Source: Bacteroidales bacterium (lineage in GTDB: Bacteria > Bacteroidota > Bacteroidia > Bacteroidales > UBA932). Taken from it: a stretch of DNA of 32,585 nucleotides. The translations under genes and the position numbers were made by a program. The notes beneath the pieces were generated by a model. It was not told the DNA's origin and did not search any database. It was given only the letters and a program-made list of their open reading frames with translations. The stretch is from assembly GCA_017477465.1 (NCBI GenBank), contig JAFUVU010000058.1, forward strand, positions 1-32,585. Direction: 5' to 3'. Below are positions 1-32,585 of the stretch, one piece after another (positions within the stretch are counted from its first letter, which is position 1; each line of letters opens with the position of its first letter).

Positions 1-2
1 CC

Positions 3-44
3 TACAACGGCAACACGTATAAACAAACCGTTATTAAAAAGTAA
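3..44 (+). CDS. 3' end of a gene, possible type IX secretion cargo (partial)
   Basis: Only the last 13 codons are inside the window; the frame reads YNGNTYKQTVIKK and stops at 42-44. A short glycine turn followed by Tyr-Lys and a Lys-rich terminus is how many type IX secretion (T9SS) type A C-terminal sorting domains end. The next gene begins 6 nt later and encodes a PorV/PorQ-like barrel, a family that includes T9SS components, which fits but does not prove the idea. The rest of the gene is outside the window, so its function cannot be named. Confidence 0.45.
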   Translation, partial: YNGNTYKQTVIKK

Positions 45-50
45 GAAGTT

Positions 51-938
51 ATGAAAAAAGTAGTTTTAACGATTTGTTTGACAGTTGTTTCCGCGGCCAT
101 GGCGATGGCTCAGCAGGCTCCTGCAATGCCGTTTATCACAATAGACAGGAACCCCGCTTCGCTGGCTATGGGCGGCACTCAGGCTACGCAGAGCCTGTAC
201 AACCCTGCCGCAACGGCACTCACCGGCAGCGACGTTGCCTTCTCGTTCCAGAGCTGGGCGCCGGCGGCTGCAAAGTCCACCAACCTCAACCTTATGGGGG
301 GCTTCAAGTTCGGAGGTTTCGGCCTCAATGTTCTTGCGGCATACCAGGCTGGCGCTTCTTACGAGACGATGGACAGCTCAGGCAACGTGGGCGCGGCATT
401 TACGCCGTCGGACCTTCTGATTGGACTCGGAGCAGGTTTTGCATTCAGCAAGACCCTGTCGGCAGGACTCAATTTGAAGCTGGCCCACAGCACCCTCGCA
501 AAGGATGCAGGCTACACTTCAGTAGCAGCCGATATCTTTGTGATGTACAAGGGAAAGGGCCTCAAAGCCACAGCCGGCATCGCCTCGCTGGGACTGCCGA
601 TAAAGTCCGGAGACAACAGCTACGGACTGCCCGCATCGGCAAAGCTTGGCGCGGCCTATGAACTGGCCTTCGGCACCAGTGCAGTGACGCTCGCGGCCGA
701 TTTCGACCTCTTCTTCACGGGTGGCATCGGCGCCGGACTGGGTGCACAGTACGATTGGAACAAGACGGTCTTTGTACGCGCCGGATACCACCTTGGCACT
801 GGCGCAGCACCCATCCCGTCCTTTGCCTCAATCGGCCTTGGAGCCAAGTTCTTCGGCGTTCACATCGACCTCAGCTACCTGACGGCCTCGGAGGCACTGG
901 GGAATACCCTTGCCATCGGCCTTGGATATTCCTTCTGA
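51..938 (+). CDS. PorV/PorQ-like outer-membrane beta-barrel protein
   Basis: The 295-residue product starts with a clear signal peptide (MKKVVLTICLTVVSAAMAMA, cleavage near the AQQ). The mature start has the RNPASLAMGGT and YNPAATA signatures typical of the PorV/PorQ/UPF0164 group of Bacteroidetes outer-membrane proteins. The rest is glycine-rich alternating beta strands and ends in an aromatic residue (LGYSF), as expected for a barrel. PorV and PorQ help secrete or anchor T9SS cargo, but this protein is shorter than the PorV I know (about 390 residues), so it is best called a family member rather than PorV itself. It lies 6 nt after a gene with a possible T9SS sorting tail, so the two are probably co-transcribed. 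The start ATG at 51 is set by the signal peptide. Confidence 0.65.
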   Translation: MKKVVLTICLTVVSAAMAMAQQAPAMPFITIDRNPASLAMGGTQATQSLYNPAATALTGSDVAFSFQSWAPAAAKSTNLNLMGGFKFGGFGLNVLAAYQAGASYETMDSSGNVGAAFTPSDLLIGLGAGFAFSKTLSAGLNLKLAHSTLAKDAGYTSVAADIFVMYKGKGLKATAGIASLGLPIKSGDNSYGLPASAKLGAAYELAFGTSAVTLAADFDLFFTGGIGAGLGAQYDWNKTVFVRAGYHLGTGAAPIPSFASIGLGAKFFGVHIDLSYLTASEALGNTLAIGLGYSF

Positions 939-993
939 GATTCTTCGCTGCGCTCAGAATGACAAGGAGCGCCAAGACGCGCTCAGAATGACA
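938..993. repeat. Dispersed imperfect-palindrome repeat, one full and one partial copy
   Basis: A 27-nt unit (938-964) has ends ATTCT and AGAAT that can pair around a GC-rich centre and finishes in GAATGACA. A partial second copy (CGCGCTCAGAATGACA, 978-993) follows. The unit overlaps the stop codon of the upstream gene and fills the gap to the hflX stop. Related units occur at 14729-14780 and, inverted, at 17902-17953. Confidence 0.7.
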
Positions 994-1000
994 GGGCGTC

Positions 1001-2185
1001 TTACCAGAGGAAATTGTTGAAGGGATACCTTCCTGCATGAATCTCCGCAACTATCTTGTATAGGTCGTTGCGGAGTTTTTCTATGCCTATTTTATCCCTT
1101 GCCGATATGAAGATGCAGGGAGTCTTTTCCTCCGCTATCCAGCTGTTTTTGAGCTCTTCGAGCGTGCGGTTGACGGGCAGCTTGGGCTGGAGGGAGAATT
1201 CGTCGTACGGCTCGTAGGAGTAGGCGTCCACCTTGTTGAAGACGACATAGACGGGTTTTCCGCCGGCGCCGATGTCGCGGAGCGTCTGCTCCACAACGGC
1301 CATCTGCTCCTCAAAATCGGGGTGGGAAATGTCCACGACATGTACGAGGACATCGGCCTCTCTAACCTCGTCCAAAGTGCTTTTGAAGGCCTCGACAAGC
1401 TGTGTGGGCAGTTTGCGGATAAAGCCGACGGTGTCGCTCAGGAGGAAGGGGACATTTTCGATGACCACCTTGCGCACCGTTGTGTCCAGCGTGGCGAAGA
1501 GCTTGTTCTCCGCAAATACGTCTGATTTGGCCAGCAGGTTCATCAGCGTGCTTTTGCCGACGTTGGTATATCCCACCAGGGCAAGACGCACCAGGGAGCC
1601 GCGGTTGCCCCTTTGCGTGGCCATCTGCTTGTCCACCTTCTTGAGGTCTTCCTTAAGCTTGGAAATGCGCTGCTTTACGATACGGCGGTCTATCTCTATC
1701 TGGGTTTCACCCATGCCGCCTCGGGTGCCCATGCCGCCCCTCTGGCGTTCGAGGTGGGTCCACATGCCTGCCAGACGGGGGAGCATGTAGTTGTAATGGG
1801 CCAGCTCCACCTGCATCTTGGCATAGGAAGTCTTTGCCCTCTGCGCAAAAATCTCCAGGATGAGGGAGGTGCGGTCTATAACGTCCGAGCATGCGATAAC
1901 CTTCTCGATATTACGTTGTTGCATGCCGGTGAGCTCGTCGTCGAAGATTACGTATTCTATCTCGTTCTCTTTGCAGTACTGCGTAATCTCCTCCAGCTTT
2001 CCGGGGCCGATATAAGTGGCCTTGTCGGGCCTGTCCAGCCTTTGGGTGAACATCTTGTCGCCTACTGCGCCGGCGGTTTCGGCCAGGAAACGCAGTTCTT
2101 CCAGGTACTCCTGCACTTTTCTCTCGCCGCCTTTTTCAAGGATTACGCCAACGAAGACGGCCTTGTTTGTCTTGAATTCGCTCAT
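1001..2185 (-). CDS. hflX: GTPase HflX
   Basis: This 394-residue protein is a ribosome-associated GTPase that splits or rescues stalled ribosomes under stress. The N-terminal HflX domain includes the YIGPGKLEEI segment and the glycine-rich RGGMGTRGGMGETQIE linker around residues 149-165. The G domain follows, with Walker A GYTNVGKST (about 205-213), switch/G3 DTVGFIRKLP and G4 FNKVD. A longer TTG-initiated reading (start 2194) is possible, but that TTG lies inside the predicted -7 promoter element, so ATG at 2185 was chosen. The gene is 24 nt downstream of the PPTase gene on the same strand and convergent with the PorV/PorQ-like gene. Length and motifs are ordinary for the family. Confidence 0.95.
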   Translation of the reverse strand: MSEFKTNKAVFVGVILEKGGERKVQEYLEELRFLAETAGAVGDKMFTQRLDRPDKATYIGPGKLEEITQYCKENEIEYVIFDDELTGMQQRNIEKVIACSDVIDRTSLILEIFAQRAKTSYAKMQVELAHYNYMLPRLAGMWTHLERQRGGMGTRGGMGETQIEIDRRIVKQRISKLKEDLKKVDKQMATQRGNRGSLVRLALVGYTNVGKSTLMNLLAKSDVFAENKLFATLDTTVRKVVIENVPFLLSDTVGFIRKLPTQLVEAFKSTLDEVREADVLVHVVDISHPDFEEQMAVVEQTLRDIGAGGKPVYVVFNKVDAYSYEPYDEFSLQPKLPVNRTLEELKNSWIAEEKTPCIFISARDKIGIEKLRNDLYKIVAEIHAGRYPFNNFLW

Positions 2186-2191
2186 ATCGTG

Positions 2192-2199
2192 CAAAGATA
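2192..2199 (-). promoter_or_regulatory. Predicted -7 promoter element of hflX
   Basis: On the minus strand TATCTTTG matches the Bacteroidetes -7 consensus TAnnTTTG and ends only 6 nt before the hflX ATG, predicting a transcript with almost no leader. The -33 position has only a weak match (TCTG). Confidence 0.6.
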
Positions 2200-2209
2200 C
2201 GAAAAAACC

Positions 2210-2782
2210 CTAAAAGCTGCAGACAGTATAGACGTAGGATGCGTCGGGGCCGATGCAGGTGTCGAAAACGGCCCTGCCGGCCTCATCTGTTTCCAGCAGC
2301 CCGGGAAGATTGTCAGAAAGCCCTTCGCCGCTGAGTTTGAGGAAGGCCTCCTTCCGCGTCCAGAGCCCGTAAAAAGCCAGCTGCGGACTGGGAGCCTGCA
2401 GGATTGCATCAACCTCGGCAGGGCTGCAGCAGTATCGGCACAGATCCATGTCCAGAGGGCTTTCCACTGTCTCGATGTCGCAGCCTACGGGACGGTCGCT
2501 TACAACGCAGAGCACGGCGGCGCTGCAGTGGCTCAGATTGAAGTGTATGTGCGGATAATCCTTCAGAAAAGGCTTCCCGTGAGGGCCGAAGGAGAACTCC
2601 GGCGCCTGAGTGATACCGTATTCTTTCTCAAGAGCTTCCAGCAGCAGAAGATAAGCCGCAAGGGACAGCTTCCTGTCATGCTCCTTTACAAGCTGCATGG
2701 CATGGCGGCGGCGCTGGGCGCTTACCCTGGCAAGCGCCTCGTCAATGTCCAAATCTGCCGGATGCGTATTTATGTAGAGCAT
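2210..2782 (-). CDS. Sfp-type 4'-phosphopantetheinyl transferase
   Basis: The 190-residue enzyme is predicted to move phosphopantetheine from coenzyme A to the carrier-domain serine of the divergent NRPS. Family motifs are all present: FGPHGKPFL (66-73), FNLSHC (81-86), the metal-binding GCDIE (100-104, Asp102 and Glu104), and WTRKEAFLKLSGEG (141-154, with Lys144, Glu145 and Lys149). It is somewhat shorter than Sfp itself. Its start is 56 nt from the NRPS start on the opposite strand, so the two genes share a short divergent promoter region; the pairing of an NRPS with a dedicated PPTase makes a functional link likely. hflX follows 24 nt downstream on the same strand. It could also serve the fatty-acid ACP if the genome has no AcpS. 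Confidence 0.9.
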   Translation of the reverse strand: MLYINTHPADLDIDEALARVSAQRRRHAMQLVKEHDRKLSLAAYLLLLEALEKEYGITQAPEFSFGPHGKPFLKDYPHIHFNLSHCSAAVLCVVSDRPVGCDIETVESPLDMDLCRYCCSPAEVDAILQAPSPQLAFYGLWTRKEAFLKLSGEGLSDNLPGLLETDEAGRAVFDTCIGPDASYVYTVCSF

Positions 2783-2783
2783 A

Positions 2784-2814
2784 TTGCAAATATAAGATAA
2801 TTTTGATACTTTTG
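2784..2814 (+). promoter_or_regulatory. Predicted promoter of the NRPS gene
   Basis: A -33 TTG (2784-2786), a 20-nt spacer and TACTTTTG (2807-2814, matching TAnnTTTG) form a good Bacteroidetes vegetative promoter. Transcription should start near 2819, giving a leader of about 20 nt before the ATG at 2839. The -33 element overlaps the predicted minus-strand promoter of the PPTase gene, so the two promoters may compete. Confidence 0.65.
2787..2794 (-). promoter_or_regulatory. Predicted -7 promoter element of the PPTase gene
   Basis: On the minus strand TATATTTG matches TAnnTTTG and ends 4 nt before the ATG at 2782. This predicts a leaderless or nearly leaderless mRNA. No good -33 box is visible at the usual distance. 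Confidence 0.5.
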
Positions 2815-2838
2815 AGGTTGTTAAAATTCTAAAGAACC

Positions 2839-5800
2839 ATGCGGACTCCGCTCTCTCAAAGTCAGCTTGGCGTGTACTACGCCTGCGTCACCAATCAGGA
2901 CAGCAGCACAAATTACCAAAACAACGTTTTGTTCGACATCCCGTCAGATGTGGGTGTAGAAAAATTGCAAACGGCTGTATATGAGGCGCTTTGCGCGCAC
3001 ACGTATCTGGCTTCAAGAATAGTGACGGACGATGAAGGCATCCCCTGCGCGGAAAGCGGAGCCTTCCCATCGGCGGAAGAAGCGGTGCCGGTGATAAAGA
3101 TAAACTCCATAGACGAGGTGAAGCCCGGCTTCGGCAAAACTATGGACGTAAACGGCGAAAAGCTCTATCGCTGTGAGATTTACAGTACCCCCGAAGGCAA
3201 AACCTGGCTGTATGTGGATTTTCATCACGTAATCACCGACGGCTTTTCGATAGTGCTGTTCCTTCGTGAAATCGAGCGCTGCTACGGCGGCAAAAAACCC
3301 GGCGGCGAAATGCTGGACGGCGCAGCGATAGCTAAGGAAGAGGAAGCCCTGAGAGCCGACGAAGCCAAAATGACAGAAGCCCGCGACTGGTATGCAAAAA
3401 CCTTTGCCGATGCCGCCGATGCCGACTCTCTCCCGCTCAAGGAAAGCACCCTCGGCGGCAAGGAGGCCGATATTTGCTATAAAGAATACCCTCTGAGCAT
3501 CTCCAAGGAGGAGGTTCAGGCCATCATGCGCCGCTTCAATGTCAAGGAGAGCACCTTGATGCAGGCCGCCTGGGGCCTTCTTCTGGCGGCATACAGCGCC
3601 GAAGACAAAGCCTCTTACTGCACGGCCTTCTTTGGAAGAAGCGACCGCCGCACCCTTGCCACCATCACCATGATGGTGCACACCCTGCCCGTGTTTGTGC
3701 AAACGCGCGGCGATGAAACCCTGGAAGAGCTTTTCTCCACCCTGGCGGAGCAGATGGACTCCACCCAGCGCCTGCAGTATTACGCCTATCAGGATGCAGT
3801 TAAAGACCTGGGTCTCAATAACCAGGTGATGTTCGTGTATCAAGGCTCCGTCCTCAACAGCAAGCGCGGCCTGCGCCTTGGGGAAAGCGTAGTCCCTTAT
3901 CAGGATTTGCGAAAGCTTACCCCGGGTTGGAAGCTGGTGTCCGAACTCTTCGACACAGGCGAAACCTATGCCCTCAAACTGGGCTACAACAGTGCCGATT
4001 ATACGGAAGCCTTCATGGAGCAGCTTGCGGCCTCCTACAGCGCCATACTGCGCTCGATGGTATCGGCCCAAACTGTGAAGGAAGTGGAATATGCTCTGCC
4101 GCAGCAGATTGAGTGGCTGAATAAACTGAATCCAACTTTGCCTGCGGCGCCGTCCCAGACATTGGTGGAACGCTTCAAACAGCACGTTGCGGAGCGGCCC
4201 GACGATATCTTTGTGGTGGCAGGTGACAAGCGCCTTACTTTCGCACAGGTTGACAAGCTAACCGACAGCATCGACCCTTCCTATACAGTGCGCTGCGGGG
4301 ACAGGGTGGTAGGCTTCTCAGTCCCGCGCGACGAAACCATGGTCCTTGCGCCTATCGCAATCGCAAAGGCAGGTCTCACACAGCTGCCGCTGGATGCGAG
4401 CTATCCGGAGGACAGGCTGGAGTTCATGAAGCAGGATGCATCGGCATATACGGGCTCGGAGGCGCTGGTGCTGCTTTATACCAGCGGCACTACGGGAACG
4501 CCTAAGGGTGTGATACTTACGGAGGAGAACTTCCGCACTTTCGTGAACTTCCATGTCGGCAATATCGGCCTTAAAGCAGGTTCGCGATATGCTTCTTATG
4601 CCGGATATGGCTTTGACGCCTATCAGCACGACCTATGGGCCTGCGTATGGGCCGGAGCAACCATTTACATTATTCCCGACGACATTCGCTTCAACCTGGA
4701 GGATATTCAGTCGTACATCAAGCGCGAAGGCATCACCCATTGCTTCATGACCACCCAGATGGCCACGCAGCTGGTGCTCAATTATCCCGATATCCAGGGC
4801 CTGGAGTGGCTTGGAACGGGCGGCGAGAAGATGATGAGCCTGGATCCGCCTTCCTACAGGCTTCTCAACGCATACGGCCCCACGGAGACGACGGTGTACG
4901 TGTGCAGTCATTATGTGGATAAGAACGAGCCGAATATCCCCATCGGCAAGCCCAACGATACGTCCGAGCTGTTCATTGTCAATCGTTTCGGGAAGCAGGT
5001 GCCTTGGGGCTGCGCAGGCGAGCTTATAGTTGCCGGACCGCAGGTGGGCCTCGGCTATCTGAACCAGCCGGAGAAGACCGCAGCGGCGTTTGTTCAGTGG
5101 AACGGCAAGCGCGTGTACCGCACAGGCGACATAGTCCGTTACCGCGAGAACGGTGACATAGAATTCGTAGGCCGAAAAGACGGCCAGGTGAAGATCCGCG
5201 GCTTCCGCATCGAGCTCAAGGAAGTTGAGGCGGTAATCCGCCAGTTCCCCGGAATCAAGGATGCCACCGTGCAGGCCTTCGATTATCCCACCGGCGGCAA
5301 GTTCATAGCCGCATATATCGTGGCCGATGAAAAGATAGACGTCAAGGCCCTGAATTCCTTCATCATGGATCAGAAGCCGCCGTACATGGTGCCTGCTGCC
5401 ACTATGCAGATAGACGCCATCCCGCTTAATCAGAACCAGAAGGTGAACAGGCGGGCCTTGCCGGAGCCGGTGATAGGCGGCGGAGTTGATGCCGCGGAAG
5501 AATCGGCCGCTCCTTTGAATGTGCTGGAGCAGCAGCTTAAGGAGATGGTGTCGGCCATTGTGAATACGGACGCCTTCGGCATTACCACAGACTTGAGGAT
5601 GGCCGGGCTTACATCAATCCTTGCCATCAAGCTGGCGACGCAGATTTTCAAGCGCTACGGCGTGCAGCTGGATTCCAAGCTCCTTAGCAGCGGCGGCAAT
5701 ATTCAAAGCATTGAGAACGAGATTCTTAAGTCTATGCTGGAAGGCGGCGTAAAGGCCCCTGAAAGCGCCGATGTGAAGGAGGAGGAACCGTCGGCCGTGC

Positions 5801-8800
5801 CGCTGTCCTACTCTCAGACCGGCGTATATTTCGACTGCATGAAGAATCCGGCCTCGACGCTGTACAATACCGCTCTCTGCCTCAAGTTCCCTGAAGGGAC
5901 AGACCCGCAAGCCCTTAAGGAGGCGGTGATAAAAGCGGTGAACAATCACCCGGCCCTGTTTGTGCATTTTGTTACTGACGACAGGGGCGTAATGCAAGTG
6001 ATGGGCGACCGCGAAACGCCCGTAGAGGTGCCTCAGAGCAGCATGAAGGAGGCCGATATCGAAGAATTCCGCACGGGATTCCTAAGACCCTTCAATCTGG
6101 GCAAAGACCGTCTTTTCCGCTTTGAAATAGTGGAGACGGAGGCGGCCCTTTACCTGTATTGCGACATCCACCACCTGGTGTGCGACGGCTATTCCTACGA
6201 CCTTCTTATCCACGAGATCTGCGACCTGATGGACAATAAGGAGATTGAGCCGGAACTGTGCTCCTACGCCCGTTTTGTCACCGAGCAGAAGGCCGCCGAA
6301 AACAGCGAAGCCTTTGCCAAGGCGGAGGCCTTCTTCAAGGAGCGTTTCTCCGATGTGGAAGGCTCCACGGAAATAGTCCCCGACCTGCCGAATCCCTTGC
6401 CCCAGGGCGAATGCGGCCGCGTTTTCGTCCCGCTTGACTGGGACAAGGTGGCCGGCTTTGCCAAGGCGCAGCAGGTCAATCCGTCGGCAGTTATGCTCAG
6501 CGCTGTCTTCTATGTGCTTGCCCGCTTCAGCGGAAACGATCAGGTGAACATAGTCACCATCTCCAACGGACGCAGCAAATTGCAGGTCTCCAGCACCATG
6601 GGCATGTTCGTGAATACGCTGGCCCTTGATGCCAAGATCGGCAAGCAGAGCGTGCGCGAGTTTATCCGCGAAAGTGCCGACAGCTTTGAGAAAACGCTTG
6701 AGAATGAGGAATATCCCTTCGCCCGCATAGCCGAAGACTATGGCCTAAAGGCCGATATTATGTTCGCCTACCAGGTGGGAGTTCTCTCCGACTACAAGAT
6801 AGGCGGCAAGCCAGTAATTGCCGATTCCACCATGGAGTCGAAGGTCCCGAAATTCAAGATAGCCTTCTACATCATGGAGGTGCAGGGCAAGCCCGGCGTG
6901 GCCCTGGAATTCGACAACGGCAGCTACAGCGAAGCACTGGCGCAGAGCCTGGCACAGAGCGTCTGCAACGCAGTCTATGCCTTCTCCGCCAATGCCGATG
7001 CAGCCCTTCGCAGCGTATCCCTTATGGACGAAGCCGGCACTGCCGTGATGGATGCGTTCAACAATACGGAAGCGGACTACGACGCCAGTCAGGACATCGT
7101 CTCGCTCTTCCGCAAGCAGGCGGCGCAAACGCCTGACAATCTGGCCGTTGTCTATCACGACGTCCGCCTCACCTACAAGGAGGTCGATGAGCGCACCGAT
7201 GCAATCGCGGCAATTGTGCAAAGCTATGTAGAGGGCGGAAAGGAGAACGTGTTTTCCATCCTTATCGGCCGCAGCGAATGGATGGTGCTGGCCTCTCTGG
7301 GCGTGCTCAAGGCAGGCTGCGCATATCAGCCGCTTGACCCTTCGTACCCTCCGGAGCGCCTGAATTACATGATGCAGGACGCCGGCGCCAAGCTGCTTAT
7401 TGCCGATGAGGAGCTTCTCTCAAAGGTGGAGTATGGAGGACCGGTGCTTCTCACAGGGAAGATGGGAGAGTCTTCGGCTAAGCTCAAAGAAACCAACGTG
7501 CGCCCCGAAGACCTGTTTATCCTGCTTTATACTTCCGGATCGACAGGAAAGCCTAAGGGATGCCAGCTGGAGCATCGTAATCTGGTGGCTTTCTGCAGCT
7601 GGTACCGCAAGTACTACGGCCTCAAGCCCGGCGACAAGGTGGCCGCTTATGCCTCCTATGGCTTCGACGCCTGCATGATGGACATGTATCCCGCCCTCAC
7701 TACCGGTGCGGCAGTCTATATCGTCGGCGATGATATCCGTCTCAATCTGCCGGATCTTAACGATTATTTCAATAAGGAAGGCGTCACCCATTCGTTTATG
7801 ACGACGCAGGTGGGCTGCCAGTTTGCCATTAACTGCGACAATCACTCCCTGCGCCACCTGAGCGTCGGCGGTGAGAAGATACTGCCGCTCACTCCTCCGT
7901 CGACCTATCAGATGCATAACGGCTACGGGCCCACGGAATGCACCATTTTCACCACTGTCTATCCGATGACGGATTTCCAGCAGAACGCTCCTATCGGCAA
8001 ACCACTAGACAATCTTAAGCTCTTCGTGGTGGACAAGGATATGAACAGGCTGCCTCTGGGCGCTGTGGGCGAGCTTCTGGTAAGCGGCCCGCAAGTGAGC
8101 AGGGGCTATCTGAACCTCCCGGAAAAGACCGCCGAGACCTATATCCAATGGAACGGCCAAAGATGCTATCGCACAGGCGACGTAGTAAGATATCTTGCCG
8201 ATGGCAATATCCAGTTCGCAGGCCGCAGCGACGGTCAGGTGAAGATTCGCGGCTTCCGCATAGAGCTGAAGGAAGTTGAGGCTGTAATAAGGGAATATCC
8301 CGGCATCAAAGACGCTACCGTTCAGGCGTTTGACTATCCTAACGGCGGCAAGTTCATCGCTGCTTATATCGTCAGCGGCGAAAAGGTTGATATCCAGGCG
8401 TTGAACAGCTTCATCAAGGAGCGCAAGCCGTCCTACATGGTACCGGCCGCCACTATGCAGCTGGATTCCATCCCGCTAAACCAGAACCAGAAGGTTAACC
8501 GCAAAGCCCTGCCTGCGCCTCAGATTCAGGCCGAAAACCGCGATTATGTGGCTCCTACAAGCGAGCTGGAGAAACTCTACTGCGAAATTTTCGCCGGCGT
8601 GCTTTCCATGGACAAGGTTGGCGCTACGGACAATTTCTTCGAGCTTGGAGGTACGTCGCTGATGGTGACAAGGCTTGTCATCGAAAGCGACAAGGCCGGT
8701 CATCACATTGCCTACGGCGATGTCTTCGACCATCCTACTCCGCGCCTGCTTGCCATGTTTGCGGGCGAATCGGCCCCCCAGCAAAAGACCGATTCGGATG

Positions 8801-9978
8801 TCGAGGACTTTGACTATTCGGGCATCAACGCTCTGCTGCAGCTGAATAACGTTCAGAGCTATCTGAAGGGCGAGAAGCAGGAGCTGGGCGATGTGTTCCT
8901 CACAGGCGCTACGGGCTATCTTGGCATCCATGTGCTCAGGGAACTGATTGACTCAGACGCGCCTACCATCACTTGCCTCGTCAGAGGAAAAGACCAGTCG
9001 CAGGCCGAACATAGGCTAAAGAACCTGCTGTTCTACTACTTCGAGAGCTCCTTCTCCGATCTGTTCGGCAGCAGAATCTTCGTGGTGAACGGCAATGTGA
9101 CCGCCAAACTGGAGCCCGGCCGTCACATCGACACTGTCATCAACTGCGCTGCAAATGTGAAGCACTTCTCCAAAGGAACTGACATTGAGGATGTTAACAT
9201 TGGCGGTGCTCGCCGATGCATGGAGTATTGCCTAAGCAGTAGGGCCCGTCTGGTACATGTCTCGACGACCTCTGTCGGCGAGGTGTGGGTTGACCGCGGC
9301 GACGGCAAGCAGGTGCCAAGGCTTGACGAGCGTTCCCTCTGGTTCGGCCAGTTCCTTGACAACCGCTATATCCACTCCAAGTTCCTCGCCGAGCGTCTGA
9401 TCCTGGAGGCCGTTGCCCATCATGGGCTCAACGCCAAAATCATGCGTGTGGGCAATCTTGCGCCGCGTTCTTCCGACGGCGAGTTCCAGGTCAACTTCAA
9501 GTCCAACTCCTACATGGGACGTCTGAAAGTGTTCCATACGCTTGGCTGCTGCCCCTTCGACAGCTATGACGAACTCACGGAAATGTCCCCTATCGACGAG
9601 ACGGCCCGCGCTGTTGTGCTCCTGGCTTCCACGCCTAAGGAATGCACCGTTTTCCAGCCTTTCAACAACCATTCGCAGCTTCTGGGCGACGTGCTCACGC
9701 TGATGGAAAAAATCGGCGGAAAAATGCGTTTCGTGGAGGCCGACGAGTTCGCTCAGGCCATCGCCATTGCCAGCCAGGATCCCGAAAAGGCCAAGCTCCT
9801 GTCGGCCCTGGTGGCTTATCAGGACATGGCCCACGGGCAGAAGGCGCTGAACATTGAAAGGGACAACCGCTATACCTGCTCCATCCTGCACCACCTGGGC
9901 TTCTTCTGGAGCGACACTTCCAGCGAGTACATAGTCCAGATGCTCCGCCAAATCGCCGCCTTCGGCTTCTTTGAATAG
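2839..9978 (+). CDS. Two-module non-ribosomal peptide synthetase, C-A-T-C-A-T-R, with terminal reductase
   Basis: The 2379-residue cytoplasmic enzyme should build a two-residue chain and release it as an aldehyde (or alcohol). Domains: C1 (1-430, HHVITDG 129-135); A1 (445-890, LLYTSGTTGTPKG 545-557, YRTGD, invariant Lys868); T1 (900-965, Ser926 in GLTSIL); C2 (988-1415, HHLVCDG 1111-1117); A2 (1425-1893, LLYTSGSTGKPKG 1562-1574, Lys1885); T2 (1905-1975, Ser1940 in ELGGTSL); thioester reductase (2015-2379, GATGYLG 2023-2029, Tyr2177 and Lys2181 as YxxxK). All catalytic motifs look intact. Pocket codes read by hand against GrsA are DAHFGGAVYK (A1) and DAMFSGGIFK (A2); neither matches a code I know, though Asp235 predicts alpha-amino acids. 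A C domain at the very N-terminus suggests N-acylation or an upstream partner in trans. A1 is about 36 residues shorter than A2 between motifs A2 and A3, and T1 lacks the LGG signature. There is no epimerase or thioesterase. Confidence 0.95.
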   Translation: MRTPLSQSQLGVYYACVTNQDSSTNYQNNVLFDIPSDVGVEKLQTAVYEALCAHTYLASRIVTDDEGIPCAESGAFPSAEEAVPVIKINSIDEVKPGFGKTMDVNGEKLYRCEIYSTPEGKTWLYVDFHHVITDGFSIVLFLREIERCYGGKKPGGEMLDGAAIAKEEEALRADEAKMTEARDWYAKTFADAADADSLPLKESTLGGKEADICYKEYPLSISKEEVQAIMRRFNVKESTLMQAAWGLLLAAYSAEDKASYCTAFFGRSDRRTLATITMMVHTLPVFVQTRGDETLEELFSTLAEQMDSTQRLQYYAYQDAVKDLGLNNQVMFVYQGSVLNSKRGLRLGESVVPYQDLRKLTPGWKLVSELFDTGETYALKLGYNSADYTEAFMEQLAASYSAILRSMVSAQTVKEVEYALPQQIEWLNKLNPTLPAAPSQTLVERFKQHVAERPDDIFVVAGDKRLTFAQVDKLTDSIDPSYTVRCGDRVVGFSVPRDETMVLAPIAIAKAGLTQLPLDASYPEDRLEFMKQDASAYTGSEALVLLYTSGTTGTPKGVILTEENFRTFVNFHVGNIGLKAGSRYASYAGYGFDAYQHDLWACVWAGATIYIIPDDIRFNLEDIQSYIKREGITHCFMTTQMATQLVLNYPDIQGLEWLGTGGEKMMSLDPPSYRLLNAYGPTETTVYVCSHYVDKNEPNIPIGKPNDTSELFIVNRFGKQVPWGCAGELIVAGPQVGLGYLNQPEKTAAAFVQWNGKRVYRTGDIVRYRENGDIEFVGRKDGQVKIRGFRIELKEVEAVIRQFPGIKDATVQAFDYPTGGKFIAAYIVADEKIDVKALNSFIMDQKPPYMVPAATMQIDAIPLNQNQKVNRRALPEPVIGGGVDAAEESAAPLNVLEQQLKEMVSAIVNTDAFGITTDLRMAGLTSILAIKLATQIFKRYGVQLDSKLLSSGGNIQSIENEILKSMLEGGVKAPESADVKEEEPSAVPLSYSQTGVYFDCMKNPASTLYNTALCLKFPEGTDPQALKEAVIKAVNNHPALFVHFVTDDRGVMQVMGDRETPVEVPQSSMKEADIEEFRTGFLRPFNLGKDRLFRFEIVETEAALYLYCDIHHLVCDGYSYDLLIHEICDLMDNKEIEPELCSYARFVTEQKAAENSEAFAKAEAFFKERFSDVEGSTEIVPDLPNPLPQGECGRVFVPLDWDKVAGFAKAQQVNPSAVMLSAVFYVLARFSGNDQVNIVTISNGRSKLQVSSTMGMFVNTLALDAKIGKQSVREFIRESADSFEKTLENEEYPFARIAEDYGLKADIMFAYQVGVLSDYKIGGKPVIADSTMESKVPKFKIAFYIMEVQGKPGVALEFDNGSYSEALAQSLAQSVCNAVYAFSANADAALRSVSLMDEAGTAVMDAFNNTEADYDASQDIVSLFRKQAAQTPDNLAVVYHDVRLTYKEVDERTDAIAAIVQSYVEGGKENVFSILIGRSEWMVLASLGVLKAGCAYQPLDPSYPPERLNYMMQDAGAKLLIADEELLSKVEYGGPVLLTGKMGESSAKLKETNVRPEDLFILLYTSGSTGKPKGCQLEHRNLVAFCSWYRKYYGLKPGDKVAAYASYGFDACMMDMYPALTTGAAVYIVGDDIRLNLPDLNDYFNKEGVTHSFMTTQVGCQFAINCDNHSLRHLSVGGEKILPLTPPSTYQMHNGYGPTECTIFTTVYPMTDFQQNAPIGKPLDNLKLFVVDKDMNRLPLGAVGELLVSGPQVSRGYLNLPEKTAETYIQWNGQRCYRTGDVVRYLADGNIQFAGRSDGQVKIRGFRIELKEVEAVIREYPGIKDATVQAFDYPNGGKFIAAYIVSGEKVDIQALNSFIKERKPSYMVPAATMQLDSIPLNQNQKVNRKALPAPQIQAENRDYVAPTSELEKLYCEIFAGVLSMDKVGATDNFFELGGTSLMVTRLVIESDKAGHHIAYGDVFDHPTPRLLAMFAGESAPQQKTDSDVEDFDYSGINALLQLNNVQSYLKGEKQELGDVFLTGATGYLGIHVLRELIDSDAPTITCLVRGKDQSQAEHRLKNLLFYYFESSFSDLFGSRIFVVNGNVTAKLEPGRHIDTVINCAANVKHFSKGTDIEDVNIGGARRCMEYCLSSRARLVHVSTTSVGEVWVDRGDGKQVPRLDERSLWFGQFLDNRYIHSKFLAERLILEAVAHHGLNAKIMRVGNLAPRSSDGEFQVNFKSNSYMGRLKVFHTLGCCPFDSYDELTEMSPIDETARAVVLLASTPKECTVFQPFNNHSQLLGDVLTLMEKIGGKMRFVEADEFAQAIAIASQDPEKAKLLSALVAYQDMAHGQKALNIERDNRYTCSILHHLGFFWSDTSSEYIVQMLRQIAAFGFFE

Positions 9979-9990
9979 TTTTTTGGGCCG

Positions 9991-12096
9991 ATGGATTCTT
10001 CGAAAAGGAATAGGATTGCCCGCGTGGGCTTCGTGGTGCTTGCCGCTGTTCTTATAGAGGCAATCTCCATCACGCAGTATCAGCGCGTGCGTTCCATAAT
10101 CGAAGAGGATATGGCCGTGCAGTCCAAGGTTGTTCTTAGCGCGATGGTCTCCGATGTCGATCACATGTTGGAGACGACGGAGCACACGATGAACGAGAAT
10201 CTGTGGATAGTGCGGCGGTACCTGGACAACCCCGATTCGGCCTTTGCAGCCTTGACTTATCTGATAGACGACAATCCCCAGGTGGCGGCCGGCTTCCTGG
10301 CTTATGTCCCGGATTATTTCCCTTCAAAGGGCAGGCTTTTCGAGCCATGCGCCCTTCGTCGGGACGGGGCTATCGTTCATTCTCAGCTTGGCGGACCGGA
10401 GCACGATTATACCCTGAGCGAGTTCTATCAGAAGCCGGCTTCGGAGCTTAAGCCTTCCTGGTCGAATCCATATCCGGACGCGCCGGAGTACTATGCCAAC
10501 ACTATCACTTATTCTTATCCCATTCTGGACGCAAAAGGCCGATTGGCGGCTGTCTGCGGCCTGGATATGAATCTTTCCTGGCTTGGCGACACGCTTAATT
10601 CCCACCAGCCTTATCCCTCTTCTTTCGGCATGCTGCTGACCCAGGACGGCCTTTTGGTTGCCGGCCCGCCGGAAAGCAGAACCGCTCCCGACAAGGTGGA
10701 AAAGATGCTGGAGATTCTTCGCATCGGCGCTACCAGGACGGAAGATAAAAAGCTTGCCATACAGACCTCCAACATGCTTCGTGCGCCTTATTGGCAGGTG
10801 GTTGAGGTGTACAGTACCGATGAGGCCTTTTCGCGCATTCTGAAGATGCGCAGGCAGTCCTGGCTGCTTGTTCTGATAGCGCTGGGCATCCTCTTTTTCA
10901 TGATTGAGCGCTATACCCGCGGCGAGAAGAAGCTTAGCGAAGCATCGGCCGAAAAGGCGCGCCTGAGCGGGGAATTGGAGGTTGCGCGCAATATCCAGGA
11001 AGAGATGCTGCCGAAGGTTTTCCCCGACAATATCTTCGGAACGGTGAAGCCTGCGCTTGAAGTAGGCGGCGACCTCTTCGACTTTTACCGCAGGGACGGG
11101 AAGCTCTTTTTCTGTATCGGCGATGTAAGCGGAAAGGGTGTGCCGGCCGCCATGCTGATGTCCGTGATTCATTCGCTTTTCCGCATCGTTTCGCGCTCGG
11201 AGGACCGTCCGTCCTTCATTTTGAAGACTCTGAATGAACAGATTTGCGAGCGAAACAGCGCCAATTTGTTTGTCACCTTCTTTGTCGGCTGTATCGACCT
11301 GTATACCTCTAAATTCTACTTTGCCAACGCCGGGCATGACAAGCCTTTCGTTCTGTCTGAATCGGCCGAATTATTGCCTGTAAAGGCTAATCTGCCGCTA
11401 GGCGTTTTCCCTGATACTGTCTTCGAGGAGCAGAGCATTATGCTCACCCCCGGACAGAGCCTTTTCCTTTATACTGACGGACTTACGGAGGCCAAGAATA
11501 AGGCGCGCGTCAATTTCGGCCGCACCCGCCTCAAGGAGTGCATCGACAAAGCTATTGCCGATTCGGCCGCTGTGCCTCAGACCTTGATTAGCCGCGTGGG
11601 TGCCGCCGTGTCTGCCTATTCTCACGGGGTTACACAGAGTGACGATCTTACCATGCTCGTCATAAATTATGCACCCGGAAAGATTCTAAGCGACAAGATT
11701 ACCATCACCAATGATTTAAGCGAAGTGCGTCGCTTGAATGAGTTTGTAAAAGGCTTTTTAGAGCAGTTGGATGTGCCTGTCCGCGAGGCCTCGCACCTTC
11801 GTTTGGCGCTTGAAGAATCTGTCGTTAACTCTATCTCCTATGCCTATCCAAAGGGCCTGAAGGGAGAGATAACAGTTTATGCCGACAGTGACTTTAAAGA
11901 AGTCCGCTTCACCGTAGTAGATTCCGGCGTAGCTTTCGATCCTACGGCTGTTTTGTCGCCGGATACTACCCTTGAAGCTAACGAACGGCCCATAGGCGGT
12001 CTGGGTATCCTTTTGACCCGTAAACTTGTGGATTCTGTTTCTTATTGCCGCAAACATGGAAATAATGTGTTATCTTTGACGAAAATTTTGATATGA
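9991..12096 (+). CDS. Membrane sensor with SpoIIE/RsbU-type PP2C phosphatase and RsbW-like ATPase domain
   Basis: This 701-residue protein combines a sensor, a serine phosphatase and an anti-sigma-type kinase domain. One membrane segment near 11-27 and another near 291-305 flank a periplasmic region of about 260 residues with Cache-like features (YFPSKGRLFEPC, SYPILDAKGRLAAVCGLDMN). A linker helix leads to the PP2C/SpoIIE domain, whose metal-binding sites are visible: GGDLFD (359-364), GDVSGKG (377-383) and LYTDGLTEA (494-501 area). The C-terminal HATPase_c domain has an N box (LEESVVNS, Asn613), Asp644 in VVDSG and a G box GGLGILL (669-675). The gene starts 12 nt after the NRPS stop and overlaps the STAS gene by 4 nt, so a joint transcript is likely. 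The substrate is presumably the adjacent STAS protein. The final sigma factor or other effector is not in the window. Confidence 0.88.
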   Translation: MDSSKRNRIARVGFVVLAAVLIEAISITQYQRVRSIIEEDMAVQSKVVLSAMVSDVDHMLETTEHTMNENLWIVRRYLDNPDSAFAALTYLIDDNPQVAAGFLAYVPDYFPSKGRLFEPCALRRDGAIVHSQLGGPEHDYTLSEFYQKPASELKPSWSNPYPDAPEYYANTITYSYPILDAKGRLAAVCGLDMNLSWLGDTLNSHQPYPSSFGMLLTQDGLLVAGPPESRTAPDKVEKMLEILRIGATRTEDKKLAIQTSNMLRAPYWQVVEVYSTDEAFSRILKMRRQSWLLVLIALGILFFMIERYTRGEKKLSEASAEKARLSGELEVARNIQEEMLPKVFPDNIFGTVKPALEVGGDLFDFYRRDGKLFFCIGDVSGKGVPAAMLMSVIHSLFRIVSRSEDRPSFILKTLNEQICERNSANLFVTFFVGCIDLYTSKFYFANAGHDKPFVLSESAELLPVKANLPLGVFPDTVFEEQSIMLTPGQSLFLYTDGLTEAKNKARVNFGRTRLKECIDKAIADSAAVPQTLISRVGAAVSAYSHGVTQSDDLTMLVINYAPGKILSDKITITNDLSEVRRLNEFVKGFLEQLDVPVREASHLRLALEESVVNSISYAYPKGLKGEITVYADSDFKEVRFTVVDSGVAFDPTAVLSPDTTLEANERPIGGLGILLTRKLVDSVSYCRKHGNNVLSLTKILI

Positions 12097-12395
12097 ACAC
12101 CAAAGTACAAGTATTAGACGACAAGATTCTTGTATCTCTGTCAGGCGAATTTGACACAGCAGCAGCCGAAGAAATGGAAAAATCCCTTCAGCCGCTTCTG
12201 GATTGCGGTGCAAAGGATATTTTCATAGATTGTACAGAGCTTGACTATATCTCGTCAAGGGGACTTCGTATCCTTCTCGTTTTCCTTAAAAACGCCAAGG
12301 CAAACGGCTCCCGTCTTGTACTTCAGAACGTAAATGATGTAGTCCGTGATGTTCTTGAACTCACCGGCTTTGTAACCATTTTTGAAATAGAGTAA
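12093..12395 (+). CDS. STAS-domain anti-sigma-factor antagonist (RsbV-like)
   Basis: The 100-residue protein is a single STAS domain. The segment LDYISSRGLRILL (from residue 50) carries the serine pair Ser54/Ser55 at the site phosphorylated in RsbV and SpoIIAA. Its start overlaps the stop of the phosphatase/ATPase gene (ATGA), the usual sign of translational coupling. In known partner-switching systems the RsbW-type kinase phosphorylates the antagonist and the RsbU-type phosphatase reverses this; here both activities appear to sit in the upstream protein. What the antagonist finally controls cannot be seen here, because Bacteroidetes lack a classical SigB and no sigma factor is nearby. Confidence 0.9.
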   Translation: MNTKVQVLDDKILVSLSGEFDTAAAEEMEKSLQPLLDCGAKDIFIDCTELDYISSRGLRILLVFLKNAKANGSRLVLQNVNDVVRDVLELTGFVTIFEIE

Positions 12396-12397
12396 GG

Positions 12398-12817
12398 ATG
12401 GTCTCTTATTTTACAGAGGATATAAAATTCAATTTTAAGGAAAAGCGCCTCACTTCCCGTTGGCTAAAGTTCGTAGCAGAAAGCGAGGCCAAGCGTCTGG
12501 GCGATATTTCTGTAATATTCTGTTCCGATAATTATATTCTAGATGTCAATATAAAATATCTAAAACACGATTATTTTACAGATATAATAACCTTCGACTA
12601 TTGTGAAGACAATCTCCTTTCCGGGGATCTCTTTATAAGCATCGACTCCGTCAGGGAAAACGCCTCTTTTTACGGAACGGAATTCTCGGACGAGCTTAAC
12701 CGCGTCATAGTTCACGGCCTTCTTCATCTCATAGGTTATGACGACCATACGGAGGAAGATATTGCCATGATGCGCGCAAAAGAGAACTACTATCTCTCGC
12801 AGCGGGGGAATGTATGA
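12398..12817 (+). CDS. ybeY: Endoribonuclease YbeY, rRNA maturation factor
   Basis: The 139-residue protein matches the YbeY family, which acts in 16S rRNA 3'-end maturation and ribosome quality control. The metal-binding motif reads HGLLHLIGYDDH (106-117). The first two histidines are in place, but at the third ligand position of the usual HGxLHLxGYDH the residue is Asp116, with a His one position later. From memory, other Bacteroidetes YbeY proteins also vary here. It starts 2 nt after the STAS gene and overlaps mnmG by 4 nt. Base composition is visibly more AT-rich than in the NRPS. Confidence 0.92.
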   Translation: MVSYFTEDIKFNFKEKRLTSRWLKFVAESEAKRLGDISVIFCSDNYILDVNIKYLKHDYFTDIITFDYCEDNLLSGDLFISIDSVRENASFYGTEFSDELNRVIVHGLLHLIGYDDHTEEDIAMMRAKENYYLSQRGNV

Positions 12818-14682
12818 GCAATCACTTTGACGTTATAGTAGTAGGTGGCGGACATGCAGGCTGTGAGGCCGCCATGGCAGCCGCAGGGATGGGTTCCTCC
12901 GTTCTTCTCCTTACACCTGATCTGAACGGCCTCGCCAAGATGAGCTGTAACCCGGCCGTCGGCGGAATCGCCAAAGGACAGATCGTAAGGGAGATCGATG
13001 CCCTTGGTGGATATACCGGCCTTGTTACCGATGCCTCTTCTTTGCAGTTTAGAATGCTCAACCGTTCTAAGGGTCCTGCAATGTGGAGTCCTCGCGCTCA
13101 ATGTGATAAACAGAAGTTTTCTGCAACATGGCTCTCTACGCTTCTAAGTTCCTCTAAATTAAGCATTTACGCAGATTTTGCGGCCGATTTTCTCTTTGAG
13201 AATCAAAAAATTACCGCAATTCGTACAACTACCGGGGCAATTTTCAACGCAGAGGCAGTTATTTTGACCGCTGGCACCTTCCTTAACGGGAAGATGTACA
13301 TCGGCCAGCATTCTTTTGAAGGAGGTCGAATTGGCGAGAAGTCCTCTTTCGGAATTTCCGACCAGCTTGCTTCCTTCGGTATTCCCACCGCCAGGATGAA
13401 GACCGGCACTCCGCCGAGAATCGACATCCGCTCCATCGATCTTTCCAAGTTGGAGCGACAGGTAGGCGATGCCAACCCTGAACGTTTTTCATTCCTCGAT
13501 GTTCCGTCGGCAGTTCAGTCCGGAGCTTCGCAAATGGACTGCTACCTTCTTCACACCAACACCAAGGTGCACGACATCCTGCGTACAGGCTTTGACCGTT
13601 CTCCCCTCTTTACAGGAATGATTCACGGCAAAGGCCCCAGGTACTGTCCAAGCATCGAAGACAAGCTAAGAACCTTTGCCGATAAAGATTCCCACCAGCT
13701 TTTCCTTGAACCGGAAGGTGTCACTTCGCCTGAATATTATCTTCAGGGATTCTCTTCATCTCTGCCGCTTGAGGTGCAGCTTGAGGCCGTTCACGCCATT
13801 GAGGGACTCGAGAACGCTGTTTTATTTAAACCGGCCTACGCTGTAGAATACGACTATTTTGATCCTCAGTATCTGCACTATTCTCTACGTTCCCGCATAG
13901 TGGAAAACCTTTTCCTGGCAGGTCAGGTTAACGGTACCACCGGTTATGAAGAGGCAGCTGCGCAAGGTATCATGGCAGGCATTAATGCCAATCTGTGGCT
14001 GTCTGGCAAGGATCCTTTTGTGCTGCGGCGTGACCAGGCCTACATCGGAGTTCTTATCGACGACCTTATAAATAAAGGTGTCGATGAGCCTTACAGAATG
14101 TTCACCTCACGTGCAGAGTATCGCATTTTGCTGCGTCAGGACAATGCCGATTTCCGTCTTACAGATCTTTCATATAATATTGGTCTGGCCAGTAAGGAGC
14201 GCTACGATGCCGTAATGCGTAAGCAGGATGCAGTTAATGAGCTTACTTCTTTCTGCGATAATACCAAGGTTCGCGGAGAATACGTGAACGATTATCTCGC
14301 CTCACGCGGTTCTACGCCTCTTTCTGAGTCTAAGCATTTGAAAGAACTTGTATCACGTCCGGAGCTTTCGCTTCAAGAATTGCTCGGTTTTGTTCCACGT
14401 GGAACAAAGTATTCTGCGGATGCAGATGTTATCACGTCCGTTGAGGTAGCCATCAAGTATGCAGGCTATATCGAGCGTGAGAAACTCCAGGCAGATAAAA
14501 ACACCCGTTTGGAGTATATTAAAATTCCTTCAGACTTCGATTTTGACTCTCTGAGCGGTCTTTCTATAGAATGCAGGCAGAAATTGAAAAGATATAAGCC
14601 CGAGACAATCGCTCAGGCTTCACATATCTCCGGCGTTTCCCCCGCCGATATTTCGGTTCTTTTAGTGTACTTCGGTCGCTAA
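12814..14682 (+). CDS. mnmG: tRNA uridine-5-carboxymethylaminomethyl modification enzyme MnmG (GidA)
   Basis: This 622-residue FAD protein works with MnmE to modify U34 of several tRNAs. It has the N-terminal dinucleotide-binding GGGHAGCEAAMAAAGMG, the family signatures KMSCNPAVGGIAKGQI and RMLNRSKGPAMWSPRAQ, and the C-terminal helical region ending in SGVSPADISVLLVYF. Length is normal. The start overlaps ybeY by 4 nt. A perfect 16-bp parS-like palindrome is embedded in the coding sequence at 14391-14406, where it encodes the VPRGT stretch; a second follows directly after the stop. MnmG is often found near the replication origin in bacteria. Confidence 0.97.
   Translation: MSNHFDVIVVGGGHAGCEAAMAAAGMGSSVLLLTPDLNGLAKMSCNPAVGGIAKGQIVREIDALGGYTGLVTDASSLQFRMLNRSKGPAMWSPRAQCDKQKFSATWLSTLLSSSKLSIYADFAADFLFENQKITAIRTTTGAIFNAEAVILTAGTFLNGKMYIGQHSFEGGRIGEKSSFGISDQLASFGIPTARMKTGTPPRIDIRSIDLSKLERQVGDANPERFSFLDVPSAVQSGASQMDCYLLHTNTKVHDILRTGFDRSPLFTGMIHGKGPRYCPSIEDKLRTFADKDSHQLFLEPEGVTSPEYYLQGFSSSLPLEVQLEAVHAIEGLENAVLFKPAYAVEYDYFDPQYLHYSLRSRIVENLFLAGQVNGTTGYEEAAAQGIMAGINANLWLSGKDPFVLRRDQAYIGVLIDDLINKGVDEPYRMFTSRAEYRILLRQDNADFRLTDLSYNIGLASKERYDAVMRKQDAVNELTSFCDNTKVRGEYVNDYLASRGSTPLSESKHLKELVSRPELSLQELLGFVPRGTKYSADADVITSVEVAIKYAGYIEREKLQADKNTRLEYIKIPSDFDFDSLSGLSIECRQKLKRYKPETIAQASHISGVSPADISVLLVYFGR
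14391..14406. promoter_or_regulatory. parS-like centromere site, inside mnmG
   Basis: TGTTCCACGTGGAACA is a perfect 16-bp palindrome and matches the bacterial parS consensus bound by ParB. It lies within the reading frame of mnmG. Confidence 0.85.
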
Positions 14683-14683
14683 T

Positions 14684-14699
14684 TGTTCCACGTGGAACA
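14684..14699. promoter_or_regulatory. parS-like centromere site, downstream of mnmG
   Basis: A second exact copy of TGTTCCACGTGGAACA begins 1 nt after the mnmG stop codon and 293 nt after the first. Two perfect copies so close together are very unlikely by chance. Confidence 0.87.
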
Positions 14700-14728
14700 T
14701 AATCACCGTTGTTTCTGTCTCTGTGGAG

Positions 14729-14780
14729 AGATCTCTCGACTACGCTCGAGATGACATTTTCGACTACGCTCGAGATGACA
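14729..14780. repeat. Dispersed palindromic repeat, two tandem copies
   Basis: The 21-nt unit TCGACTACGCTCGAGATGACA occurs at 14736-14756 and again at 14760-14780; the first copy extends left to 14729 (AGATCTC). CTCGA and TCGAG can pair around CTACGC in the first copy. It is a variant of the repeats at 938-993 and 17902-17953 and lies between convergent genes. Confidence 0.7.
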
Positions 14781-14788
14781 AATCTGTG

Positions 14789-15376
14789 CTATAGCCGCTT
14801 TAGGGCGGCTTTTATTATGTCTTCTACTTTGGCGTTGGAGTTGTCTTTTAGGATAGAAGGCATAACCTTGGCGATGTTTGCCTTGCTGAAGCCAAGCATT
14901 ACCAGCGCTGTTGTGGCCTCGTCCACTATGGCTGAATTGTCGGCCTTGAAGAGGACTGTGTTTTCTGCTCCTTCGCCTTTTACTATCTTGTCTTTCAGCT
15001 CCAGAACAAGCCTCTGGGCGCTTTTAAGGCCTATTCCCTTTACGCTTTTGATCTTATTTACGTCTTCTGCCAGGATGGCGCTGCGTATCTCTTCCGCAGT
15101 AAGAGTTGACAGCATCATGCGTGCGGAAGCGACGCCAATGCCGGATACGCTTATCAGGAGGCGGAAGAGCTCTCTTTCGTCTTTTGTTGCGAAGCCGTAG
15201 AACAGCTCCTCGTCTTCCCTGATGTAATGGTGGACGTAAACAGTTACCTGCGATTTACCTTGGAAGGCCTCGTATGTTTGCAGCGATATAAGCAGGCTGT
15301 AGCCTATGCCGGCATTTTCCAGAATTAGTTCTGCCGGGCTTAAATCTGCGATTTGTCCTTTTATGTATTCTATCAT
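14789..15376 (-). CDS. ruvA: Holliday junction branch migration protein RuvA
   Basis: The 195-residue protein has the RuvA layout: an N-terminal OB fold (MIEYIKGQIADLSPAELILE, then VTVYVHHYIREDEELFYGF), a central helix-hairpin-helix region (LLISVSGIGVASARMML and KSVKGIGLKSAQRLVLELK) and a C-terminal domain (EATTALVMLGFSKANI) that contacts RuvB. RuvB is not in the window. The gene is convergent with mnmG and divergent from sufS across a 40-nt gap. Its predicted -7 element ends only 4 nt before the ATG, suggesting leaderless translation. Confidence 0.96.
   Translation of the reverse strand: MIEYIKGQIADLSPAELILENAGIGYSLLISLQTYEAFQGKSQVTVYVHHYIREDEELFYGFATKDERELFRLLISVSGIGVASARMMLSTLTAEEIRSAILAEDVNKIKSVKGIGLKSAQRLVLELKDKIVKGEGAENTVLFKADNSAIVDEATTALVMLGFSKANIAKVMPSILKDNSNAKVEDIIKAALKRL
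14794..14815 (+). terminator. Intrinsic terminator for mnmG, inside the 3' end of ruvA
   Basis: GCCGC (14794-14798) pairs with GCGGC (14805-14809) around TTTAGG and is followed by TTTTATT on the plus strand. It is oriented to end transcripts from mnmG and encodes the last codons of ruvA on the other strand. Confidence 0.6.
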
Positions 15377-15380
15377 AACG

Positions 15381-15388
15381 CAAATTTA
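15381..15388 (-). promoter_or_regulatory. Predicted -7 promoter element of ruvA
   Basis: TAAATTTG on the minus strand matches TAnnTTTG and ends 4 nt before the ruvA ATG. Confidence 0.55.
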
Positions 15389-15390
15389 TG

Positions 15391-15398
15391 TAAATTTG
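15391..15398 (+). promoter_or_regulatory. Predicted -7 promoter element of the suf-folK operon
   Basis: TAAATTTG matches TAnnTTTG and ends 18 nt before the sufS ATG. No good -33 box is seen. It lies back to back with the ruvA element, 2 nt apart. Confidence 0.5.
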
Positions 15399-15416
15399 CA
15401 GACTTATCCAATTGTA

Positions 15417-16637
15417 ATGTCAATATCGGAAATACGCGCTAAATTCCCTATTCTGGACACCAAGGTGTACGGAAAATCTTTGGTTTATCTGGACAACGCA
15501 GCTTCGGCCCAGCGGCCTGTGTCTGTAGTTCGGAGATGGGAGCAGCTTGTAAACAGCGAAAATGCCAATATTCACCGTGCGGTTCACAAATTAGCTGCCG
15601 ATGCAACGGAGGCATACGAACAAGCAAGGGACTGCGTAAGAGATTTCATCAATGCCGCCTCAAGGGAGGAAATTGTTTTCACTAGCGGCGCCACCGCTTC
15701 TATCAATCTGGTGGCTTTCTCTTTCGGCGAGGCGTTCATTAAACCTGGGGATGAAGTTATCGTTTCCGTTGCGGAGCATCATAGCAACATCGTTCCTTGG
15801 CAGATGCTTTGCCAGCGTAAAAACGCTGTGCTTAAAGTACTTGACATCCGCGAAAATGGTGAGCTTGCCATCGATGAGCTGGAAAAACTCATTTCTCAGC
15901 GCACCAAAATAGTAGCTATCTCGCACATTTCCAATGTGTTAGGCCTTGTAAACCCTGTGCAGGAAATCGTTCGCTTCTGTCACAGTAAAAATGTCCCCGT
16001 TCTTGTGGACGGCGCCCAGGGCATAGTACACGAAACGGTTGACGTTCAAGCACTTGACTGTGATTTTTACGCCTTTTCAGGGCATAAGATTTACGCTGCA
16101 ACCGGTACAGGCGTGCTTTACGGCAAAAAACGCTGGCTGGATCAGATGCCCCCATACATGGGCGGCGGCGAAATGATACACTCGGTCAGTTTTGCAGGAA
16201 CCACCTACGCTCCCCTTCCGGGAAAATTCGAAGCCGGCACCCAAAACTTCAATGCGGTACCTACTCTTATACCTGCCATAGAATTTGTCAAAGCATGCAG
16301 GAGTTCCCAGGAAGTTGAAGAAGAACAAGCTAAAATCCTTGATTATGTCTATACGAAACTAACCAACGACAATAGGGTTACCCTGTATGGTGTTCCACGT
16401 GGAAACAAAGTCCCGCTGTTTTCCTTCGCTGTCAAAGGAGTGCATCATGAGGATCTTGCCCTTATACTGGACAAGATGGGAATAGCAACAAGGTCGGGTC
16501 AGATGTGTGCGGAGCCTCTAATGGACCGCTTAGGCGTTACGGGGCTTCTGCGCATATCCTTCGCCCCTTACAATACTCTGGACGAGGCTCGTTATTTCAT
16601 AGAATGCTTGCATAAAGCAATAGGAATGTTGTTATGA
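15417..16637 (+). CDS. sufS: Cysteine desulfurase SufS
   Basis: This 406-residue PLP enzyme takes sulfur from cysteine for Fe-S cluster assembly. It shows YLDNAAS near the N-terminus, SGATASINLVA, the PLP-binding lysine in FSGHK (Lys224) and the sulfur-accepting cysteine in RSGQMCAEPLMDRLG (Cys364). The open frame extends upstream to 15306, but that stretch reads back into ruvA; the ATG at 15417 gives the normal family N-terminus and follows a predicted promoter. The stop overlaps sufE by 4 nt, matching SufS being activated by SufE. A near-parS site (16391-16406) lies in the coding sequence, encoding VPRGN. Confidence 0.95.
   Translation: MSISEIRAKFPILDTKVYGKSLVYLDNAASAQRPVSVVRRWEQLVNSENANIHRAVHKLAADATEAYEQARDCVRDFINAASREEIVFTSGATASINLVAFSFGEAFIKPGDEVIVSVAEHHSNIVPWQMLCQRKNAVLKVLDIRENGELAIDELEKLISQRTKIVAISHISNVLGLVNPVQEIVRFCHSKNVPVLVDGAQGIVHETVDVQALDCDFYAFSGHKIYAATGTGVLYGKKRWLDQMPPYMGGGEMIHSVSFAGTTYAPLPGKFEAGTQNFNAVPTLIPAIEFVKACRSSQEVEEEQAKILDYVYTKLTNDNRVTLYGVPRGNKVPLFSFAVKGVHHEDLALILDKMGIATRSGQMCAEPLMDRLGVTGLLRISFAPYNTLDEARYFIECLHKAIGMLL
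16391..16406. promoter_or_regulatory. Near-match parS site, inside sufS
   Basis: TGTTCCACGTGGAAAC matches the first 14 of 16 positions of the two perfect sites 1.7-2.0 kb upstream; it could also be read as a one-base insertion. It may be a weak or decayed ParB site. Confidence 0.5.
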
Positions 16638-17041
16638 CGTTAGAAGATAAAAAACAGGAAATCATTGAGGATTTCGCCATCTACGACGAGTGGCTGGATA
16701 AATACGAGTATCTGATAGAACTTGGCAAGTCGTTGGAGCCTTTCCCGGAGGAGAAAAAGACCGACGACCACCTTATAAAGGGCTGTCAGTCACGCGTTTG
16801 GCTGGATGCCGAAAAGAAGGACGGACGCCTCTGGTTCAAGGCCGACAGCGATGCCATCATCACCAAGGGCATCATTTCGCTGCTTATCAGCGTATATTCC
16901 GGCCGTACGCCGGAAGAGATAGCTGCCGACGATTTCGGCTTCGTTGCGGAAATCGGCCTTAAAGAGAACCTCTCGCCTACCCGCGCAAACGGTTTGGTGT
17001 CAATGATCGATACAATTAAAAAGATTGCTGAAAATGGCTGA
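16634..17041 (+). CDS. sufE: Cysteine desulfuration protein SufE
   Basis: The 135-residue protein accepts persulfide from SufS. The active-site loop KGCQSRVWL places the acceptor at Cys51, the usual position. It overlaps sufS by 4 nt at its start and the next gene by 8 nt at its end, so the three genes are translationally coupled. The length is typical. Confidence 0.95.
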   Translation: MTLEDKKQEIIEDFAIYDEWLDKYEYLIELGKSLEPFPEEKKTDDHLIKGCQSRVWLDAEKKDGRLWFKADSDAIITKGIISLLISVYSGRTPEEIAADDFGFVAEIGLKENLSPTRANGLVSMIDTIKKIAENG

Positions 17042-17414
17042 AAATGAGGTTTTGACTGCAGAAGACGTCAAGGACCTGCAGCCTTTGTATGCAGCTGTGT
17101 TATCAGCTCTGAAAGAAGTTTACGACCCGGAGATTCCGGTAAACATCTACGACCTTGGCCTTATCTATGAACTCACCATAAATAAAGCCCGCGAGGTGTT
17201 TATCCTGATGACGTTCACGGCCCCCAACTGCCCTATGGCCGACCAGGTGATAATGGAGGTCCAACAAGGCGTAGAAGCCGTTCCGGGGGTTACCAAATGC
17301 AGTATAGAGCTAACTTTCGACCCTGTCTGGGACCGCAGCATGCTGTCGGAGGAAGCAAGGGTGGAACTTGGTCTTGATTACGAAGAAGACGAATACTCAA
17401 AGCTGAACGACTGA
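17034..17414 (+). CDS. DUF59/MIP18-family Fe-S assembly protein (SufT/PaaD-like)
   Basis: The 126-residue protein has the DUF59 signature DPEIPVNIYDLGLIYEL and the conserved cysteine in TAPNCPMAD (Cys66). Family members help mature or transfer Fe-S clusters, which fits its place directly after sufS-sufE. A TTG at 17025 would add three residues; ATG at 17034 is preferred. It overlaps sufE by 8 nt and is 1 nt from folK. The Fe-S scaffold genes sufB, sufC and sufD are not here. The acidic C-terminal tail (EEDEYSKLND) is not part of the core domain. Confidence 0.9.
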   Translation: MAENEVLTAEDVKDLQPLYAAVLSALKEVYDPEIPVNIYDLGLIYELTINKAREVFILMTFTAPNCPMADQVIMEVQQGVEAVPGVTKCSIELTFDPVWDRSMLSEEARVELGLDYEEDEYSKLND

Positions 17415-17415
17415 C

Positions 17416-17898
17416 ATGGAAAGAGTAGATGTATATCTTGGGCTTGGCTCCAATGAAGGCAATCGCGACCTGAACCTCCTCAAGGCCGTGAACCTGCTTG
17501 ACCAGGCTTTCGGCACGCATCCGGAGCGTATATCCAAAATAGTGGAAACGCCTTCCTGGGGCTTTGAAGGCCCGGATTTCCTGAATATGTGCCTCCTGTA
17601 CCGCATCCCAAGGAAAGGCAGTCCGGAGGAGCAAGCCACGGAGATCCTACGCATCGCCAAGGACGTCGAAAAGGCCATGGGCCGCACGGAGGAACTTGAA
17701 TTTGCTGCCGATGGAAGCCGCATCTACCACAACCGTATAATAGACGTAGATATTCTCTGCTATGGAGCGCATGTAATTAAGACAGAGGCGCTTACGGTTC
17801 CTCATCCGCTAATCGGCCAAAGGGATTTCGTGAAAAAGCCCTTGCTTGAAATATCCAAGCCCGAGATAAGAAACGCCTTTCCCGAAATTTTTGACTAA
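17416..17898 (+). CDS. folK: 2-amino-4-hydroxy-6-hydroxymethyldihydropteridine pyrophosphokinase
   Basis: The 160-residue enzyme transfers pyrophosphate from ATP to the pterin alcohol in folate synthesis. The family motifs are clear: YLGLGSNEGNR at the N-terminus, RIIDVDILCYG with the metal-binding aspartates, and PHPLIGQRDFVKKPLLEI. It starts 1 nt after the DUF59 gene stop, so it is the last gene of the suf-linked operon; no other folate gene is adjacent. A possible TAAATTTG promoter element overlaps its stop codon. Confidence 0.96.
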   Translation: MERVDVYLGLGSNEGNRDLNLLKAVNLLDQAFGTHPERISKIVETPSWGFEGPDFLNMCLLYRIPRKGSPEEQATEILRIAKDVEKAMGRTEELEFAADGSRIYHNRIIDVDILCYGAHVIKTEALTVPHPLIGQRDFVKKPLLEISKPEIRNAFPEIFD

Positions 17899-17901
17899 AT
17901 T

Positions 17902-17953
17902 TGTCATTCTGAACAGAACCTTTTATTGTCATTCTGAACGAAGTGAAGAATCT
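17902..17953. repeat. Dispersed palindromic repeat, inverted orientation, partial plus full copy
   Basis: TGTCATTCTGAAC occurs at 17902-17914 and again at the start of a full 27-nt unit (17927-17953) that ends in AAGAATCT. The full unit is the reverse complement of the one at 938-964 with three differences. It sits in the 83-nt gap before glyQS. Confidence 0.7.
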
Positions 17954-17981
17954 CAGTTAAAGAATATTAAATACCAAATAT

Positions 17982-19520
17982 ATGACACAAGACGAGCTTT
18001 TTAAAGTATTGGTAGCCCACTGCAAGGAGTACGGATTCATCTTCCCTTCCAGTGAGATTTACGACGGTCTGGCAGCAGTTTACGACTATGGCCAGATGGG
18101 CGTCCAGCTTAAAAACAACATCAAGAACTATTGGTGGGAAGCCATGACCCGCCTGAACGAGAACATCGTAGGTATCGACTCGGCAATCTTCATGCACCCC
18201 CGCATTTGGGAAGCATCCGGCCACGTAAGTGCCTTCAACGACCCTCTGATCGACAATAAAGACTCCAAGAAGCGCTACAGGGCCGATGTCCTCATCGAAG
18301 ACTACCTTGGCAAGATCGAGGAAAAGATCAACAAGGAAGTAGCCAAGGGCCGCAAGAAATTCGGCGAAGCTTTTGACGAGGCACAGTTCCGCGCAACCAA
18401 CCCCAACGTCCTTCGCGAACAGGCCAAGTACGACGAGGTGCATAACCGCTTCCTGAAAGCTGAGCAGGCTTCCGACTTTGCCGAATATCGGCAAATAATT
18501 ATCGATTGTGGGATAGTTTGCCCTATCAGCGGCACCTGCAACTGGACGGAGGTGCGTCAGTTCAACCTCATGTTCCAGACTTCCATGGGCTCAACGGCCG
18601 ACGGTGCCAGCACCATCTACCTCCGCCCCGAAACCGCCCAGGGCATCTTCGTTAACTACCTCAATGTCCAGAAGACCGGCCGCATGAAGATTCCCTTCGG
18701 CATCGCCCAGATCGGCAAGGCTTTCCGCAACGAGATTGTCGCACGTCAGTTCATCTTCCGCATGAGGGAGTTCGAGCAGATGGAAATGCAGTTCTTCATC
18801 AAGCCAGGCACCGAGCTGGATTGGTTCAAAAAATGGAAGGAAACCCGCATGAAATGGCATGTCAACCTTGGCATGGGTGCCGAAAACTACCGCTTCCACG
18901 ATCATGAGAAGCTGGCCCACTACGCCAACGCCGCCACCGATATCGAGTTCAACTTCCCCTTCGGCTTCAAAGAGCTGGAAGGCATCCACAGCCGCACCAA
19001 CTTCGACTTGGGCAACCACCAGAAATTCTCCGGCAAGAAGATCGAATACTTCGACCCCGAAGAGAACGTCTCCTACACTCCTTACGTGATCGAGACTTCC
19101 ATCGGCGTTGACCGTATGTGCCTTGCCGTGCTGGCTCATTCCTATACGGTAGAGAAGCTTGAAAACGGCGAGGAGCGCGTTGTAATGAAGATTCCCGCCC
19201 CTCTCGCACCTATCAAGGTCGCCGTTATGCCTCTCGTGAAGAAGGACGGCCTGCCGGAAATCGCCCAGAAAGTCGTCGATGAGCTCAAGTACGACTTCTC
19301 CTATCAGTACGACGAGAAAGACTCCATCGGCAAGCGTTATCGCCGTCAGGATGCCATCGGCACTCCTTTCTGCGTGACAATTGACCACGACACCGTGAAC
19401 GACGGCTGCGTAACAGTGCGCGACCGCGACACCATGACCCAGGAGCGCGTGAAGATCGAGGACCTGCGTGCCCTCATCGACTCCAAGGTTTCCCTTACAA
19501 ACCTTCTGAGGAACCTCTAA
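17982..19520 (+). CDS. glyQS: Glycyl-tRNA synthetase, dimeric (alpha2) type
   Basis: This 512-residue class II synthetase charges tRNA-Gly. It carries the eukaryote/archaea-like single-chain architecture: IFPSSEIYDGLAAVYDYG near the start, the TRFN-like insertion region, motif 2 (GRMKIPFGIAQIGKAFRNEI), the motif 3 region around SIGVDRMCLAVLAHSY, and the C-terminal anticodon-binding domain (PIKVAVMPLVKKDG onward). The start follows an 83-nt gap holding a dispersed repeat; a possible -7 element TAAATTTG (17896-17903) overlaps the folK stop, but its -33 region is poor. It is followed 1 nt later by a membrane-anchored HTH protein. Confidence 0.96.
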   Translation: MTQDELFKVLVAHCKEYGFIFPSSEIYDGLAAVYDYGQMGVQLKNNIKNYWWEAMTRLNENIVGIDSAIFMHPRIWEASGHVSAFNDPLIDNKDSKKRYRADVLIEDYLGKIEEKINKEVAKGRKKFGEAFDEAQFRATNPNVLREQAKYDEVHNRFLKAEQASDFAEYRQIIIDCGIVCPISGTCNWTEVRQFNLMFQTSMGSTADGASTIYLRPETAQGIFVNYLNVQKTGRMKIPFGIAQIGKAFRNEIVARQFIFRMREFEQMEMQFFIKPGTELDWFKKWKETRMKWHVNLGMGAENYRFHDHEKLAHYANAATDIEFNFPFGFKELEGIHSRTNFDLGNHQKFSGKKIEYFDPEENVSYTPYVIETSIGVDRMCLAVLAHSYTVEKLENGEERVVMKIPAPLAPIKVAVMPLVKKDGLPEIAQKVVDELKYDFSYQYDEKDSIGKRYRRQDAIGTPFCVTIDHDTVNDGCVTVRDRDTMTQERVKIEDLRALIDSKVSLTNLLRNL

Positions 19521-19521
19521 A

Positions 19522-20091
19522 ATGGGTCCCCTTGCGCTGCTCATAACAGCCATTCTGGCTACGCTGGTGCTTTATCTCTGGGCGCGGAAGGCGCTGCTGG
19601 AGAAACAGCTCCTGGAGCAGCAGCAGGAAAATGACCGGATAATGTCGGTAGCGGAAGACCTGCAGCGCCGTCTGGCAGCCTCGCAGGGCTTCCGCAAAGC
19701 CGCACCGGGCCTGGACATGCTGGAGCGCCTTTGCGAGCAGTACTACGTTTACGAAGGCACCGATAACCTCCAGCCCCGCGTCCTCAAAGAAGTCAAGACC
19801 CTTGTAGAAGGTTTAAGGGCCGATGTCGCCACGCAGAATGCGCTGGAGCAAAGCCTGAACGAATCCTCCGACAACGTGATGAAGCGCCTTCGCGAGACCT
19901 TCCCCCGCTGGAAGGACGAAGACTATCTGCTGTATATGTTTACGGCATCGGGTTTCTCTTCAACCACTATCGCAGCCCTTCTTGAGAAGGACAAAAACTA
20001 CGTGTATAACCATATCTACCGCCTTAAAGAGCGCATCAAGGTGAGCGGAATAAGGGACCGGGAGTTCTTCCTGAGCCACCTTCAAAAGTAG
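19522..20091 (+). CDS. Membrane-anchored coiled-coil protein with C-terminal helix-turn-helix
   Basis: The 189-residue protein begins with one membrane helix (about 3-20), continues as a Gln/Glu-rich coiled coil (about 24-55), and ends in a LuxR-like helix-turn-helix (about 144-172, SGFSSTTIAALLEKDKNYVY). Similar C-terminal modules end many Bacteroidetes membrane regulators that usually carry large sensor or TPR regions; here the protein is small and has no periplasmic sensor. The ATG is 1 nt after the glyQS stop, so it is almost certainly co-transcribed with it. Its DNA target and signal are unknown. A gap of 203 nt follows before the TonB gene. Confidence 0.7.
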   Translation: MGPLALLITAILATLVLYLWARKALLEKQLLEQQQENDRIMSVAEDLQRRLAASQGFRKAAPGLDMLERLCEQYYVYEGTDNLQPRVLKEVKTLVEGLRADVATQNALEQSLNESSDNVMKRLRETFPRWKDEDYLLYMFTASGFSSTTIAALLEKDKNYVYNHIYRLKERIKVSGIRDREFFLSHLQK

Positions 20092-20229
20092 TGGAAAAAC
20101 GCAAAATAAAAGTGGTAATCGACAGAGGTGCCGCTTTATGCGAGATTTTTATTTTCCGGGGTAAAAATAATTAATTGATAATCAGTCGTTTACGTAAGAG
20201 TGCCTGCGAGATTATATTTTATTGAATAT

Positions 20230-20260
20230 TTTGCGTGCGAAAAATATGGTTTTATCTTTG
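20230..20260 (+). promoter_or_regulatory. Predicted promoter of the TonB-ThiL-like operon
   Basis: TTTG (20230-20233), a 19-nt spacer and TATCTTTG (20253-20260) match the Bacteroidetes consensus fully. Transcription should start near 20265, about 30 nt before the ATG. The rest of the gap at 20092-20229 is AT-rich; AAAATAAAA (near 20103) and TTTTATTTT (near 20147) could pair as a weak terminator, and nothing else is seen. Confidence 0.75.
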
Positions 20261-20294
20261 CATCAGAGAAATCAAACTTTAAAACGCAATAATT

Positions 20295-20987
20295 ATGGAA
20301 GTCAAGAAATCACCCAAAGCCAGCCTTGAGAACAAGCGCCTGCTCTTCACCGAGATCGGCCTTGTCGTAGCTCTCGGCATTGTGTACGGTGCCTTCAACT
20401 GGTCCTCCAAAGATGCTCAGGTGGCAGTTCTCGAAGACACCACCCAGGTACTCGTGGAAGAGGAAATGGTAGCCATCCAGAATGAGCTCCCCCCGCCCCC
20501 GCCCGAGGCACCCTCAATCCCCGTCCTCAGCGACCAGATCGACATCGTGGACGATGACATCAAACTGGACGATGACCTGTTCATCAACCTGGAAGACAAC
20601 AACCAGGCAGTGGAAATCCAGGACTACAAAGAAGCTGTAGTTGAAGAAGAGGAAGTGGAAGAAGAAGCCATTCCTTTCCAGCTCGTAGAACAGAAGCCTT
20701 CCTTCAACGGTGGCGATGCAAACGAATTCTCCAAGTGGGTCAACTCCCGTCTGGTTTATCCGGAAATCGCAAAGGAAAATGGCGTTCAGGGCCGTGTAAC
20801 CCTTCAATTCACAGTAGAGGCCGACGGCCGCGTAACCAATGTGAAGGTTCTCCGTGGCGTCGATGAATCCCTCGACAAGGAAGCTGTGCGTGTTGTGTCC
20901 AGCTCACCTAAGTGGAAACCCGGCAAACAGCGTGACCGCGCCGTTAAGGTAACCTACACCTTCCCTGTGATCTTCCAGCTCCGCTAA
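20295..20987 (+). CDS. TonB-family energy transducer
   Basis: The 230-residue protein has a cytoplasmic start rich in Lys, one membrane helix (about 20-35, EIGLVVALGIVYGAFNW), a proline cluster (ELPPPPPEAPSIP), an unusually acidic periplasmic spacer rich in Asp and Glu, and a C-terminal TonB domain (VYPEIAKENGVQGRVTLQFTVEADGRVTNVKVLRG and KWKPGKQRDRAVKVTYTFPV). It would pass proton-motive force to TonB-dependent outer-membrane transporters. It has a strong promoter and its stop overlaps the next start by 1 nt (TAATG). ExbB and ExbD are not in the window. Most TonB proteins have a Pro/Lys-rich spacer, so the acidic spacer is notable but is common among Bacteroidetes paralogues. Confidence 0.93.
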   Translation: MEVKKSPKASLENKRLLFTEIGLVVALGIVYGAFNWSSKDAQVAVLEDTTQVLVEEEMVAIQNELPPPPPEAPSIPVLSDQIDIVDDDIKLDDDLFINLEDNNQAVEIQDYKEAVVEEEEVEEEAIPFQLVEQKPSFNGGDANEFSKWVNSRLVYPEIAKENGVQGRVTLQFTVEADGRVTNVKVLRGVDESLDKEAVRVVSSSPKWKPGKQRDRAVKVTYTFPVIFQLR

Positions 20988-21991
20988 TGGCAGAATCATT
21001 CTCCGAATTAGGTAAAGTAGAGGCGATAGAACAGCTCTATCGCCTCTCTGCGTATAATCCGGTAGCCGGACTCACCTATACCGCCGAAAAGGGCGGTAAA
21101 ATCACCACTGCCGCCAGGATGTACCTGGAGGGAATAGATTTCAACCTGGTATATTTCCCGCTTAAACACTTGGGCTACAAGTGCGTAGTCGGCGTAACCG
21201 GGGAACTCTATGCCACCCTTGCACACCCTAAGCTGCTGAACGTGGTGCTGGGCGTATCGGCCAAATTGGATTTTCCTCAGGTTAAAGACCTTTGGATGGG
21301 CATTACAGTCGCTGCCAAAGAGCATGGCTACGAAGCGGTGAACCTGGATCTTCAGCCCTCGGTAAACGGCTTGTACATAAGCGTTTGCGCAACAGGCGAA
21401 ACCTCCCTGCTTACATCGAAGCGCAGGATGGGCGCCAAGTCCAAAGACCTTATCTGCGTGTCCGGCGCTCTCGGTGCTTCCTACCTTGGTTATCAGGTGC
21501 TTGAAAGGGGCGCGAAGGAGTTTGCCAAAAGCGGCGAGCAGCCTCAGATGGGACAGTATAAGATGCTGGTCGGCAGTTATTTAAGGCCGGAGCTGGACGC
21601 TTCCGTAGTAGATCGCCTGGAAGACAGCGAAATCTATCCTTCCTACGGCTACTTCGTCACCCGCGGCCTCTCAGACGCAGTGAAACGCCTCTCCCGCGAC
21701 AGCGGCCTTGGCGTAAAGATCTATGCCGACAAGATTCCCTTCGAAGGCAACAGCTTCGCCCTGGGCAAAGAACTGGACATGGATCCCTTGAGCGCCGCCA
21801 TGAACGGGGGTGACGACAACCGTCTTCTCTTCGTGATTCCCATCCTCCATCTCGAGAAATTCCGCCGCGATTTTCAGACCTTCGACATCATCGGCCACAC
21901 TGCACAGGCGGAGGCCGGATGCGTTCTTGTGACTCCGGAAGGGGTAGAATTTCCCATAAAAGCACAAGGATGGGCCGAAAAAGATGAATAA
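20987..21991 (+). CDS. thiL: ThiL-family (thiamine-monophosphate kinase-like) protein with degenerate active site
   Basis: The 334-residue protein aligns by eye with ThiL over its full length: FNLVYFPLKHLGYK (52-65), DLICVSGALGASYLGYQ (154-170), NGGDDNRLLFVIP (273-285) and a PIKAQGW C-terminus typical of Bacteroidetes ThiL. Several acidic residues that bind Mg2+ and nucleotide in ThiL are missing. No GDD occurs near residues 25-33, TTD is TTA at 40-42, NLSD reads VTGE at 70-73, and ISDG reads VTRG at 224-227. The Asp of GGDT (Asp121) and GGDD (274-277) remain. The protein may therefore be an inactive or re-purposed homologue. The start overlaps the tonB-type gene by 1 nt. No other thiamine genes are near. 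Confidence 0.75.
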   Translation: MAESFSELGKVEAIEQLYRLSAYNPVAGLTYTAEKGGKITTAARMYLEGIDFNLVYFPLKHLGYKCVVGVTGELYATLAHPKLLNVVLGVSAKLDFPQVKDLWMGITVAAKEHGYEAVNLDLQPSVNGLYISVCATGETSLLTSKRRMGAKSKDLICVSGALGASYLGYQVLERGAKEFAKSGEQPQMGQYKMLVGSYLRPELDASVVDRLEDSEIYPSYGYFVTRGLSDAVKRLSRDSGLGVKIYADKIPFEGNSFALGKELDMDPLSAAMNGGDDNRLLFVIPILHLEKFRRDFQTFDIIGHTAQAEAGCVLVTPEGVEFPIKAQGWAEKDE

Positions 21992-22046
21992 TTGCGCAAA
22001 AATTATTATATTTACCCGCTGAAACAAACTTAAAAATACAAATATC

Positions 22047-22736
22047 ATGAAGAAAATCGTTTCTATCATTGCCTTGGCTATGGCCGTCACTGTCTCTGCC
22101 AACGCACAAAGTTTCCTCGGCAGCCTGATGGGCGGCATCTTCGAAAAGAAGGGTGAAAGCGCTCAGACAACCGCCACTACCACCCAGAACAGCAACATCG
22201 CCTCCACCATCGGCAATATCGTTTCCGGCCTTGCTGGCACCGTTTATTCTGCACCTGTAAGCCTCAATGGCACATATACTTACAATGGCATCGCCGTTTC
22301 TGCTACCAGCAGCGAAGGTGGCGTTCTCGCCAACCTGGCCGGCACAGCCGTTACCTCCGGCATCGAATCAAAGGCCGATGAGTACCTCGCCAAAGTAGGC
22401 ATCAAACCCGGTGCCCTCACATTCACCTTCAACGCAGAAGACAACACCTTCACAATGAATGCAGGTGCCATCTCCGTTCCCGGTAAGTACAAAGTCGGCG
22501 ACGGCGAAAAGACCGTTACCCTCACCTTCGGCAAGACCTTCCAGTTCCTTTGCATGACCGGTACCCTCGAGTCCACCCCCGGCGGAGCAAAAATGCTCTT
22601 CACCGTCGATAAGGCCATGAGCCTCATCAAGAAGATTGTCGGCAAGCTCGGCGAATCCTCCAGCCAGGTTTCCGGCATCGCCAAACTCGCAGAAGGCTAC
22701 GACAACTACAGAATCGGCTTCAAGCTTGTAAAATAA
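22047..22736 (+). CDS. Secreted DUF4923-like (lipocalin-like) protein
   Basis: The 229-residue protein starts with a signal peptide (MKKIVSIIALAMAVTVSANA, cut before QS). After a Ser/Thr-rich linker it contains a beta-rich domain with repeated short strands (GTYTYNGIAVSATSSEGG, ALTFTFNAEDNTFTMNAG, KTVTLTFGKTFQFLCMTGTLE), matching my memory of the DUF4923 lipocalin-like family found mainly in Bacteroidetes. Its role is unknown. It is 55 nt after the ThiL-like gene; that gap holds only an imperfect -7 match (TATATTTA). It is followed by a strong intrinsic terminator, so it ends the operon. Confidence 0.7.
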   Translation: MKKIVSIIALAMAVTVSANAQSFLGSLMGGIFEKKGESAQTTATTTQNSNIASTIGNIVSGLAGTVYSAPVSLNGTYTYNGIAVSATSSEGGVLANLAGTAVTSGIESKADEYLAKVGIKPGALTFTFNAEDNTFTMNAGAISVPGKYKVGDGEKTVTLTFGKTFQFLCMTGTLESTPGGAKMLFTVDKAMSLIKKIVGKLGESSSQVSGIAKLAEGYDNYRIGFKLVK

Positions 22737-22757
22737 GTAAGCTTATTCCTATAAATA

Positions 22758-22797
22758 ACCGCGACCTTGCACAGGCCGCGGTTTTTTATTACCTTTG
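22758..22797 (+). promoter_or_regulatory. Combined terminator-promoter cassette, copy A
   Basis: A hairpin (CCGCG 22759-22763 with CGCGG 22777-22781, plus CCT/AGG inside) followed by six T (22782-22787) terminates the upstream DUF4923 gene. The hairpin loop also carries the -33 TTG (22767-22769), which is exactly 20 nt from the -7 element TACCTTTG (22790-22797). The terminator and the promoter of the next transcript therefore occupy the same 40 bases. A second copy lies at 26859-26898 on the other strand. Confidence 0.75.
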
Positions 22798-22801
22798 CGA
22801 T

Positions 22802-23076
22802 GAGGACCTGACTGTAAGTTCTCAGACATATTCTCCTGGCACAGTCGTCAAATCTGGAAAATTTAACAGCAATGATCAGGACGGGATGCCCACGCCGTTT
22901 GGTGTGGTCATTGTTGTTTCCTGATCATGTGTGCCTTCCAGAGCCAGACGACTGTGTAATAGCGTGGCCACACCTTTTTCGTGCCCGCTACAAGCAAGAT
23001 TTATCCGCTGCCGGAAGCCTCACTGTTGTTTGCACGGGCCGTAAAAAGCCCATTTAAGGCCCCCGGCAGCTTTATT
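22802..23076 (+). ncRNA. Predicted structured non-coding RNA (6S-like rod, identity uncertain)
   Basis: This stretch has no plausible gene but has its own promoter and strong pairing. CACAGTCGTC (22840-22849) pairs perfectly with GACGACTGTG (22947-22956). TCTGG (22853-22857) pairs with CCAGA (22938-22942), ATGATCAGG (22872-22880) with CCTGATCAT (22920-22928), and CCACGCC (22890-22896) with GGTGTGG (22901-22907). Together they form a long rod broken by internal loops. A second hairpin follows at about 22961-22989. GCTGCCGG (23007-23014) pairs with CCGGCAGC (23063-23070) and is followed by TTTATTT, a possible terminator. The rod with a central bubble recalls 6S RNA; tmRNA, RNase P and SRP RNA signatures are not visible. 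GACTGT (22810-22815) could pair alternatively with ACAGTC (22841-22846). Confidence 0.55.
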
Positions 23077-26000
23077 TGCGGATTACCTCGTAACGCTCTA
23101 TGCCTATCTTCTGGAGCTCCTGAATGAACTCCGAGGTTACGGCTACCTGGAACTTCTTAGAGTAGAACTGGATGCGGTATTTGGTGCCAGGATCGAACAG
23201 GAAGATGGTGAGAGGTATATTCCCCTTGTGCTGTTTGACCACCTTTACCAGATTCTCCCTGAACTGCTGCGTAAGCATGGGAGTTGTTATGTCCATGCTG
23301 AAGCCGGCGAGAAGATCGTCGGAAATATTGCCAAGAAGGGTCACTTTGCGCACTTTAAAGGCGTATGGAGCCTGTTTGCCCTGCGCACGTTCTTCCGGCT
23401 TAAGGAAGAATTTTTCTTCCACTACGCCCTCTATAAACAGCGTTGCCTTTGGCTGCATGTACTGCATGAAGGTTTCGTGGTCTTTGCCGAAGAGGGTGAG
23501 TTCGTATGAGCCGCTGTAGTCCTCCAGAATTGTGCGGGAATAGGGCTTTCCGGTTTTTGTGGTGAGCTGCTTGATGTCGGACACTATGCCCGCCACGTAC
23601 ACCTTTTTGGTCTGTTTTCGCGCTTCGCATTCCGACACATAGTTGGACAGGTTGGCCAGCTGGCAGTTTGTAAAGTGGTCTATTTCGAACTTATAGCGGT
23701 CCAGGGGGTGGGAGCTAAGGTACATGCCCACCAGGTCCTTTTCGCGCTGAAGGATGTCCATTATGTCTATGTATCCTTCGTTTTCGGGCATTGCAGGCCT
23801 GTCGGGAGTCATTTCCTCCATGCCGCCGAAGAGCGAGGCGGCGCTTGACATGGTGTCGTTTTTATAGAGGTCTCCGTAGCGGGTTATTTGGTCGATGAAA
23901 AGATCGCCTCCCCTGCCGGGCTGGAAGTACATGCTGCGCTTGTGGCCGAAACTGTCGAATGCGCCGGAGTTCACAAGGCTTTCGAAGCTTTTGCGGTTCA
24001 CGCTGCCGGCCATTCTTTCTACGAAATCGTAAATATCTGTGAATAAGCCGTTTTCGTCGCGCTCTTTGACTATGGCTTCCACTACGTTGTTGCCGAAGCC
24101 CTTGATGGAGCCAAGGGCGAAGCGTACATCGCCGTTTTTATTGACTGTAAAGTGGCCGGAACTTTCGTTGATGTCGGGGCTTAAAACATTGATGCCGTGG
24201 CCTTTGCAGTCGTCCATTATCTTTGTGATTTCGTCCATGCTCTTGGCGCAGTTAAGGCATGAGGCGAAGAACTCCGAAGGATAGTGGCACTTGAGCCAGC
24301 CTGTCTGGTAACTTACCCAGGCATAGCAGGTTGCGTGCGACTTATTGAAGGCGTACTGGGCGAATTTCTCCCAGTCTTTCCAGATTTTGTCCAGCACCTT
24401 TTCCGGATGGCCGTTTGCCGTGCCGCCGGTCATGAACTTGTCTTTCAGGGAGTTCAGGATATCTATCTGCTTCTTACCCATGGCTTTGCGGAGCTTGTCG
24501 GCCTCGCCTTTGGTGAAGCCGGCCAGCTTTTGCGAAAGAAGCATCACCTGCTCCTGGTACACCGTTACGCCGTAGGTGTCCTGCAGGTATTCCTCCATCT
24601 CCGGGAGGTCGTACTCTATGGCCTGCTCGCCAAGTTTACGGGCTACAAAGTCCGGGATATAGTCCATCGGCCCTGGCCGATACAGGGCGTTCATTGCGAT
24701 GAGGTCCTCAAAACGCGAAGGACGCAGCTTCTGCAGCCACGTTTTCATGCCCTCCGATTCAAACTGGAAGACGGCGGTGGTGTCTCCGCGGCCGTATAAA
24801 TCGTAGGTGGCTTTATCATCGATTGGAATGGCCTCGATGTCTATATCCTCCCCGTGGTGCTCCTTGATGAGGTCCAGGCAATTGTGGATGATGGAGAGGG
24901 TGATGAGGCCCAGGAAGTCCATCTTGAGCATGCCCACGTCCTCGATATAGTGGCCGTCGTACTGGGAGGTGCGCACATCCTCGCCGGTTTCCTTATCCTT
25001 GGACAGGCATACGGGCAGGTAATCCGTCAGGTCTCCCCTGCCGATAATGGTGGCGCAAGCGTGCACGCCAACCTGCCTTACGCAGCCTTCCAGAGCCTGG
25101 GCGTACTTGAGTACTTCCTTGTTGATTTCCGGGCCGTTTTTAAGCTCTTCTATGAACTCCGGGACAAGCCGATAGCAGTTCTTAAGGGTAATCTTTACAT
25201 CGACGTCCTCAAGGCCTTTCTGGAAGGTTTTTGTGACTTTTATCTTCTGGCCTTCATGTTCTGGGTCGTCCACTTCCACTTCTTTTTCAACCACCTTGAA
25301 GCCGGGCTTCAGCTCGTCCAGTTTGGGGTTGAAGGGATATTCCTTTTCTTTTTTCTCGCTCAGGCGGTCCGGAACCATCTTGGTGAGGCGGTTGCTTTCG
25401 TCTATGCTTACGTGCGATATGCGCGCAACGTCCTTGATGGCGCTTTTTGCCGCCATTGTGCCGAAGGTAATCACGCGTGACACATGCGAAGTACCGTACT
25501 TCTTTTCCACGTATTCGTGGGCTTTTGTAAGGTCTTCGAAGTCCACGTCTATATCAGGCATTGAGATACGGTCGGGGTTTAGGAAACGCTCGAACAGGAG
25601 TTGGTAGCGGATGGGGTCCAAATTTGTGATTTTGAGGCAGTAAGCCACAACGGAACCTGCGGCGCTGCCACGCCCGGGGCCAACCATCGAGCCCATTGCA
25701 CGGGATGCGGCGATGTAGTCCTGGACTATGAGGAAGTAGTCCGGGAAGCCCATTCGGCAGATTGTTTTTAGCTCAAAATCAATTCTTTCTTCCTGCTCCT
25801 GGGTAAGAGTTTCCCCGTAGCGCTGGTGCGCCCCCTGATATGTCAGATGGCAAAGATAGGCCACCGAGTGGCAGAAGCCGTCGCCGCGGTACGTGCCGTG
25901 CTTGTCGCAGCGGCCTGCGTCTATGATATCCTTGTATTTTTCCAGGTAGGTGTCGATATCGGCCATGAAGGCGGGGTCTATCTCATATACGGGAAGAACG

Positions 26001-26854
26001 GGGTCCCTATCTATGGAATATCTTTCTATCTTCTCTGCAACCTCGAGGGTGTTGGAAATGGCCTCCGGATGGTCCGGGAAGAGGGAGAGCATCTCCTCCT
26101 CCGTCTTAATGTATTCCTGCTGGGTGTAGCGCAGGCGGTCCGGATCGTCCACGAAGGCGTTGGTTGTCAGGCATATAAGCCTGTCGTGCACCGGGCCGTC
26201 CTCCTTGCGGACGAAGTGGGCGTCGTTGGTGGCTATGACTTTGACCTGGTACTTCCGGGCCAGTTTGAAGATTTCGTCGCAGTAATAGCATTGACGCTCA
26301 TAAAGCTCGTTGTCAAGGCCCGGCACCTCTGTCTTGTGCTTCATCACTTCGAGGTAATAATCGTCCCCGAAGACGCGTTTGTGCCAGAGAATGGCCTTTT
26401 CTATGGCTGCATCGTCGTGTGCAAGGATGGCGCGCGGCACTTCCCCGGCTATGCAGGCCGATGAGCAGATGAGCCCTTCGTGGTACTTTTCAATTACCTC
26501 GTGGCTCACCCTTGGCCTGTAATACATGCCGTTGATGTGCCCTTCCGATACAATCTTCACGAGATTCAGATAGCCGGTGTAGTTCTTGGCCAGCAGAATA
26601 AGGTGGTAATAACCCTTCTCTTTGAGCCGATGGTCCCCTTTTGAGACGTATATCTCGCAGCCGATGATAGGCTTTACTGAAGGGTGCTTTTTCGCGTATT
26701 TGAAGAATTCTTTTACGCCGTACATGTTGCCGTGGTCCGTTATTGCGAGCGCCGGCATGCCAAGCTCATCGGCCCGGTTGAAGAGGTTTTCTATGGAAGA
26801 ATGCCCGTCCAGGATTGAATACTGGGTGTGGACGTGAAGATGCACAAAACTCAT
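23072..26854 (-). CDS. dnaE: DNA polymerase III subunit alpha
   Basis: The 1260-residue replicative polymerase starts with the PHP domain (HLHVHTQYSILDG, metal-binding-type histidines 5, 7 and 9). The polymerase core follows, with the catalytic MPDIDVDFED (Asp434 and Asp436) and the KSHATCYAWVSYQTGWLK segment. It ends with a helix-hairpin-helix and an OB-fold domain (KKVYVAGIVSDIKQLTTKTGKPY). Length and motifs are typical of DnaE1. It is transcribed from the terminator-promoter cassette just upstream and has only 4 nt between the -7 element and the ATG. Its 3' end meets the predicted ncRNA from the opposite strand. Confidence 0.97.
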   Translation of the reverse strand: MSFVHLHVHTQYSILDGHSSIENLFNRADELGMPALAITDHGNMYGVKEFFKYAKKHPSVKPIIGCEIYVSKGDHRLKEKGYYHLILLAKNYTGYLNLVKIVSEGHINGMYYRPRVSHEVIEKYHEGLICSSACIAGEVPRAILAHDDAAIEKAILWHKRVFGDDYYLEVMKHKTEVPGLDNELYERQCYYCDEIFKLARKYQVKVIATNDAHFVRKEDGPVHDRLICLTTNAFVDDPDRLRYTQQEYIKTEEEMLSLFPDHPEAISNTLEVAEKIERYSIDRDPVLPVYEIDPAFMADIDTYLEKYKDIIDAGRCDKHGTYRGDGFCHSVAYLCHLTYQGAHQRYGETLTQEQEERIDFELKTICRMGFPDYFLIVQDYIAASRAMGSMVGPGRGSAAGSVVAYCLKITNLDPIRYQLLFERFLNPDRISMPDIDVDFEDLTKAHEYVEKKYGTSHVSRVITFGTMAAKSAIKDVARISHVSIDESNRLTKMVPDRLSEKKEKEYPFNPKLDELKPGFKVVEKEVEVDDPEHEGQKIKVTKTFQKGLEDVDVKITLKNCYRLVPEFIEELKNGPEINKEVLKYAQALEGCVRQVGVHACATIIGRGDLTDYLPVCLSKDKETGEDVRTSQYDGHYIEDVGMLKMDFLGLITLSIIHNCLDLIKEHHGEDIDIEAIPIDDKATYDLYGRGDTTAVFQFESEGMKTWLQKLRPSRFEDLIAMNALYRPGPMDYIPDFVARKLGEQAIEYDLPEMEEYLQDTYGVTVYQEQVMLLSQKLAGFTKGEADKLRKAMGKKQIDILNSLKDKFMTGGTANGHPEKVLDKIWKDWEKFAQYAFNKSHATCYAWVSYQTGWLKCHYPSEFFASCLNCAKSMDEITKIMDDCKGHGINVLSPDINESSGHFTVNKNGDVRFALGSIKGFGNNVVEAIVKERDENGLFTDIYDFVERMAGSVNRKSFESLVNSGAFDSFGHKRSMYFQPGRGGDLFIDQITRYGDLYKNDTMSSAASLFGGMEEMTPDRPAMPENEGYIDIMDILQREKDLVGMYLSSHPLDRYKFEIDHFTNCQLANLSNYVSECEARKQTKKVYVAGIVSDIKQLTTKTGKPYSRTILEDYSGSYELTLFGKDHETFMQYMQPKATLFIEGVVEEKFFLKPEERAQGKQAPYAFKVRKVTLLGNISDDLLAGFSMDITTPMLTQQFRENLVKVVKQHKGNIPLTIFLFDPGTKYRIQFYSKKFQVAVTSEFIQELQKIGIERYEVIRK

Positions 26855-26858
26855 GGAA

Positions 26859-26898
26859 CAAAGATATAAAAAAACCGCGGCCCTTGCAAGGTCGCGGC
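26859..26898 (-). promoter_or_regulatory. Combined terminator-promoter cassette, copy B
   Basis: On the minus strand a hairpin built of CCGCG and CGCGG arms with CCTTGCAAGG inside, followed by seven T, terminates secDF. The loop TTG (26889-26887) is 20 nt from TATCTTTG (26866-26859), the -7 element of dnaE, which ends 4 nt before the dnaE ATG. By hand count 34 of 40 bases equal copy A at 22758-22797. Confidence 0.75.
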
Positions 26899-26924
26899 TT
26901 TTATTTGGAGTGTCCCTCGAGGAA

Positions 26925-29864
26925 CTATTTTTCGGCTTTCTTGGAAGCGCGCATTGTTGCGTCGTACATGATAGGAGTACCGATCATGATGGAAGCGTAG
27001 GTACCGATGATAACACCAAGGCACAGGGCAACTGCGAGACCGCGGATGCTTTCTCCGCCGAAGAATGCGATGGCAAGCATAGGGAGGAGGGTTGATATGG
27101 AGGTGTTGAGGGTACGGGTCAATGTGGCGTTCAGAGCGGTGTTAACCGTGGTGCGGAAGTCTTCCTTCGGATGCAGGCCCCTCTGCTCACGGATACGGTC
27201 GAAAATAACCACGTTATCGTTGATGGCGTAACCGATGATGGTAAGGATAGCTGCGATGAAGGTTTGGTCGACGTCCAGGTTGAACGGCAGGATACCGTTG
27301 AACAGTGAGAAGAAGCCGATCACGATGAGGGCAGTGTGAGCCAGGGAGACCACGCCGCCGAGACCCCAGGTCCAGCCTTTGAATCGCAGGGCGATGTAGC
27401 CGAAGATGGCCAGCAGGGCCAGGAATACGGCGATGAAAGCGCTGCGGGTGATGTCGCGGGCGATGGTAGGACCTACCTTGTCGGAGGAGATGATACCGTT
27501 GGGGTTCTCCAGGGTGGAGGTGAAGTCGGCCAGTTGGATTTCCTCTGCGTAGAAGCCCTTGAGGGCGTTGTAGAGGAGGCCTTCGATTTCGGCATCTACT
27601 TCTGTGGATTCGCTGTCGTTCTTGTACTGGGTGGTGATCTTCATCTGGGAGTCGCCGCCGAACTGCTTGACCTCTACGGAGTACTGGTCGATACCGGCTT
27701 GGCGTGCAGCTTCCTCGAAGGTGGCTTCCACGGAGGCGCGGACATCTTCTGCGGTGACGCTCTTGTCGAAGCGGACTACATAGGTACGGCCGCCGGTGAA
27801 ATCAACACCGTAGCTGAAGCCCTTGAAGGCGATGCTGGCGATGGAGATGAGAATGAGGGCGCCGGAGATGATGTAGGACCATTTCTTCAGGCCGATGAAA
27901 TCGACGTGCGTGTTCTTGAGGATGTTGGCTGTGAGCTTGTTGGACAGGGACACAGTCTTACCGGCTTTGATGCGGTCGTCGAAGATGAGGCGGGTGATGA
28001 AGATGGAGGTGAGCACCGAGGTGACGATACCGATGATCAGCGTTGTTGCGAAGCCCTGCACAGGACCGGAACCGAAGATGTAGAGGATGATACCGGTGAT
28101 GAGGGTGGTGAGCTGACCGTCGATGATGGCGCTGTAAGCGTTCTTGTAACCGTCGTGCACTGCGAGGGAGAAGCCCTTGCCGGCTGCCAGTTCTTCCTTG
28201 ATGCGCTCGTAGATGATAACGTTGGCGTCAACGGCCATACCCAGGGTCAGGACCAGACCGGCGATACCGGGCAGGGTAAGGACAGCGCCGAAGCTCACGA
28301 GCACGCCGAACAGCAGGAGCACGTTGCAGAGCAGTGCGATATCGGCAATTAAACCTGCGCCCTGGTAGAAGAATACCATGTAGAGGAGCACCAGGCAGAA
28401 GGCGATGAGGAAGGAGATGAGACCGGCCTTGATGGACTGGGAACCCAGGGAAGGACCTACCACCTGCTCCTGGATGATGGAGGCGGGGGCGGGGAGCTTA
28501 CCGGATTTGAGAACGTTGGCAAGGTCTTCGGCTTCCTGAACGTCGAAGTTACCGGTGATTTCGGAGGAACCGCCTGTAATTTCGGTGTTTACGGTAGGAT
28601 AAGAGTACACAAGACCATCGAGGACGATGGCAACCTGCTTGCCGATATTGTCTTTGGTGAGGCGGGCCCAGATGGAGGCGCCTTCGGCGTTCATTGTCAT
28701 GGAGACTGAAGGTGCGCCGTTGCCGCCCTGCTGTGCGCCGTTGAAGTTGACGCGGGCGTCGGTGACTACGCCGCCGTCGAGAGGGGCTTTACCGTCGCGT
28801 GAGGTGGCTTTGATGGCAACCAGTTCGTAGAGGTTGCTGCCTTTCACGAGGTCGGTGGGTTTTACTGACCACATGCCGCGGAAGCCTGCGGGGAGGACAT
28901 CGGCAGCCATGGAGAGGTACTGGTTTACGGTTACGGTGTCAACACCTTGGGCGAAACCGAGGCAGGCGTTGTTCCAGCCGCTGGGGCTGAATACCTGGAA
29001 CAGAGGGTTGGCCACGGCGGTGGAGTCGCTGAGGTTGCCGAGGATTTCGGCCACTCTGGCGTCCACTGCGTAGAGGTCAACCTCGTTGCCCTGGTAGGTG
29101 GGCCAGAATTCGAGGGAGGCGGTACCCTGCAGGAGCTTGCGCACACGCTCGGGGTCCTTTACGCCGGGGAGTTCGATGAGAATCTTGCCGGAGTTGCCAA
29201 CCTGCTGGATGTTGGGCTGGGTTACGCCGAAGCGGTCGATACGGTTGCGGAGCACGTTGAAGGAGTTGTCAACTGCGCTCTTGGCTTCTGAACGGATAAC
29301 GTCGATTACCTGGGCGTTGGTGGCGTCGTTGGCCACTTTGTCGCGGAGTTCGTAGGTGGCGAAAATCTCTGCCAGACGGCGCTGAGGGGCTACCTGGGCC
29401 CATGCATCGGCAAACAGGCCGATGAAATCCTGGCTGGAGTTCACGTTGTTTGCTTTGGCCTGGGCAAGGGCTGCCACGAAGTCGGGGTCTGTGCTATTGC
29501 CGGAAAGGGCTTTCACCAGGTCTTCGAGCTGAACCTGCAGCATGACGTTCATGCCGCCTTTGAGGTCCAGACCAAGGTTGATTTCCTTTTCCTTGACATC
29601 TTTGTAGGTGTAACCGAGGAACACCTTTTCGCTGCTGATAGAGTCGATGTAGGCTCTGTTTCTGATGTTGGCCACGGAGTCCTGTACGAATTCGCGGACA
29701 TCGGCGGCAACATTGTTTGACTGAACGAACTGCAGGGCCTGCTCCTGGGCTGCCTTGGCGGCCTTGTTCTCCTGGATGCGCGTGATTGCGGTGAAGGAGA
29801 GCTGCCAGACGCTGGCGATGCCAAGCAGTATCGCTACCAGTCTAATCCAACCTTTGCTTTGCAT
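26925..29864 (-). CDS. secDF: Protein translocase SecDF, fused
   Basis: The 979-residue membrane protein joins SecD and SecF in one chain, as is usual in Bacteroidetes. It uses proton-motive force to help SecYEG export proteins. SecD half: an N-terminal membrane helix, LGLDLKGGMNVML (97-109), a large periplasmic domain (QNIQQVGNSGKILIELPGVKDPERV-type region) and a membrane bundle with LGMAVDANVIIYERIKEE. SecF half: YGVDFTGGRTYVVRF and a second bundle with IGYAINDNVVIFDRIREQRG. The ATG at 29864 is about 76 nt downstream of a TAAATTTG element. The next gene is divergent, and the end is marked by the cassette terminator. Confidence 0.96.
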   Translation of the reverse strand: MQSKGWIRLVAILLGIASVWQLSFTAITRIQENKAAKAAQEQALQFVQSNNVAADVREFVQDSVANIRNRAYIDSISSEKVFLGYTYKDVKEKEINLGLDLKGGMNVMLQVQLEDLVKALSGNSTDPDFVAALAQAKANNVNSSQDFIGLFADAWAQVAPQRRLAEIFATYELRDKVANDATNAQVIDVIRSEAKSAVDNSFNVLRNRIDRFGVTQPNIQQVGNSGKILIELPGVKDPERVRKLLQGTASLEFWPTYQGNEVDLYAVDARVAEILGNLSDSTAVANPLFQVFSPSGWNNACLGFAQGVDTVTVNQYLSMAADVLPAGFRGMWSVKPTDLVKGSNLYELVAIKATSRDGKAPLDGGVVTDARVNFNGAQQGGNGAPSVSMTMNAEGASIWARLTKDNIGKQVAIVLDGLVYSYPTVNTEITGGSSEITGNFDVQEAEDLANVLKSGKLPAPASIIQEQVVGPSLGSQSIKAGLISFLIAFCLVLLYMVFFYQGAGLIADIALLCNVLLLFGVLVSFGAVLTLPGIAGLVLTLGMAVDANVIIYERIKEELAAGKGFSLAVHDGYKNAYSAIIDGQLTTLITGIILYIFGSGPVQGFATTLIIGIVTSVLTSIFITRLIFDDRIKAGKTVSLSNKLTANILKNTHVDFIGLKKWSYIISGALILISIASIAFKGFSYGVDFTGGRTYVVRFDKSVTAEDVRASVEATFEEAARQAGIDQYSVEVKQFGGDSQMKITTQYKNDSESTEVDAEIEGLLYNALKGFYAEEIQLADFTSTLENPNGIISSDKVGPTIARDITRSAFIAVFLALLAIFGYIALRFKGWTWGLGGVVSLAHTALIVIGFFSLFNGILPFNLDVDQTFIAAILTIIGYAINDNVVIFDRIREQRGLHPKEDFRTTVNTALNATLTRTLNTSISTLLPMLAIAFFGGESIRGLAVALCLGVIIGTYASIMIGTPIMYDATMRASKKAEK

Positions 29865-29940
29865 GTTTGTTTATGTTTTAAATTAACTATTTAGCTACTA
29901 ATACGGGTGGCATCTGCAGACACCACCGCAAAATAGGTTG

Positions 29941-29948
29941 CAAATTTA
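29941..29948 (-). promoter_or_regulatory. Possible -7 promoter element of secDF
   Basis: TAAATTTG on the minus strand matches TAnnTTTG and would give a leader of about 70 nt before the secDF ATG. The -33 region was not a clear match. Confidence 0.35.
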
Positions 29949-29989
29949 CGATTTTTTTCTGATTTCTACACTTTCTCACAACTATTTCT

Positions 29990-29997
29990 TAATTTTG
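29990..29997 (+). promoter_or_regulatory. Predicted -7 promoter element of the PD40-repeat gene
   Basis: TAATTTTG matches TAnnTTTG and ends 15 nt before the ATG at 30013. It argues against the longer open frame that begins at 29938, which would start upstream of the promoter. Confidence 0.5.
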
Positions 29998-30012
29998 CAG
30001 GCTGGTTTTACA

Positions 30013-31641
30013 ATGAAAAGAAAGATTTTCGCCATAGTTTCGCTGCTTTTCCTCGCAGGTGCAGGCCTGTCAGGGCAGGAAATTATTGACCGTCCCATCC
30101 CCATCGAGTTCCCGGTGCCCGCGCATCGGCCCTCTCCCCGGCAGCTAATTGAGCGAGGCGACAGTCTTCTCCGCACCTACCATTTCCAGGATGCTATAAA
30201 TCACTACCTTGCGGTCTCCGGCGCTTCGCTTGACAGCAAGACCCTCGCCTCGCTTGACAGGAAGGTCACCGCTGCCCAGAACGGCCTGAATATGACCGAC
30301 TTCTGTGCCGATCCGCACGTGGTCGCCCGCCAGAGGTTCTCCCGCAAGGATTTCTTCCTTTTCTACCCGCTCAAGCCGCAGTCCTGGCACGCTTCGCCTA
30401 ACCCGCTTGACTCCCTCGAAGGCTACCCGCTTTATGCGCCCAAGGGGACGGACGTCATCTATTTCACGGCTGCCGACAGGGCCGGCACGCGCAGCATCTT
30501 CATCACCGAGGACCTCGACTCCCTCTGGCGCGCCCCGCGTCTTGCAGGGGAGAGCGTGACTTCCATCGGCAGTGAGATATTTCCCATGCTTTCGCCTGAC
30601 GGAAAGACGCTCTATTTCGCCTCCGACGGCCTTTTCGGCATGGGAGGATATGACCTTTACGCCAGCGCCTGGGATGAAGAGACCCAGACCTGGGGCGAGC
30701 CTGTGAACCTTGGCTTCCCTTACAGCTCCCCCGGCGACGATTTCCTTCTTATGGACACCGACGACGGCAAGTACACCCTCTTCGCCTCCAACCGCGACTG
30801 CTCGCGCGACAGCGTCTATGTGTATGTGCTTGAATATGAAGGCTCGCGTGCGCGGAAACAAGTCCGCAGTCATGCCGAGCTGGCCCGCATAGCCGGTCTT
30901 CGGCCCATCGACGACCCTTCCCGCATCGACAACGGATCGGCAGTCTCCGGCAGCGTGGCCGACAATGCCAACACCCGCCTCTACATGCACAAGAATGCCG
31001 AGGCGCGCGCTCTGCGGGACTCCATTTATCGGCACCAGAAGATGATAGACGCCCTGCGCACCCTGCTTTCTGAAGCCCGCGAAGACGAGACGGCCGATAT
31101 CACGGCCCGCATCCGCGAAAAGGAAAACGCGCTTCTGCCGCTCCGCAGGCAACTCGAAGAGACTGAGCTTGAAATCCGCCTTGTCGAGCAGAGCTTCCTC
31201 CAGAGCGGGGTAGTGTCATCCTCCGGCAGTGAAGAGCGGGAGGTTGTGGGCACGTCCTTGAGCTACACCTTCGCCAAAAACGCCATGGGGCCGCGCCTTC
31301 GCATGAAAGTGGGGCGCCATCCCGTCCGCAACAGCTTCCGCATTTCCCCAGTGGGCCGATTCGCCCAGGACAACACCCTCCCGGCAGGCATAGTGTATCA
31401 GATTCAACTGTTTACGAGCCCTCGCCACGCCTCCGTCGAAGATCTTGGCGGGCTCTCCCCGGTGTACGAGCGTCTGGCCTCCAACCTGCGCTACACCTAC
31501 TCGGTGGGCCTGTATCCCACCTACGCGGCCGCCCTGCTGGACCTTAACACCGTCCGCCGCCTGGGCTTCCCCGACGCCCGCCTCACCGCCTACCGCGACG
31601 GCCGCCCCATCCCCCTGACCACCGCCCGGCAGGAAGAATAA
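30013..31641 (+). CDS. Secreted PD40-repeat protein with coiled coil and SPOR-like C-terminus
   Basis: The 542-residue protein starts with a signal peptide (MKRKIFAIVSLLFLAGAGLS) and is probably periplasmic or envelope-bound. A short helical region (about 35-85) precedes WD40-like beta-propeller (PD40) repeats, such as MLSPDGKTLYFASDGLFGMGGYDLY and DGKYTLFASNRDC. A charged coiled coil rich in Arg and Glu follows (about residues 340-400). The end (VYQIQLFTSPRHAS, then YSVGLYPTYAAALLDLNTVR) looks like a SPOR domain, which binds peptidoglycan. PD40 repeats also occur in T9SS PorE and OmpA-like proteins, but no OmpA domain is seen here. The ATG at 30013 was chosen because it gives the signal peptide and lies after the predicted promoter. 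Confidence 0.7.
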   Translation: MKRKIFAIVSLLFLAGAGLSGQEIIDRPIPIEFPVPAHRPSPRQLIERGDSLLRTYHFQDAINHYLAVSGASLDSKTLASLDRKVTAAQNGLNMTDFCADPHVVARQRFSRKDFFLFYPLKPQSWHASPNPLDSLEGYPLYAPKGTDVIYFTAADRAGTRSIFITEDLDSLWRAPRLAGESVTSIGSEIFPMLSPDGKTLYFASDGLFGMGGYDLYASAWDEETQTWGEPVNLGFPYSSPGDDFLLMDTDDGKYTLFASNRDCSRDSVYVYVLEYEGSRARKQVRSHAELARIAGLRPIDDPSRIDNGSAVSGSVADNANTRLYMHKNAEARALRDSIYRHQKMIDALRTLLSEAREDETADITARIREKENALLPLRRQLEETELEIRLVEQSFLQSGVVSSSGSEEREVVGTSLSYTFAKNAMGPRLRMKVGRHPVRNSFRISPVGRFAQDNTLPAGIVYQIQLFTSPRHASVEDLGGLSPVYERLASNLRYTYSVGLYPTYAAALLDLNTVRRLGFPDARLTAYRDGRPIPLTTARQEE

Positions 31642-31679
31642 CCGTGGCACGTAAATAACTGATATACAGTGTATTGTGG

Positions 31680-31712
31680 AAATCAAGTGTGACTTTTTGC
31701 CGCACTTGATTT
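31680..31712 (+). terminator. Hairpin downstream of the PD40 gene, possible terminator
   Basis: AAATCAAGTG (31680-31689) pairs perfectly with CACTTGATTT (31703-31712) around a 13-nt loop containing TTTTT. The following bases are TCATAAAT, so the T-run is weak. It may end the upstream transcript or stabilise its 3' end. Confidence 0.5.
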
Positions 31713-31778
31713 TCATAAATAGCTGAGCCATAGGCGTTTACGTGTCAAGGGAAAAATTGCAAATTTTTGGCCGATGTA

Positions 31779-31808
31779 TTGCAGTTTGTGCAAAAATTTG
31801 TATCTTTG
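31779..31808 (+). promoter_or_regulatory. Predicted promoter of tRNA-Ser
   Basis: TTG (31779-31781), a 19-nt spacer and TATCTTTG (31801-31808) form a good vegetative promoter about 60 nt before the mature tRNA. The rest of the 31713-31778 gap shows no gene. Confidence 0.7.
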
Positions 31809-31869
31809 CAGTCCCGATTCATTTGACCGGGCACCGGCAACCCCGGTGAAGTTTCAACGCTTTAAGCCC

Positions 31870-31958
31870 GGAGGGGTGGGTGAGTGGCTGAAACCAGCAG
31901 TTTGCTAAACTGCCGTACGGGTTATTCTGTACCACGAGTTCGAATCTCGTCCCCTCCG
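31870..31958 (+). tRNA. tRNA-Ser (anticodon GCU)
   Basis: The acceptor stem GGAGGGG (31870-31876) pairs with CCCCTCC (31951-31957), with G31958 as discriminator base. The anticodon arm GCAGT-TTGCTAA-ACTGC gives anticodon GCT, so it reads AGC and AGU serine codons. The long variable arm (GTAC...GTAC) is typical of tRNA-Ser and the T arm contains GTTCGAAT. CCA is not encoded. Confidence 0.96.
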
Positions 31959-31966
31959 CAAAAAAG

Positions 31967-31993
31967 CCTCCTGCAACATCGCAGGAGGTTTTT
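31967..31993. terminator. Bidirectional intrinsic terminator after tRNA-Ser
   Basis: CCTCCTGC (31967-31974) pairs perfectly with GCAGGAGG (31981-31988) around AACATC. It is followed by TTTTT on the plus strand and preceded by a run of A on the same strand, so it can also terminate the convergent ORF6N-type gene. Confidence 0.85.
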
Positions 31994-32066
31994 CCGTTAT
32001 TGGGCGATCCCGTAAAGGCGATGTAGCGGAAACGCGTCGTCCAGCCTGGCCGATCTTTGGCGCGCG

Positions 32067-32585
32067 CTAAAGCCTGGAAATCAATTCGTCCGGATTCTGA
32101 TCCTTCATTTCAAGAATGGCGAACCACTTCTTGCCAAGGTCCTTGATGGATGCTCCTACATGATATACCCGATCGTCAATGATAAGGAACCTGTCATGAG
32201 ATTTGCTGAATACCTGTAGAGGGATGGGTGGGTACTGTGCATCATGCTTGGCGATATCCAGGGAAAGTTGCCGGGATATTTTCTGGGTATAGATGGTAGC
32301 GCTTACTCCGGCACGACGCTTATCCAGCATTGTGAGGACACTCTCGTCCACATAGTTGTCTATGAGAATGATTCTGAATGTGGCTGATTTGATGAGAGTA
32401 CAAATGAAGTCGTATGCGTCGAAAATCTGACCATCAAAGAAAAGACCTTGTTCTTGTTTGAGGGATTTCTCCTCCAACTTAGCAAATACTTGATCAAATT
32501 TTTGGTCGTTTTCCAAAAGTTTGTACTCGATCCTGTCCATCCTCTGAAACAGCTGCGCATTGGAAAGAAGGAAATGCCGCATAGC
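32067..32585 (-). CDS. C-terminal part of an ORF6N-domain-type protein with PLD-like region (partial)
   Basis: The frame runs off the right edge of the window, so the 5' end is missing and the visible Met near 32582 is not taken as the start. About 172 residues remain. LFQRMDRIEYKLLENDQKFDQVF matches the coiled stretch that follows the ORF6N DNA-binding domain in many Bacteroidetes proteins. The rest (GLFFDGQIFDAYDF, IILIDNYVDESVLTMLDKR, HDRFLIIDDRVYHVGASIKDLG) resembles a phospholipase D-like fold with an HxR...D half-motif instead of the full HKD. ORF6N proteins are linked with phages and mobile elements, but the role of this form is not known to me. It is convergent with tRNA-Ser; the gap at 31999-32066 holds nothing evident. 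Confidence 0.7.
   Translation of the reverse strand, partial: AMRHFLLSNAQLFQRMDRIEYKLLENDQKFDQVFAKLEEKSLKQEQGLFFDGQIFDAYDFICTLIKSATFRIILIDNYVDESVLTMLDKRRAGVSATIYTQKISRQLSLDIAKHDAQYPPIPLQVFSKSHDRFLIIDDRVYHVGASIKDLGKKWFAILEMKDQNPDELISRL

Follow-up and report, generated by a model that had tools for sequence, protein, structure and literature searches.

A Bacteroidales locus with a reductase-terminated dimodular NRPS and a putative SpoIIE-STAS partner switch

Introduction

Two questions are raised by the locus described here: what is released by a compact nonribosomal peptide synthetase (NRPS) which ends in a reductase domain, and what decides when this compound is made. The window, i.e., the whole stretch of 32,585 nucleotides that was analysed, derives from a contig of a gut-type Bacteroidales chromosome. 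According to the available text of PMC8210680, aldehydes of the type considered here are inhibitors of host proteases, whereas what their pyrazinones do is still debated. The accessible part of one survey gives 934 NRPS clusters for rumen Bacteroidaceae (PMC8241843); dimodular pyrazinone-type NRPSs were reported from 13 of 981 rumen genomes in the portion of PMC9540692 available to us. Our reading, which we hold to be probable, is that the NRPS makes an aldehyde or a (dihydro)pyrazinone by reductive release, and that a SpoIIE-STAS partner switch controls the NRPS.

Results and Discussion

Architecture of the NRPS: The gene (2839..9978, plus strand) codes for a dimodular NRPS of 2379 amino acids with the order C1-A1-T1-C2-A2-T2-R, as determined from the ORF list, Pfam, NCBIfam and alignment; the domain limits given below, all on the plus strand, are approximate. 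Scanning with Pfam yielded Condensation twice, PP-binding twice, AMP-binding with two matches to AMP-binding_C, and NAD_binding_4 at residues 2021–2258, which represents the R domain; no thioesterase domain was detected in this ORF by the scan. The condensation domains C1 (2845..4122), whose role is a predicted one, and C2 (5788..7050) were recognized by Pfam, alignment and profiles and possess unbroken motifs in the alignment, HHVITDG and HHLVCDG, respectively. The serines of the carrier domains T1 (5506..5718) and T2 (8551..8763; both by Pfam and alignment) are present within GLTSI and LGGTS. The R domain (8881..9975; Pfam, PDB search, alignment), for which reductive release is predicted, keeps TGATGYLG, a Thr stretch and YIHSK. 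In a PDB search with T2-R the closest solved structure was 6vtj, probably a PCP-R didomain of archaeal origin, followed by the R domain of AusA (4f6l). The order C-A-T-C-A-T-R with intact motifs and without a thioesterase, as proposed in the initial annotation, was thus confirmed by the ORF, the Pfam matches and the motif alignment.

A gene for a Sfp-type 4'-phosphopantetheinyl transferase (PPTase; 2210..2782, minus strand), which had been described as divergent from the NRPS and 56 nt from its start, was found exactly there, with scores of 53 bits for PF01648 and 73 bits for the AusB model. The observation of a reductase-ended dimodular NRPS accompanied by a PPTase therefore stands. Three TAnnTTTG elements, which are consensus matches and presumably of the promoter type, are located in the gap between the two genes, at 2787–2794 (minus strand), 2798–2805 and 2807–2814 (both plus strand).

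Relatives of the NRPS: The best 80 of 387 candidates, picked by their likeness to the window NRPS, were 47–76% identical to it (best segment) and bore Bacteroidetes-group names throughout, with rumen or ruminant names in 63 of them. An alignment of long proteins comprised 91 sequences including the window NRPS; 85 relatives were 45–77% identical to it, so that chance is excluded as an explanation, and five were 33–41% identical. Plasmid NRPSs, which showed 25–28% identity among the matches listed, were tried as references and set aside. The occurrence of such a pathway in a Bacteroidales chromosome had been considered notable; judged by the best 80 of 387 relatives, the family is common among rumen Bacteroidales. 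The earlier interpretation of the pathway is therefore partly supported: the two modules, the reductase end, the PPTase and the likeness to AusA-type enzymes held, and the notability of such a gene in a Bacteroidales chromosome did not.

Adenylation domains: The pocket codes assigned earlier by hand, DAHFGGAVYK for A1 (4144..5469) and DAMFSGGIFK for A2 (7081..8523; both by alignment), proved correct upon alignment to LgrA. The A2 code is almost constant, fitting DAMF[SA]G[GAC]IFK in 85 of the 91 proteins; the A1 code is variable, with 42 versions in the same set. About 38 residues are missing from A1 between its motifs A2 and A3, a gap present in 47/91 proteins. We know of no code that matches those of the window. 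Four codes of the family were not found in open-licence literature, which is a weak negative, since codes are seldom printed; the statement that the codes are unrecognised is thus weakly borne out. A fixed A2 and a changing A1 would predict a series of products across rumen Bacteroidales which share one aldehyde residue.

Released product: The NRPS would join two residues, and NAD(P)H-dependent reduction would then free the dipeptide as an aldehyde. This could either persist, with an N-cap should C1 acylate residue one, or cyclise via a dihydropyrazinone to a pyrazinone, as in AusA. From the sequence we infer this product chemistry, and a dipeptide aldehyde, or a ring formed from it, is the best reading of the released product.

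Which of the two forms prevails would depend on C1. If C1 were a working starter domain, which is quite possible though somewhat short of an even chance, it would N-acylate the first residue, and a stable N-acyl dipeptide aldehyde of the protease-inhibitor type would result, not a pyrazinone. HHxxxDG is kept in 69 of the 74 proteins where C1 is seen, and among near relatives C1 is about as conserved as C2 (identities of 64 vs. 69%, n = 17, and 56 vs. 54%, n = 20). No further C domain was detected in the genome (82.5% complete), which leaves no visible NRPS partner upstream. Among 34 proteins at greater distance, however, the identity averages 28% in C1 and 45% in C2; C1 is not seen in 17/91 proteins, some of which are maybe incomplete, and an acyl-ligase gene was not found among the neighbours scanned. 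Also against a starter role, the C1 profile rates BacC (140 bits) and TycC (127 bits) far above 7c1k (36 bits) and 4jn3 (34 bits), both presumably starter C domains; the C2 profile gave 56 and 34 bits, respectively, for the latter two. Typing of C1 by its PDB relatives was weak with the single sequence and of elongation type with the profile, and was not decisive. The motifs of C-domain subtypes are given as figures in the available version of Rausch et al. (PMC1894796).

Slightly favoured, and still a little below even, is an idle C1 in an AusA-like synthetase, from which a dipeptide aldehyde with a free amine would form an imine and be oxidised to a pyrazinone. In relatives without C1 the type of the A2 code is unchanged, and the R domain is retained wherever the C-terminal end is available. 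AusA itself is described as A1-T1-C-A2-T2-R in the accessible text of PMC12153313; despite this description, the AusA model has about 450 residues ahead of A1, as deduced from the model alignment. The window C1 aligns with the internal C of this model, not with its N-terminal part, and the conservation of C1 near the window argues for some function; both points speak against an idle domain.

Sensor phosphatase and STAS protein: A gene on the plus strand (9991..12096; profiles, alignment) codes for a membrane sensor phosphatase, in which a dCache domain is combined with a SpoIIE-type PP2C (11095–11667) and a RsbW-like HATPase (11707–12084). It follows the NRPS after a gap of 12 nt and overlaps by 4 nt with a gene for a STAS-domain protein of the anti-anti-sigma type (12093..12395, plus strand; Pfam, alignment), which contains a conserved Ser55 in ISSRGLR. 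The regulatory genes, starting right past the NRPS stop, lie beyond the part covered by the initial annotation, and the SpoIIE-STAS pair was missed there. The Asp motifs of PP2C, the N and G boxes of the HATPase and the serine of STAS have known roles in partner switching; all were conserved (34 SpoIIE and 55 STAS sequences). A match to TAnnTTTG occurs at 12071–12078 (plus strand), just ahead of the STAS start; thus, STAS may have its own promoter. Among the window ORFs scanned with profiles no sigma-factor gene was detected, and a target gene for the switch was not found beside the pair.

The two genes would form a partner-switch module controlling the NRPS. A periplasmic dCache sensor would set the PP2C phosphatase against the fused HATPase kinase; their balance would determine the phosphorylation of Ser55, and the state of STAS would govern production of the NRPS compound. 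We infer co-transcription with the NRPS, the direction of control and the switch target from gene arrangement and motifs.

Linkage across genomes: The pair might also lie beside the NRPS merely by chance or through synteny. Within the genus, a common SpoIIE-STAS-YbeY-MnmG neighbourhood of the window and two further loci (L137, L145) could be taken in this sense. Of the 80 named loci (best 80 of 387 relatives), 65 have a SpoIIE-type gene close to the NRPS; the loci are related by descent, and the 65 do not represent independent events. The gene was on the NRPS strand in 64 of the 65, and 62 of these 64 also had a STAS match in the locus. The gap to the NRPS was < 600 nt in 45 loci; in the other 20 it measured 1.4 to 5.3 kb. 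Several SpoIIE lineages, however, take part in the pairing, which is seen in three arrangements and in different neighbourhoods, and also in other families: in three loci with NRPSs of 34–45% identity (L183, L184, L185), SpoIIE and STAS are accompanied by a PPTase-like gene, which is weak in L185. We therefore regard mere neighbourhood as very improbable. Lineages A, B and C of SpoIIE do not track the phylogeny of the NRPS; sensors were thus swapped while the pairing was kept.

The background of SpoIIE genes in the own genome is two in 2.4 Mb; in the genus, 40 of 61 genomes have any, with 1–5 each. A close SpoIIE orthologue, defined by an identity of ≥ 49% across most of the length, a threshold chosen after viewing the list, was found in 8/16 NRPS-positive genomes of the genus, the own one included, and in 0/45 others (Fisher p 4.4e-6, ignoring relatedness); the remaining 8/16 were without one. 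In two genomes (G023, G047) the NRPS and the orthologous SpoIIE gene are on separate contigs. Unlinked SpoIIE genes were sampled mostly from one genus, and any exclusivity of the linked lineages would hold for that sample. Of the 15 named loci without SpoIIE, 11 have a cut flank; flanks of at least 3 kb on both sides and no SpoIIE were seen in 4 of the 80 named and 2 of 17 further loci, and the linkage is therefore not obligatory. Two loci of other families with NRPSs of 28–29% identity (L187, L188) also are without SpoIIE.

The presence of a sensor-switch gene close to the NRPS in most relatives examined points to a signal that sets the timing of production. In open-licence literature, no paper joining SpoIIE, STAS, nonribosomal peptides and Bacteroidetes was found, nor a general statement of an NRPS-SpoIIE-STAS linkage; a single archaeal locus came to light, in the part of PMC2812497 available.

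Possible input and output of the switch: The sensor could perhaps detect the NRPS product itself, as in an autoinducer-type circuit, and control other genes. Adjacency and co-occurrence of SpoIIE with the NRPS would fit, and dCache domains are known to bind small amine ligands. The residues characteristic of PctA-type dCache domains are R126, W128, Y144, D146 and D173 according to the accessible text of PMC9540692, in which dCache serine phosphatases are named as AI-2 receptor candidates and no link is drawn to the pyrazinone-type NRPSs. The window dCache has S, F, Y, D and D at these columns, which were placed by motif in an alignment without the PctA sequence. All five residues occur in 23/26 proteins of lineage B, 0/34 of lineage A and 0/4 of lineage C; in lineage A, Tyr and the final Asp are retained in 33/34 and the middle Asp in 19/34, but Arg and Trp are missing. 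This partial pocket had prompted the idea of product sensing via the dCache domain, which was demoted on account of lineage B. Pocket residues thus vary by lineage, whereas the A2 code hardly changes, so that different inputs to one output fit better than a shared ligand, and we consider product sensing unlikely. Since the pair is kept while its sensors are replaced, as described above, the identity of the ligand would reveal the occasion and the purpose of producing the compound.

The switch might also act without a sigma factor. To our knowledge, archaea have no bacterial sigma factors. Since, in addition, similar neighbours adjoin an NRPS in an archaeon, as far as the available text of PMC2812497 describes them, unphosphorylated STAS may, as a rather speculative reading, gate the synthetase or export directly, with exchangeable sensors. 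If true, a peptide assembly line would be turned on and off by a signal through such gating.

Comparison with known systems

The RsbU-RsbV-RsbW and SpoIIE-SpoIIAA-SpoIIAB systems contain, as does the window, a PP2C phosphatase, a HATPase kinase and one STAS protein in which a serine is conserved; in the window, however, the sensor is fused to both the phosphatase and the kinase, an NRPS gene adjoins, and no sigma-factor gene was found beside them. SypE-SypA possesses the same three elements, and its authors saw no sign of an anti-anti-sigma role for SypA in the available part of PMC4517449.

Among synthetases, AusA/AusB of Staphylococcus, which produce the pyrazinone aureusimine from a free-amine intermediate of Val and an aromatic residue, share with the window the A-T-C-A-T-R core with terminal R, a dedicated PPTase and reductive release. 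The AusA model NF047350 was the top NCBIfam match of the window NRPS, with 984 bits far under the cut-off of 2500, and the PPTase likewise stayed below the AusB cut-off of 225 bits. Gut commensal clusters for dipeptide aldehydes (Guo et al., 2017; cited in PMC8210680 and PMC12153313), reportedly mostly from Clostridia, are small, R-terminated and from gut anaerobes, as is the window, when compared by description; two modules, a terminal reductase and no thioesterase are found in the window NRPS as well. A SpoIIE-STAS pair, as present in the window, is not mentioned as linked to AusAB in the accessible text of PMC12153313.

A MatE exporter was absent from the window ORFs scanned with Pfam; a MATE cluster was present in six loci of relatives, and MATE-like genes in L183 and L184. 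A close parallel in gene content was reported in 2010 for Methanobrevibacter ruminantium M1 (mru0066–mru0071), where two serine phosphatases and an anti-sigma factor antagonist surround an NRPS, and the authors proposed sensing, regulation and export (PMC2812497, available portion). Its terminus is a thioester reductase in the legend of Figure S8 and a thioesterase in the main text. This locus is archaeal, a single case and has a MatE gene, and is likened to the window by description; its NRPS has two modules with C-A-T twice, like the window, and the window matches the mru0068-type locus in the adjoining serine phosphatase and STAS protein.

Synthetase architecture and family

The ORF at 2839–9978 (plus strand, 2379 aa) encodes a non-ribosomal peptide synthetase (NRPS) with the domain order C1-A1-T1-C2-A2-T2-R and no thioesterase; condensation, carrier and reductase motifs were intact as far as checked. 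The domain order, the motifs and both adenylation pocket codes reported in the initial annotation were confirmed, and the chemistry which it predicted, reductive release of a dipeptide aldehyde, appears the likeliest. The T2-R portion matched 6vtj over the full length with 306 bits, and the R domain of the aureusimine synthetase AusA with 145 bits. AusA was also the top NCBIfam model for the NRPS, at 984 bits; since this is far below the cut-off of 2500 bits, the enzyme is classed from its score as AusA-like, not as AusA.

The view that such a gene is a rarity in Bacteroidales was not upheld. A scan with one genome per species yielded 387 stretches encoding relatives, i.e., a family and not a curiosity; the best 80 of these were retained for comparison of loci. 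Rumen or ruminant was named in 23 of their 80 titles, and 40 more carried RUG (rumen uncultured genome) names; 17 were uninformative. The named near relatives of the window were metagenome-assembled genomes of Bacteroidales. NRPS matches at E up to 1e-150 were present in 9 of 393 genomes of an order sample and in 16 of 61 genomes of the first genus set, the window's own genome being counted in both. That genome comprises 2.42 Mb in 73 contigs (estimated completeness 82.5%), the window being one entire contig (C22); two condensation domains were found in it, both inside the NRPS ORF.

Among 91 long proteins (window counted throughout), the A2 pocket code was DAMFSGGIFK in 57 and fitted DAMF[SA]G[GAC]IFK in 85, and the A1 code occurred in 42 versions; therefore a constant aldehyde-forming residue and a variable partner residue are predicted for the family. 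The A1 domain (4144–5469) lacks about 38 residues between adenylation motifs A2 and A3, a deletion common to 47 of the 91 proteins, and keeps its core motifs. The HHxxxDG motif of C1 was kept in 69 proteins and degenerate in five; C1 was not seen in 17, some of which are perhaps truncated. By profile search C1 was closer to elongation domains. Its conservation was about equal to that of C2 in near relatives of the window, and much lower (28 vs. 45%) in the group with 44–58% identity. Four loci (L045, L048, L081, L091) contained two NRPS genes near each other on the same strand, whose products may be longer peptides.

Linkage to a sensor phosphatase

Twelve nt past the NRPS stop starts a gene (SpoIIE, 9991–12096, plus strand) whose 701-aa product combines a dCache sensor with a PP2C phosphatase of SpoIIE type and a HATPase resembling RsbW; it is followed, with an overlap of 4 nt, by a STAS gene (12093–12395, plus strand). 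Motifs for all three activities were kept in 34 SpoIIE sequences of lineage A (see below) and 55 STAS sequences. This linked, predicted sensor switch is a stronger result than the NRPS observation itself.

A SpoIIE gene was present in 65 of the 80 named loci, on the same strand in 64 (55 upstream and nine downstream of the NRPS; one upstream on the opposite strand), with a STAS match in the locus in 62 of these 64. The gap to the NRPS was < 600 nt in 45 loci and between 1.4 and 5.3 kb in the other 20. SpoIIE was missing from 15 loci: five of them had a STAS match, and 11 had a flank < 3 kb, unlike L052, L068, L089 and L099. Among 17 further loci (15 from genus relatives, the window, and one from another family) SpoIIE was linked in ten and unlinked in seven, five of the latter being cut. 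An outer-membrane beta-barrel protein with a weak Alginate_exp match (L073, 3465–4805; cluster of 18 loci) recurred near SpoIIE-STAS-NRPS, as did a SNF-type symporter in 16 loci.

SpoIIE genes are scarce in the genus: the window's own genome has two, and any were detected in 40 of 61 genomes, in three via weak matches only; counts reach 28 or 29 in some other families of the order, where the background is higher. A close orthologue (at least 49% identity over most of the length, a threshold set post hoc, partial matches excluded) occurred in eight of 16 genus genomes with the NRPS and in none of 45 without it (Fisher p 4.4e-6, uncorrected for relatedness), and adjoined the NRPS in six of the eight. 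In 21 genus regions inspected away from the NRPS, 15 SpoIIEs, including the other copy carried by the window's genome, were 34–36% identical to that of the window, and the remaining ones 27 to 49%. The own genome carries a second SpoIIE-STAS pair away from the NRPS (L135, contig C28), whose group was found in many genus genomes.

Matches to TAnnTTTG, the promoter element of Bacteroidetes type, numbered 25 over both strands of the window (13.3 expected). Two plus-strand matches and one minus-strand match lie between the NRPS and the divergent Sfp-type PPTase gene (2210–2782, minus strand); on the plus strand none was found between 4214 and 12070, and one is located at 12071, immediately before STAS. 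A sigma-70-type scan of 9700–12500 gave two sites, each on the minus strand. Two terminator-like sites were located within SpoIIE, a lower number than shuffled sequences gave. Based on these scans, co-transcription of NRPS, SpoIIE and STAS is plausible.

Re-pairing of sensors and synthetases

Midpoint-rooted trees were constructed from 98 SpoIIE sequences (28 of these from elsewhere) and from the C2 to R portion of the 91 NRPS proteins. The NRPS-linked SpoIIEs formed separate lineages A, B and C besides single cases, and these lineages were intermixed on the NRPS tree, as read off midpoint-rooted trees. Lineage B was found mainly with NRPSs that form the sister group of the window clade (support for the two together 0.999) and also carry the window's A1 deletion; lineage A was also paired with far more distant NRPSs, and L074 (B) and the L070 group (C) were nested elsewhere. 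The arrangement varied as well (upstream, downstream, divergent). In two genus loci, L137 and L145, an NRPS divergent from SpoIIE stands beside SpoIIE-STAS-YbeY-MnmG, with HflX on its other side in L145 (L137 is cut at the contig end); since it is inverted relative to the window's order and only about 50% identical to the window's NRPS, the site may have stayed fixed while its NRPS was replaced. HflX and YbeY were 90% identical between the window and L024 (UBA3289).

Eight stretches were fetched from other families of the order, three of which (L177, L181, L186) are cut at the NRPS. L183, L184 and L185 each combined NRPS, STAS and SpoIIE with a PPTase-like gene, and a MATE-like gene was present in two of the three. 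SpoIIE was absent from L187 and L188, whose NRPSs are only 28–29% identical. Among the signs that the link is functional, this retention of the pairing through exchange of the partner is the strongest.

Sensor input and comparison with known systems

The five-residue PctA criterion for the dCache pocket, as used in PMC9540692, was applied with pocket columns located by motif in the alignment. All five residues were present in 23 of 26 lineage B sensors, and in none of lineage A (0/34), lineage C (0/4) or other SpoIIEs (0/34). The NRPS-linked sensors probably read different ligands, which makes control of the synthetase by the environment likelier than a response to its own product.

None of the scanned ORFs in the window was recognised as a sigma factor gene. 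The genome report of M. ruminantium describes a two-module NRPS whose surroundings comprise two serine phosphatases, a MatE gene and an antagonist of an anti-sigma factor, for which its authors proposed sensing, regulation and export (PMC2812497). This archaeal precedent argues that the target of the putative SpoIIE-STAS switch need not be a sigma factor. An earlier statement of the NRPS-SpoIIE pattern in Bacteroidales was not found in the open-licence literature searched; what is added here to the M. ruminantium locus is that the pattern is a general one in Bacteroidales, together with the re-pairing and the contrast between sensors.
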